NCBI GenBank assembly: GCA_937973995.1 | Contig: CALJIQ010000047.1 | Coordinates: 1 to 51,719 of the forward strand | DNA: 51,719 nucleotides | DNA from: an uncultured Saprospiraceae bacterium | GTDB taxonomy: Bacteria; Bacteroidota; Bacteroidia; Chitinophagales; Saprospiraceae | Direction of reading: 5' to 3' | In this document: in pieces, positions 1-51,719 of the stretch | How positions within the stretch are numbered: position 1 is the stretch's first letter | How the letters are laid out: every line of letters starts with the position of its first letter | The notes under the pieces: generated by a model | The model's database searches: none | The model's input: the letters and a program-made list of their open reading frames with translations, nothing else | What the model was told of the DNA's origin: nothing | Made by a program: the position numbers and the translations under genes

Positions 1-137
1 AGTAGTCTGACAAAAATAAGTTAACAACTTTGCTTTTCAGTTGATTGATTATTAATTACTGATTATTAGCTAATTAGGCGTGTTCAGTAGCGTCTGGAAA
101 ATAATTAATAATCAATAATTAATAATGTCACACTACT
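1..137. repeat. Nested palindromic element at the left edge of the window
   Basis: Positions 1-12 (AGTAGTCTGACA) are the reverse complement of 126-137 with one mismatch. Inside them, 45-58 (TTGATTATTAATTA) is the exact reverse complement of 102-115. The stretch contains no gene and ends 28 bases before the first start codon. It resembles the other palindromic elements of this window and may act as a hairpin in RNA. The left edge could be truncated by the window. Confidence 0.6.
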
Positions 138-165
138 TACACTTGAGAATATAACCTCTCTGTAA

Positions 166-1404
166 ATGACAATTTTAACTTCAACTTCAATCTCAACTTC
201 AACGATCTCAAATTTTCGCTTCCTTTTAATACTGCCCATTTTATTATCCTTTCCTTTTTTTCTTCCTAGTCAAACCGCAGAAGAGTTATTACAAGAAATT
301 AGAAATACCAGTGAATTATTAAGCAATACCCAAAAGACACAGGCGCAGGTATTGGATAGTTATTATGCGTTACAGCATAAATTATCTCAGCGGGCACGAC
401 TAATAGACGTTATTCAAAAAGAAATCAATACGGCTAGTGTAGAAGTAGAAACAGCGGCTTTAGCAGTGGATTCATTGGAGATAGAAATAGATAGATTGAA
501 GGAAGAATATAGTACCATTATGCGTCAAGCTTTTCGGCAAAAGAAAAGTAGAAATGACTTATTGTTTTTATTCTCCGCTGCTAGTTTTAATCAAGCTCTG
601 AAAAGGTGGCGGTATTTGCAACAGTACAAAGAATATCGCAAGAAACAAGTCCTATTAATCCTAGAAAAACGAACGAATTTAAACGAGAAAATCCAACAAT
701 TAACCGTCAATAAAAAGAAACAAGAACGACTCTTACTAGAAGAAATGAATCAACGTAAAATAGTCCAAGAGGAAATGGAGTTGACGGGAACAATTGTAGG
801 GCAACTTAAAAAAGAAACCTATGAAATCAATAAATTATTAAAAGCCCAGAAAGAAGCACATCAGAGATTGGCAAAAACGGTGGAGTTTACCATTGCTGCG
901 GATGTAGATAGAATAGAAGAATCTAGTGAAGTGGAAAAAGCTATTATCGAAAAAGAAAGTCCTACTAAAAAACTATCACCAACCATATCCTATGAATTTA
1001 TCAAACGAAAAGGTCAATTCAACTGGCCCATCCAACAAGGAGTTATTGTAAGGTATTTTGGCAACCAACCGCATCCGATCCATAAAAAAATTGTTATCAA
1101 TAATAACGGAATTGATATCAAAGCAAGGTCTAATCCAACGGTCTTTTCTCTCCACGAAGGAGTGGTTAAAGCGATCCAAATAGTTCCTGGTTATAAGAAT
1201 ACCTTAATTCTTCAACACGGAGAGTATTACACCGTGTATTCCAATTTAGAATCGGTGAAGGTGAAAAAAGGAGAAATAGTTTTGGCACAGCAAGCCATTG
1301 GAATAGCAGCTATTCCTGTTCAAAAAGAACAACCTGAACTACACTTAGAAGTATGGAAGGGCAAACAGCGATTAAATCCTTTTACTTGGCTGAGAAAGTT
1401 GTAG
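166..1404 (+). CDS. EnvC-like murein hydrolase activator (coiled coil plus degenerate M23/LytM domain)
   Basis: The protein has 412 residues: a hydrophobic N-terminal export signal (about residues 18-34, ending near PSQ), a long charged coiled coil (about 36-260) and a C-terminal LytM/M23 domain (about 285-410). This is the EnvC/NlpD architecture, in which the LytM domain switches on cell-wall amidases at division. Two metal-site motifs are degenerate. The first His of HxxxD is Asn (NNGIDI), and HxH reads ELHLEV, so an activator role fits better than hydrolysis. The start at 166 gives a long Ser/Thr-rich stretch ahead of the signal, encoded by repetitive ACTTCA-type DNA; no better in-frame start is visible. 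It is transcribed alone and faces a cyclase gene. Family call strong, amidase partner inferred. Confidence 0.85.
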   Translation: MTILTSTSISTSTISNFRFLLILPILLSFPFFLPSQTAEELLQEIRNTSELLSNTQKTQAQVLDSYYALQHKLSQRARLIDVIQKEINTASVEVETAALAVDSLEIEIDRLKEEYSTIMRQAFRQKKSRNDLLFLFSAASFNQALKRWRYLQQYKEYRKKQVLLILEKRTNLNEKIQQLTVNKKKQERLLLEEMNQRKIVQEEMELTGTIVGQLKKETYEINKLLKAQKEAHQRLAKTVEFTIAADVDRIEESSEVEKAIIEKESPTKKLSPTISYEFIKRKGQFNWPIQQGVIVRYFGNQPHPIHKKIVINNNGIDIKARSNPTVFSLHEGVVKAIQIVPGYKNTLILQHGEYYTVYSNLESVKVKKGEIVLAQQAIGIAAIPVQKEQPELHLEVWKGKQRLNPFTWLRKL

Positions 1405-1483
1405 TCTATCTGTCAAAGTAGCAAACTCTTTGAATTGTTCTACTTGTTTTTTTACATCTTTATATACTCGAAACGGTGTAAAA

Positions 1484-1575
1484 AAGTGATTTTCCAATAC
1501 GGTTTATTTGTTTAGTTGTTGAACTGTTTATCCAAGTATAGCTTGTAAACGATTAAACAGATAAACCAATAAACA
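1484..1575. repeat. Hairpin element A, copy 1 (second copy, inverted, at 49132-49279)
   Basis: Between two convergent genes, 1502-1532 and 1544-1573 form a long imperfect stem built on GTTTATTTGTT / AACAAATAAAC-type arms. The reverse complement of about 49168-49253 matches this stretch at most positions by eye, including the central TATCCAAGTATAG part. Similarity continues to the right (TTTATCCC and AGTATA motifs near 1597-1616). The element lacks a coding sequence, so it looks like a non-autonomous hairpin repeat that may also end transcripts from both sides. The rest of the 1405-1684 gap holds nothing else I can name. Confidence 0.65.
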
Positions 1576-1684
1576 TTTAGTTCACTTTCACAATTTTATC
1601 CCACTTACAGTATAGTTATGATTTAAACCTAAGCAAGTTTAATCATTTTAGCTTATTTATGTAAACTTAATGTTGGGCATTTAT

Positions 1685-2764
1685 CTAAGAATATATAGTA
1701 AACAAATTTACCTTCTCCTGTTTCCCCCGCAACTCAATATTCCCAATCGCTTTCGTTTCCATAGAAGCTGGTAAGGGTAAAAGATTTAATAATTTTTCTG
1801 ATAATAATAAGAGCACTCCGTGCTTATTACATTCATTTTGAATCCGACTTGCCGTATTTAAAACATCTCCAGAAAAAGTAATTTCTTTTTTGACTACGCC
1901 AATTTCTCCTGCCATGACTTTCCCGCAATGCACCCCTGCTTTAAACTGTGGAAGGAGTTGATAATTTTGATAATAGTGATTGCGTCTAGCTCGAATGGTT
2001 TCTTGGACTTTGAAAAAACATTGGACGCAATTGGCGTCTTGTAAACCAGTGTCCATTTTCCAATTGATGATGATCTCATCGCCTACATATTGGTAGATTC
2101 GTCCTTTCGTTTGTAGGATAGGTGGGGTAGCATCATTGATGAAATCTTGGAGGAATTGAAAGTATCTTTTAGGACCTAATTGTTCTGCAATAGTGGTAGA
2201 GCCTTTTAAATCCATAAATAAAAAAATACGTTCTTCTTCCACTGGTTGGAAGTACCGTCCCGTCAACATGTATCGAAAATTACCTTGTCCATATTTATCA
2301 TTAATTTCCAAGATAATCATGGTAATAAACAAGATAAGCCCCCAACTGATAAAATGCTTAAAGAAATCTGGACCCGTCATGAAGGTCGCTACTTCTTTTA
2401 GAATGGTAGGGTGGAAGGGAGATAATTGCTTCGTCATCACTTGATAACAAAAAGAACCAAACCCAATAAATACAATACTACCGAGAATATAAATGCTAAG
2501 AATACTCAACATCGCTTTCCAAAAAAGATGAGAGCGTATCCAGAGGTTTAATTTGGTCAAAAAAATACCCGTTATGGTCCCTGCAATTAAAGCAACTAGC
2601 CCATTCGAGAATAACAACTGCCAGAGTGGATAATCAATTTGGGGTAATACAAAATTGAGTACTACCAGATAATCATAAAAGACCTGCACCCAACTGAGTA
2701 GGACCCATCCAATGGCAATATAAATAACCCGCCTTTTATTGATAGGGGCGTAGGTAGTTTTCAT
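1685..2764 (-). CDS. Membrane-anchored adenylate/guanylate cyclase (class III)
   Basis: The protein has 359 residues. Four hydrophobic helices (about residues 12-33, 46-68, 84-107, 136-150) place it in the inner membrane, followed by a class III nucleotide cyclase domain (about 178-355). Metal-binding aspartates are visible in FMDLKGST (near 183) and in YVGDEIIINW (near 228); the later segment TFSGDVLNTASRIQ is the usual cyclase core. The enzyme would make cAMP or cGMP from ATP or GTP; the substrate cannot be settled by eye. Four N-terminal helices with no HAMP or sensor domain are common in uncharacterised Bacteroidota cyclases. It ends facing the EnvC-like gene and starts 38 bases after the PAP2 gene stop, so the two may be co-transcribed. 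Confidence 0.85.
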   Translation of the reverse strand: MKTTYAPINKRRVIYIAIGWVLLSWVQVFYDYLVVLNFVLPQIDYPLWQLLFSNGLVALIAGTITGIFLTKLNLWIRSHLFWKAMLSILSIYILGSIVFIGFGSFCYQVMTKQLSPFHPTILKEVATFMTGPDFFKHFISWGLILFITMIILEINDKYGQGNFRYMLTGRYFQPVEEERIFLFMDLKGSTTIAEQLGPKRYFQFLQDFINDATPPILQTKGRIYQYVGDEIIINWKMDTGLQDANCVQCFFKVQETIRARRNHYYQNYQLLPQFKAGVHCGKVMAGEIGVVKKEITFSGDVLNTASRIQNECNKHGVLLLLSEKLLNLLPLPASMETKAIGNIELRGKQEKVNLFTIYS

Positions 2765-2802
2765 TTGGCGAAGGTAATAAAAAATCTCAAGGATGGAAGG
2801 AA

Positions 2803-3381
2803 TTAGTGATGGAAGGATGGAAACCGGAATACATTTAATTGATTCAATAAGTAAACCATTACAAAGCTAATTAACATTCCTAACATGCCACCTGCAACTA
2901 TATCTAGTGGATAATGTACGCCCACATATACCTGTGCGAGTGCTATAGAACAAGCCCAAAAGAATAAAGGAACCCGTACCCATTTCCAACGCCTGCCGAT
3001 TGTTAGGATGAGGAAAAAAGCTAAGGCAAAGTGATTGGTAGCATGGGAAGAGGTAAAACTATAACCGCTTCCACAAGGGACTAAGAGGTGAGCCGTTTCT
3101 TTAAATCCTACTTGGTTACAAGGCCTAATCCGTTGGATTTGATTTTTAATAAGATGGCTACTGGTCGCATCTGAAATGCCAATCGTTATTAATAACCCAA
3201 TAATCAACCACCAACTTTTATTACCAAAGGTTTTAATAATACTACCTATTAAAATGATATACAGTGGAATCCAAAAAAACTTATTTCGCCATAGAGGGAG
3301 CAACCAATCGAAGAAAGCATTTTTACATGCTTCATTGATGAAATGAAAGAGCGCTTGGTCTAGTTGTAGGAGGGTTTCCAT
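2803..3381 (-). CDS. PAP2-family membrane phosphatase
   Basis: The protein has 192 residues with about five membrane helices. PAP2 motif 1 (KxxxxxxRP) is seen as KNQIQRIRP, motif 2 (PSGH) as SFTSSHATNH, and motif 3 as AQVYVGVHYPLD with the catalytic His and Asp. Family members dephosphorylate lipid phosphates, commonly undecaprenyl pyrophosphate or phosphatidylglycerol phosphate, at the membrane. Oddity: the Arg of motif 3 (SRxxxxxHxxxD) is Gln here, which may weaken activity or change specificity. The start METLLQLDQALFHFIN is typical for the family. It lies between pgi and the cyclase gene on the same strand, with a hairpin repeat separating it from pgi. Family call firm, substrate unknown. 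Confidence 0.88.
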   Translation of the reverse strand: METLLQLDQALFHFINEACKNAFFDWLLPLWRNKFFWIPLYIILIGSIIKTFGNKSWWLIIGLLITIGISDATSSHLIKNQIQRIRPCNQVGFKETAHLLVPCGSGYSFTSSHATNHFALAFFLILTIGRRWKWVRVPLFFWACSIALAQVYVGVHYPLDIVAGGMLGMLISFVMVYLLNQLNVFRFPSFHH

Positions 3382-3389
3382 CAGTTTAG

Positions 3390-3461
3390 AAATTCCAAAT
3401 CACAAGCAACAAATTCCAAAATATATTAGTTGTACTTTGGAATTTGATGCTTGGAATTTGT
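3390..3461. repeat. Hairpin of AAATTCCAA word repeats between pgi and the PAP2 gene
   Basis: The left half repeats AAATTCCAAA twice around CAAGCA and the right half repeats TTTGGAATTT around TGCTTG, so the stretch folds on itself over roughly 26 base pairs with a short AT loop. It fills almost the whole 83-base gap on the transcribed path from pgi to the PAP2 gene and could reduce read-through or protect the pgi 3' end. Confidence 0.55.
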
Positions 3462-3464
3462 AGT

Positions 3465-5123
3465 TTATTCTCGCCATTTTTTATACTGATTAATCAATCC
3501 GCGTGTTGATCCATCATGCGTAGTAATCGGCTCATTGTCCTTTAATTCTGGAAGTATTTTTTTAGCTAATAATTTTCCAAGTTGTACGCCCCATTGGTCA
3601 AAGCTATAAATATTCCAAATCACTCCTTGTACAAAAATCTTATGTTCGTATAATGCAATTAATTGTCCTAATGTAAAAGGAGTAATTTTTTTTACAAAAA
3701 TGGAGTTGGTTGGAATATTTCCTTTGAATACTTTAAAGGGTGCTAACTCCATGATTTCATCAGGCGTCTTGCCTGACTTTTCTAAATCCTCCATTACTTC
3801 TTCCATGGTCATCCCCATCATTAAGGCTTCTGTTTGCGCAAAGAAATTGGCTAATAATTTATCGTGATGATCACCAATGGGATTATGACTGATAGCAGGG
3901 GCTATAAAATCGCAAGGGATCATTTTGGTGCCTTGATGGATCAATTGATAAAAGGCATGTTGGCCATTCGTGCCAGGTTCTCCCCATAAAATCGGTCCCG
4001 TTTGATAGGTGACTGCTTCTCCACTTCGATCTACGTACTTGCCATTGCTTTCCATATTTACTTGCTGGAAGTGGGCAGCAAAGCGATGTAGATATTGATC
4101 GTATGGTAAAATGGCTTCTGTTTCTGCGCCGAAAAAATTATTGTACCAAATGCCTATTAATCCTAGGAGAACAGGAAGATTTTTTTCTAACGGGGTTGTT
4201 CTAAAATGCTGATCCATGGAATGAAGACCATCTAATAATCCTTCAAAATTTTTATACCCAATCGTACAAGCAATGGCTAAACCAATAGCAGAAGAAAGGG
4301 AATACCTTCCACCCACCCAATCCCAAAATACAAACATATTTTCTGGAGCAATTCCAAATTGTTGTACGCCGGCTGCATTTGTTGACACTGCCACAAAATG
4401 CTTGGCAACTGATTTTTCTTCTTTAGCAGATTGTAGAAACCATTGGCGAGCAGTGTGGGCATTGGTCATCGTTTCTTGGGTCGTAAAGGATTTAGAAGCA
4501 ATGATAAATAACGTGGTTTCGGGGTCCACCTTTTTTAAGGTTTCAGCAATGTGTGTGCCATCCACATTAGACACATAATAAGTGTTGATCGTTGGCTGCC
4601 AATAAGGTTTTAATGCTTCGGTTGTCATGACCAATCCTAAATCAGACCCTCCAATGCCAATATTTACGATGTTGGTAATCGGCTTTCCCGTATATCCTAA
4701 AAGTTGTCCACTATTCAATTGATTGGAGAAATGTTGGATTTGCTGTAGTACCTGATTTATTCCAGGCATGATGTCCTTTCCATCTACCAAGATGGGGTGA
4801 TTGCTGCGGTTACGAAGTGCCGTATGTAAGACCGCACGTTGTTCCGTTTTATTAATGACTTCGCCATTAAACATTTGCTCGATTGCTTCTGGCAATTTCA
4901 TTTCATAGGCTAAAGTCAGCAATAATAGAAGCGTTCTTTTCGTAATTCGATTCTTAGAAAAATCTACTAATATATCTTGCTCTTGAATAGAAAATTCCTC
5001 AAAGCGTTTAGGATCGGCTTTGAATATATCTATTAAATGAAGATCTTTTATTTGGTCAAAATGCGCCTTTAAAACGGGCCAAGTGTTGGTAGTAGTCGGG
5101 TTGATTTTAGGTAGCATAATCAC
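3465..5123 (-). CDS. pgi: Glucose-6-phosphate isomerase
   Basis: The protein has 552 residues, the usual length of the long bacterial/eukaryotic-type enzyme that interconverts glucose 6-phosphate and fructose 6-phosphate in glycolysis and gluconeogenesis in the cytoplasm. The first signature is visible as [13 protein letters not shown] (near residues 273-285), and the second as [12 protein letters not shown] (near 506-517). IGIGGSDLG (sugar-phosphate binding) and ESNGKYV are also present. Two in-frame ATGs begin the gene (MIMLPK); either gives nearly the same protein. It is first in a minus-strand run with the PAP2 and cyclase genes. A short GGACTAAAGTCC palindrome lies about 10-20 bases upstream of the start. 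No unusual residue is seen. Confidence 0.97.
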
Positions 5124-5233
5124 GTTGTAATTTGGACTTTAGTCCGCTTTATGGGAATACCTGCAAATAAAAGCATTATTTGGATGGGATAGAGGAAATA
5201 TACTTTAAATTAAGATTAATTGGGGGATTGTTT

Positions 5234-5307
5234 ATTGTGTTGGCTTTCTTGAAGCCAACATAATTAGGAATGTTAAATTATATTGGCTTCAAGAAAGCCA
5301 ACACAAT
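5234..5307. repeat. 25-bp perfect hairpin upstream of pgi
   Basis: 5234-5258 and 5283-5307 are exact reverse complements over 25 bases, with a 24-base AT-rich loop. Each arm is itself quasi-palindromic around TTGGCTT...AAGCCAA. It lies 111 bases upstream of the pgi start. Confidence 0.75.
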
Positions 5308-5314
5308 GGCTTGC

Positions 5315-5350
5315 AAAAAAAAAACGCCAGCCATGAAAATGACTGACGCC
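5315..5350 (-). terminator. Rho-independent terminator reading leftwards
   Basis: On the minus strand GCGTCAGTCAT pairs with ATGGCTGGCGT around a 4-base loop, followed by ten T residues (plus-strand A run 5315-5324). Three pairs are G-U only on the minus strand, which supports that direction. It would stop transcripts coming from the giant surface gene side before pgi. A TACTTTTG promoter-like box lies immediately upstream (5355-5362). Confidence 0.65.
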
Positions 5351-5498
5351 TAAGCAAAAGTATCTTTGAACAATGGGAAGTTGTAGCAGCCCTCCGTAGA
5401 GGACTGCCATAGGTATTAAGTTTTGGTTTTACTCTTGTCGGCTGGGAAAAAAAGCCCCTCCCCGTGAGGAGAGGCCATCCCAAAAACCGATATATTTT

Positions 5499-5536
5499 TA
5501 GTCATTGGTCATTAGTCATTGGTCATTAGTCATTGG
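5499..5536. repeat. Short tandem repeat of TCATTGGTCATTAG
   Basis: The 14-base unit TCATTGGTCATTAG repeats about two and a half times without change. It lies between two copies of the CCCCTCC hairpin family. No function is evident. Confidence 0.75.
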
Positions 5537-5670
5537 AGTTTGGAAAGCCCCTCCGTGGGAGGGACTGATCCAAAAACCGATATTTCGTTGTCACTAAATC
5601 GTTTTGGGAAAAAAAGCCCCTCCCCGCGAGGAGAGGCCATCCCAAAAACCGATTTAAGTATATTCTTTTA

Positions 5671-5790
5671 GGTGATGTGGTGTTTTGGCATTGTGGCGTT
5701 TTGGCTAGGGGATGTATATGGAAAATGTACTACTATTATCGAATAAGCAATACCTACCACAACGCCATAAAGCCACAAAGCCATAAAGCC
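5671..5790. repeat. Hairpin of TGGTGTTTTGGC / GCCATAAAGCCA words (element C, copy 1)
   Basis: The left arm (5671-5697) is built of TGGTGTTTTGGCATTGTGG words and the right arm (5756-5790) of GCCATAAAGCCACAAAGCC words, which pair imperfectly around a 60-base middle. The same word pattern recurs at 23711-23800 and 42483-42543, each time in a gap at or near a gene end. Confidence 0.55.
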
Positions 5791-5987
5791 TTTTCAAATC
5801 GTTTTTGGAAAGTGCCTCCCCTACGGGAGGCATACCCAAAAACCGATTTAAGTATTTTTTTTGTTTACCTTTTGGTCATAGGAATGATAGGCTTATTGGT
5901 AGCATAAGCAATATTTCCTTTGGGTCGAGTTAGATGGTTTTCTCAGAAAATAGTAGGAACGAATAGCAGCGAGAAGGTGGATGATTT

Positions 5988-6039
5988 CAATCTTCTTCTC
6001 AACTTCAATAAGATTGTATTGAAGTTGAGAGGAAGACTG
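5988..6039. repeat. Hairpin just downstream of the giant surface protein gene
   Basis: 5988-6010 and 6017-6039 pair over about 22 bases with three mismatches (CTTCTTCTCAACTTCAATA against TATTGAAGTTGAGAGGAAG) and a 6-base loop. It begins 11 bases past the stop codon of the minus-strand gene, so it is well placed to protect or end that mRNA, though no T run follows. Confidence 0.65.
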
Positions 6040-6049
6040 AAGTTCGCCA

Positions 6050-9000
6050 CTATTTTAATACCAACATCTTTTTGGTAAGCCTCTCATTGGACGTGATTAA
6101 TTGATATAGATAGGTGCCTGGTGGGAGGTGTTGATTGAAATATATGGTATTATCACCTTTGGTGGCAGTTATATCTTGTTGATGGAAAATAGTGCCTTGT
6201 AGGTTGATTACTTTAAGTTGAATTTGATCCATTTCAGGTAGCGTGAAGTTGATTGTCGTAAATTCTTTAAAAGGATTGGGGGTATTCTGTTGTAGGGTAA
6301 TCGCTGTTAGTTCTTTCTCTTGTACCTCTAAATCAATTGATAATAGGTTGCCCTCTTTAGAGTAAGCTTCCGCAGTAGTTATAGCGGAAGTAATTGTGAG
6401 ATGGTCTTTCAATTGCCCATCCTTTTTTGCTTTAAAAGTGAGTTGGAACAGCGGCTCCGCCTTGCTGTGTTGTGAAAGGGTACTACTTTGGGGAGTACCA
6501 TTCCAACTCGTTGTTATATATCCACGGTCTGTGAGGTGCATACCAAAGTTTTCTGCTTTGGCAATACCTTCTTCTAGGTTAATCAATTCTAAATTTTCAA
6601 ATGCTAAAGTGAATTGATAACCTGCAATCCCTTGCATATTCTCTGGGTAAATAGGTACCGTGAATGTGTTTCCTTTCTGTAATTTATGATTGCTTACACT
6701 CAGTGTAAATTTATCAGTTGATCTAGTATCTGCAGTAGTTAATGTATTGGTATCCGCATTGCCAGAAATGTCTCCAATTTTTACTGCGATGAAATCCAGA
6801 TTGGTCATTAATTCAGGCATTTCATTGATATGGATATATTCTAAGAACGGCTCTGATAAAGGATCATTCGTAAGAAATTCATAATCAGATGGAATAAATC
6901 GCCAACTCGTATTTGTTGGAAACTCTTCTATAATTCCCAAAATTAATTGCCGTAAAATGACCATATCAAAAGCAGAGATTGTATTAGATTTATTCACATC
7001 AGCTGCAATATATTGATAAGGCGAATCGAAGGCACTAATGCCTAGAATATGTTTGTTAATCTGCACTAAATCAAAAGTAGATACGCCATTACGTGCATGA
7101 AGATTTTTCTGTGGTCGAACGGTATAGTCTCCTCCTAGGTCAATTTCAAAATCATACTGACCATTGGCTCCTGTCATGAATGGACTTGGCATGGTGCCAA
7201 TCCCTTCAATCAGGACCTCTGTGTTTTCAACCATCGTTCCATCTGCTGTATATATTTTTCCAGCCACTTGTCCATAATTACAAACAGATTGGTTGTCTTG
7301 AATAATGACCGAGGTCGTGCAATAATCCCAATTGCCATGTGCATCAATCACATAGATAGACACAAATTGAGTACCGATATAATCACAACTGAAATCAATA
7401 CTGGAAGATAGTTGTAATACTTCCTCGGTCGTACTTGGTTGATTGCCTAAGGATTCGTGATAAATGCGAATGTCTAAATCTTCTTTACTGGTACAATTAT
7501 CATAACTTCCTAAATCAAAATCATTCGCCCAAATGTCCACTATTCCAGTCTCCATCAAAGCAATGGCTAAGCCATCCAAGCAATATGGAGAAGGGGCTTT
7601 GCAGTCTTTAAATTGATAGTCTTGTTCTTCCCAAGCATTATTACCACAGCGATCGTTTACCCCCCATTTTACTTTATAAGTAGGTCCAGCTTGTACGGTC
7701 CATTCAAAGGTATTGCCTGCTCCTGTTCCAATAGAATATCCGTCCTTATAAATCTCCCAATTAAATTGTAAATCATTAGTGGCGGCTATATTACAGTCCG
7801 TTGCAGTGGCAGAAAAATACTTGATATCGTCACATGCTTCTCCTGTAATACATGCTTCTACTTCGTCTATTGTAACAACGGGTGCTTCTGTATCTCTTAC
7901 TTCTAATATTTGGGTATAAGTAAGTTGACTATGGTGGCCCCAATCATCGCTTGTGATTGTCAGGGTATCTCTCACCATTCCATTTCGTTCTACTCTATTG
8001 ATTTCTTTTGCGGGTGCATCCGGATTGAATTTGCACCAATTAATAATGGAGAATTTTCGGAGCACTTTAAAACAAGAGCCTGACGCAGCTTGAAATACTT
8101 GATCTTCTACTTCATACGCTATTTTATCACATAAGCCTAAGCTAATTTCTAAGTCGGTATCAGGAATAGAACTTCCACAAGTACCTACCCAATCCACAGG
8201 GAAGCGAATCGCCCAATCGGCTCGGTAATTAATAGTGATCGTTTGTTCTCCCCAACTAGAGGGATTGTCTTTCCAATCTATGGCTCTAAACCTTCGCTTT
8301 ACTTGCAATTGTCCGCAATTCAAGTCAATCATCTGATACTCTTGTTCAAGTGTAAGGTTATTACAGTCTAAATTATCAGAGCAGGTAGTTAGCGGATCGC
8401 CAAATTCTTGATTATAATACGCTATTAAAGAACCAGTTAGGGGTACCCATTCATTATAGTCAAAAGAACCATTATTATTGGTATCTGTACTTTGCCCTAA
8501 TTCATCTGCGTGTAACTCATCACAGTAGGCGGTTTGTGCAGGTAGGTAAGAACAGACTGGACTCAATTTGTCTTCTGGTCGTATGTCCACCCAACAGAAA
8601 TTATAATTGCCTTTATTATCAATGACCAATAATTCTAGCTTGACCATCTGGTGTAAATCACAGCATTCGATACTCACAAAATCATTCCAGCCAGTTGGGT
8701 CTAATTCATTATTATACTTTTCTTTAATGTAGGTATTTTCTTCACCCGCCCATTTTGTTAGATCACCACATACTGTTCTTCTGGTGTACAACTGTGCTAT
8801 ACCGCAGGCATCTGTACTTCCATTATTTATATCAATTGCATTTATTCTTGCATAGTCTGTACCGATAGATACATTCAATTGGTCTTTACAAATGGCTGTG
8901 GGAGCTGTTTTATCATCTATAACAAAATAGCGATAGCAGGTGTCTTCTTTTAATTGTTCATGACATTCGTCAAAAGCTCTCCATCCCACTCGATAAGTAC

Positions 9001-11026
9001 CGCATTCTAAGTCACCCGTATGAGTAAAACTATCGCCTAATTTTTTCCAATAATCCGTGTGCTGCACCTCTACGGTAAACATAGCTACACTGACATTTGG
9101 ATCGCATTTATCACTGGCACTTGGCGGCGCAAAACTAGGGGTAGTCGCACAACTATTCGTAGGTAAAGGAATTTGTTGTGCCATCGCTAAACTAGCATGT
9201 GGGCTACAGTTAATCTGGGGAGCGAGGGTGTCTATAAATTTGATGAGTTGGGTATCAATTGGGATTAAGCTAGAGCTTTTGCACCAATCTAATAGTTGAA
9301 AATAACGCAATGTCTTTGATCCACAATCGGAAGGAAATGGTTGATCTGTACTGGTTAGGATATAATCACAGACATAGGTTTCTGTACTTAAATCTAGCGT
9401 GTCAGTTGCATGGAATTTTCCATTTTTTTCATACCCTATTTTCAGACCCACTGTACCTGTTTTGGAAATATCATCTATTGCACTAGCATCATCTTCTCCA
9501 CAACTGAAATGTACGTCTGGTGTTTTGACAATCTTATCTATACCAGGTCTTTTTATTTCTAATGTTCTTTCTAAGTAGTTCACATTACCACATTGATCTT
9601 CTGCTTTCCAAGTGATCAAATAGGTTCTATCGCAATTGCTGTTTTTGCTAATTTCTTTAGCGGTATGTAGCGTTGCTGCTTTATAATTACAATTATCAAT
9701 AAAGGTAGGTTTTAAGTTTTTTAAGCCTTCATCTGTCAATTGAATATCACAATCATAGACCACATCTTTAGAATCGAAATCATTGAAAACAGGAGGTGTT
9801 TTATCTTCAAATAATAGTTCTGTGGAACAAGTTTGAACTTGCACGCCTTTATTGCAATAAGAGGGCGTATAGTCTTCAAAATATACTCGTTTAATTTCTG
9901 CGGTATAGGTTGTTTCTCCACAAAAATTGATCATGTCTTTGGTGATATAAGGATATTTTCCATTCTTGCCACCACTAGCAATAACCTTCCCGAAATTATC
10001 TTTGATGGTAATCTCGTAGTGCATAATACCAGGGATAGGATCGCAATGATTCTCCGTAATCATATCAGGAGTCAAATTAGAACCACAACCAGACCCCATA
10101 GAAACATTAATTCTATCATTACAAGTAAGCGAAGGATCTCCGACACTGAATACCGTAGAGACTGTTTTTGTAGGATCAGACTTTAGGGTATAAGTGATTG
10201 CATATACTCCTACTGCGAACGTTTGGGTTACTGTTTTTCCTTTTGATTTGGAGACCGTTGTACTGATGCAGGTAGAACCGTTTGCATTATACACTTCTAC
10301 CATTGTTTCGTCGTCAATAGCCGCATTGCAATTAGTTGTAATGGTGGGTCCGCCAATCGTTAACACATCGAAATATTCTCCACACCATACTTGAGAATTG
10401 ATATTGGGAGCTTGCAATTGTATATCTCTACTTTCACAACTCACCCAGCCATCCCAGCCAGTACCTTTATTATAATCACCGTTTGTTTTGAAAGTAAAGG
10501 TTAAGCATCCAGAAGGATTAATGCCAGGGTCACAACTAGCCTGTACCCAAGCACCAAATGCAGCAGAGGCACCATAGCCACTTGCACTACCAATGAGTGG
10601 GGCAGTATAGGAACGTAAGGCAGCTAAATTTCCATTATGAACAGATAATAAATCTTTGTTAGAAACATCAAATTTTTCAAAAGTTACTTTGACCGTTTGC
10701 CACTGATTTTGTGGGCAAAGGGTAAGGGTGTCTCTTCTTGCGGTAGCATCTGCGTATAAGGTAGATCCATCACTTATGAATTGATTTTTTGCAGTACAAT
10801 CTGAAATAGTATAGCTGGTAGCTGTACCATCAGAAGGCATTGTAAAAACCTGCCCAAACGAATTGGGCAGGCTACCATATGTTGCTTCCTTAAAGCTGAC
10901 TCTTTCGGCTGTCGTTATATTGATAACTAAAAAGTGAGGGATGATAAGAGATAATAATAGGATGCATGAATAGTAAAATTGCTTAGTCTGTTTAGTCCAT
11001 TTAAAGGACGGGTACATCTCGTTCAT
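6050..11026 (-). CDS. Giant T9SS-secreted surface protein with HYR-like repeats, dockerin-like and cohesin-like segments
   Basis: The protein has 1,658 residues. A hydrophobic stretch near residues 17-36 (CILLLSLIIPHFLVI) is the export signal. The long middle region is Cys-rich, with repeated Ig/HYR-like units marked by phrases such as DKTPPVF, DTLAPQINC, DKTAPTAIC and DTEAPVVTI. A carboxypeptidase-regulatory-like unit (about 1250-1310) precedes a dockerin type I-like pair of EF-hand repeats (about 1314-1370, with DLVQINKHILG and DMVILRQLILG). A cohesin-like beta segment (about 1440-1570) and a T9SS type A sorting domain follow (about 1575-1658, QQNTPNPFKEFTTINFTLP ending in KKMLVLK). The sorting domain predicts transport across the outer membrane and cell-surface attachment or release; adhesion is inferred. 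It stands alone between long repeat-rich gaps. Confidence 0.88.
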   Translation of the reverse strand: MNEMYPSFKWTKQTKQFYYSCILLLSLIIPHFLVINITTAERVSFKEATYGSLPNSFGQVFTMPSDGTATSYTISDCTAKNQFISDGSTLYADATARRDTLTLCPQNQWQTVKVTFEKFDVSNKDLLSVHNGNLAALRSYTAPLIGSASGYGASAAFGAWVQASCDPGINPSGCLTFTFKTNGDYNKGTGWDGWVSCESRDIQLQAPNINSQVWCGEYFDVLTIGGPTITTNCNAAIDDETMVEVYNANGSTCISTTVSKSKGKTVTQTFAVGVYAITYTLKSDPTKTVSTVFSVGDPSLTCNDRINVSMGSGCGSNLTPDMITENHCDPIPGIMHYEITIKDNFGKVIASGGKNGKYPYITKDMINFCGETTYTAEIKRVYFEDYTPSYCNKGVQVQTCSTELLFEDKTPPVFNDFDSKDVVYDCDIQLTDEGLKNLKPTFIDNCNYKAATLHTAKEISKNSNCDRTYLITWKAEDQCGNVNYLERTLEIKRPGIDKIVKTPDVHFSCGEDDASAIDDISKTGTVGLKIGYEKNGKFHATDTLDLSTETYVCDYILTSTDQPFPSDCGSKTLRYFQLLDWCKSSSLIPIDTQLIKFIDTLAPQINCSPHASLAMAQQIPLPTNSCATTPSFAPPSASDKCDPNVSVAMFTVEVQHTDYWKKLGDSFTHTGDLECGTYRVGWRAFDECHEQLKEDTCYRYFVIDDKTAPTAICKDQLNVSIGTDYARINAIDINNGSTDACGIAQLYTRRTVCGDLTKWAGEENTYIKEKYNNELDPTGWNDFVSIECCDLHQMVKLELLVIDNKGNYNFCWVDIRPEDKLSPVCSYLPAQTAYCDELHADELGQSTDTNNNGSFDYNEWVPLTGSLIAYYNQEFGDPLTTCSDNLDCNNLTLEQEYQMIDLNCGQLQVKRRFRAIDWKDNPSSWGEQTITINYRADWAIRFPVDWVGTCGSSIPDTDLEISLGLCDKIAYEVEDQVFQAASGSCFKVLRKFSIINWCKFNPDAPAKEINRVERNGMVRDTLTITSDDWGHHSQLTYTQILEVRDTEAPVVTIDEVEACITGEACDDIKYFSATATDCNIAATNDLQFNWEIYKDGYSIGTGAGNTFEWTVQAGPTYKVKWGVNDRCGNNAWEEQDYQFKDCKAPSPYCLDGLAIALMETGIVDIWANDFDLGSYDNCTSKEDLDIRIYHESLGNQPSTTEEVLQLSSSIDFSCDYIGTQFVSIYVIDAHGNWDYCTTSVIIQDNQSVCNYGQVAGKIYTADGTMVENTEVLIEGIGTMPSPFMTGANGQYDFEIDLGGDYTVRPQKNLHARNGVSTFDLVQINKHILGISAFDSPYQYIAADVNKSNTISAFDMVILRQLILGIIEEFPTNTSWRFIPSDYEFLTNDPLSEPFLEYIHINEMPELMTNLDFIAVKIGDISGNADTNTLTTADTRSTDKFTLSVSNHKLQKGNTFTVPIYPENMQGIAGYQFTLAFENLELINLEEGIAKAENFGMHLTDRGYITTSWNGTPQSSTLSQHSKAEPLFQLTFKAKKDGQLKDHLTITSAITTAEAYSKEGNLLSIDLEVQEKELTAITLQQNTPNPFKEFTTINFTLPEMDQIQLKVINLQGTIFHQQDITATKGDNTIYFNQHLPPGTYLYQLITSNERLTKKMLVLK

Positions 11027-11986
11027 GGATGAATTGATTTTTTATGCCGTATCCTTCACAGGGGAAGAAAGGCAATACGGTTTTGGTTAAAATTTCAACA
11101 ATTTTGGTTACTCTACCAGTATAGGAAAACCTGTCTGGTAGTCTATATAATTGACAGATGGAAATGCGATAGCACGCACTTGCATCTGGGCAATTTAAAC
11201 CCTTAAGACTTCCAGTTGAAGGAACCGAATAGGCTATAAAAAGCCCCTACGATTACTGCGTCAACTGAATCGTTAATACATTGTTGAGATTATCCGTATT
11301 AAAATTCTTTTCTAATGGTCTTAAGCAGTGCTTTGGATTGGATTATCCAGTGAATAGTCCAAGTGGGATTATCCTAGGCAATGCTTGAGAGAAGAGAAAG
11401 TTATGTGCTTTTCTCATCCATAAAGAACTTAAAAGATGGTGGTAAGTAAAGAGGACTTGCTATAGTAATAGCATGGAGATATTCCGATTTGGTTATAGCA
11501 AGGTATAGGAGGTTGTGTAAGGTGGAAAGTAATGACTGTAATCGCCATAATATCTTCGCTATCAGTGATCTATCACTGTAGGGGGTTAGGTATAACCTGT
11601 TGTTCATGGGTACTTAAAATGTATTGGTAATACTTCTGCAACTTGTTCAAGGTTACAGATAATTAGCTTACCTTTTTTATTGAATTTTGGATATAATTTC
11701 TAACTGTAATTTTGAACGATTGAATATGTTCGAAATTCATCATTCAAAATAAATAAATGTCTTAGGTGGTAGATAGTAATAGGCAAGCGTTTTTGATCGC
11801 TCTTTTTGAATAGTAATGATGGATTTTAAAAATAGATGGAAGGCTTTGTAATTTTGATGCTGCAATATATCTTATTTTTTTTGATAAATGCAAGCATCCG
11901 TTGTCAATAAAAAATGATATTTTTTTACTTTCTTTTATCATTCGTTTTTAAATGACTAATTATCAAATATTTAGTGTTTAGGAAAA
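11027..11986. other. 960-base gap with no supported gene
   Basis: This stretch lies upstream of the giant surface protein gene and downstream of the sulfotransferase gene, both on the minus strand. It has a weak CCGTAT ... ATACGG pairing near 11047-11083 and otherwise AT-rich DNA, richest after 11600. A 68-codon open frame (minus, 11401-11607) lacks any recognisable domain or conserved look. The upstream part presumably holds the promoter of the surface gene, but I cannot place it. Confidence 0.5.
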
Positions 11987-13048
11987 CTAAAATAATTTTC
12001 CAGGATAATCTTGCCAAGTTTGTCTTCCTCCAAAACGCCAACGACTCAATTTATTTTTCCATTGGTATTTTCTCAAAATATATGGGTGTGTATAAGAAGA
12101 ACTAGTTGCATAAGGATAGTCCAATTTTTCGCATAATTCCCGACAATTAGTAAATTGAATTTTATGCTTCTTTAGAAAAATAGGAGAGATGGAAAAAGAG
12201 GCAATGGCAGCATGAACCAATTTTTTTTCTGTTTCTGTTAGTTGCTGAAAACGTCCTATACTAGAGGAAACTACTTTAGCCGTTTCATGATGTTGCCATC
12301 CTTTCATAGTGGTCGGTTCGGAACGTTGTTCGTGCTTTGCCTTAATTATTTCTTCTTCAAAAGGAAGCTGTAGAAATTGACATAATTGTGCGATTGTTGT
12401 TTTGGGATTGGCTACTAAGTCTTCATATTTCAATTGATAATATCTAGGACTTTGATAGCAAGAAGTGGCAACCGCTGTATTATACACATAGTACCCTGTC
12501 GCATAATAAGCATTCATGCCCCTAGCCATTAAGGAGGCAATCGTGTCATAGGGATTTCTAATTATTTGGATGACTTTACCGGTAGGATAATTTTCAAGAA
12601 ACGCTCGGAAGCCATAGGCATTGACTGGCGTTTTTTCAATCCATATTGCTTTTTGATTTTTTTGTAAAGACTTTTTAAAAAAAACGGTAACGAATGCTTG
12701 AAAGCTATTTGTTGTTTGCAACAATTGTTGTAGTTCTGCTTCCTGCCAACCATACTCTGCTTGTAAAAGATTCACGCCTCTGCGGATTACCCACCCATCT
12801 GTCACGATGTGGTTCAATAATTTATTTCTTTCCACTTGCCAATTTTGGTAAACAGAAGGATAGGCAAATAAACAGGTTTCAGGGCCTGCAAAAATGTGGG
12901 AATGCCGATTAAGGATGGTTTTTAGAAGAGAACTACCTGTGCTGCCCGAGCAGCCGATGATGATTGCCAATAGAGATGAGTATATTAGATGTGCTAAGTA
13001 ACGACAAAACAATAACTCCACCATTTGGACGATCTCTTTTGCCCTCAT
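11987..13048 (-). CDS. Sulfotransferase family protein
   Basis: The protein has 353 residues. The 5'-phosphosulfate loop is visible near residues 32-43 (GCSGSTGSSLLKTILNRH), and the 3'-phosphate binding segment near 162-172 (IIRNPYDTIASLM). These are the two PAPS-binding motifs of the sulfotransferase P-loop fold, which moves sulfate from PAPS to an alcohol or amine on a sugar, lipid or protein. The early strand (SLLAIIIGCSGS) follows directly on a short N-terminal extension, so the true start may be the internal ATG at MVELL. There is no PAPS synthesis gene next to it, so sulfate activation must be encoded elsewhere. It stands alone on the minus strand. Acceptor unknown. Confidence 0.85.
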   Translation of the reverse strand: MRAKEIVQMVELLFCRYLAHLIYSSLLAIIIGCSGSTGSSLLKTILNRHSHIFAGPETCLFAYPSVYQNWQVERNKLLNHIVTDGWVIRRGVNLLQAEYGWQEAELQQLLQTTNSFQAFVTVFFKKSLQKNQKAIWIEKTPVNAYGFRAFLENYPTGKVIQIIRNPYDTIASLMARGMNAYYATGYYVYNTAVATSCYQSPRYYQLKYEDLVANPKTTIAQLCQFLQLPFEEEIIKAKHEQRSEPTTMKGWQHHETAKVVSSSIGRFQQLTETEKKLVHAAIASFSISPIFLKKHKIQFTNCRELCEKLDYPYATSSSYTHPYILRKYQWKNKLSRWRFGGRQTWQDYPGKLF

Positions 13049-13155
13049 TTTCCATTAAAAATTATTTCCGTAGCCCTGCTATGCAAAGAATTTTTAATAA
13101 AAACTGAGAACAAAATAGTTTCGACCAATTTGATGGATTTATTATTTCGTCGTTA

Positions 13156-13824
13156 CTAAGTAAGGATTTTTTGTAACTCAACAAGGTTTTTTGCCTCATC
13201 AAATATTGCTTCCACATCAATTGTGAATTTTTTTACAGCAGTAGAACTGATATTTCCTTTTTTACCTTTATAAACTAATTGGTACTCTTTTTCCGCATTC
13301 AATTGATACTGTTCTACTATTTTCTTAATAGGATCAATGATCCAATATTCTTCCACTCCATGATCTTGGTAATCCTGAAATTTAATCCCCCGATCATTTT
13401 TTGCCGTTTTTTTGGAAAGGATTTCAATAACTAAGTTGGGTGGGGGAAATAGACTTTGGGTAGCTTTGAAAGACTTCGCTACTTTTTTATGGAAGAAGCA
13501 AATGTCTGGTTCATAGTCATTTCTAGTCAGTTGGATCATAATTTTTTCAATGCCCACATACCCTAACTTGTTTTTGCGAACATGAGCCATTAATAGGCTA
13601 GATAGTAAGGTTGTTACATCATTATGAGACTTCTTAACAGGCGAATGAATAACTATTTCACCGTTAATAAATTCTGCCTTTTCAAACTCTGAGATTTCAT
13701 TATAAAATGTTACTCGTCGCTTTTTTTCTGCCTGTAAAATGGCAGAAACTTCCGTAACTAAGGCAGGTGCGTTAGGTAAGGCTAGTATTTTATCCACTAA
13801 CTGTTTTCCAATAGGTTTAGTCAT
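13156..13824 (-). CDS. Uma2 family (DUF820) PD-(D/E)XK endonuclease-like protein
   Basis: The protein has 222 residues. The C-terminal half shows the Uma2/DUF820 nuclease core: YEPDICFF (catalytic Asp), LVIEILSKKT (Glu-x-Lys type strand), then QDYQDHGVEEYWIIDP. This is a restriction-endonuclease-like fold found in many copies in cyanobacteria and Bacteroidota; the biological role is unsettled, and links with mobile DNA have been proposed. The first 50 residues are a helical extension not needed for the fold. A second family member lies at 34383-34964, clearly divergent. It is divergently placed from the M15 peptidase gene with a 69-base gap. Confidence 0.85.
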   Translation of the reverse strand: MTKPIGKQLVDKILALPNAPALVTEVSAILQAEKKRRVTFYNEISEFEKAEFINGEIVIHSPVKKSHNDVTTLLSSLLMAHVRKNKLGYVGIEKIMIQLTRNDYEPDICFFHKKVAKSFKATQSLFPPPNLVIEILSKKTAKNDRGIKFQDYQDHGVEEYWIIDPIKKIVEQYQLNAEKEYQLVYKGKKGNISSTAVKKFTIDVEAIFDEAKNLVELQKILT

Positions 13825-13893
13825 GCTAGGAAATTTTGTACTAAGTTAAGAATTTTTCAAAAGGGATGAGTAATTTGCGGGAAATAGTATAAC

Positions 13894-14703
13894 ATGAAAT
13901 ATTATCACCTACTTTTATTGTTTTTGCTGGGAGCTTGTAAAGAAATGCCTGGTAAAAAAGAAACGGCAGCTACCTCTGAGATGGCAACAAGAAAAGCCAC
14001 TCCGCCTGCCACCCCGACGGTCCAAATAGATTCCTCTATTACCATTGATTATATCATGGGTAAATTTGATCCAGTTACCCATCCTGATTTTGTATTGGTC
14101 AATCCGCCTCACTCGGATGGCAATAAACGCTATCTGCACAAAGCAACTTGGGCTGCTTTTCAGAAAATGTACAATGCCGCTAAGAAGGACGGCGTCACCC
14201 TTCAAATTCGATCTGCCACTAGAAATTTTGAAGCCCAAAAGGGAATATGGGAAGCCAAGTGGACTGGTGAACGTCTAGTAGAAGAAGGTGAAAATTTGGC
14301 GAAAACTACCCCTGACCCAAAGGAAAGAGCCTTGAAAATTTTGCGTTGGAGTTCTATGCCGAGCAGTTCTCGTCATCATTGGGGGACAGATATAGATATT
14401 AATGCCTTTGAAAATAGTTATTTTGAAAAAGGGAAAGGCTTAAAAGAATATACTTGGCTAGTAGCTAATGGACCCACCTTTGGCTTTTGCCAACCTTATA
14501 CCCCAAAAGGTCCCGAACGCCCACATGGATATAATGAGGAAAAATGGCATTGGTCCTATATCCCCTTAGCTAAAAAACTAAGCGATCAGGCAAAGCTTCG
14601 TTTAAACGATCATATGATTCGAGGCTTCAAAGGGGCAGAAGCGGCTAAAAGTATTGGTGTCGTAGAGAAGTTTGTCTTGGGCATTAATAAAGATTGTTTG
14701 TGA
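13894..14703 (+). CDS. M15-family D-alanyl-D-alanine carboxypeptidase-like lipoprotein
   Basis: The protein has 269 residues. A lipoprotein signal ends at LLGAC (Cys15). The M15 (VanY-type) zinc peptidase core follows: RSATRNFEAQKGIW, then SSRHHWGTDIDI near residue 160 (His and Asp zinc ligands) and EKWHWSYIP near 217 (Glu base and the last His ligand). Such enzymes trim the terminal D-Ala of peptidoglycan stem peptides in the periplasm. A proline/threonine-rich linker separates the lipid anchor from the domain. The start ATG gives an ideal lipoprotein signal. Gene stands alone; a hairpin (14767-14801) lies downstream. Confidence 0.9.
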   Translation: MKYYHLLLLFLLGACKEMPGKKETAATSEMATRKATPPATPTVQIDSSITIDYIMGKFDPVTHPDFVLVNPPHSDGNKRYLHKATWAAFQKMYNAAKKDGVTLQIRSATRNFEAQKGIWEAKWTGERLVEEGENLAKTTPDPKERALKILRWSSMPSSSRHHWGTDIDINAFENSYFEKGKGLKEYTWLVANGPTFGFCQPYTPKGPERPHGYNEEKWHWSYIPLAKKLSDQAKLRLNDHMIRGFKGAEAAKSIGVVEKFVLGINKDCL

Positions 14704-14766
14704 TGGAAAGGATTGTTTAATGGCCTGATGGCTTGATGGTTGACCTGCCCCTTTAGAAACCCTTGT

Positions 14767-14801
14767 GCAAATCAGATTGGCTCGATGCCAATCTGATTTG
14801 C
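14767..14801. repeat. Perfect 15-bp hairpin after the M15 peptidase gene
   Basis: GCAAATCAGATTGGC (14767-14781) and its exact reverse complement (14787-14801) flank a TCGAT loop. The surrounding 14704-15044 gap also has GATGGCTTGATGG words (14724-14741) opposite ATCAAACAATC words (14888-14927), so the whole gap is loosely palindromic. No T run follows, so efficient termination is uncertain. Nothing gene-like is seen in this gap. Confidence 0.75.
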
Positions 14802-15044
14802 TAATTGCCTCCATTACAGGAGATTTCTCAAAGAACCCTATTAATTTAACTGTATCATTTCTTTTGTTTGCGTACACTTAACATTAACAATCAAACAATC
14901 AGCGAAGCGAAACCATCAAACAATCTCCATTAATTCCGTCTCAAAATTGTCGTTTATAGGTATTTGGATTGGTAGCAACTGTCAATCCTTATTATTTTCG
15001 TGTTTGTTTATTTAGTGAAAATGCTCGAACTATTAAGGTTATTA

Positions 15045-15081
15045 AGATAGCAGGCATTTTAAAAAAAAATGCCTGCTATCT
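15045..15081. repeat. 16-bp perfect hairpin in the leader of the metalloprotease gene
   Basis: AGATAGCAGGCATTTT (15045-15060) pairs exactly with 15066-15081 around five A residues. An ATG at 15069 sits in the right arm, in frame with the gene, but would add 11 unlikely residues ahead of the signal peptide. I therefore place the hairpin in the untranslated leader, 20 bases before the chosen start. Confidence 0.75.
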
Positions 15082-15101
15082 ATGAAGCAACAGATATTAA
15101 A

Positions 15102-18100
15102 ATGGCAAATAGATTTTACCAACCCACACTTCTTACAGTAACGCTACTATTTCTTTTCAATGTACTTACCGCTCAAAATATTTGGACGGACATTGATGAA
15201 AGACAACTTTCTAATAGTCGTTCTTCTTTGCAAGTCAATTCTTATAGAACGCTAGCCTTAGATATAGAGAAATTTGAACAAATACTTTCAAAAGAAGAAG
15301 AGCAAGCAGCACTGTCCTTGCCTTTACCGAATAGGGAATTAGCCACTTTTCGACTTCAATCTGCTCCTTTCCTAGAGCCTGCACTTGCGGTAAAATATCC
15401 TGCTATTCAATCCTACACCATTCAGCAGGTAGAAAATATCGCTATTAGTGGAAGGTTGACCTATACACCCAATGGAGTGCATGCGATCATTCATGATGCA
15501 GCAGGGATAGTATTTATTGAGCCTTTAGTGAAAGGCGAGAACTCTTACTATGCTAGTTACTATGCCAAGGACCAAGTGGTTGAAAATTTTGGAGACTTGC
15601 AATTGAGTTGTGGACATCGAGTTGAGCAACTGGAATCGAAGGAGAATTCTGTTTCAGAGATGACTCCCCCTCTTTCCAAGAGAGGGTCGGGGGGAGTTCA
15701 AAGTCGCTCAAGAGGGATGCCCACTGATTTAACCGTTTATAAATTAGTTCTTTCTAGCACAGGTGAATTTGCAGATTATCATAGGGCTAGACTGAAAGGA
15801 GAGGTGTTTTTTGAATTTGGAGAATTACTAACTTTTGTCAATTCCATTTTTGAAAGAGACTTTGCTATTCGTTTTGAGTTGATAGAGGAAACAGAAGACC
15901 TAGTTTTTTTAGATGCAGCTACCGATCCTTATGATGGAAATGGAAGTGTTTTTAGTTTAGTCAATCAAAGTTCGTTTGAGATTGAAACAAGAGTGGATGT
16001 CAACAAATTTGATATAGGACATATCTTAACCGCAGACTGTTTTACGGGAGGTGGAGCAGTAGGGGTAGTGACGGGATTGGCCTGTTCTGTGGCAAAATCT
16101 CAAGGAGTGTCTTGCCAGTTTCAAAGTAATACTGTTTTTGCTACCAATGTTTTTGCACATGAATTAGGACATCAACTTTCTGCCAGCCATTCCTGGTCCA
16201 ATTGCACGGGTTCCGAAGGGCAACGTGCAGCTACTCCTTATGAGCCAGGTAGCGGCAGTACCATCATGTCTTATGCAGGGGCCTGTGGGCCACAAAACAA
16301 TATCCAGCAACGATCAGATGCTTATTTCCATGTGGCGAATATAGAAGAAGTAGAGTTATTTCAAGAAAGCAATGCCGCTTGTGGAACGAAATTAACAACT
16401 GGAAATATCGCACCAGAAGCGATTATCCTGCAAGCGCAGAACTTAGTGATTCCCATTGGTACTCCTTTTGAATTAAAAGGCGAAGGGCTAGATGAAAACG
16501 GAGATAACCTTACCTATACTTGGGAACAGTTTGATTTGGGACCTGCTTCTACTCTGAATGACCCTAGAGGGAATTCTCCTACTTTTCGTTCTTTTCCACC
16601 CGCTTCTTCTGCGGTCCGAATTATACCTAGTTTAGAAAATATTATTAATAACGATTTTGATAATAAGGAGGTATTACCCACTTTCTCAAGAGACTTGACC
16701 TTTCGATTGACCGTCAGAGATAACCATCCAGAAGCAGGTGGAGTAGATTGGGAAGAAATTGCTTTTAGTGCCACTGAAACGGCTGGCCCTTTTTTAGTGA
16801 CTTTTCCCAATCGAGGGACAGATGTAGTACGAGTAGGAGAATCTGTAAATGTACAATGGGAGGTAGCGAATACGAATGTGGCTCCTGTAAATTGCCAAAA
16901 GGTAGATATACTCCTTTCCATAGACGGGGGTAAAACTTATCCACAAATATTAGCCAAAGAAGTGGACAATGATGGTAGCCAAATTGTTACGATTCCAGAA
17001 ATCATTACCAATACAGCACGAATAAAAATAGCAGCGGCAGACAATATCTTTTTTGATATTTCTAATAATAATTTTGATATCCTCAATCCTACCCAAGCGG
17101 GTTTTTCTTTTGCGACCAGTATTCAAAGCAAAGAAATTTGTTTACCAGAACAAGTAATAGTTGATTTAAATACGGTCTCCTTATTGGATTATCAAAATGA
17201 TATCGTTTTTGAAGTAGTAGAAGGCTTGCCTGAAGGGGCGACTGCCACTTTTCAAAATGCAAATACGACTCCTGGAAGCAGTAATCAGCTAAGTATTGAT
17301 TTCCAAAATGTAACCACTGAAGGAGATTTTGAATTGGATGTTCGAGGGGTCGCTCCTAATGCGGACACCATTATTAGAACCATAGATTTTAACCTAATCA
17401 GCAACGACTTCTCCGACTTATTATTAATGATGCCTGCTAATAATAGTCAAGGCATTGCTAGTCCTTCTTATGTTTGGCAAACTAGTGAAGATGCGATTAC
17501 TTATGATATTGAGATTGCTACTAGCCCCTCGTTTGGCAATACTATTGTAGATCGAGCTAGTAATTTAAGAACTCCAGAATATCCTTCTAGAGAATCGCTT
17601 GAACCCAGTACTATTTATTATTGGCGGGTAATTCCTTCTAATGAATGCGGGGTAGGAGAGGCCTCTGAGATTTTTGCTTTTCAGACGGAGCGATTGGTGT
17701 GTACTAGTGTTGAAAGTGGTCAAGTGCCATTGTTTATTTCTGGACAAGGTACTCCTACGGTTCAATCCACTTTAGACTTTTCTTCTTCCCTAACCATTAG
17801 CGATATCAATGTCCTGGGCTTAAAAGGAAGGCATGACCGAGTTCAGCATATTGCTGTTCGCTTGATTAGTCCTAGTGGCACTTCTATTACATTATTGAAT
17901 GCAGAATGCCCGTCCGTATCTCCAAATATTAATCTTAGCTTCGATGATGAATCTTTGATAACGAATAGATGTCCAGCAAACGATCAGCAAACCAAAACAC
18001 CTCAAGATTCCTTATCCACTTTCGATGGAGAAAACGCTAGTGGCACTTGGATATTGGAAGTGGAAGTGCTCAATGCTGACGGAGAAGGCGGTTCGATTGA

Positions 18101-18752
18101 TGCTTGGGGCTTAGAACTGTGCTCTAATGCCAGTGTAAATCCGCCCATTCTGGTTAATAATAATATTATGCCCGTCCAACCTACCAAGGGTAGAATTATC
18201 ACTAGCGAATTTTTATTAGCCGAAGATCCGAATAATGTAGCGAGGGAATTAATGTACACCTTAATTGCGTCCCCCACGAATGGACAACTCTTATTCAATG
18301 GCAGTCCACTAACAATTGGACAAACCTTTACCCAAGCAGACTTAGATAATAATCGCATTCTTTATAAAAATGAAGAAAATACTACTGCCACCCAAGATGC
18401 CTTTCGCTTTGATGTAACCGATGGGGAAGGAGGATGGATAGGGATTACTGCTTTTGAGATGGTAATGGATGAGAATGAATTGGTGACGGATGTGAAAGAG
18501 GTGGAGACTAGTAAATGGTCTATTTATCCGAATCCAGCCAAAGATAGATTGTCTATTTCTTTTTCGGATGTTATTCAACCACCTATTATCATAAAGATGT
18601 TCAATAGTAGTGGGCAACTATTACTAGCGGAGCAACCAATTAGTCCTTCTATTATAGATGTAGATATTGCTTCTCTCACAGGCGGTATTTATTTTTTGCA
18701 AATTCAATCTAAAGAAGGAGTAGGCGTTAAGAAAGTTGTTATTGAGAAGTAA
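15102..18752 (+). CDS. T9SS-secreted metalloprotease (reprolysin-like) with P domain
   Basis: From the ATG at 15102 the protein has 1,216 residues and a clean signal peptide (MANRFYQPTLLTVTLLFLFN..). A propeptide is followed by a metzincin catalytic domain with HELGHQLSASH (near residue 353) and the Met-turn IMSYAG (near 388). Then come fibronectin-like/cadherin-like segments, a proprotein convertase P domain (about 866-1010), a CSPG/cadherin-like repeat (about 1020-1120), and a T9SS type A sorting domain (about 1137-1216, WSIYPNPAKDRLSISF). It should act outside the cell on proteins. Oddity: residues about 187-199 (PPLSKRGSGGV) are encoded by a palindromic repeat inserted in frame at the propeptide-catalytic junction. 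The upstream ATG at 15069 falls in a hairpin and was rejected. Confidence 0.88.
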   Translation: MANRFYQPTLLTVTLLFLFNVLTAQNIWTDIDERQLSNSRSSLQVNSYRTLALDIEKFEQILSKEEEQAALSLPLPNRELATFRLQSAPFLEPALAVKYPAIQSYTIQQVENIAISGRLTYTPNGVHAIIHDAAGIVFIEPLVKGENSYYASYYAKDQVVENFGDLQLSCGHRVEQLESKENSVSEMTPPLSKRGSGGVQSRSRGMPTDLTVYKLVLSSTGEFADYHRARLKGEVFFEFGELLTFVNSIFERDFAIRFELIEETEDLVFLDAATDPYDGNGSVFSLVNQSSFEIETRVDVNKFDIGHILTADCFTGGGAVGVVTGLACSVAKSQGVSCQFQSNTVFATNVFAHELGHQLSASHSWSNCTGSEGQRAATPYEPGSGSTIMSYAGACGPQNNIQQRSDAYFHVANIEEVELFQESNAACGTKLTTGNIAPEAIILQAQNLVIPIGTPFELKGEGLDENGDNLTYTWEQFDLGPASTLNDPRGNSPTFRSFPPASSAVRIIPSLENIINNDFDNKEVLPTFSRDLTFRLTVRDNHPEAGGVDWEEIAFSATETAGPFLVTFPNRGTDVVRVGESVNVQWEVANTNVAPVNCQKVDILLSIDGGKTYPQILAKEVDNDGSQIVTIPEIITNTARIKIAAADNIFFDISNNNFDILNPTQAGFSFATSIQSKEICLPEQVIVDLNTVSLLDYQNDIVFEVVEGLPEGATATFQNANTTPGSSNQLSIDFQNVTTEGDFELDVRGVAPNADTIIRTIDFNLISNDFSDLLLMMPANNSQGIASPSYVWQTSEDAITYDIEIATSPSFGNTIVDRASNLRTPEYPSRESLEPSTIYYWRVIPSNECGVGEASEIFAFQTERLVCTSVESGQVPLFISGQGTPTVQSTLDFSSSLTISDINVLGLKGRHDRVQHIAVRLISPSGTSITLLNAECPSVSPNINLSFDDESLITNRCPANDQQTKTPQDSLSTFDGENASGTWILEVEVLNADGEGGSIDAWGLELCSNASVNPPILVNNNIMPVQPTKGRIITSEFLLAEDPNNVARELMYTLIASPTNGQLLFNGSPLTIGQTFTQADLDNNRILYKNEENTTATQDAFRFDVTDGEGGWIGITAFEMVMDENELVTDVKEVETSKWSIYPNPAKDRLSISFSDVIQPPIIIKMFNSSGQLLLAEQPISPSIIDVDIASLTGGIYFLQIQSKEGVGVKKVVIEK
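15661..15700. repeat. Palindromic repeat inside the metalloprotease coding frame
   Basis: ACTCCCCC (15663-15670) pairs with GGGGGAGT (15690-15697), and inside it CCTCTT pairs with AAGAGAGG. Its length of 40 bases and its style match the intergenic hairpins of this window. It is read in frame and adds a short Pro/Gly/Ser-rich linker. Confidence 0.6.
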
Positions 18753-18819
18753 TGGAAATGCTAATCTGACAAGTATAGGTATTCGCTGTCTTTTTAGTGA
18801 TTCTCATTTTGATATGTTA

Positions 18820-20253
18820 TTAACGAAATAAAATATTCATATCAAAGTCCGTATCAATTAATCCCAAACTATGCTCATTATGCGTTAACCCAAAAGTAGT
18901 TAAGAAGGTCCAAAAAAGCTGTTTTTTAGTATTTGTAGCTTTTCTGAAAACTTCCATTTTTGTTCGCATAGTAGCAGCATAAGCTTTAGTGATAGATACG
19001 CTTTCATTATAAAATTTGAATTCAAAAAGATTCACTACATGATCGTTACGATCTAGCACAAGATCAATCTGAGTACCTTGATTTTTAGTAGTACCTTTCT
19101 GATAGAAAGCGGAGGCCTCCGCATAAATACCACTAATCCGAAGTGCCTCTTTTATTTGAGGTAGATGCTTCAAGCAAATGTTTTCAAAAGCATAACCACT
19201 CCAAGTTTTATAGGCTTGTGTTTGGCTGAGATGCTTCCATAAGTTTGGGCTTTTTTTAGATTTGTTTTTAATGAATTTTATGTAAAAGAGAGAATATTCG
19301 TCAGTGAGGCGATAAACTATTTCGTTCTTCTTGTCGCCGAAAGGATAGGAAGTCTGTATAAAGCCAGATTGATCAAGTTCTTCTAAAGCTTTCGAGAGAC
19401 CTGCCCCGCTTTTTAATTTGGTGTGCCTGACTAGTGTTTGTCTAGTCATTCCATACGGCTTGGCGGCTAAAGTATGGACAATTTGTAAATGCTTTTCTGA
19501 GTTTTTGAATAAGGCGGCATACAAATTTGAGAACTCATCTCTAAGCAAACCCGTTTCTGAAAAGCAAATATCATCAATATTTTGAGCAGCACTTTTGCCT
19601 TTTTTTATTTCCTTTAAGTAATGCGGAATACCGCCCATAGCCATATATAGCTGTACTAATTGATACCTATCAAAATGGATATTTCTTTGTTGTAAATAAG
19701 CCTCTGTTTCTGCTAAAGTAAAAGGATATAAATGGATTCTTTTGGTAATCCTATTGTGCAATCCTCCCGTATCCTTTACCACTTTTTGAATAATCCACGA
19801 TGCAGCAGAGCCACATATAACCACTACCAAATTTTGTTTAGAAGCCCAACTATTCCAGAAATATCCAAACGCTTGTAAAAAACCAGATTTATGAGTATCC
19901 AACCACGGTAACTCATCAAAGAAAATAACTTTCCGTTTGTTTGCTAACAATGGTTTTAAGTAGGTCTTCAATAATTGAAAGGCAGCTAACCAATCTTTAG
20001 GGATTTCAATAGGCAAGCTAGCTTGGGCGTATTCCGTCAGCACATCTCTAAAATTTCTCAATTGTAATGTGCGAGAAGCATTCTGAATACCCGTAATTTC
20101 AAAAGCCATTTCCTTTTTGTAGGTATGGTTTACTAAAAAGGTTTTTCCTACTCGTCGTCTGCCAATAATAGAAACCATTTCTGCTTCTTTGGATTGGAAT
20201 GCTTCCCGTAAAATCGCTTGTTCTTTTTTACGTCCTACTAGTGTTACAGGCAT
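18820..20253 (-). CDS. AAA ATPase of the archaeal ATPase/DUF234 type
   Basis: The protein has 477 residues. Walker A is GRRRVGKT (31-38), Walker B is VIFFDELPWLD (about 107-117), and a sensor-type VVICGSAASW follows. A winged-helix-like middle region (about 260-315) leads to a C-terminal DUF234 region with a PD-(D/E)XK-like core: QIDLVLDRND (near 396) and LFEFKF (near 410). This family (ATPase_2 plus DUF234) is widespread in archaea and Bacteroidota, frequently in multiple divergent copies; its cellular role is unknown, and a DNA-related function is inferred from the winged helix and nuclease-like fold. Upstream lie two near-identical 34-base palindromes that probably regulate it. It converges with the metalloprotease gene. 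Confidence 0.85.
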   Translation of the reverse strand: MPVTLVGRKKEQAILREAFQSKEAEMVSIIGRRRVGKTFLVNHTYKKEMAFEITGIQNASRTLQLRNFRDVLTEYAQASLPIEIPKDWLAAFQLLKTYLKPLLANKRKVIFFDELPWLDTHKSGFLQAFGYFWNSWASKQNLVVVICGSAASWIIQKVVKDTGGLHNRITKRIHLYPFTLAETEAYLQQRNIHFDRYQLVQLYMAMGGIPHYLKEIKKGKSAAQNIDDICFSETGLLRDEFSNLYAALFKNSEKHLQIVHTLAAKPYGMTRQTLVRHTKLKSGAGLSKALEELDQSGFIQTSYPFGDKKNEIVYRLTDEYSLFYIKFIKNKSKKSPNLWKHLSQTQAYKTWSGYAFENICLKHLPQIKEALRISGIYAEASAFYQKGTTKNQGTQIDLVLDRNDHVVNLFEFKFYNESVSITKAYAATMRTKMEVFRKATNTKKQLFWTFLTTFGLTHNEHSLGLIDTDFDMNILFR

Positions 20254-20264
20254 AAATGAAGTGT

Positions 20265-20352
20265 TTTGGCAGATAATAAATTCTTATTAGTTGCCAAATA
20301 TAGTTAATTTACTATTACTTTGGCAAGTAATAAATTCTGATTAATTGCCAAA
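20265..20352. promoter_or_regulatory. Two direct copies of a 34-base operator-like palindrome upstream of the AAA ATPase gene
   Basis: Copies at 20265-20298 and 20319-20352 match at 30 of 34 positions. Each starts TTTGGCA, has TAATAAATTCT in the middle and ends TTGCCAAA, so each is itself an inverted repeat (TTTGGCAA..TAAT / ATTA..TTGCCAAA). Start-to-start distance is 54 bases, about five helical turns, which would place two bound proteins on the same face. The first copy begins 12 bases upstream of the ATG, so a bound protein would block expression. No other gene is near enough on that side except the divergent DUF2723 gene at 20654. Confidence 0.7.
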
Positions 20353-20653
20353 AAGAATAATTATGCCATTGAGTATTTTATAATTAAGTAGAATAATGGA
20401 TACTTAAAAGTTAAGAATCAAAAGTCTCTTCGTGCAACTTTTTCCCCATTTTCACGCATTAAACAGTTGGATAATTTGTCAATTCTTACCAAAACAGCCA
20501 ATAGGAGGTTAATGAGTGGTTAACCACGAATACCCGTATTTACTGGCTGCTTATCTTTTATTACTTTTGCGCTCAGAATATAGTTATTGACTATCCATTT
20601 TTGGAAGTAAGTAGTTTGTGACTAATAGCATAAAGCTAACAGCTTATTACAAT
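20353..20653. other. 301-base divergent spacer before the DUF2723 gene
   Basis: This AT-rich stretch contains a GGTTAACC palindrome at about 20519-20526 and a TACTTTTG box near 20563-20570 that fits the Bacteroidota -7 consensus TAnnTTTG, about 85 bases before the DUF2723 start. No clear TTG -33 element is seen. No gene is visible. Confidence 0.4.
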
Positions 20654-23600
20654 ATGATGAATTCACTTAAAAAACCAGAAACCCTAGTTGGATGGGTTGT
20701 TTTCTTGATAGCGTCTGTCGTCTATTTTTTATCCGTGGAGCGAACAGGTAGTTTGTGGGATTGTGGGGAGTTTATTACAGGGGCGTATAAACTAGAGGTA
20801 GTTCACCCACCGGGGGCGCCTTTGTTTATGATTGTAGGGCGGTTATTTACTTGGTTGGCGGAAATTTTTTCCAGTAATCCAGAAGATATTGCCTTTGCAG
20901 TGAATATGATGTCGGGCTTATGTACTGCCTTTGCAGCCATGTTTGTTTGTTGGACAACTATCACCTTAGGTCGATTGGCATTAGTAGGTAGAGATCGAGA
21001 CCCTGAAGGAGGAGAGACGATGGCATTATGTGCGGCAGGGTTAGTAGCAGGATTGGGAACAGCCTTTTGTTCTTCCATTTGGTTTTCAGCGGTAGAGGGT
21101 GAGGTATATGCGATGTCCACCATGTTTACAGCGATGGTGCTTTGGACGGTGGTGAAATGGTATGGTTTACCCGATAATCCAGATAATGATCGTTGGTTAG
21201 TATTGGCGATCTTTTTAGGTGGGTTGTCTTCAGGGGTGCATTTATTGAGTTTGTTGACTTTCCCCGCTTTGGCTTTATTCTATTATTTTAAAAAGTATGA
21301 AAATCATAATTTAGTAGGGATGGGGGCAGCGGCGGCGGCAGGTATTGCCTTTATTGTCTTTTTGCAAAGAGTCGTAATAGCGGGTATCCCAACCCTCTGG
21401 TCTTGGATGGATTTATTTGCTGTCAATAGCTTAGGTTTACCCTTTCATAGTGGGCTTATTTTTGTGATAGCGATTGTAGGAGCGGTTATTTTCTTTCTAT
21501 TGAGATACTCCCACCGCAAGAATTTAGCACTTATGCAAAAACTAGTGGTGGCGGCTAGTTTGGTAGTGATTAGCTTTTCTATATTCGGGGTAATTGTGAT
21601 ACGGGCAAATGCTAATACCCCTATCAATATGAATAACCCTAGTGATGCCATGCGTTTATTGCCCTACCTCAATAGAGAACAATATGGGGAACGACCTTTA
21701 CTAAGAGGACCTAGTTTTGAAGCATCTCCTATTAAAGTAGATGAGCAGGATCGCTATGGAAGATTGGGCGATAAATACGAAATAACAGATAAGAAAGTAT
21801 CTTATGTTTATGCAGATAAGGATAAAAGTTTTTTCCCTAGAATGCAGGATGGTAGTCAGGGAAGACCGAATCTCTATCGGCAATGGATTGATAAGAAAAA
21901 TGGGAAACCTACCTTCGCAGATGGCGTGAGGTTTCTATTCTCCTACCAATTAGGTTGGATGTATTGGCGTTACTTTATGTGGAATTTTTCCGGTCGTCAA
22001 AATGGAGAACAAGGCTATTATTCTTGGGATAAAAGACATGGACATTGGTTGTCAGGCATCAAGCCATTGGATGAAGCTAGATTGTATAATGAGTCCTACT
22101 TACCTGAAACCATGCGGAAGCACCAAGCCCGCAACAGGTATTATATGCTGCCCTTTATCTTTGGCTTATTTGGCTTGTTTTTTCATTTACGAAATCGCCC
22201 TAAAGATTTTCTAGGCTTGTTATCGGTCTTTATTATTACGGGTATAGGCATTATCATTTATACCAATCAACCTCCTAATGAGCCTAGGGAAAGAGACTAT
22301 GTGATGGCAGGTTCCTTCTTCACCTACTGTATTTGGATGGGGATGGCCGTACTGGCATTCTATAGTTTACTCAAGGAAAGAGTCAATTTGGGCAATTCGA
22401 TGGGGGCTTTGGTAGCAGGAGGATTGGTGATGATTGCGCCTTTATTAATGGGTTTCCAAAACTTTGATGACCATAGTAGAAGACATCATTCAGGTGCTAG
22501 GGATTATGCTAGTAACTTCTTAGAATCTTGTGAACCCAACGCCATTATTTTTACCTATGGAGATAATGATACCTATCCGCTTTGGTATGCCCAAGAAGTC
22601 GAAAATATTAGAAGGGATGTTCGGGTGGTCAATCTAAGTTTGATAGCGGTAGATTGGTATATTGACCAATTAAGAAGAAAGGTGAATGACTCTGCACCTA
22701 TCAAAATGACGATCCCTGCTTCTGAATATAGAGGCTTTAAGCGCAACCAGATTTTTGTTGACCCAAGAGGAAATGGTACGCGCATGCCTTTACAGCAAGC
22801 CATTAAATTTGCGGGAGAATATCATCCGATTCCATTGTCAAGTGGCAAACAATTAGAGAGTTTCTTGCCTTCCAAGCAATTATTTATTCCAATAGATAGA
22901 AACAAGATTGTTCAGAATAATATCATCAGTCCATCCGAAGTAAATGACTTACCTGCTGCGGTGGAATTCAATGTGAATAAACAATATATCTTGAAAGGAG
23001 ATTTAGCCGTATTGGATATTTTGGCTTCTAATATTTGGGAAAGACCCATTTATTTTGCGGTGACGGTACGGTCAGAATCCTTACAAGGATTAGATGAGTA
23101 CCTACAAATGGAGGGACTAGGATTAAAAATCATTCCTATTAAAGCAGGGAAAGATCCCTTAGTTCCTGGAGTATTAGGAAAGGGTAGAGTAGATTCTCAA
23201 AAAGTATATGATAATGTAATGAATAAATTCCGATGGGGTAATTTTGATAAGCATCGGTTGTATGTAGATAAAAGTTTTGGACCAAGTATTCAGAGTCATC
23301 GCTATATGCTATTGAGGGCCATTCAAGATTTTATCAAGAAAGGGGACAATGCAAAGGCCATTGAACTAACCGATAAATACTTTGAGGCCTTTCCGCACAT
23401 GAATTTCCCTTATGACTACAATACGATCTATTTTATCAATTCCTATATGTCCGCAGGGGCGAATGACAAAGCCAAAGAAGTTATGAAGGTATTGGCGAAC
23501 GAGACCGCAGAACATTTGATTTTTTACAGTTCCCTAGATCCATCAGATTTAGCGGCAGGCTTTTCGCAAGAACAGAACCTAGCGAATAGTACCAAAAATA

Positions 23601-23695
23601 GCTTAATCAGCTTCGCCGATCAGTTAAATGACCAAGCATTAAAAGATGAATTAACGGCTATTTTTTCGAATACTGGCAGCCCTGTTAAGAATTGA
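20654..23695 (+). CDS. DUF2723 polytopic membrane protein (GT117-type glycosyltransferase-like)
   Basis: From the ATG at 20654 the protein has 1,013 residues. The N-terminal 330 residues hold about nine membrane helices with the family hallmark near the start: LWDCGEFITGAYKLEVVHPPGAPLF-like sequence (residues about 35-60) containing the acidic loop of GT-C-fold enzymes. Two to three more helices lie near 500-600, followed by a soluble C-terminal region with YGDNDTYPLWYAQEV. DUF2723 proteins are typical of Bacteroidota and are thought to be GT-C glycosyltransferases acting at the periplasmic face, possibly on secreted proteins. A GTG at 20618 would add 12 non-hydrophobic residues; the ATG is preferred. 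Element C lies just beyond its stop. Confidence 0.87.
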   Translation: MMNSLKKPETLVGWVVFLIASVVYFLSVERTGSLWDCGEFITGAYKLEVVHPPGAPLFMIVGRLFTWLAEIFSSNPEDIAFAVNMMSGLCTAFAAMFVCWTTITLGRLALVGRDRDPEGGETMALCAAGLVAGLGTAFCSSIWFSAVEGEVYAMSTMFTAMVLWTVVKWYGLPDNPDNDRWLVLAIFLGGLSSGVHLLSLLTFPALALFYYFKKYENHNLVGMGAAAAAGIAFIVFLQRVVIAGIPTLWSWMDLFAVNSLGLPFHSGLIFVIAIVGAVIFFLLRYSHRKNLALMQKLVVAASLVVISFSIFGVIVIRANANTPINMNNPSDAMRLLPYLNREQYGERPLLRGPSFEASPIKVDEQDRYGRLGDKYEITDKKVSYVYADKDKSFFPRMQDGSQGRPNLYRQWIDKKNGKPTFADGVRFLFSYQLGWMYWRYFMWNFSGRQNGEQGYYSWDKRHGHWLSGIKPLDEARLYNESYLPETMRKHQARNRYYMLPFIFGLFGLFFHLRNRPKDFLGLLSVFIITGIGIIIYTNQPPNEPRERDYVMAGSFFTYCIWMGMAVLAFYSLLKERVNLGNSMGALVAGGLVMIAPLLMGFQNFDDHSRRHHSGARDYASNFLESCEPNAIIFTYGDNDTYPLWYAQEVENIRRDVRVVNLSLIAVDWYIDQLRRKVNDSAPIKMTIPASEYRGFKRNQIFVDPRGNGTRMPLQQAIKFAGEYHPIPLSSGKQLESFLPSKQLFIPIDRNKIVQNNIISPSEVNDLPAAVEFNVNKQYILKGDLAVLDILASNIWERPIYFAVTVRSESLQGLDEYLQMEGLGLKIIPIKAGKDPLVPGVLGKGRVDSQKVYDNVMNKFRWGNFDKHRLYVDKSFGPSIQSHRYMLLRAIQDFIKKGDNAKAIELTDKYFEAFPHMNFPYDYNTIYFINSYMSAGANDKAKEVMKVLANETAEHLIFYSSLDPSDLAAGFSQEQNLANSTKNSLISFADQLNDQALKDELTAIFSNTGSPVKN

Positions 23696-23710
23696 TATAA
23701 TGGCTTCTAA

Positions 23711-23800
23711 GGCATTGTGGCTTTATGGCGTTTTGGCAAGAAATCCTTTGAATTAGGAAGACTCAACCAAAATGCCATAAAGCCATAACACCACAACACC
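23711..23800. repeat. Hairpin of GTGGCTTTATGGC words (element C, copy 2)
   Basis: The left arm (23711-23738, GGCATTGTGGCTTTATGGCG type) faces a right arm (23768-23800, AATGCCATAAAGCCATAACA type). The words are the same as at 5671-5790 and 42483-42543. It lies right after the DUF2723 stop codon and could form the 3' end of that mRNA. Confidence 0.6.
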
Positions 23801-23827
23801 TATCTCGCATTTATTCAATATTTTACT

Positions 23828-23932
23828 TATATTTGCACCATAAAACCAAAGAAAAACAGGTCTATATAGATCTAAAAATCTAAAGAATATCGAACCTAGT
23901 AGGGCTTAATTGCGCTACTAGGTTCATTTTTT
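23828..23932 (+). ncRNA. Candidate short RNA or attenuated leader with promoter box and terminator
   Basis: TATATTTG at 23828-23835 matches the Bacteroidota -7 consensus exactly; no good -33 element is seen. About 55 bases later a strong intrinsic terminator begins: GAACCTAGTAG (23892-23902) pairs with CTACTAGGTTC (23915-23925), followed by TTTTTT. A transcript from about 23841 to 23932 would be roughly 90 bases and contains no open frame of note. It could be an independent small RNA or an attenuator for the downstream gene at 24018. Confidence 0.45.
23892..23932 (+). terminator. Rho-independent terminator
   Basis: An 11-bp perfect stem with a 12-base loop is followed by ATTTTTTAT. It is the clearest plus-strand terminator between the DUF2723 gene and the next gene and could also end read-through from DUF2723. 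Confidence 0.75.
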
Positions 23933-23946
23933 ATAAGTCCGAATTG

Positions 23947-23992
23947 GTGTGTGGGTTGGAACGGGGTATATTACCTACTCCAACCCACACAC
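23947..23992. repeat. 14-bp perfect hairpin in front of the unknown helical protein gene
   Basis: GTGTGTGGGTTGGA (23947-23960) pairs exactly with 23979-23992 around an 18-base loop. It ends 25 bases before the ATG at 24018. A GTG at 23949 lies in the left arm and is in frame with the gene, but I reject it as a start because it would make the hairpin coding. Confidence 0.75.
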
Positions 23993-24017
23993 TAACTCCA
24001 ACTCAAACTTTATTATT

Positions 24018-25415
24018 ATGGAAGCTTTAGCACTAGCAGAAGGCTATACGACCAAATTAGAAGTGATTGGTTCTGAAATCCAAGCCTCAGACGAATTAGT
24101 GGCCTATTTAGAAAATGAAGAAGAAGCGGATTATAAGCGGTTGCAAGAAATGTATGAACCTAAAATCACTGCTGTATATGAAGCCGTAGCGGCGAATGAT
24201 CCTTTGCAATTAATTGCTTTAGAAAAGAAATTATTGGAGTCTGAATTTGAAGGTTTATTCTTACCGAAAATACTAGGCTATTCTGTTTTAAGAGGAGAGA
24301 TTAATGAACAGTACAAATATATTTTGCCACAAAGCCATTTCCAAGACGTACTGATGGCGATTTGTAATTCTGCGAATTTTGACATTATCCGTCAGCGTAT
24401 CGGGCAGAGTGTACAAATGGGTTTTGCCTTGAGTAGTGATATATGGATTACCAATTTAATGAATGAAATTACCAATAAAAAAGTCCGCTATTTTTTGAAG
24501 GGAATGAAATTGGATAATCTTCGGGAACAGCATGAAAGAAAGCATGCTTATAATCGGTATAAAAGACAATTTAAGAATACAGAATTTGCTTCTACCGTTT
24601 TTCCTGAGACGCTCTCAGAACTTAAAGTGTTGTTTTCTTGGTTGAAAAAATTCCTCATTCATCGAGTAGATTCTAAGGCTAATAACGCCAGTTTGGTTCC
24701 TCACTTGAAAACATTTATTAGCAATGAGGCATTTCAGAAGACCGATGAAATGGTCGAGTTATTAGCTTTATATGGTAACTATTTTGATTTAGAAAAAGAG
24801 GATTTAGCTCATCTAAATGGCGTGTTCAACAAGGTGAGACAGGAGATTCCCAATTTTGATGAAAAGTATTTGACCTTCTTATTGAAATTACAAAAAAGTA
24901 CGTTAGACGTAACGCCTGCTGCCGATAACCGCATGTCTGCTTTAGTAAGTAGGAGTATCAAGGATGAGTTAAGTGAGTATTATGATTTGATGGAGAATAT
25001 TCATAGCAAAGGATATACGCATGAAGGAGCAATAGAGTCGGTACAGACCTTTTATAATCATCATGAAGGGAAATCACTCATCAATGAATGTGTAAGAGAA
25101 ACGATCTTTGGGTACTATGCTCGCTTATTGAATAATTTAGAATTATCGGAGTATCCAGAGTTGTTTGAGGTAGCTAAAAACTATCCGATCTATATGAAGA
25201 TTTTTGGCAATCAGCAATTCAATCAGAATGTAGATGATTTAAGTATGGGCTTTGTGAAAAGGCTATTGAGAAAATATACGGATAAGCGAGGAAAAGACTA
25301 TCAGGATATCAAGAAATTTGTCTCTACTAATTTTGTTGATTTAGGCTTCTTGAAAGAAAAAGAAGTAGTAGAACTATTTAAGACTCGTCGGAAGCGGAAG
25401 ACGCCTGCTTCTTAA
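24018..25415 (+). CDS. Unknown soluble all-helical protein
   Basis: I do not recognise this 465-residue protein. From the ATG at 24018 it begins MEALALAEGYTTKLEV, without signal peptide or membrane helices, so it should be cytoplasmic. The sequence is rich in Leu, Glu, Lys and Phe with helix-like spacing throughout and no Cys-pair, P-loop or catalytic signature. It ends with a strongly basic tail (KTRRKRKTPAS), which may touch nucleic acid. The composition and codon use look like a genuine core gene. It is preceded by a terminator and a hairpin and followed by a bidirectional hairpin, so it is probably expressed alone and perhaps under attenuation control. It may be a conserved Bacteroidota protein of unknown function, but I cannot check. 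Confidence 0.8.
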   Translation: MEALALAEGYTTKLEVIGSEIQASDELVAYLENEEEADYKRLQEMYEPKITAVYEAVAANDPLQLIALEKKLLESEFEGLFLPKILGYSVLRGEINEQYKYILPQSHFQDVLMAICNSANFDIIRQRIGQSVQMGFALSSDIWITNLMNEITNKKVRYFLKGMKLDNLREQHERKHAYNRYKRQFKNTEFASTVFPETLSELKVLFSWLKKFLIHRVDSKANNASLVPHLKTFISNEAFQKTDEMVELLALYGNYFDLEKEDLAHLNGVFNKVRQEIPNFDEKYLTFLLKLQKSTLDVTPAADNRMSALVSRSIKDELSEYYDLMENIHSKGYTHEGAIESVQTFYNHHEGKSLINECVRETIFGYYARLLNNLELSEYPELFEVAKNYPIYMKIFGNQQFNQNVDDLSMGFVKRLLRKYTDKRGKDYQDIKKFVSTNFVDLGFLKEKEVVELFKTRRKRKTPAS

Positions 25416-25440
25416 ATTTTTATAGGATTCTTGGTTTTAA

Positions 25441-25471
25441 GTAAGCGGCTCACTTCGAGTGAGCCGTTTAC
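25441..25471. terminator. Bidirectional hairpin between convergent genes
   Basis: GTAAGCGGCTCAC (25441-25453) pairs with GTGAGCCGTTTAC (25459-25471) with one mismatch and a TTCGA loop. It sits between the stop of the helical protein (25415) and the stop of the DUF4249 gene (25529). No strong T run follows on either side, so it may stabilise 3' ends more than terminate. Confidence 0.55.
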
Positions 25472-25528
25472 TACAAGTCCTCTTTTGAAGTTTTTTTAAG
25501 TATAGGTTTTAATCTAGGGGCAGTTTAT

Positions 25529-26440
25529 TTATATTTTTATTCTCACTTTATTAGTACCAAAAGCACCAAAATACCCAAACCCGCCCTCAATATTTGAAAT
25601 GGAAATAGCTGGTTCAGTAAATGCCCAATCAAGACCTGATAAATTATTAATAGTACTAAAATAGTTGTAAATATTGGAATCCAAATGGCGAAATTCAATA
25701 TCTAAGTAGTCAGGGACAATTCCATTAATCAATTCATTATTTACATTTTCCCAACGACTATAGAGTAAAATTGAAAGATTAAGTGTATATAATTTGTCGG
25801 AGAAACAAATATCAGGAAATAAAAATGTCAAGTATTCTCTTTGGTTATAAAGAAATTTAAAATTACAGCTTCCTTCTCTTTCCTCTTCTATAACATCATC
25901 AATAAGTGAAAATTCAAGGTCATCTAGCACACCTTCTGATGAGTGAAATCCTAATATTTGAAGATCATAATAAGAACTTATAGCGACTGGATCTTGAAAT
26001 CGAAGCTGTAGCAATCCAGTTTGAGTATTTATCTTCTGAGGTTCTAGTGTTATATCAAGATTAATGACTTCGGGTAACTTTACCTCAGAAGACACAATTG
26101 GTGGATAATCTTTCGCACTAGCACGAATAGAATATCTTCTGTTTGTGTTGGGAATGAAATCTTTACTTTTATATATTCCTGAACCACAATATTCCAATGA
26201 GAAAATGACTTGACCCTCCTCTAATAATTCAACTGATGCATTAGGAATAATAGGTTCAGAATCTATTGCAAGCCTTTCAATAGTAGGCGCTAAAGAATAG
26301 GTTAATTTTACTATTACGCCTTGTTCTGAAATGGTTCCTCTAAGTACTAATTTATCACCTTCATAACTAATATCGTACGCTAAATCTTTAGTACAAGCAA
26401 ATAAGGAAAACAAAAGGAGGACTGAAAATAAAATTCTCAT
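25529..26440 (-). CDS. DUF4249 outer-membrane lipoprotein, partner of a TonB-dependent receptor
   Basis: The protein has 303 residues. A lipoprotein signal ends at LLFSLFAC (Cys16). The rest is beta-rich with the DUF4249 pattern: DKLVLRGTISEQGVIVKLTYS near the start, then NASVELLEEGQ, YSIRASAKDYPPI and a C-terminal FGYFGAFGTNK segment. DUF4249 lipoproteins lie almost always directly after a TonB-dependent receptor with a carboxypeptidase-like domain, as here: it starts 12 bases after the receptor stop codon. By analogy with SusD it may help capture the ligand at the outer membrane, but the ligand is unknown. Last gene of a minus-strand set of three. Confidence 0.87.
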   Translation of the reverse strand: MRILFSVLLLFSLFACTKDLAYDISYEGDKLVLRGTISEQGVIVKLTYSLAPTIERLAIDSEPIIPNASVELLEEGQVIFSLEYCGSGIYKSKDFIPNTNRRYSIRASAKDYPPIVSSEVKLPEVINLDITLEPQKINTQTGLLQLRFQDPVAISSYYDLQILGFHSSEGVLDDLEFSLIDDVIEEEREGSCNFKFLYNQREYLTFLFPDICFSDKLYTLNLSILLYSRWENVNNELINGIVPDYLDIEFRHLDSNIYNYFSTINNLSGLDWAFTEPAISISNIEGGFGYFGAFGTNKVRIKI

Positions 26441-26452
26441 AAGTTGATTAGC

Positions 26453-28762
26453 TTAAAATTCGATGGCGTAATTAATAGATGGTAAAATAGTAAAAACCGT
26501 CTGTTGTTTTACTCGTCCTTTCCATGAAGTTCTAATAAAGTCATCGTTGATTATATTGAACTCTGAAGCTACGCCGTACTCTAGAAAAAAAGGATTTTTC
26601 TTAGCCGTTAAATTGTAAATAGAAAATTGCCACTGCACATTTCTACCTTTTCTATTTTTCTTTTTAAAGATTGCCCCTGCATCAAGGCGAAAATAATCAG
26701 GGCTCTTATTGTTGTTTATATCCCTAAAAATTGGAATAGATTCATCAATCAGGGCGATGGGTAGAGTAACTCGATAACCAGTTGTATAGACTAAATTGGC
26801 AGAGAATTGCCATCTACTATTTTTTTGATAAGCTGCGGTAGCTTCGAAGTCATGTCGTCTATCAAATTTAGCTGGAAAAGTTCTACCTAGATTCAAATTT
26901 TGAAACAAACGATCGCTCCGAGACAAAGTATACCCAACCCAACCAGTTAATTTCCCTTGCTGTTTTTTTAAGAATAATTCAAGCCCATAAGCATCTCCTT
27001 TTCCACCTGTTTCTATTTGTCGTTGCCAACTAGACCCTCCTGTTATAATATTGGCACCTGCTTGAAATGAAATGAGATTTTGTATTCGTTTATAATAGGT
27101 TTCGATAGTGAAGTTCCATTTGCTATTATTAATATCTGTACTATATCCAAGATTGAATTGTTCTCCATTAACAGGAGGAACAGAATTTAAAGCGGGTACC
27201 CATATATCATTAGGTAACCCAGAACCATTACCTGTTAATAAATGAATAGATTGATTTATTTTCCCATAAGAAGCTACTATCCCTGATTGATTAGATATTG
27301 CCAAATTAACTTTTACTCTAGGCTCTAAGAAAGTATAATTTGTCTTATCTACAGTATATCTAAATAATCTAGCCCCTAAATGAAATGAGACTTTGCTAAA
27401 AGTTAATTTATCTTCTAAGTAAAAAGATAATGATTTCGGCTGAAATTTTGGCTGGTCATTGAGTAAGGTAGTTGTATTTTCTTTATTTTCTATGTTGCCT
27501 GGTCTAAAAGTATGGTCAATATATTCCATGCCAAAATTCAACGATTGCCATTTGCTAATTAACCAATCAAAATTACTTTTGAACTTAGTATCACTTACGG
27601 AGGAAGTATTATTAAAAAAAAGATTAATTCCACTATTTTCTATTTCTTTACTCTCTAATTGAATGCCATAATGGTAATTGTTATAGGTAATGGAGGAATG
27701 ATTAAATAATCTTTTGCTAAGTACTTTAGTAAATTTTAGCGCAGCAATGGTATTGCCCCATTTGAGCGTAGATGTACTTTCTGATATGCTTCGTTCCCTT
27801 GCTTTTAGTATATCATTCCCATGAAATAAACTTGCTATTAAGGTGGTATTGTTATCTAGTTGATGTTTAATTTTTGCATTAATATCATACATCCAATAAT
27901 TTCCTGCTTCATCCGTCCGTCCTTTATTGAAACTAATATTTACTGGTAAAGTAAATAATCCTAAGTAAGAACTTCTACCAGAGAGTAAGAAAGAACTCTT
28001 ACTTTTTTTAATCGGACCTTCCCATAAAATTGAAGAAGAAAGTATTCCAAACCTAGCTTTTATATTTTTATTATACATATTACCTTCCTTCATATTAATA
28101 TCCATGACAGAAGAGACTCTACCTCCATATTTGGAAGGAATCCCTCCTTTCCATAGTTCTACATTTTTTACAGCATCTGCATTGAATAATGATAAAAAAC
28201 CAAATAGATGTGATGTATTATATACAGTAGCTCCATCTAGCAATATCAAATTTTGATCAGGAGTGCCACCTCTTACAAATAATCCTGTTGTGCCTTCGGT
28301 TCCTGTACTAACTCCTGGCGTTAGAGCGATAGATTTTATAAGATCAGGTTCTCCTAATAACACTGGAATTTTCTCTAGCTGATTTACAGAAATAGCTACT
28401 TTTCCAATATTTTCATGAATTGGTTTGTTTTTGGTGGAAGTAATCTCTACAACATCAAGGGAAGTAGTTTTCATCGTAAAATTTATAGTAGTATCTTTTG
28501 TTAGATGAAGGGGTAATTCAATAGTCTCAAATCCAACATAACTTACTTCTAATATTATTTTTCCCTTTGGAACAATTAAATTATAATAACCAGCCTGGTT
28601 ACTACCTGTGCCTTCAGAAAGTGTTGTTATAAAAATATTTGCACCAATCAACGGCTCTTGAGATACCGCTTCAGTAATATTTCCATTTATTGTTATTTTT
28701 TGGGCGACTATATAAAATACAGGAAGGGTTATAAAAGCATATGATAAAAATATCTTCTTCAT
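26453..28762 (-). CDS. TonB-dependent receptor with carboxypeptidase-like N-terminal domain
   Basis: The protein has 769 residues: signal peptide (about 1-20), a carboxypeptidase-like regulatory beta-sandwich (about 22-108, SVGFETIELPL-type end), a plug domain (about 120-235, GLFVRGGTPDQNLILLDGA), and a C-terminal outer-membrane barrel to the last Phe (INYAIEF). It would import a substrate across the outer membrane using energy from TonB-ExbBD. No substrate can be read from the sequence; the plug lacks an adjacent SusD, and its partner is the DUF4249 lipoprotein 12 bases downstream. A hairpin lies between it and the upstream lipoprotein gene, which may lower its expression relative to that gene. 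Confidence 0.93.
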   Translation of the reverse strand: MKKIFLSYAFITLPVFYIVAQKITINGNITEAVSQEPLIGANIFITTLSEGTGSNQAGYYNLIVPKGKIILEVSYVGFETIELPLHLTKDTTINFTMKTTSLDVVEITSTKNKPIHENIGKVAISVNQLEKIPVLLGEPDLIKSIALTPGVSTGTEGTTGLFVRGGTPDQNLILLDGATVYNTSHLFGFLSLFNADAVKNVELWKGGIPSKYGGRVSSVMDINMKEGNMYNKNIKARFGILSSSILWEGPIKKSKSSFLLSGRSSYLGLFTLPVNISFNKGRTDEAGNYWMYDINAKIKHQLDNNTTLIASLFHGNDILKARERSISESTSTLKWGNTIAALKFTKVLSKRLFNHSSITYNNYHYGIQLESKEIENSGINLFFNNTSSVSDTKFKSNFDWLISKWQSLNFGMEYIDHTFRPGNIENKENTTTLLNDQPKFQPKSLSFYLEDKLTFSKVSFHLGARLFRYTVDKTNYTFLEPRVKVNLAISNQSGIVASYGKINQSIHLLTGNGSGLPNDIWVPALNSVPPVNGEQFNLGYSTDINNSKWNFTIETYYKRIQNLISFQAGANIITGGSSWQRQIETGGKGDAYGLELFLKKQQGKLTGWVGYTLSRSDRLFQNLNLGRTFPAKFDRRHDFEATAAYQKNSRWQFSANLVYTTGYRVTLPIALIDESIPIFRDINNNKSPDYFRLDAGAIFKKKNRKGRNVQWQFSIYNLTAKKNPFFLEYGVASEFNIINDDFIRTSWKGRVKQQTVFTILPSINYAIEF

Positions 28763-28778
28763 GTTTGTCTTAAATAAA

Positions 28779-28807
28779 GGCTGACTTAATCGTTATTTAA
28801 GCCAGCC
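28779..28807 (-). terminator. Attenuator-like hairpin between the lipoprotein and TonB receptor genes
   Basis: On the minus strand GGCTGGCTTAA pairs with TTAAGTCAGCC (one G-U pair, valid only on that strand) around a 7-base loop, followed by TTTATTT. It ends 17 bases before the receptor start. The T run is interrupted, so partial termination or a 3'-end stabilising role for the first mRNA segment is plausible. Confidence 0.5.
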
Positions 28808-28843
28808 ATCAGATTCAATTCTTTTCAAACCTTCTATATAAAC

Positions 28844-29848
28844 CTAATTTGTAGTGGTACAAGAGTGAGTGCCACTTCTTCTTACTTCATGAGATACCCT
28901 TGTTCCTGCATTCAAAGTAAAAGTAGTACCCGTGTTTGATGTTGCCCAGTCTACCACTCTATGTACTTCTTTTGCCCAATTTTGAGAGTTGAATATTTCC
29001 TCAGGACTAGTATCAATAATAGCACCCAAAAGAAAAGTCGAATAATTTACTGTTCCTGAGAGCCTTACCCGCTCAGTTTGATTTTGCCACCAAACACCAA
29101 GAACTCTTTTTTGATGAATTGTTCTTGTTTTTACTTCTCTATATACTCCATAATTTGTATTTACTGTTTTACCTTCCATTCTATATCTATTAGATCCTGT
29201 ATTTCTTCTACATGTTGTGTTACGCTCATTTGAAGTATCTTCGATCACTGTAGCACTCTCTAAATCCGTAGTTGTTATCGTTGATAGTTTTTCATAATTA
29301 ACAGGTATTTTTAAACCAGAATTATTGAATTCTTTGAATTGTCTAGAACTCATTTCAAATAATGAATTATTTGCTATCTTTAAATACTTCTCTCCGATCT
29401 GAAGTACACCAGATTTATTGATTAAAGAAGAAAAAATTCTATCGTCAATTATTGGGTTTGCATGAATCTCTCCATCAATTTCAACGAATTTAACGACATC
29501 TTCATACCCTGAAAGATTCATTGTAGCGCTTATTTTTTCTCTTTCTTTCTCTGAAATATTTTCATAAGCTTGATGAATACTTTCGAACTTAGGAATTTGG
29601 TCGTTCAGTATGGTTCTTGGAGATTTGTATAATTCACCATCTTGATTTTGTTGCTCATATAAATATGAAAGAGCTTCTTCAAAATGCTTTTGAGAGTTAA
29701 ATACAAGTCTTTCGTCTATCAATTTTACTTCTTCAAAATTGAACACACTTTTTTTGCTACTTTTTTCTAAAGCTATTTCTTCTTCCTTTTGACAAGAAAA
29801 AATGACAAATATTGCGGCAAGCACCATAAGAAAAGATAAAGTTCTCAT
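28844..29848 (-). CDS. Unknown lipoprotein, first gene of the TonB receptor locus
   Basis: The protein has 334 residues with a clear lipoprotein signal (LAAIFVIFSC, Cys19). I do not recognise a named family. The middle holds a segment IFSSLINKSGVLQIGEKYLKI that resembles a motif seen in other uncharacterised Bacteroidota lipoproteins. The C-terminal third is Thr/Arg-rich and beta-like and ends in an unusual cysteine (SGTHSCTTTN), with another at TCRRNTGS. Two cysteines there could form a disulfide. Its position 81 bases upstream of the receptor on the same strand suggests a surface or periplasmic partner or a ligand-related factor. Inference only. Confidence 0.75.
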   Translation of the reverse strand: MRTLSFLMVLAAIFVIFSCQKEEEIALEKSSKKSVFNFEEVKLIDERLVFNSQKHFEEALSYLYEQQNQDGELYKSPRTILNDQIPKFESIHQAYENISEKEREKISATMNLSGYEDVVKFVEIDGEIHANPIIDDRIFSSLINKSGVLQIGEKYLKIANNSLFEMSSRQFKEFNNSGLKIPVNYEKLSTITTTDLESATVIEDTSNERNTTCRRNTGSNRYRMEGKTVNTNYGVYREVKTRTIHQKRVLGVWWQNQTERVRLSGTVNYSTFLLGAIIDTSPEEIFNSQNWAKEVHRVVDWATSNTGTTFTLNAGTRVSHEVRRSGTHSCTTTN

Positions 29849-30436
29849 GTTAATAAAACTTTAAAATAATGATCCCTACTTCTTGATATGGGAGTTTCGG
29901 GAATAGACCTCCCTCTGAGTAGTTGAAAAGAAGAAGTAAAAACCTTATTTTGCAGTTACGTTTAAATACTTAGAGGGTCTGCATGTCGCCCATACAATGG
30001 CTGGTAGTAGGCTCTCTTCTTTTTATGTGATACTCAATAGATATTAGTGTATAGACTGACTTTACAAAGAGTGTTTGTATCAAATTCTAATTTGATGAAT
30101 GCGCTCAAACATGGGTCAGTCTTGACACCACTTATCTTAAGCACTGGACGAAATGGTTTTAAGAAAATTATACCATTTAAATTCCAATGAAGAATTCCAA
30201 ACTTGTTTTATGCTCTATTATGATTTTCCTTTCTTAAACTGAAAGGAACTGAAAGGAACTGAAAGGACTACAAATTTGATTTTGGGGTATTATTGTATCA
30301 GTTCACGAATTTGGTTAATAGTGTTGGGAGTTAAATATTTCTTAAAATCTTTATATCAAAGATAAGTCATAGAATTCATATATCAAAAATATCACTTAAA
30401 AAAGTATAGAATATTTTTTATTGCTATTATGCTTAA
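29849..30436. other. 588-base gap upstream of the receptor locus
   Basis: No gene is supported. The stretch holds an 18-base palindrome (ATCAAATT-CT-AATTTGAT, 30079-30096) and a threefold tandem repeat of AACTGAAAGG (30237-30267). The alpha/beta hydrolase gene ends at the right edge on the same strand. The palindrome could be an operator for the lipoprotein-receptor set, although it lies about 230 bases from the first start codon. Confidence 0.5.
30237..30267. repeat. Threefold tandem repeat of AACTGAAAGG
   Basis: The 10-base unit occurs three times in perfect register. It lies in a non-coding gap about 170 bases beyond the hydrolase stop codon. Confidence 0.8.
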
Positions 30437-31279
30437 CTATAGACTTTTCAAAAAATCAACCAAAGCCTCCGTAAAAACAGCATTAGAATCTCCTGCCACC
30501 ATATGCCCTGCATCCTGTACATCCACGAATTGTAAATTAGGGGCAACCGCCAATAATTCTGCCACGATTTCCTTACTGACCACATCACTCATGGCACCTC
30601 TGACTAATAAGGCGGGTATTTGAAGATTTTTCAAGACCTGATCGAGAAAATCTGTAATCTGGCTAGGATCTCTATGATTAGAAGTGTTTTTCCAAACCTC
30701 TAGCATCTTGGGGTCCCAATGCCAGCCCCAATTGCCGTTGGGTAATCGTCTAAGGTTTTTTTGCAAACCTTTTAAGGAGCCTCTATTTTTTCTCTGAGGC
30801 AGGTAAGCCGTAACAGCATCCTGCACTTCTTGTAAAGAGGTATACCCATTGGGTTTGTCACTCATAAAATCGAAAATTCGATCTACTCCCTTCTTTTCCA
30901 TTCTAGGCGAAACATCCACTAATACTAAAGCTTTGGCAATGGCAGGCAAGCGAGATAGTGCTATAATGGAGCAAATGCCTCCCATCGAAGCGCCTATTAG
31001 GACAGGCTTTTTATCTAAGCTATTAACAATGGCAATTAGATCATTCGTTAGATAATCAAAATTATACTCCAATTTTTCAGACCAACTACTTTCCCCGTGC
31101 CCTCTAGCATCTGTGGCGATAACATACCAACCTTCTTTAGCTAACCGTTCTCCTGTACGCTTCCAAGAATGCCTAGTTTGTCCACCTCCATGTAACAATA
31201 GAACGGGCTCGTTTTCAGGAATTCCAAAAGTATCAGCAACAATGGTTATATCTGGGGCGGTTTGAAAATTTAAAGTCAT
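30437..31279 (-). CDS. Alpha/beta hydrolase
   Basis: The protein has 280 residues. The oxyanion segment is LLHGGGQTRHSWK (near 27-39), the nucleophile elbow is GASMGG (Ser near residue 98), and the catalytic His lies in DAGHMVAGD (near 255); an acid Asp is likely near LVRGAMSDVV. This is the lid-containing alpha/beta hydrolase fold of esterases, lactonases and haloperoxidase-like enzymes; the substrate cannot be deduced. It lacks a signal peptide and should be cytoplasmic. It is a single minus-strand gene, divergent from the DUF6029 gene. Family firm, function open. Confidence 0.88.
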   Translation of the reverse strand: MTLNFQTAPDITIVADTFGIPENEPVLLLHGGGQTRHSWKRTGERLAKEGWYVIATDARGHGESSWSEKLEYNFDYLTNDLIAIVNSLDKKPVLIGASMGGICSIIALSRLPAIAKALVLVDVSPRMEKKGVDRIFDFMSDKPNGYTSLQEVQDAVTAYLPQRKNRGSLKGLQKNLRRLPNGNWGWHWDPKMLEVWKNTSNHRDPSQITDFLDQVLKNLQIPALLVRGAMSDVVSKEIVAELLAVAPNLQFVDVQDAGHMVAGDSNAVFTEALVDFLKSL

Positions 31280-31378
31280 AATAGATTGTCGGTAAAACGA
31301 ACTAATAGAATTTATTTCCTAGAAGTAAGAAATGAAACTGTTATTTCAAAAATAGGTTATATACTTTTATACGTAAGT

Positions 31379-31511
31379 TCTCAATGATGAATTTTGAATG
31401 ATTGAATTTTGAATAAAACGAGATGCAATAGGACGAGATGCAATAAAACGAAAACACTAAGATTTAAGACGACTACCCATTCAAAATTCAAAATTTTTCA
31501 TTCAAAATTGA
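31379..31511. repeat. Hairpin of TGAATTTTGAAT words with an inner tandem repeat
   Basis: The left arm (31385-31413, TGAATTTTGAATGATTGAAT type) pairs with the right arm (31479-31511, ATTCAAAATTCAAAATTTTT type). Between them CGAGATGCAATA occurs twice in tandem (31419-31448). It fills most of the spacer between the divergent hydrolase and DUF6029 genes. Confidence 0.6.
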
Positions 31512-31557
31512 GCAATTACTTTTATACCCGATAACTGATTGACCTTCATTCAATAAC

Positions 31558-33273
31558 ATGAACCAACTCTACCCAGTCAATAATGCTTCAATTAGGATGC
31601 GTTTTTATCCAGTGACTTTCCGTCACTGGATAAATTTAACTCAAAACCTTTTGAAGTATTCCTTCTCCTTCTTGTTACTCCTAATATACACTGTACCCAC
31701 GATAGCACAAGAACAAGGCACCTTCTCTGGAAGTTTTCAAGGGAATGGCAATTTTTTCATCAAAGATACCAGAATTGGCGCAGCCAATACCCCTCAATAT
31801 GAGCGCCAACTCTATGGGGCGGATGCTTGGCTAAATCTCAATTATAATCGTAGCGGGTTTAATTTGGGACTACGGTTCGACTTATTCAACAATTCTAATT
31901 TACTCAATCCTCAAGGGTCTTATACGGCAGAAGGGATTGGTCGTTGGTTTATTGGCAAACAAGTTAATAAGCTCAATATCATGGGCGGCTATATATACGA
32001 CCAAATTGGGAGCGGGATTATTTTTCGAGCCTATGAGGAACGACCTTTGCTGATTGATAACGCTTTATTTGGCGTTCGATTAGGGTATGATATTAGTCCC
32101 GATTGGCAAGTAAAAGTATTGACAGGACGACAAAAGCAACAATTTGATACCTACTCTCCCGTCATCAAAGCTGTTAATTTAGATGGTTTTATAGCAGGAA
32201 AAAATGAGGATAGCAAATGGTCTTTATCTCCTGGAATTGGGATCGTCAATCGAACCTATGATGATGAAAGTATGCAAACCATCGTGGGCACTATTTCTAC
32301 CTTTTCTGTAACCGATAGTATCGCTCCTTCTTTCAATACTTATGCTTTCACTTTATATAATAGTCTTACTGTTGATAAATTCAATTGGTATATGGAGGCA
32401 GCTTGGAAAACTAGTGATGTATTATTCGATCCTTTTGCAGAAAAAACCAACCGAGATGGTAGCACCTCATTAGGTAAATTAGTGAACCCTTCTGGTTCTG
32501 TTTATTATACTTCTGTCAGCTATGCAGGAAAAGGTTTTGGTATTACCATTGAAGGCAAAAGAAATGAAAATTTTACTTTTCGAACCAACCCTTTTGTGAG
32601 CTTGAATCAAGGGATGATTAATTTCTTGCCACCCATGGCTCGCTTTAATACCTATCGCTTGACGAGTCGGTATGTACCGGCTGTTCAGGAATTAGGAGAA
32701 CAAGCGGTGAAATTTGATTTTAAGTTTAGCCCTACGCGACAATGGAGTCTAGATTTTAATTTTTCCAATATCAATGACTTGCGAGATAATCTACTCTATC
32801 GAGAATTTTATACCGAGTTTCAGTTTAAGCAAAAGCGTAAATGGATATTAACCGCAGGTATTCAGTTTCAACAATACAATCAAGAAATATTTGAAACTAA
32901 ACCAGGCGTACCTTTAGTAAATACAAGAATTCCTTTTGTGGACTTCTTGTATAAATTGGATCGTAAAAAGAGCTTGCGCTTTGAGCTACAATATATGGAT
33001 ACCGAGCAAGATTTTGGAAGCTGGATTTTTGGATTGGTGGAATATTCTATTGCGCCTCGTTGGACTTTTACGCTATCGGATATGTATAATAGTAGTCCGA
33101 CAAAAACGGATAGAATTCATTATCCAAGAGTGGATGTTTTTTATACTCGAAAGTCCAATCGTTTCTCTTTGAGCTATGTAAAACAAGTAGAAGGGGTTGT
33201 TTGTTCAGGCGGCATTTGTCGCTTAGAACCAGCGTTTAGTGGTTTTCGGTTTTCTGTTTCCTCTACTTTTTAG
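31558..33273 (+). CDS. DUF6029 family outer-membrane beta-barrel protein
   Basis: The protein has 571 residues from the first ATG. Regular aromatic-rich beta strands run from about residue 50 to the end (GFRFSVSSTF, a typical barrel end), and phrases such as GNFFIKDTRIGAANTPQYERQLYG-type DNA-coded strands near the start and YDQIGSGIIFRAYEERPL fit the DUF6029 family. These proteins are found next to Omp28-like lipoproteins, as here, and are linked in the literature to Bacteroidota envelope functions; the role is unknown. The signal peptide proper (SFSFLLLLIYTVPTIAQ) begins 30 residues in. A TTG at 31651 would start it exactly (MKYSFSF...), and a 13-bp hairpin (31604-31634) lies just upstream, so the true start may be 31651 (540 residues). 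Confidence 0.85.
   Translation: MNQLYPVNNASIRMRFYPVTFRHWINLTQNLLKYSFSFLLLLIYTVPTIAQEQGTFSGSFQGNGNFFIKDTRIGAANTPQYERQLYGADAWLNLNYNRSGFNLGLRFDLFNNSNLLNPQGSYTAEGIGRWFIGKQVNKLNIMGGYIYDQIGSGIIFRAYEERPLLIDNALFGVRLGYDISPDWQVKVLTGRQKQQFDTYSPVIKAVNLDGFIAGKNEDSKWSLSPGIGIVNRTYDDESMQTIVGTISTFSVTDSIAPSFNTYAFTLYNSLTVDKFNWYMEAAWKTSDVLFDPFAEKTNRDGSTSLGKLVNPSGSVYYTSVSYAGKGFGITIEGKRNENFTFRTNPFVSLNQGMINFLPPMARFNTYRLTSRYVPAVQELGEQAVKFDFKFSPTRQWSLDFNFSNINDLRDNLLYREFYTEFQFKQKRKWILTAGIQFQQYNQEIFETKPGVPLVNTRIPFVDFLYKLDRKKSLRFELQYMDTEQDFGSWIFGLVEYSIAPRWTFTLSDMYNSSPTKTDRIHYPRVDVFYTRKSNRFSLSYVKQVEGVVCSGGICRLEPAFSGFRFSVSSTF
31604..31634. repeat. 13-bp perfect hairpin at the 5' end of the DUF6029 gene
   Basis: TTTATCCAGTGAC (31604-31616) pairs exactly with GTCACTGGATAAA (31622-31634) around TTTCC. 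It lies in the first codons if translation starts at 31558 or 31597, or 16 bases upstream of a possible TTG start at 31651. Confidence 0.75.
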
Positions 33274-33351
33274 GGATGAACGCCGAGGCGCGGAGACGCA
33301 GAGAAAATTTTCACACCTATCGTAGCTTGACAGGTTGACCGATAATAATCA

Positions 33352-33384
33352 AGATATGCCAAATTTTCAAAATTTGGCATATCT
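33352..33384. repeat. 16-bp perfect hairpin after the DUF6029 gene
   Basis: AGATATGCCAAATTTT (33352-33367) and its exact reverse complement (33369-33384) meet around a single C. Just upstream, 33279-33300 holds an ACGCCGAGGCGCGGAGACGC stretch, a type of low-complexity repeat known from many bacterial genomes. The hairpin lies 96 bases ahead of the Omp28-like gene start. Confidence 0.75.
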
Positions 33385-33479
33385 AAGCACTTACCAACCA
33401 ACTAACTGTAAAATCAACATTGCAGCTTTTTGAATTGGCGGTCAGCCCGTTGAACTGCGGCACATTACAATATTTGGAA

Positions 33480-34319
33480 ATGAAAGAAAAATTATTTCTA
33501 ATAATTATAGCTTTTGGTTTATTGCTTTCCTGCGAAGAGAGTAAGCCTGTTATTCCATGCTTGAGTTGTGATAGTTCTTCTGTTGCGCCTACGCCTAATA
33601 GTACGGTAAAGAAAGTTTTATTGGAAGAATTTACAGGGGTTCGCTGTGTGAACTGTCCCCAAGCCCAGACGGAAATAAAAAATCTACAATCCGAAGGGGT
33701 GTATGGAAAAAACTTAGTGGCGGTTGCTTATCATGCGGGTTTTTTCTCTAGCCCTTATTCAGACAGTCAATTTGATTTCAGGACCACAGAAGGGGAAGAA
33801 ATACTAAGCTTTTTAGAAACGCCCATTGGCTATCCATCAGGTGTAGTTAATCGTCGAAAATTTGAAGGAGAGCGCAGTTTGCAAATTATACAGTTTGCCA
33901 CATGGGGAGGTTTTGTGGCGCAGGCATTGGAAGAAGAAGCTACTGTTGCTTTGGCTATTGAAAATACTTATGATGATGCTACTCGACAATTGGATATAGA
34001 CGTACTAATTACGCCTTTAATCTCTGATTTTCCTGCGACCAATCTAACGGTTTTAATTATCGAAGATGGTGTAGTGGATGTTCAATTGACTCCTGATGGC
34101 GTTATTAATGACTATGCACAAAGCCATGTTTTTAGAACCATGCTCACGAATACTTTAGGTAATCCTATTGCTACTTTAAATACGGAAAATGTTCTTCAAA
34201 ATTTCTCTTTCACCTTACCTGCTGACTGGATATCGGAGAATTGTTCGGTCATTGCTTTTGTCCATGAAGTGGGGCAGGGTAGGGAAGTGTTGCAGGTGGA
34301 GGAAAGCGGTATTCAATAG
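33480..34319 (+). CDS. Omp28-like outer-membrane lipoprotein
   Basis: From the ATG at 33480 the protein has 279 residues with a lipoprotein signal ending at LLLSC (Cys18). The core begins KKVLLEEFTGVRCVNCPQAQ (CVNC at 56-59), the signature of the Omp28-related family with a thioredoxin-like fold. Downstream VAYHAGFFSSPY and IGYPSGVVNRR match the same family. A second CxxC (CLSC, 27-30) lies just past the lipid anchor. The protein probably sits on the outer membrane; a redox function is suggested by CxNC but unproven. A TTG at 33420 would add 20 residues ahead of the lipoprotein signal and is rejected. It follows DUF6029 on the same strand and is likely its partner. Confidence 0.87.
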   Translation: MKEKLFLIIIAFGLLLSCEESKPVIPCLSCDSSSVAPTPNSTVKKVLLEEFTGVRCVNCPQAQTEIKNLQSEGVYGKNLVAVAYHAGFFSSPYSDSQFDFRTTEGEEILSFLETPIGYPSGVVNRRKFEGERSLQIIQFATWGGFVAQALEEEATVALAIENTYDDATRQLDIDVLITPLISDFPATNLTVLIIEDGVVDVQLTPDGVINDYAQSHVFRTMLTNTLGNPIATLNTENVLQNFSFTLPADWISENCSVIAFVHEVGQGREVLQVEESGIQ

Positions 34320-34382
34320 GTTTTTTTTAGATTATTTGATTATATTTGTATAGCAAGAGCTTCTCATTTAGATTCAAAAAAT

Positions 34383-34964
34383 ATGACTGTTCCTTATAAA
34401 ATAAAACCAAAAAGAAAGATTAGTTGGGAGACTTTTGAAAAAAAGTATCTTACTCGTGAAGACGGCTATCGCTACGAGTGGCTCAATGGTACTATTGAGA
34501 AAACTAAAAAAATGAACAAACAGCAGCTATTTATTGTCATAAATCTCCTTGCTCATTTTCGAAATTTAAGAGTAAAGCAGAAAGTCAAAGGTGATTTAGT
34601 TCCTGAAGTAGATTTATTTTTCAAAGAACATCACCGCCGACCAGATATTTGTTGGTTTACTAATGCCCAAGCGAATCAATTAGCTAATGGTGAAAATATA
34701 ATTCCTTCCTTTGTAATTGAAATTATCTCCTCCAATGATGTCATCAATAAAGTTGAGCAAAAAATGAATGATTACCGTGCAGCAGAAGTGAAAACGGTTT
34801 GGCATATCTTTCCGAATCATCAATCTGTTCATGTTTATACTGGAGAAAAATTAGAAAATATGACCGTTCATACAGAGAATATGATTTGCTCGGCTGCGCC
34901 AGGGTTGGAAAATTTTAAAATGAAAACTTCTGATATTTTTAAGAAACTCCCTGAAGATAAATAG
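34383..34964 (+). CDS. Uma2 family (DUF820) endonuclease-like protein
   Basis: The protein has 193 residues. It shows the Uma2 core: RYEWLNGTIEKTKKM, then EVDLFFKEHHRRPDICWFT (catalytic Asp), FVIEIISSNDVINKVEQKMNDY-like strand-helix with Glu and the helix lysine, and VKTVWHIFP. It is shorter than the family member at 13156-13824 and has a different N-terminus, so the two are not recent duplicates. The fold is that of PD-(D/E)XK nucleases; the role is unknown. It starts 63 bases after the Omp28-like gene and is followed by a 506-base repeat-rich gap. Confidence 0.85.
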   Translation: MTVPYKIKPKRKISWETFEKKYLTREDGYRYEWLNGTIEKTKKMNKQQLFIVINLLAHFRNLRVKQKVKGDLVPEVDLFFKEHHRRPDICWFTNAQANQLANGENIIPSFVIEIISSNDVINKVEQKMNDYRAAEVKTVWHIFPNHQSVHVYTGEKLENMTVHTENMICSAAPGLENFKMKTSDIFKKLPEDK

Positions 34965-35121
34965 TCTTTTTCTTCGGTTCCGCATAAGTGTATTTATTTT
35001 TCAACCGTCTACCGTCCAAAAAAAAATATTCCCAATTCAAAACTAATCAAAAAGATTAATTCCCATTAGTCGGAGTCGTTTACAGGAAGTAACGCAACGA
35101 ATATTGGGAAATGATTTGATA

Positions 35122-35158
35122 AATTGACGGCTTCACTGGAAGTGAAACCGTCAATTTA
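35122..35158. repeat. 17-bp hairpin after the second Uma2 gene
   Basis: AAATTGACGGCTTCACT (35122-35138) pairs with AGTGAAACCGTCAATTT (35142-35158) with one mismatch and a GGA loop. Centre and style (GGCTTCACTGGAAGTGAAACC) match other hairpins of the window that have TGGA at the apex. Confidence 0.7.
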
Positions 35159-35248
35159 GCTTGACGCAGGCACTTCAAGTATCTTAAGATACCCCACATC
35201 TTTTTTAAACGAAAAATCCTGAAAGGATTAAATACGATTAACCCTAGA

Positions 35249-35329
35249 TGCAATCTAGGGTACTGGAAGCAAGTAGTGCTCTCAACTCTGGAGGAGTTGA
35301 ATCTTGAACATTCAACTCCTCCAGAGTTG
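35249..35329. repeat. Palindromic element D, copy 1 (second copy at 51610-51719)
   Basis: It starts TGCAATCTAGGGTACTGG and contains a perfect 19-bp hairpin: 35283-35301 (CAACTCTGGAGGAGTTGAA) against 35311-35329. The hairpin and flank recur at 51610-51719 in the same orientation. The right end of that second copy is the reverse complement of the left end of this one (28 of about 30 bases), so the full element appears to have terminal inverted repeats of about 30 bases. No coding sequence inside. Confidence 0.7.
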
Positions 35330-35470
35330 GGGAAATGCCCTAAAAGGTCTTACCACCGCGTTGCACACGGCGTTATTCACATTCAATCCCTTTGGGATTC
35401 TGAGATGTGAGGTATCAATAACACTTCTTGTATGCCCTGTCAGTTAAAAGGAAAAAGCGATTCCTTAAAA

Positions 35471-38400
35471 TTACAACGCTCTAATCTTAATATTCCGAAA
35501 AGCCACTCGATCTCCATGATCTTGCAGTGCAATGTGCCCTTTTCGGTAAGTACCAAAACCCTTCATGTCTTTAAACTTACTGCCAGCAATCATCTTGGTC
35601 CATTCGTCATTAAACATTTCAAATTCTACCACTTTTCGACCATTGAGCCAATGTTGCGTTTTACCCTTATTAACGACTAAACGTATTTCATTCCACTGAT
35701 TGGCAGGACGAACGGTTTCATATTTACACTCGATCATATCGTATAAATCACCTGCTCGGTGGGTTTGGATTTTGGCGTCGGGATGGCAGGTGTTATCTAG
35801 TATTTGCATCTCTGGTCCTGTTTGCCAAACATAGTCAAAATCTTCATTTTCATGGACATTGTAGATGATGCCGCTATTGCCACAGTTGGCGATTTTCCAT
35901 TCTAATTTTAACTCATAATTTTCATATGCTTGGTCGGAGATAATGTCTCCACCGTCTTTCGCCTGCCAAGCGCCATCTTCTTTTTGGGCAGAGTCTAGAT
36001 ATAATTCTCCATTCTTTATCTTCCAACTACTACCGATGGTTTGTTTATTAAAATTACGCCAGCCTTTGGTAGAAGTACCATCAAATAATAAGGACCAGCC
36101 TGCTGCTTTTTCTGCTGCGCTTAAACTGTTAATGGCTACTGGTGCAGGGGCAGTAGTTTTAGTGCCAGGATTATTTTGTGGAATGGCGTTCATGGTGTAC
36201 CATGCTTCGGTGGTCCATAATTCATTACCATTATTACTAACAAAAGGCTTCTTTAAATGGACATAAATTAGATGGTCTTCTTCCATACCAGCTAATTCTA
36301 AAAATACCTTTTTGTTATCATCGGAGACATTGACGGATAGAATATTCAATGGCTTATCATCTAATTTTGGGCCACCATATTCTTTAGTCGGTAAGTAGTA
36401 CCATTGGCGGATTTCGTAATCCTCTTTTGACCAACCATCACCTGCCACTAAAGGCTCTGTAAATTCTATTTCCACACCATTGGACTTTGCTCGTACTGCC
36501 AACATTTCAAAAGTAGGTTGTTCATTATAGGCCACTTTTTGTAAACCATACCACAGTTTTTGATTCTGTTGCCAGTTACCCGTAGAACCAACACCACCAA
36601 TATACAAGGCGCCATCAGGCCCCCAAACTAAGCGATTAACTCCTGCTTCTAAACCTTGTATAAATCGGAAAACGCAGCCTTGATACTGTCCATTTACTTT
36701 TTCTACAAACACCCGTTTCACGCCCCCATGCGTTACCTCTCCATGGATCATTTGCCCTTTATATGGTCCATCATTTAAATAGGATGGAGTAGTGGGGGAG
36801 TTGCCAATTTCATCTTGTGGTAGCCAAACAACAGGTTTCTTTTCTGTTAAGTTTGCGGTACCCTCAAAATCAACGGAACGAGAACCAAACCAGTCTCCTT
36901 TAGTGACATGCACAATCTTACTAGAAGGCAACCAGTCTCCCTGATTGTCCGCTACAAAGATTTCATTATCTACACCAATGCCGATTCCGTTAGGGGTACG
37001 AAGACCCGTAGCTAAAAATTCGATAGCGCCCGTTTCTTTAGAGATTTTCACTGCATTCCCCCTATGCTTAGGTTGGTTCAAAGCACTAGCCCCACCTGGT
37101 AAAATACCCGTAGCTAGAGTGGCATAGAAGTGCCCATCTTTATATTCTAGACCAAAACCAAATTCGTGGAAATTAGCGGTAACATCCCAGGCATTACAAA
37201 CTGTTTGATAGTCATCAATTAGATCATCCCCATTGGTATCTACTAGCTTGGTTAACTCTTGTTTTTGCATAATATAAATCGCTCCATCTACTACTTTTAA
37301 TCCCAATGGTTCTGCTAATCCCGAGGCTATTTTTTTTGTGGTCATTTTTTCAGGATCTCCACTTTTTGCACCTTCTACGATATAGACTGCACCTTCTGAA
37401 TCCCAAGTGCTGACAACCAATCTGCCATCTGGTAAAAAATCCATTCCGCCTACCTTTGGTAAGAAATCATTCGGGCGTGCTTGTGCTAAATCATAACTAG
37501 GATGTACCTCTTTTAAAGGACCTTGATCGCCAGGGATACTAGAGGATTTTCCGAAAATAGTACCCGATTCAGGAGCATCGGTTTTTTTGTGGGTTAAGGT
37601 GGTGACGGGTACGGTAACAAATTCCCCTGAATCAAAAGATCGCCATTTTAAGAAAAGCGCTTGTCCGCCTCCTTGTTCAAAAAACTCTACTCGGAAAGGA
37701 TGATAGCCTTTGCGTAGGGCTAACTCTCCATCTACATTTTGAGTGCCGTGCAAGCCATCATTATTGATAACTTCTTGTCCATTGACCAATAAGCGAGAAC
37801 CATCATCACTGGCCAATCGGAAAACGACATTGGTAGAATTGCGAATATTAAAATAACCTTCGATAGCCAACGCAAAATTATCTTGTAAAGGACCAAAATC
37901 ATCTCCTTCCGCATCTATTTCCGGAATAACCCCTTCAAAGACAGGAGTTGCCTCCCAATTTACGTCTGCTAATTTGTTGAGACTCTTTTCAAATACATAC
38001 GCTTTTAAAACAGCCCCGGGTACCATATCCTTTTCTTCTAGCCCTTCTTCTCCTGAAATTAGATCACTATCTTCTGGAACTTTGGTCGCTGCCATAGCGG
38101 CGAGTTCTTTTTCCTCTTCGGCATCCATATTCATGATATACCCCACCATTTCTTTTATATCTACTTCGTCTAAATCAGGATGTGCTGACATCGCTGCTTC
38201 GCCCCAAACGCCTGCACCTCCATTTTTTACTTTGCCTACTAGCAAATTAACATTTTCTTCGGTGTTTCGATATTTTAAAGCTATTTCTTGATAGGCAGGA
38301 CCAATGGTTCGGATGTGGGTATTATGACAAGTTTTGCAGTCACTTCTAGCCATTAGTCTAGCTCCCAATGGTATATCCTCCGCTTCTTCTTCCACTAGTT

Positions 38401-39145
38401 TATTTTTATTTTCTATGAGTGGTTTGGCTACAAAAGTGGTGGCAAAATTGGTCGTGCCATTCCTATTTAAAGTAAGCGTTCCATCTATATTTTGAGAGAC
38501 TAGATTTTGGACAGCAACGTCTTCCATACTGGCAATATCTAATTGCCCATCTGTTACGATATTATCTTTTGAAACGATAGAACTTAGATTGGTTTTTAAT
38601 TGTACGGTCACACCATCAGGAACGCCTTTGGTCGTAAAGTTTCTTTCAAAACCCGATAAACCTGTTTCCGTTTTAATAAATTCAGGACGTTCTTCTATCG
38701 TTACTTGTTTGCCGTCGGATAAGGTAGCTTGATAGGTTAGTACCACACGCCCTTTCTCAAAACGATGCCCTTTGTATTGCAGGCTTGCTTGTGCGGGGTT
38801 TCCATTCTGTTGAAGGAGCCAAGGATTTGGGTGCTTATTCTCAAACCAGCTATTTCCCAAAGTACTTGGTTGTGGACCATGTAGGGTTGTATATACCGCT
38901 CCATCCAAATTCACATTTCCTTTCCACACTTTGTACAAGGCGCAAGTTTGGGTATTGTACGCCGCCCATACATCATCATGCAATGCAAGCGTTATCATAC
39001 GAGGTTGCTGATCTAATACGGATCGAAATACCCACGGACTTAAGGGACGATCAATATCTACTGCATTGGTAGAAGAAGTACTAGCACAATGCCATAAAAG
39101 CACAGCTACTAGCACAGCGGCGAGGGTCTTAACAATTAGTTTCAT
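35471..39145 (-). CDS. Cytochrome c / PA14 / beta-propeller / DUF1080 multidomain lipoprotein
   Basis: The protein has 1,224 residues. A signal ends at LLWHCAS (Cys20, probable lipid anchor). A cytochrome c unit with CKTCH (about 268-272) and a likely Met ligand near MSAHPDLD is followed by a PA14 domain (about 378-512), then a sorbosone dehydrogenase-like six-bladed propeller (about 550-875, PDGRLVVSTWD, GLRTPNGIGIG, VWGPDGALYIGG). The C-terminal domain is DUF1080 (about 1015-1224, GWSLLFDGTSTKGWRNF and NSGIIYNV), the 3-keto-disaccharide hydrolase/GH16-like fold. This suggests periplasmic or surface oxidation of a sugar with electrons passed to heme and cleavage of the keto-glycoside by the last domain; substrate is inferred. 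It stands alone. Confidence 0.87.
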   Translation of the reverse strand: MKLIVKTLAAVLVAVLLWHCASTSSTNAVDIDRPLSPWVFRSVLDQQPRMITLALHDDVWAAYNTQTCALYKVWKGNVNLDGAVYTTLHGPQPSTLGNSWFENKHPNPWLLQQNGNPAQASLQYKGHRFEKGRVVLTYQATLSDGKQVTIEERPEFIKTETGLSGFERNFTTKGVPDGVTVQLKTNLSSIVSKDNIVTDGQLDIASMEDVAVQNLVSQNIDGTLTLNRNGTTNFATTFVAKPLIENKNKLVEEEAEDIPLGARLMARSDCKTCHNTHIRTIGPAYQEIALKYRNTEENVNLLVGKVKNGGAGVWGEAAMSAHPDLDEVDIKEMVGYIMNMDAEEEKELAAMAATKVPEDSDLISGEEGLEEKDMVPGAVLKAYVFEKSLNKLADVNWEATPVFEGVIPEIDAEGDDFGPLQDNFALAIEGYFNIRNSTNVVFRLASDDGSRLLVNGQEVINNDGLHGTQNVDGELALRKGYHPFRVEFFEQGGGQALFLKWRSFDSGEFVTVPVTTLTHKKTDAPESGTIFGKSSSIPGDQGPLKEVHPSYDLAQARPNDFLPKVGGMDFLPDGRLVVSTWDSEGAVYIVEGAKSGDPEKMTTKKIASGLAEPLGLKVVDGAIYIMQKQELTKLVDTNGDDLIDDYQTVCNAWDVTANFHEFGFGLEYKDGHFYATLATGILPGGASALNQPKHRGNAVKISKETGAIEFLATGLRTPNGIGIGVDNEIFVADNQGDWLPSSKIVHVTKGDWFGSRSVDFEGTANLTEKKPVVWLPQDEIGNSPTTPSYLNDGPYKGQMIHGEVTHGGVKRVFVEKVNGQYQGCVFRFIQGLEAGVNRLVWGPDGALYIGGVGSTGNWQQNQKLWYGLQKVAYNEQPTFEMLAVRAKSNGVEIEFTEPLVAGDGWSKEDYEIRQWYYLPTKEYGGPKLDDKPLNILSVNVSDDNKKVFLELAGMEEDHLIYVHLKKPFVSNNGNELWTTEAWYTMNAIPQNNPGTKTTAPAPVAINSLSAAEKAAGWSLLFDGTSTKGWRNFNKQTIGSSWKIKNGELYLDSAQKEDGAWQAKDGGDIISDQAYENYELKLEWKIANCGNSGIIYNVHENEDFDYVWQTGPEMQILDNTCHPDAKIQTHRAGDLYDMIECKYETVRPANQWNEIRLVVNKGKTQHWLNGRKVVEFEMFNDEWTKMIAGSKFKDMKGFGTYRKGHIALQDHGDRVAFRNIKIRAL

Positions 39146-39421
39146 CTTTTGAATTTGAATATTTGCTGGTGTAGTTGTTGAAATTTTAAACTAAGGTAGA
39201 AAAATATAGTCAAAGGATGGGAGTTATTAATTCATATTCTAGTCATTCTTTGGAGTATCTTATCTTTGCGCTTCGTAATCGCCAATGTTAATTGGCTGAT
39301 TTCTAACAGAAGCTATTCTTCAGGGGTTAGGAAATAAATAAACTACCCAAATTGGTTATTATTTACCTAAGCCCTTATTTTAAGCCTACCAATTAAAATT
39401 GGTGGTTACAGGAAAAAAAAT

Positions 39422-40453
39422 ATGAAAAATATTGTTGCCCTTGTTTTTACTATTGTTCTTTTATTTAGTTGTTCTTGTCAACCAGATGGCAATGCGGGTT
39501 CAACGCCAAAAGCAACTACCTCAACTGCTGCTAAACCAGCTCCCAAAATGAAAATCCCTAAATTTGATCGAGACTCTGCCTATCAATTTATTGCGGCACA
39601 AGCTGCCTTTGGCCCTAGAGTGCCTAATACCCCTGCACATACCGCTTGTAAAAATTATTTAGCAGGAAAGTTGGCAGACTTTGGAGCGACGGTGATAGAA
39701 CAAGATTTTAAAGTGAAAGCTTACACAGGAACTACCTTAAATGCTACCAATATTATCGGTCAATTTAATCCTACTGCTCCAAAAAGAATCGTTTTAGCAG
39801 CCCATTGGGATTCCAGGCATATTGCGGATTATGATCCGGATGAATCTAAAAGAAAAGAACCGGTAATGGGGGTGGACGACGGAGCGAGTGGAGTAGGTGT
39901 TTTATTAGAAATAGCTAGACAACTTGGTGCAAATCCTATTGAAAATTTAGGGATAGACATTATTTTTTTTGATGCAGAAGATCACGGAGAAGGTGGTGAG
40001 GGAAATGTAGAATCTTGGGGCTTAGGCTCTCAGCATTGGTCTCGGAATTTTCATGTTAGTGGTTATCGAGCAGATTATGGTATTCTATTAGATATGGTAG
40101 GGAGCAAAAATGCCCGCTTTCCAATAGAAGGTACTTCCGCTAGATATGCCCCGAATATCGTTAGAAAAGTGTGGCGTTTAGCGCAAGGGATGGGATATGG
40201 AGACTATTTTTCCGCTCAGAATGTAGGAGGCATTACGGATGACCATTATTTTGTGAATACCATTGCTCGGATTCCAATGATTGATATCATCAATCTTCCT
40301 ATCAAAAGCGACAAAGACACCGACGAAATATTTGTGAATCATTGGCATACCACTCATGATACAATGGAAAATATAGATAAGCGAACTTTACGAGCAGTTG
40401 GGCAGGTGGTACTAGCGGTTGTGTATAATGAGGCGATGGGAAGACTGCAGTAA
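39422..40453 (+). CDS. M28-family zinc peptidase lipoprotein, glutaminyl cyclase-like
   Basis: The protein has 343 residues with a lipoprotein signal (LLFSCSC, Cys17 or 19) and a Thr/Ala/Pro-rich linker. The M28/glutaminyl cyclase core follows: FDRDSAYQFIAAQAAFGPRVPNT at about 49-70, AHWDSR (first His ligand, near 127), GVDDGASGVG (Asp ligand, near 152), FFDAEDHGEGG (acidic residues), LDMVGSKNARF and HWHTTHDTMENID (last His). Family members remove N-terminal amino acids or cyclise N-terminal Gln to pyroglutamate; the conserved FGPRVPNT start favours the cyclase-like branch, which modifies T9SS and lipoprotein cargo in Bacteroidota. It is a single gene; the downstream hairpin overlaps the end of proline dehydrogenase. 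Confidence 0.88.
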   Translation: MKNIVALVFTIVLLFSCSCQPDGNAGSTPKATTSTAAKPAPKMKIPKFDRDSAYQFIAAQAAFGPRVPNTPAHTACKNYLAGKLADFGATVIEQDFKVKAYTGTTLNATNIIGQFNPTAPKRIVLAAHWDSRHIADYDPDESKRKEPVMGVDDGASGVGVLLEIARQLGANPIENLGIDIIFFDAEDHGEGGEGNVESWGLGSQHWSRNFHVSGYRADYGILLDMVGSKNARFPIEGTSARYAPNIVRKVWRLAQGMGYGDYFSAQNVGGITDDHYFVNTIARIPMIDIINLPIKSDKDTDEIFVNHWHTTHDTMENIDKRTLRAVGQVVLAVVYNEAMGRLQ

Positions 40454-40464
40454 TGTAGAATGTG

Positions 40465-40530
40465 GAGTGAGGAGTTAATAGTGAGGAGTGCACTCTTAAT
40501 TCCTCACTCTTCACTCTTCACTCTTCACTA
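40465..40530. repeat. Hairpin of GAGTGAGGAG / CACTCTTCACTC words between convergent genes
   Basis: GAGTGAGGAGTTAA (40465-40478) pairs with 40496-40509 with one mismatch, and CACTCTT words run on to 40528. Its right end touches the stop codon of proline dehydrogenase. It belongs to the word-repeat hairpins that end many genes here. Confidence 0.6.
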
Positions 40531-41724
40531 TCTTATTCCTCGTCGTTTCATCTCTCGCAGCACCAATTTATACTCCCGTCCCACCTCTCCGGTGATAGAA
40601 GAATTTTCTTGTGCTCGGCGGATTAAAAAAGGGACCACTTCTTTAACAGGACCATATACCATATATTTAGAAGTGTTATATCCTTCGGCGGCTAGATTAA
40701 AAGTGAGGTTATCACTCATGCCATAGAGTTGGCAAAAAGAGAGATGTGGATGATTTTTCTCAATCCCTTTCTGGTCAATTAGATGGGCTTGTAAAAGGCA
40801 GCTTTCTTGATTATGAGTAGCCGCTACGGAGGCAATTTGTAGATAATGATCTACACAAAATTGAATAGCCGTGTTGTAGTCGTTATCTGTTGTTTTTTTA
40901 TTGGATTGGATGGGAGACGGATAATTCAAATCGAGTGCTCGTTCTCGCTCTTTTTCCATATAGGCGCCTCGTACTAATTTGGCCCCTAGTATATATTTTT
41001 CGGTTTTCGCATCTTCATAAGAATCCATTAAGTATTGCAACTTTCCTTTTCTATAGAGCTGGAACGTATTAAAAACAATTGGGCTTTCTTTATTATACCT
41101 GCGCATCATTCTACGCGTGATAAAATCAATGGTGTCCTGTATCCAACTTTCTTCTGCATCTATAAAAACCTGCACATTTTTTTCGTGGGCGGCGTGGCAG
41201 ATAGAATCTACCCGTTTTAAAATATATTGATACTCTTTAGATTCTTTATTGGTAAGTGGGTCAGAGGATTGTATTTTTTCTAATAGACTCGTTCTGGCTA
41301 AAGCCGTTATTTTTATACTAATCGTAGAAATACTATGCTCTTGTGCTGCAAATTCAATAGCTCGAATAGATTCATTCATGCTATTGTTAAAATCTTTTTC
41401 TGTTGTTTTGCCCTCTGCCCCATAATCTAAAATGGATTTGACCTTGTACTTATACAATCGGTCAATCGCTTCTGAAGACTTTAGTAAAGTCGTGCCTGCA
41501 CAAAACTGTTCGAAGATGGTAGCCTTTACCGTTGACTCTGCAAAAGGAAGATTCCATTTTACTGCTTTTAGGCCAATATTCGATCCTAGCTTAACTAGCC
41601 AGGATTTATTCATCATCTTAAATAGCCTAGCCGACCACCGTAGTTCCTCATCTGTTTTATAAGCAAAAGCGGTAGCGGTATTATTAAAGTTTATATTAAG
41701 TTTGTTTGGTATTGCCTCTTTCAT
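40528..41724 (-). CDS. Proline dehydrogenase (single-domain, FAD-dependent)
   Basis: The protein has 398 residues, the usual length of stand-alone Bacteroidota proline dehydrogenases that oxidise proline to pyrroline-5-carboxylate with FAD and pass electrons to quinone. Motifs: LGAKLVRGAYMEKERERA (substrate and FAD-binding Arg), SVAATHNQES, FCQLYGMSDNLTF and YMVYGPVKEVVPFLIRRAQEN. It starts directly after the aroE stop with no gap (TAAATG), so translation is probably coupled. The pairing of proline breakdown with shikimate synthesis has no obvious pathway reason; it is likely just an operon. No P5C dehydrogenase gene is near. Confidence 0.93.
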   Translation of the reverse strand: MKEAIPNKLNINFNNTATAFAYKTDEELRWSARLFKMMNKSWLVKLGSNIGLKAVKWNLPFAESTVKATIFEQFCAGTTLLKSSEAIDRLYKYKVKSILDYGAEGKTTEKDFNNSMNESIRAIEFAAQEHSISTISIKITALARTSLLEKIQSSDPLTNKESKEYQYILKRVDSICHAAHEKNVQVFIDAEESWIQDTIDFITRRMMRRYNKESPIVFNTFQLYRKGKLQYLMDSYEDAKTEKYILGAKLVRGAYMEKERERALDLNYPSPIQSNKKTTDNDYNTAIQFCVDHYLQIASVAATHNQESCLLQAHLIDQKGIEKNHPHLSFCQLYGMSDNLTFNLAAEGYNTSKYMVYGPVKEVVPFLIRRAQENSSITGEVGREYKLVLREMKRRGIR

Positions 41725-42474
41725 TTACTGATTTTCCTTTGTCCAAATACGCCAAGATTTTTCGGCTTGCAGTATCAACATCTCTAGTCCATTTTTGGTA
41801 GAAGCCCCTTGCTGAGCACCTTTTTTTAAAAATAAAGTTTCAGCTGGGTTATAGACCAAATCGTAAAAATAATGTTGATCGCTTGTTGCTTCATAAGGTA
41901 GATCGGGACAGGTCTCATAATTAGGAGACATCCCAAGGGGAGTCGTATTGATAACGAGTTGGTAGTCTTTAAGTTTTGCAGCAGTCAAAGATTCATAAGT
42001 TAGGCAATCTTTTTTCTTTTTCCTAGATACAAATTGATAATAAATACCCAATTTTTCAAGTACGTACTTGACTGCTTTAGCGGCTCCTCCTGTTCCCAAA
42101 ATGAGTGCTTTCAACTCGGTAATAGGTGGCGTGGTATGTAAGAAATTTACTAAAGAAACCTCAAAGCCATATATGTCACTATTATATCCTTTTACTTTTC
42201 CATTCTTTTTTAGGATGGTATTGACTGCACCTACCTCGGCTGCGGCTTCATCAATCTCATCTAGATAAGGCATAACCGCTTGCTTATAAGGGATGGTTAC
42301 ATTCAATCCTTTTATGGTAGGGTTATTCAACAGATTTGGTAACTCTGTTATGTCTTCAATAGGATATAATTCATAATGAAAATCAGGAATGCCCTCTTCC
42401 TCAAATTTCTCTGAGAAATATTTCTTTGAAAAAGAATGGGTTAACGGATAGCCGATTAATCCTAGTTGGTGCAT
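41725..42474 (-). CDS. aroE: Shikimate dehydrogenase
   Basis: The protein has 249 residues. The N-terminal substrate half has GYPLTHSFSKKYF and NVTIPYKQAVMPYLDEID (catalytic Lys and Asp), the NADP half has LGTGGAAKAVKYVL, and the core shows AVNTILKKNGKVKGYNSDIYG and VINTTPLGMSPN. The C-terminal NGLEMLILQAEKSWRIW also fits. It reduces 3-dehydroshikimate to shikimate with NADPH in aromatic amino acid synthesis. It abuts proline dehydrogenase downstream with no gap. Element C copy 3 lies just upstream and separates it from the DUF368 gene. Confidence 0.95.
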   Translation of the reverse strand: MHQLGLIGYPLTHSFSKKYFSEKFEEEGIPDFHYELYPIEDITELPNLLNNPTIKGLNVTIPYKQAVMPYLDEIDEAAAEVGAVNTILKKNGKVKGYNSDIYGFEVSLVNFLHTTPPITELKALILGTGGAAKAVKYVLEKLGIYYQFVSRKKKKDCLTYESLTAAKLKDYQLVINTTPLGMSPNYETCPDLPYEATSDQHYFYDLVYNPAETLFLKKGAQQGASTKNGLEMLILQAEKSWRIWTKENQ

Positions 42475-42482
42475 GTGAGAAT

Positions 42483-42543
42483 TGGTGTTATGGTGTTATG
42501 GTGTTATGGCTTTGTGGCCATAGAGCCATAATGCCAAAACGCC
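42483..42543. repeat. Hairpin of TGGTGTTATGG / GCCATAATGCC words (element C, copy 3)
   Basis: TGGTGTTATGGTGTTATGGC words (42483-42510) face GCCATAGAGCCATAATGCCA words (42517-42543) and can pair over 20 or more bases around GTG. It lies between the DUF368 stop and the aroE start on the same strand. Confidence 0.65.
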
Positions 42544-42547
42544 TATT

Positions 42548-43489
42548 TTAATCATTCAACTTCCTGCCTAGTCGTTCCACAATAAAGACAGAAAGAAATC
42601 CAATCAGCATAGCAATCAGCACACCTACTAACTGTGGGTCTCCCTGATAAGCAGCAGGTAATACGCTTTCTTCTATAAATGGAACGGTCTCTCCCTTACT
42701 GTTGACTCTAGTAGAGATAACATTTCTCCAAGGCCAAAGTTTATTTAAGGACCCGAGCATGAAACCGGTAAGAAGTGCTAGGGTAGGGCTTTTATAATTT
42801 TTAAAAGTCCAAGATAGTACTCTAGAAAAAGTCATGAGCCCTAATAAACAGCCTGCGGCAAATACGCCCACAATCATCAAACTTTCGCTATCAAAGGTGG
42901 TCAATGCATTTTTGACGGTAGGAATGATAAAAGAGTACATGCCCATAATTAATAAAATAAAACTTCCTGAAATACCGGGTAAGATTAAGGCCGAGATGGC
43001 AATTGCACCAGACAGGAACACAAACCACAAGGCTTCATTTCCTTGAGCAGGACTAGCTACCGTAATATAATAGGCGAAAGCAGTTCCTACTAGCAAGGCA
43101 ATTATTTCTGATAGTCCCCACTTAAGTACTTGTTTTCCAATAAAAATAGCAGAGCTAATAATTAAACCAAAGAAGAACGCCCATAGCATTTCGGGATAGG
43201 TCTCTAATAAATGGGTCACACCAAACACGCCTACCACGACCCCTACTCCCATCCCTATTAATAAGGTCACTAGAAATGTCCCGTTAATAGCTAACCAAAA
43301 ACCACTTACCCCTTCTTGCTTAAACGTTTTCACTAAAGATGGACTAAAGGCTTTTATGGTATTCAATAACTTTTCATAGATGCCAGTTATAAAAGCGATG
43401 GTACCGCCCGATACACCTGGAATGACTTCCGCTATGCCCATTGCCATGCCTTTTAAGGCTAAACTAATGAAAGAGGTTGGTTGATTCAT
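42548..43489 (-). CDS. DUF368 undecaprenyl-phosphate translocase-like membrane protein
   Basis: The protein has 313 residues and about eight to nine membrane helices. The family motif is at the start: GMAMGIAEVIPGVSGGTIAFITGIYE (about residues 14-40), repeated in inverted form near 170 (ALILPGISGSFILLIMGMY). DUF368 (PopT type) proteins return undecaprenyl phosphate across the inner membrane for reuse in cell-wall synthesis. That links it to the PAP2 phosphatase and M15/EnvC genes in this window, but not by operon. It precedes aroE on the minus strand with a 73-base gap filled by a hairpin. Its upstream side is the long gap with the RNA candidate. Confidence 0.9.
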   Translation of the reverse strand: MNQPTSFISLALKGMAMGIAEVIPGVSGGTIAFITGIYEKLLNTIKAFSPSLVKTFKQEGVSGFWLAINGTFLVTLLIGMGVGVVVGVFGVTHLLETYPEMLWAFFFGLIISSAIFIGKQVLKWGLSEIIALLVGTAFAYYITVASPAQGNEALWFVFLSGAIAISALILPGISGSFILLIMGMYSFIIPTVKNALTTFDSESLMIVGVFAAGCLLGLMTFSRVLSWTFKNYKSPTLALLTGFMLGSLNKLWPWRNVISTRVNSKGETVPFIEESVLPAAYQGDPQLVGVLIAMLIGFLSVFIVERLGRKLND

Positions 43490-43853
43490 ATTTTTTTCTT
43501 CGTGGCTTAATGCTTTATATAAGAAATTCTTCGAGTGTAGCCCTATTAAGTTTCCCAGTACATAGAATAATGTGGAAATTGGATGAATTAAAAGTCAAAT
43601 TGGATGGCAGCTAAGCTAATTTGAGCGGCTAGAAATAGTCTCTTTTTCTAAGAATTTGTCTAAATCAAGGCTTTTTTTTCCCTTTTTTTAAAGAAAATAA
43701 AGCTAAAAATGAGAAAATTTATTTTAAAAATAATCACAAATGATTATTTTTTTTCGATTAAAAAATGTAAATAATCATTGATAATCAGTTGATTAAGGTA
43801 TTTTTGATTGAATTTAATGATTTTTATTTTTTCACAAAAAGCCAAATCTGTAT
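43490..43853. other. AT-rich spacer upstream of the DUF368 gene and of the RNA candidate
   Basis: No gene is seen. It holds T-runs near 43667-43690, an AATAATC-ACAAAT-GATTATT palindrome (about 43729-43748), and repeated GATTA words to about 43800. Promoters for DUF368 (minus) should lie here but I cannot place one with confidence. Confidence 0.4.
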
Positions 43854-43884
43854 TTTGGATAACCTTGAAATGCTTGCATCTTTG
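43854..43884 (+). promoter_or_regulatory. Bacteroidota-type promoter for the RNA candidate
   Basis: TTTG at 43854-43857 and CATCTTTG at 43877-43884 are separated by 19 bases. This fits the Bacteroidota sigma consensus (TTTG, 17-23 bases, TAnnTTTG) apart from one base. Transcription would start near 43890. Confidence 0.55.
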
Positions 43885-43888
43885 TAAT

Positions 43889-44174
43889 GTAATCAAGAGG
43901 AAATAAAAAAACTCTTGAAGCTAAATAAAAGATTTAGCTAATAATTTTAGGATATGTTCATGGGATTTTAGTTACAACGAGGCTTTCTTTAGTGGGATTT
44001 AGAAAGCCCCGTTGAACTAAACTTTTTGAACGATTGACCACAAGGGTCAAACCTACAATCGAGACAGTTCACACACTTCAATATATAAATGAACTAAAGA
44101 TATAATTTTGGATATGTTCATGGGATTATAATTTGTTGTAAAAAAGCCTTGCAGGGATGCAAGGCTTTTTTTTT
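43889..44174 (+). ncRNA. Candidate structured RNA with two identical 18-base boxes and a terminator
   Basis: After a promoter-like sequence, successive helices can form: TCAAGAG / CTCTTGA (43893-43899 with 43912-43918), AGCTAAAT / ATTTAGCT (43919-43926 with 43932-43939), a 20-bp stem 43968-43988 with 44001-44020, and TTGACC / GGGTCAA around 44034-44049. The 18-base box GGATATGTTCATGGGATT occurs at 43950-43967 and again at 44110-44127, each followed by a hairpin. The end is a strong terminator at 44143-44174. No open frame longer than a few codons spans it. It does not show the hallmarks of tmRNA, RNase P RNA or SRP RNA. Alternatives: two tandem small RNAs, or a leader of the zinc-ribbon gene with internal termination. 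Confidence 0.55.
44143..44174 (+). terminator. Strong rho-independent terminator
   Basis: AAAGCCTTGCA (44143-44153) pairs exactly with TGCAAGGCTTT (44158-44168) around GGGA and is followed by nine T residues. It is the best intrinsic terminator in the window. Confidence 0.88.
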
Positions 44175-44253
44175 GGCATTTCTGAAAAATCAAAAACCAT
44201 AGTTTTTACATCATATGGGCTTCGGCAATAAATATCCTACCTACATAGGTATT

Positions 44254-44350
44254 TCCCGCCAAGTCTCGCAAAGGTTTCGCAAAGTACGCTAAGTTAGTCC
44301 GAGGTCTAGCTTTGCGTACCTTAGCGTATCCTTAGCGAGACTTTGCGGGA
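44254..44350. repeat. Long hairpin of CGCAAAG / CTTAGCG words
   Basis: The left arm (44254-44293: TCCCGCCAAGTCTCGCAAAG and on to TACGCTAAG) pairs imperfectly with the right arm (44320-44350: CTTAGCG ... GCGAGACTTTGCGGGA). Words of this type occur in repeats of many bacterial genomes. It lies 140 bases before the zinc-ribbon gene. Confidence 0.65.
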
Positions 44351-44489
44351 GATAAAATTTGGGTAAATTATTTATTTCTCCGTCCCTATATCATAAATCC
44401 AATTGGGATGTCTCTAGGACAGAAGTATGATGTATGATTTCAGATTTTTGATTTGTGGAACCAGAAAATCTCTTTTCAAATTAATTGCT

Positions 44490-44930
44490 ATGTCCTTACT
44501 CAATAAACTCACACAAGCAACAGGCAACCTAAAATGCTATTCAGGTTTCCATACGGATACTTGGAAATTTGTAAACGACCATTCTTGTGAACAGGAATTA
44601 CATTGCAATAGGTGTGGTTATCAAAAACGAGTAAGACATCAATTATTCAGTCGTTGGGTCTATGAAAGAGACGGACTATGTGTGCAAAGTAGGGAATGCC
44701 AACGATGCCGCCATGTAGATTTTAGAACCCACCACAAATTTGATTATAAAGCTCCCATCGGTCCAATGAATTGTCGGTCCTTCCAAAAAGTATGTGGTAG
44801 TTGTGGACAGGAAGAAGAAGAATATCATGCTAACCCTCAGCATGACTGGAGTACTTGGCAATTTGGCCATCGAATTGGGCAACGATATCGATATTGTAAA
44901 AACTGTGGACGGCGAGAATTTAGAGATTAA
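44490..44930 (+). CDS. Small four-repeat zinc-ribbon protein of unknown function
   Basis: From the ATG at 44490 the protein has 146 residues (MSLLNKLTQATG...). It contains four similar modules, each with a Trp/Phe-rich lead followed by C-x5-C-x2-C: CEQELHCNRCGY, CVQSRECQRCRH, CRSFQKVCGSCGQ and, more degenerate, RYRYCKNCGRR. His-Asp-Trp or similar (FHTDTW, QHDWSTW) opens the first and last modules. The pattern predicts four zinc-knuckle units, so metal binding is likely and nucleic-acid or protein binding possible. An upstream ATG at 44427 would add 21 residues without support. I know of no characterised homolog. It follows the RNA candidate on the same strand. Confidence 0.75.
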   Translation: MSLLNKLTQATGNLKCYSGFHTDTWKFVNDHSCEQELHCNRCGYQKRVRHQLFSRWVYERDGLCVQSRECQRCRHVDFRTHHKFDYKAPIGPMNCRSFQKVCGSCGQEEEEYHANPQHDWSTWQFGHRIGQRYRYCKNCGRREFRD

Positions 44931-44934
44931 AAAA

Positions 44935-45034
44935 TGCAGATGCTAGATACTATTGATGCTGGATACTATTGATGCTATGGTAATAAACTACCAGCATCCA
45001 GCATCCAGCATCAACAGCATCCAGCACCCAGCAT
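44935..45034. repeat. Hairpin of GATGCTGGATAC / CCAGCATCCAGCATC words
   Basis: GATGCTAGATACTATTGATG-type words (44940-44978) face CCAGCATCCAGCATCAACAG-type words (44991-45034). The stretch fills the whole gap between the convergent zinc-ribbon and OmpA-like genes. Similar GGATGCTGGGTACTGG words open element D at the right edge of the window. Confidence 0.6.
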
Positions 45035-45035
45035 C

Positions 45036-45767
45036 TTACTCTTCCACCACCACTTCCACTGTATTCGCCACTGCCTTAGCAGCATCTGATGAGGTAAGCC
45101 CTAAACCTTTTGCAGAAATCTGATCGGCATTTACACCAAGTGTTACGAGCATATTTTTTACTACATCTGCTCTAAGAGCGGAAATTTTCTTACACTCAAC
45201 ATTGTTTTTTCCATCTGCGGTATATACTTGTACCTGAATACGAGACGCAGGATGTTCTTTCAAAGCAGCTGCCATGCCTTCTATCTCTTCTTTTGACATG
45301 CCCGTAATGCGGTGAGATTCTTTATCAAAGGTAATATCATGAAGCGCATATGCTGTTCCTACCGCTTTGGTATTGAACATTTTATTGAACTTGGCTTTTA
45401 CATTATCCGCAGATAGGCTAGCAGCGGCGGCACTTACGGCTGCCTTCGTATTACCTGCTGCATTGGATAATTTGTCTTTTGCATCTCCTACTTTTTCGTT
45501 TATTTTTTCCTTCGCCTTGTCTATGTCTCGTTTGATGGGTTCCCCACTACTATCTACATAATAGCCCCCTTCTAATTTGAAATCTCCTGCTTTTTTTACT
45601 ACTTCATTTTTGTTGTTTAGTAAGTCACCATTCGCATTTACATGAAACGCTTTTTGTTGTTGCTTACTGCTTACTTCGGATTTACAGTTTACAACAAGTA
45701 ATGCCATGCTTATCAGCGTAAGTAAGGCAAAGATTCTTTTAAATGAGCCAAGAAAATTGGAAGTCAT
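45036..45767 (-). CDS. OmpA-domain envelope protein, probable lipoprotein
   Basis: From the ATG at 45767 the protein has 243 residues. A hydrophobic signal ends in SMALLVVNCKSE, where Cys is probably lipidated although the -1 residue is Asn. A Gly-rich segment (NANGDLLNNKNEVVKKAGDF, GGYYVDSSGEP) is followed by a charged Ala/Lys helix (DIDKAKEKINEKVGDAKDKL) and an OmpA-like C-terminal domain (ITFDKESHRITGMSKEEIEG ... IQVQVYTADGKNNVECKKIS ... ADVVKNMLVTLGV), the peptidoglycan-binding fold. It should tether the outer membrane to the cell wall. Longer open reading upstream runs into repeat element E and is not real coding. Followed by a word-repeat hairpin. Confidence 0.8.
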   Translation of the reverse strand: MTSNFLGSFKRIFALLTLISMALLVVNCKSEVSSKQQQKAFHVNANGDLLNNKNEVVKKAGDFKLEGGYYVDSSGEPIKRDIDKAKEKINEKVGDAKDKLSNAAGNTKAAVSAAAASLSADNVKAKFNKMFNTKAVGTAYALHDITFDKESHRITGMSKEEIEGMAAALKEHPASRIQVQVYTADGKNNVECKKISALRADVVKNMLVTLGVNADQISAKGLGLTSSDAAKAVANTVEVVVEE

Positions 45768-45792
45768 TGTTCTGTTTGTTTGAATAGAGTAA

Positions 45793-45905
45793 TTAGACAG
45801 AATAAATAAAACAGTTGATTGACTCGTCGGATGGCTGCGCCGTCCGATGAGCCTCCCCATCCGACGGCGTAAGCCATCGGACGGGATTTCGTCAATTCTG
45901 TCTAA
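45793..45905. repeat. Palindromic element E, copy 1 (second copy core at 49517-49581)
   Basis: Terminal inverted repeats TTAGACAGAAT (45793-45803) and ATTCTGTCTAA (45895-45905) enclose a core (45822-45886) of TCGGATGGC ... GCCGTCCGA hairpins. The 65-base core recurs at 49517-49581 in the same orientation with about five differences. Its start overlaps the false upstream extension of the OmpA-like gene. It looks like a small non-autonomous mobile element or a structured repeat. Confidence 0.7.
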
Positions 45906-45916
45906 GTACTAGTTAC

Positions 45917-45972
45917 AAAAAAAACGCCCATCCTCCACCTGTTAAATGTATATCGTTAGTGGGGGATGAGCG
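45917..45972 (-). terminator. Rho-independent terminator of the HEAT-like gene
   Basis: On the minus strand CGCTCATCCCCCAC pairs with GTGGAGGATGGGCG (one mismatch, one G-U pair), followed by eight T residues (plus-strand A run 45917-45924). It begins 30 bases after the stop of the gene at 46003, exactly where its mRNA should end. Confidence 0.72.
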
Positions 45973-46002
45973 GATAGTTAAAACGCCACAAAGATAATAG
46001 AT

Positions 46003-46524
46003 TTATTTCTTCAACTTCTTTAAGATTTTTCTGCCTTTTGATAGAATTCCCGCAGTTCCATTATGCGCCATATTATCTTCTATGAGCGGAATTAACTCCT
46101 GTGCTAGGTCAGGTTCTTTTTTACACATTTGGTAGAGTATCTCCATAGAAAATGCTTTCACTGCTACCGTTTCCTTGTGATTGGCTAAAAAGGAAAAACA
46201 AGCATCTGCCACCAATCCCATTAACTCTTCAGGGATCTCAATTTTTATGAGTGTTCTGACAATATTTCTACGGATGGCGACAGGCAAACCCTCTTTGGTC
46301 ATATATTCTACCAATTTTGGAAGATGCGGTTGTATTAGAAATATAGACTTATCCGCACAATGACTCAATACCCAAGCAGCTCGTTGGGTCAATCTCCATT
46401 CTTCCTTTTGTAAAAACACCTCCATTAATTCATCAAATCGCTCTTGATCTCCTCCAATATAATGGGCAATTAGTTGGACTTGTTTTTTAGAATGTTCCTT
46501 TCTTAGGGCGGCTCTAATATCCAT
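46003..46524 (-). CDS. Small HEAT/ARM-repeat-like helical protein
   Basis: The protein has 173 residues and is entirely helical, with spaced Leu/Ala helix pairs (WRLTQRAAWVLSHCADK, PVAIRRNIVRTLIKIEIP, KETVAVKAFSMEILYQMCKK) that fit adenylate-cyclase-style HEAT repeats. There is no signal peptide or enzymatic motif. It could be a scaffold or a cytoplasmic adaptor; no partner is visible. It is transcribed away from the helicase gene and ends at a good terminator. Family assignment by pattern only. Confidence 0.72.
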   Translation of the reverse strand: MDIRAALRKEHSKKQVQLIAHYIGGDQERFDELMEVFLQKEEWRLTQRAAWVLSHCADKSIFLIQPHLPKLVEYMTKEGLPVAIRRNIVRTLIKIEIPEELMGLVADACFSFLANHKETVAVKAFSMEILYQMCKKEPDLAQELIPLIEDNMAHNGTAGILSKGRKILKKLKK

Positions 46525-46607
46525 TTGTAAAATAGTTTTATAAAGTTAGTGCGAAGGTAGCGAAGCCCTAGCTGATTCCTTAAATTTGTGGACTTTTTCT
46601 AAGGAGA

Positions 46608-46640
46608 AAGTATCGGACACCTCCAAGGTGTTCGATACTT
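46608..46640. repeat. 15-bp hairpin upstream of the helicase gene
   Basis: AAGTATCGGACACCT (46608-46622) pairs with AGGTGTTCGATACTT (46626-46640) with one mismatch and a CCA loop. It ends 14 bases before the helicase ATG, so in the mRNA it would lie at or over the ribosome landing site. Confidence 0.7.
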
Positions 46641-46654
46641 AGCTACACCAATCC

Positions 46655-48907
46655 ATGCAAAACTATTTACAAGAGTTAAACGATGTCCAACGACAAGCCG
46701 TCACTACCACCGAAGGTCCAGTTTTAGTGGTCGCAGGTCCAGGGTCAGGGAAAACGAGGGTATTGACCTTCCGCATTGCTTATTTGATTGAGCAAGGCGT
46801 GCTACCCTGGCAAATCTTGTCTTTGACCTTTACCAATAAGTCTGCCCGAGAAATGAAAGAACGGATTGCTAAGGTGGTGGGCGATAAAGCCAACCAAGTA
46901 TGGGCAGGAACGTTTCACTCTACTTTTGCGAAGATATTGCGGGTAGAAGCAGAGAAAATAGGCTATCCTTCTAATTTTACGATCTATGATACGACGGATA
47001 CGAAGAGTTTAATCAAAACGATTATCAAGGATTTAAATCTGAATCCTGAAAAGTATAATGTCAATGCGGTTTATTCGAGAATCTCTTCTGCTAAAAGTAA
47101 TTTAATTACACCCAAACTTTATCCTGATATGCAGGAGTTGATGACTGCGGATAAAGCCAGCCAACGACCACATATTCACGAAATTTATAAAACCTATACC
47201 GCTCGTTGTAAGAAAGCGGGGGCGATGGATTTTGACGATTTATTATTTCAACTGTATTATCTGTTTCATTCCAATCCAGATAATGTCTTGGAGAAATATC
47301 GAAAGAAATTCCAATATATTTTAGTGGATGAGTTTCAGGATACGAACTATTTACAATATGCTATTTTAAAGAAATTAGCTTTATATGAAGGTAGTAAATT
47401 GAATGTTTGTGCGGTAGGGGATGATGCGCAAAGTATTTATGCGTTCCGTGGAGCGACTGTTGAAAATATCTTGGATTTAGAAAAAGATTTCAAAGGTTTA
47501 CAGACCTTTAAACTAGAACAAAATTATCGGTCCACCGATCATATCGTGCAAGCGGCGAATGCCACTATTCTTTTTAATAAAAAGCAAATTCGAAAAAAAA
47601 TATGGTCCGATAAGGGGGTGGGGCATAAGATCAAAGTGATTAAAGCACTTTCGGATACAGAGGAAGGGAAGCGGGTAGCGGATGCGATTGTTGAGCAAAA
47701 AAATAGGCATCATTTAAGTAATAGTGATATTGCCATTCTATATCGAACCAATGCGCAGTCGAGGGTTTTTGAAGAATACCTTCGTCGATATAATATACAT
47801 TACCAAGTATTTGGGGGGACCTCCTTTTATCAGCGGAAGGAGGTGAAAGATTTAATTGCTTATCTGCGTTTAACGGTAAATCAGAAAGATGAAGAAGCGT
47901 TAAAAAGAGTGATTAACTATCCCAAAAGAGGGATCGGTAAAACCACCCTTGAAAAGTTAAGCAAGTTTGCTAATGAGTCGGATCAAACCTTATGGGATTG
48001 TTTGGATCAATTACAAGTACCCGCTCGTACCCAAGGGCTTTTAAAGAATTTTAAACTACTCATTAACACCTTTACGCAACGATCCACTACTTCCGATGCT
48101 TACGAATTAGCAACGTATATAGCTCGCCAATCAGGCATCATTAAAGTATTGAAAGCGGATACTACCGTAGAAGGATTAAGTCGTTTGGAGAATGTTACCT
48201 CTCTGCTAGATGGTATCAAAGAATTTGTAGAAAATGACGAAGTTATAGAAGGGACCGAACAGTCCGATAAATCCTTATCCACCTATTTACAAAATATCGC
48301 CTTACATACTAGTTTGGATGAAGAGGATACAGGTAATTATGTGACCCTCATGTCTTCTCACTCAGCGAAAGGCTTAGAGTTTAAATCTGTTTTTGTAGTA
48401 GGTTTGGAGGAAACGCTTTTCCCTTCTTTTATGTCTATGAATAGCATGAGTGCCATCGAGGAAGAACGTCGTTTATTCTATGTATCTATCACTCGTGCAG
48501 AAGAATTATTGACGCTTACCTTTGCTTCTTCTCGCTACCGACATGGCAAAACGGTGTATAGCGAACCTAGTCGCTTCTTATCAGAAATTCCATTAGACCA
48601 TGTAGAAAGTAACTTTAATATTGGTCAACCAACCACCAGCAATGTAGCCCCAAGGGCTAGGGTAACGGGTGGTTTTAAAAAGAAACGAACGGAAGCGGTG
48701 TTGTCGATCAATCCAGCAGATTTTAATCCTAGTCCTTCTAGTTCGATAGAAGAGGGCATGCGGGTCTTGCACTTAAAATTTGGGGAGGGAGAAGTCATCA
48801 AAATAGATGGGGCAAGAGATAAGCGAGTCGCCACCATTAACTTTAATCAGATTGATAATCCAGAACGACGACTTATGTTGAAGTTTGCTAAGTTGCAGAT
48901 TTTGTGA
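46655..48907 (+). CDS. UvrD/PcrA-type superfamily 1 DNA helicase
   Basis: The protein has 750 residues. Walker A is AGPGSGKT (27-34), motif II is LVDEFQDTN (near 223), and motif III is VGDDAQSIYAFRGA (near 253-266). Later motifs EQNYRSTDHI, LMSSHSAKGLEFKSVFVVGLEE and YVSITRAEELLTL confirm the UvrD-like family. The C-terminus (about 695-745, MRVLHLKFGEGEVIKIDG) is the tudor-like domain that contacts RNA polymerase in PcrA/UvrD. It unwinds DNA 3'-5' in repair and in removing stalled polymerase. The name pcrA or uvrD cannot be decided by eye. A hairpin sits directly in front of its ATG; a long palindrome cluster follows it. Confidence 0.93.
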   Translation: MQNYLQELNDVQRQAVTTTEGPVLVVAGPGSGKTRVLTFRIAYLIEQGVLPWQILSLTFTNKSAREMKERIAKVVGDKANQVWAGTFHSTFAKILRVEAEKIGYPSNFTIYDTTDTKSLIKTIIKDLNLNPEKYNVNAVYSRISSAKSNLITPKLYPDMQELMTADKASQRPHIHEIYKTYTARCKKAGAMDFDDLLFQLYYLFHSNPDNVLEKYRKKFQYILVDEFQDTNYLQYAILKKLALYEGSKLNVCAVGDDAQSIYAFRGATVENILDLEKDFKGLQTFKLEQNYRSTDHIVQAANATILFNKKQIRKKIWSDKGVGHKIKVIKALSDTEEGKRVADAIVEQKNRHHLSNSDIAILYRTNAQSRVFEEYLRRYNIHYQVFGGTSFYQRKEVKDLIAYLRLTVNQKDEEALKRVINYPKRGIGKTTLEKLSKFANESDQTLWDCLDQLQVPARTQGLLKNFKLLINTFTQRSTTSDAYELATYIARQSGIIKVLKADTTVEGLSRLENVTSLLDGIKEFVENDEVIEGTEQSDKSLSTYLQNIALHTSLDEEDTGNYVTLMSSHSAKGLEFKSVFVVGLEETLFPSFMSMNSMSAIEEERRLFYVSITRAEELLTLTFASSRYRHGKTVYSEPSRFLSEIPLDHVESNFNIGQPTTSNVAPRARVTGGFKKKRTEAVLSINPADFNPSPSSSIEEGMRVLHLKFGEGEVIKIDGARDKRVATINFNQIDNPERRLMLKFAKLQIL

Positions 48908-49131
48908 TGATGGTTGGATGGCTTCGCTTCGCTGATGGTTGGATGGCTCGATGGTCAAGTATGTAGCCATCTAAAGTAATTTGACAGTATTCGTAAAATA
49001 CTGGAATATGGACAGGGCGCTGCCCTTTATCGTTATATTCAAATAAGTTCTACAAATATTATCAGGGTGAATGCCCTTCAATTGCTTACGCTAAAAGGGA
49101 GTTAGCCCTGATAATATTTGTAGAAATGTCA

Positions 49132-49279
49132 ATTATACTACGGACGGGATAAATTACCGAAAATGCTTGAATCGTTTATTTGTTTAACTGTTTATTCGTT
49201 TACAAACTATACTTGGATAAACAGTTCAACAAATAAACAGTATTGGAAAATCGGATATTTATCCCGTGTTCAGTATAAT
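49132..49279. repeat. Hairpin element A, copy 2
   Basis: Outer arms ATTATACT (49132-49139) and ACGGGATAAAT (49144-49154) match 49272-49279 and 49257-49267. Inner stem 49174-49198 pairs with 49215-49238 (GTTTATTTGTT / AACAAATAAAC). The unit is an inverted relative of 1484-1575, and its outer arms correspond to TTTATCCC and AGTATA near 1597-1616 there. Confidence 0.7.
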
Positions 49280-49516
49280 ATGATTTTGAAGGGCAGCGCC
49301 CATAGCCGTCAGGCTAAGAGATTAAAGAGCGGATAAGTCGTCAGGAGACGACTATGATAGGCATTCCAAGTCTGGAGACTTGGACTATCGGGCAAGATGA
49401 TGCGATCTATCAAGTCTCCAGACTTGATAGGCTTATCCGAGTCGTCTCCTGACGACAACATTCCGTTTAGCCTGACGGCTATGGGCAGCGCCCTGGAAAT
49501 ATAAAGTATTTGATTT

Positions 49517-49581
49517 ACTCGTCGGATGGCTGCGCCGTCCGATGAGTTTTCCCATCCGACGGCGCAAGCCATCGGACGGGA
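49517..49581. repeat. Palindromic element E, copy 2
   Basis: This 65-base core (ACTCGTCGGATGGCTGCGCC and on) matches 45822-45886 with about five differences in the same orientation. The TTTCGTCATTTCTGTACA stretch that follows resembles the right end of copy 1. It adjoins the nested cluster. Confidence 0.72.
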
Positions 49582-49637
49582 TTAAACCATTATTTCGTCA
49601 TTTCTGTACAATAATTCACCATCAAGCAATCAAACCA

Positions 49638-51533
49638 TCAAACCATCACCTCATCCCCTCCCAACTCATGCAACCAAAACTGATGCCCACCCTGCTCATT
49701 ACCATAGCCAATATTGCGTTGTAACATACGGGTCTGTCCATTTTCTTTGACCGTTATCTCTAAAATGCCTGGCTCACAATTGTCGTCTTTGATAAACGGA
49801 ACTTCATAGGCACAAAATTGATTACTAAACCGTTGGGTGCCTAAGTAGGTTTTTTGTCCCTGCTTATTTTCATGGACCAATTGAACCGTTCGGTGGCGAT
49901 CATCCCTTTTGGGGCAACCAATTAAAATTTGATCTCTATTTTCAAACATACAATCTCCGAGTAAGCGATAGTAGGTTTTAGTGATTCGTTTGGTACTGAG
50001 TTCAAACTTGAACAAACCAGAGGTGACTGGGATCGTTTCATATGCTACATTCAAATCATCATCTTGTTGTAAGAAAAAGTCTAAGCCATTTTCTATTGGG
50101 CGATGATGAAAAAATAATTTGATGGTACCAAATCCACCTTCATACATTGGAATCCGAATCGTAGAATTGAAAAACTCTCGACCCGAAGGCATATGCGTTA
50201 CCTTAATTTTTACAGGACTAGCATTTTTGCGATACCTTCTCACTCCATATTCCCAATCAGATCCATTGCGGAAGGTTTCGTATAAATTGATTTGACAGAT
50301 GCCGATCCATTGGTCAAACAAGGGATAATCCGTTAAATTCATAAAGATCTTTTCGCCAGGAACAATCTCACAATTGAATACCAATTGTTGATCGAGCCAT
50401 TCCCTGCAAGGCTTTTGTTCAATGGTAGGCATGAGTTGCTCACAAATAGAATAGAATAATTCTTTATCTGGATTGATTTGGGTTCGTTCAATGGTATCGT
50501 AATAAATAGTATTGTATTCTTTCCCAAAATACTTGCCTTCTCTCATGTAGTACTCCAGTGCTATTTTATGAAAAGCCTCTGATCCTAAAAAATACCTGCT
50601 GGTCTCTAAAGTTAAAATACCCCCCCAAGTGCTTTGAAGGTTTTGCGTTATTAAGGCACGATCCTGAATACGGAAGTCGTAGTTATATCCTAAAGTAGAA
50701 CCATAGACGGCTCCTTCTTTCAGATGGTTATTGGGTTGTTTATTCAGCTCATCTTTAATCATATTAGAAATGCCTTCTGCGAAGGCTTCTTCAATCAATT
50801 CCGTTTTCTCATTAAAGCGAAATGCTTCGGAAGCAAACAATAAATGCTTTCGATTGGCATGTAATAATTCGTGAATTAAGTTGCGCTTATCCGCCGATAA
50901 GAAAATCGTATTGGTGGAAGGGATATAGACATCGTGATCGGTATGTACGACTTTTACTTTGCCAGGTAAGGCAGCTTTGCCAAAATGTTTTTCAATTAAG
51001 GGTTTCACTTGTTGAAAGAGCGTTGCATCTGCTCCCTCAAAATCTACTTCAAAATCATATCCGCCCAGTTGCTGCGTTCGGTGGTTTTGAATAGGGAAAT
51101 AAAAAACAGGCGCTCCCAAGATATCTTCTCCATCAGTTGTGTGATGAAAGGGTCTGCACATAAACCATAATTCTTGTTGGGTGGAGTAAAACGTGTGTGC
51201 AGAGAAAGCGGGTAAGCGAAATATTTTGGTACCCGATGCAGTAGTAGTAGCATTGTTAGGAACATAATCCCATTGATAAAATAGCCGTTTGTTAAGGTCC
51301 CTATTTTCTTGTACCGCATAGTAGACCCGATCTACATCTGAGGATACTTCTACCTCCACAATGCATCCATAGGGCAAATTATTAATAACATTCACGACTC
51401 GAATTTCTTGGGTCATTGATCGAGATCGAGTGGCTTGGTTGATTCGGAGATGTCTAGGAGGTTTGGGAATCGGAATCCCTTTTTGTTGAGTAATCGTAGT
51501 GGGGGTAGGCAAATTAAAGAGTGGACGTTTCAT
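49638..51533 (-). CDS. Unknown protein with a gluzincin-like HExxH zinc motif
   Basis: The protein has 631 residues and no recognised family. A zinc-protease-like motif HELLHANRKH lies near residue 220, followed about 24 residues later by EEAFAEGISNM, so two His and a Glu could bind zinc as in gluzincins. The first 160 residues look like a beta-rich domain (YGCIVEVEVSSDVDRVYY, FRLPAFSAHTFYSTQQELWFMC), and the C-terminal 250 residues are also beta-rich with aromatic strands. There is no signal peptide, and the start is Pro/Thr-rich (MKRPLFNLPTPTTI); an internal Met at residue 40 (MTQEIRVV) is an alternative start. It may be a cytoplasmic peptidase, or exported by a leaderless route. It stands alone between repeat clusters. 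Confidence 0.72.
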   Translation of the reverse strand: MKRPLFNLPTPTTITQQKGIPIPKPPRHLRINQATRSRSMTQEIRVVNVINNLPYGCIVEVEVSSDVDRVYYAVQENRDLNKRLFYQWDYVPNNATTTASGTKIFRLPAFSAHTFYSTQQELWFMCRPFHHTTDGEDILGAPVFYFPIQNHRTQQLGGYDFEVDFEGADATLFQQVKPLIEKHFGKAALPGKVKVVHTDHDVYIPSTNTIFLSADKRNLIHELLHANRKHLLFASEAFRFNEKTELIEEAFAEGISNMIKDELNKQPNNHLKEGAVYGSTLGYNYDFRIQDRALITQNLQSTWGGILTLETSRYFLGSEAFHKIALEYYMREGKYFGKEYNTIYYDTIERTQINPDKELFYSICEQLMPTIEQKPCREWLDQQLVFNCEIVPGEKIFMNLTDYPLFDQWIGICQINLYETFRNGSDWEYGVRRYRKNASPVKIKVTHMPSGREFFNSTIRIPMYEGGFGTIKLFFHHRPIENGLDFFLQQDDDLNVAYETIPVTSGLFKFELSTKRITKTYYRLLGDCMFENRDQILIGCPKRDDRHRTVQLVHENKQGQKTYLGTQRFSNQFCAYEVPFIKDDNCEPGILEITVKENGQTRMLQRNIGYGNEQGGHQFWLHELGGDEVMV

Positions 51534-51540
51534 GTTGGTT

Positions 51541-51584
51541 AAAATTAAATAAGTTAAATAATGTATTATACTTTATTTAATTTT
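51541..51584. repeat. AT-rich palindrome upstream of the gluzincin-like gene
   Basis: AAAATTAAATAA (about 51541-51552) faces its exact complement TTATTTAATTTT near 51573-51584, with ATAATGTATTAT at the centre. It lies within 55 bases of the start codon and could be a regulator site or a leader hairpin. Confidence 0.45.
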
Positions 51585-51609
51585 ATTGGTTGCCTTTGGA
51601 GAGGCTGGA

Positions 51610-51719
51610 TGCTGGGTACTGGAAACAACTAGTGCCCTCAACTCTGGAGGAGTTGAATCCTGAACATTCAACTCCTCCAGAGTTGGGAACATTACTTGCT
51701 TCCAGCACCCTAGATTGCA
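51610..51719. repeat. Palindromic element D, copy 2, cut by the window end
   Basis: The same 19-bp perfect hairpin as at 35283-35329 lies at 51639-51657 and 51667-51685. The right end (TTGCTTCCAGCACCCTAGA) is the reverse complement of the left end of copy 1, so this copy shows the right terminal repeat that copy 1 lacks. It may continue past the window. Confidence 0.7.

Follow-up and report, generated by a model that had tools for sequence, protein, structure and literature searches.

A nested palindrome block in an uncultured Saprospiraceae bacterium is built of separable mobile elements, one of them placed at a palindrome centre

Introduction

Palindromes enclosed by other palindromes raise the question of whether they form one structure or were laid down layer by layer. 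Such a block (48997–49510) was noticed in the window, the whole 51,719-nt stretch of DNA from an uncultured Saprospiraceae bacterium analysed here, where it lies between two convergent genes, one for a UvrD/PcrA-type helicase, which ends at 48907, and the other a 631-aa ORF. The initial annotation, made from the letters alone, proposed either successive insertion of hairpin elements or a class of elements directed at hairpin tips, moved by an enzyme encoded elsewhere. Here we report that the layers are separable mobile elements, namely an older hairpin repeat (C) and two small non-coding inserts (B and A), and we consider how A came to lie at the centre of a palindrome.

Results

The reverse-complementary arms and inner pairs described for the block were all found by sequence comparison within the window, and the elements to which they belong are listed in Table 1. 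Each of the layers, A (49298–49486), B (49132–49279), and C (48990–49135), recurred separately elsewhere in the same genome with a different set of copies, a check that had been proposed along with the first reading. A and B were 98–99% identical to their nearest copies and C was 92% identical to the copy on contig C474; B and A are probably younger than C.

Table 1. Elements and target sites identified in and beside the palindrome block
Feature	Position	Strand	Remarks
C, host element (outer arms, inner stem, terminal small palindromes AGGGCGCTGCCCT / AGGGCAGCGCCCT)	48990–49510	+	Split by B and A; copy on C474
C, central stem-loop	49048–49125	.	Arms 49048–49078/49095–49125, 87% complementary; present in C474 and C501 copies
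B, MITE with ends TACT(N)4ACGGGATAAAT	49134–49277	+	At TA of C; flanking TA 49134–49135 and 49276–49277 counted in
Left 9-bp target duplication GGCAGCGCC	49292–49300	+	Direct copy flanking A; single at empty C474 site
A, MITE with terminal inverted repeats CATAGCCGTCAGGCTAA/TTAGCCTGACGGCTATG	49301–49483	+	Ends shared with IS4-family elements
F unit (REP-like, two small hairpins), first of inverted pair in A	49337–49382	+	Occurs without A ends elsewhere
F unit, second of inverted pair in A	49411–49456	-	87% complementary to 49337–49382
Right 9-bp target duplication GGCAGCGCC	49484–49492	+	Direct copy flanking A; single at empty C474 site
D, palindromic repeat CGTCGGATGGC...CATCGGACGGG	49516–49583	.	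Adjoins C, outside the nest; second copy 45821–45888

The outer arms (48997–49025/49483–49510) and the stem at 49048–49125 had been taken for two layers, but they belong to one element, since the stem is a part of C that is also found in the C474 and C501 copies. The outer arms themselves are present, except that 49483–49493 is the second target copy made by the insertion of A; before insertion, the right arm of C consisted of 49276–49301 joined to 49493–49510. The copy on contig C474 (G000:C474:4131–4330, minus strand) was 92% identical to the window over 48990–49135, was complete, and continued without B and A. At its junction (...GTCAATTA|ATATGATTTTGAAGGGCAGCGCCCTGG...) the window has B after CAATTA, with TA on both sides. 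The ...GTCAATTA of C474 leads straight into ATATGATTTTGAAGGGCAGCGCCCTGGAAATATAAAG; in the window this sequence is interrupted by B at the TA and by A within GGGCAGCGCCC, where A lies between two copies of GGCAGCGCC that are represented by a single GGCAGCGCC in C474. A partial copy of C on C103 was also empty of B and A, and GGGCAGCGCCC was uninterrupted in another partial copy, on C501. These insert-free copies with clean junctions showed successive insertion, as had been suggested. All of the empty sites, including those of C474 and C103, are paralogous, not orthologous; the proposed search in relatives gave no clean orthologous site, as five genus mates (helicase gene match 74–83%) were without the block but differed in their downstream sequence too. 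The empty C474 copy (L031, 4100–4380) was itself enclosed by an outer palindrome, ATATGCCATATT..GATGCACAC / GTGTGCATC..AATATGGCATAT, so that layering there also proceeded outside C.

Element B is about 140 bp long and present in about 100 copies, and its terminal-inverted-repeat pattern gave 193 ends in the genome of the window. Its description as an independent element was borne out, and the copy noted at 1.5 kb is a diverged relative (1463–1624, minus strand). TA flanked both sides of all 17 two-sided copies, and the empty site at C474 (CAATTAATATG) has a single TA. In the window, B is located at a TA of C and not at a hairpin tip; among the 17 copies from this genome, the duplication was centred on a palindrome axis in two, and centred with at least 7 of 10 positions paired in one. 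On these site statistics, with no preference for palindrome centres, B was rejected as a tip-targeting element. Both A and B are short, non-coding, multicopy elements with inverted terminal repeats and a target duplication, as MITEs are, and B resembles IS630/Tc1-mariner-type MITEs in its inverted terminal repeats and the duplicated TA on its two sides.

Element A is 183 bp long and non-coding. The arm pair reported at 49298–49317/49467–49486 is real, and could be refined to the terminal inverted repeats of A plus flanking target bases. More than a dozen copies with ends CATAGCC...GGCTATG and 96–99% identity were found in the genome of the window; complete two-sided copies were few because many stop at contig breaks in this draft. 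The GGCAGCGCC duplication in the window is centred on GGGC-AGC-GCCC, a small palindrome of C. The duplications in the genus (GGCAGCGCC, GTTTGTAAC, GATTGCATC, GTTGCAAAC, and similar ones) differ in sequence and have the same symmetry, and they are nearly always 9 bp long; elsewhere the length is 9–11 bp, with 10–11 bp in several named genomes. A sizeable minority of the duplications of A-type elements could not be detected or were imperfect, and one side of the insert often carried the loop as its reverse complement (L096, L126, L188, and others). Correction of one arm of a quasi-palindrome from the other would produce such loop inversions. A literature search for the end sequence of A found no paper.

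The inner GTCGTCAGGAGACGAC...TCGTCTCCTGACGAC pair of A (49337–49456) is itself a dispersed repeat unit, and F units without A ends were found both in genus mates and in the genome of the window. In one genus mate (L228, G004:C389), inverted F units at 664–724 and 1410–1462 flank a 194-aa RAYT-like gene that overlaps a match to PF01797 and is tyrosine-transposase-like. This association with a RAYT gene, as known for REPs and REPINs, indicated that F is REP-like and that A is a MITE with a REPIN-like core. No A lacking its F core was seen among the loci read in the genome of the window. Repeats designated R flank a RAYT-like gene in this genome. At L231 (G000:C226:1500–5200) in this genome, a RAYT-like gene of 186 aa (1102–1662, minus strand) was flanked by an array of GATCGTCGAAGTT (719–1115, 1758), a repeat type that also hosts A-type elements and the insertion sequence L188.

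Further palindromic repeats were observed near the block and elsewhere. The two copies of D (Table 1) were 90% identical over 83 nt, and D recurred beside a B copy at C67. Units like GCCATAAAGCCACAA occurred in inverted arrangements in the window (5683–5800, 23708–23801, and 42492–42544) and at L232 (1594–1697), and also near a RAYT-like gene at C498. The palindromic repeat CAACTCTGGAGGAGTTGAAT... was found twice in the window (35249–35336 and 51614–51719; 89–92% identical).

A Pfam scan of 23 of the 25 window ORFs of at least 200 aa, together with two shorter ORFs, detected no transposase. Other genomes contain full-length elements whose ends are identical or almost identical to those of A. 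A 1,486-bp element with the same ends in Pontibacter aydingkolensis (L092) encodes a 456-aa transposase matching the IS4 family (NF033592, E 7.5e-60; PF01609, E 5.6e-16), with the Y(2)R(3)E(6)K motif YYGLRWQIELVFKTWKS. A 1,431-bp element in the genus mate G003 (L188) has the ends CATACCCGTCAGGCTAA and the Y(2)R(3)E(6)K motif YTLRWQIELMFKIWKS, and is located in the tip of a REP-like palindrome, GATCGTCGAGGTT-TGT-AACCTCGACGATC. In the IS4 family, which is defined by the YREK signature, duplications are 7–13 bp (Table 1 of PMC2266710). The single-ORF DDE transposases of the full-length relatives carry this signature, and a duplication of 9 bp in the genus and 9–11 bp elsewhere is about one helical turn, as expected of the family. 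The ends CATAGCCGTCAGGCTAAG match all but one conserved position of IS231 (CAT-------AA--TAA), and are also compatible with ISH8 (CAT-----------T) and IS4Sa (CA------T). Assignment of A to IS231 was set aside because the 9-bp duplication of the genus does not agree with the 10–12 bp of IS231, although several named genomes have 10–11 bp. We therefore filed A as a CAT-ended element of the IS4 family with no subgroup assigned.

Attribution of the enzyme to the IS4 family is well supported by these sequence comparisons, and the occurrence of the same ends on full-length elements supports indirectly that A was moved by a transposase recognizing them; cut-and-paste transposition by an IS4-type transposase acting in trans would account for A. 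An enzyme acting from elsewhere thus finds candidates in a genus mate and in another genus; in the draft genome of the window itself (94.6% complete, 562 contigs), no full-length helper with A ends was found. The Pontibacter transposase used as a query had no match in this draft, and the sole IS4-family gene found there (C87) was cut by a contig end and had no matching ends visible.

For target choice, we assembled 37 two-sided A-type sites from the genome of the window, genus mates, and named genomes of several phyla, allowing up to three mismatches between the duplication copies and leaving out sites without a detectable duplication; each empty site was rebuilt and its best palindrome centre located. 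This centre coincided with the centre of the duplication, within half a base, at 32 of the 37 sites, and 26 of these 32 also had at least 7 of 10 positions paired, whereas only 13.8% of random positions were centred and 1.9% were centred with such pairing. Pairing outside the duplication averaged 5.6 of 10 positions, compared with 2.7 for displaced centres. In the genome of the window, 15 A-type loci occupy tips of another hairpin family, E, and a pattern search there found 26 uninterrupted E tips with exactly 3 nt between the arms. Tip-targeting, proposed for the block as a whole, is thus supported for the A-type elements and not supported for B, which uses TA dinucleotides. At least one fifth of the A-type sites were not clearly palindromic. 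The host palindromes varied between genomes (GGC-N3-GCC, GTT-N3-AAC, GAT-N3-ATC, and others).

A 20-base query consisting of the A end and three flanking bases found 69 stretches in 84,980 species' genomes searched, in Legionella, Pontibacter, Deltaproteobacteria, Bacteroidales, Dysgonamonadaceae, and others, and many of these also sit in palindromes, such as CGTAGGTCGGGCGCTTCGCCCGACCTACG. The named-genome set is biased on one side because the query contained the GCC adjoining the A end; the genus set, searched by the A end alone, had the same palindrome pattern. In the genome of the window and its genus mates, a search with only the end sequence gave 18 sites with a 9-bp duplication, and 13 of them had at least 7 of 10 pairs. 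As the A-type sites are not all independent, we also counted one site per host family in these genomes, and 8 of 13 had such pairing, compared with 4% of ordinary GNYNNNRNC sites.

Discussion

It is very probable that the hairpin element C was later entered by the MITEs B and A, with A directed to a palindrome centre by an IS4-type transposase acting in trans. The older element C, lying between two convergent genes, would have received B at a TA. A, which carries REP-like units as an inverted pair, would be derived from a CAT-ended insertion sequence of the IS4 family without being autonomous itself. A DDE transposase provided in trans would join the ends of A to the two strands at points separated by 9 bp, with the dyad axis (the 3-nt loop) of a small palindrome midway between them; repair of the gaps would then produce the 9-bp direct duplication. 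Since the target is a palindrome centre, each such insertion would nest a new hairpin in an old one.

What the transposase reads at its target can be explained in two ways. It may recognize only a short symmetric motif, such as GNY-N3-RNC, which REP hairpins happen to contain in harmless intergenic DNA. Symmetric targets are usual for DDE transposases, and the IS231 target, GGG-N5-CCC, is comparable with GNY-N3-RNC. The duplication itself is symmetric at nearly all A-type sites, and some of the sites are without longer arms. However, of the abundant motif sites no more than about 4% have long arms, compared with 8 of the 13 host-deduplicated insertions, and pairing reaches well beyond the duplication, although survivor bias towards intergenic palindromes may contribute to this. 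We consider recognition of the motif alone quite possible, if short of probable. An IS4-type transposase may instead read an extruded hairpin or cruciform rather than the base sequence, in which case transposition by this DDE enzyme would be directed by structure. Strand transfer is centred on the loop even though the palindromes that serve as hosts in different genomes have little sequence in common, and on this ground we put forward such reading of structure tentatively, as a rather unlikely mechanism.

A further explanation for the centring is that A spreads together with its host, as one E-plus-A or C-plus-A composite, so that a single ancient insertion was copied many times and only appears as tip-targeting. 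Most copies of A in the genome of the window are indeed flanked by the arms of E (...CTAAAGGGGCAACTGAGGC-NNN | A | ...GCCTCAGTTGCCCCTTTAG), and filled and empty E copies share flanking hairpins at their arms. However, the E tip at C187 is filled by a different MITE, A2, with an exact 9-bp GGCAGCGCC duplication of its own, so A was not just carried along by E. The A of the window sits in C, not E, with a 9-bp duplication of its own, loop trinucleotides and arm variants vary among filled E copies, and A-type elements lie in unrelated palindromes in other genomes. These independent hosts have already largely refuted composite spread, which we regard as very improbable. A unique structured locus kept whole, such as a structured RNA or terminator array, would suit the position between convergent genes and the folding of the block, which at -175 kcal/mol for one DNA strand compared with -66 ± 4 for shuffles (n = 20; z -25.5) is far beyond chance, but the window had no Rfam match at the gathering threshold, genus mates are without the block, and the separate copies of every layer and the empty sites refute this reading, leaving it next to no probability.

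Insertion at a palindrome centre by the A-type elements can be compared with several known systems. The CAT-ended IS4 subgroups IS231, ISH8, and IS4Sa have ends comparable with the CAT-------A---TAA of A, and resemble it in a symmetric target and a duplication of about one helical turn (PMC2266710), and the full-length relatives of A likewise have a single-ORF DDE transposase with YREK. A differs from IS231, which has been reported almost only from the Bacillus cereus group (PMC2266710), in the 9-bp rather than 10–12-bp duplication in this genus, and the A of the window is non-coding. Targeting of REPs by insertion sequences is already known for ISRm22 (IS4), IS1397/ISKpn1 (IS3), and ISPpu9/10 (IS110) (PMC1525189); these likewise insert specifically into repeated extragenic palindromes, ISRm22 being an IS4-family case, whereas the A end sequence is found, across several phyla, at the centres of many unrelated palindromes, and its copies are mostly MITEs. 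The F units resemble REPINs and RAYT-associated REPs (PMC3116915, PMC2817692, PMC3733652) in forming inverted dimers and in flanking a RAYT gene in a genus mate, but the F dimer lies inside a DDE-type MITE and F is without an established GTAG/CGTC tag. A palindrome within a palindrome has also been described for REP dimers, GTAG-15 of A. variabilis and CGTC-1 of H. neapolitanus, for which no insert-free target palindromes were reported in those two genomes (PMC3733652); here, in contrast, empty target palindromes exist. What is new is a cross-phylum non-autonomous family with conserved ends and insertions centred on unrelated palindromes, and a composite stack of several types of mobile repeat whose empty sites lie in this genome too.

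With insert-free sister copies of C at hand, the layering can be read and tested with unusual ease, and insertion at a palindrome centre, by putting a hairpin into a hairpin, explains the origin of layered palindromes. Filled and empty sites together form a data set for measuring target choice. Such elements also break short-read assemblies, and many contigs of this genome end within them. Intergenic palindrome centres are likely safe harbours, and such elements could therefore spread with little harm. If structure rather than sequence is recognized, the A-type elements would serve as a clear model for how structure can guide a DDE transposase to its target, and transposition of this kind would by itself build nested palindromes.
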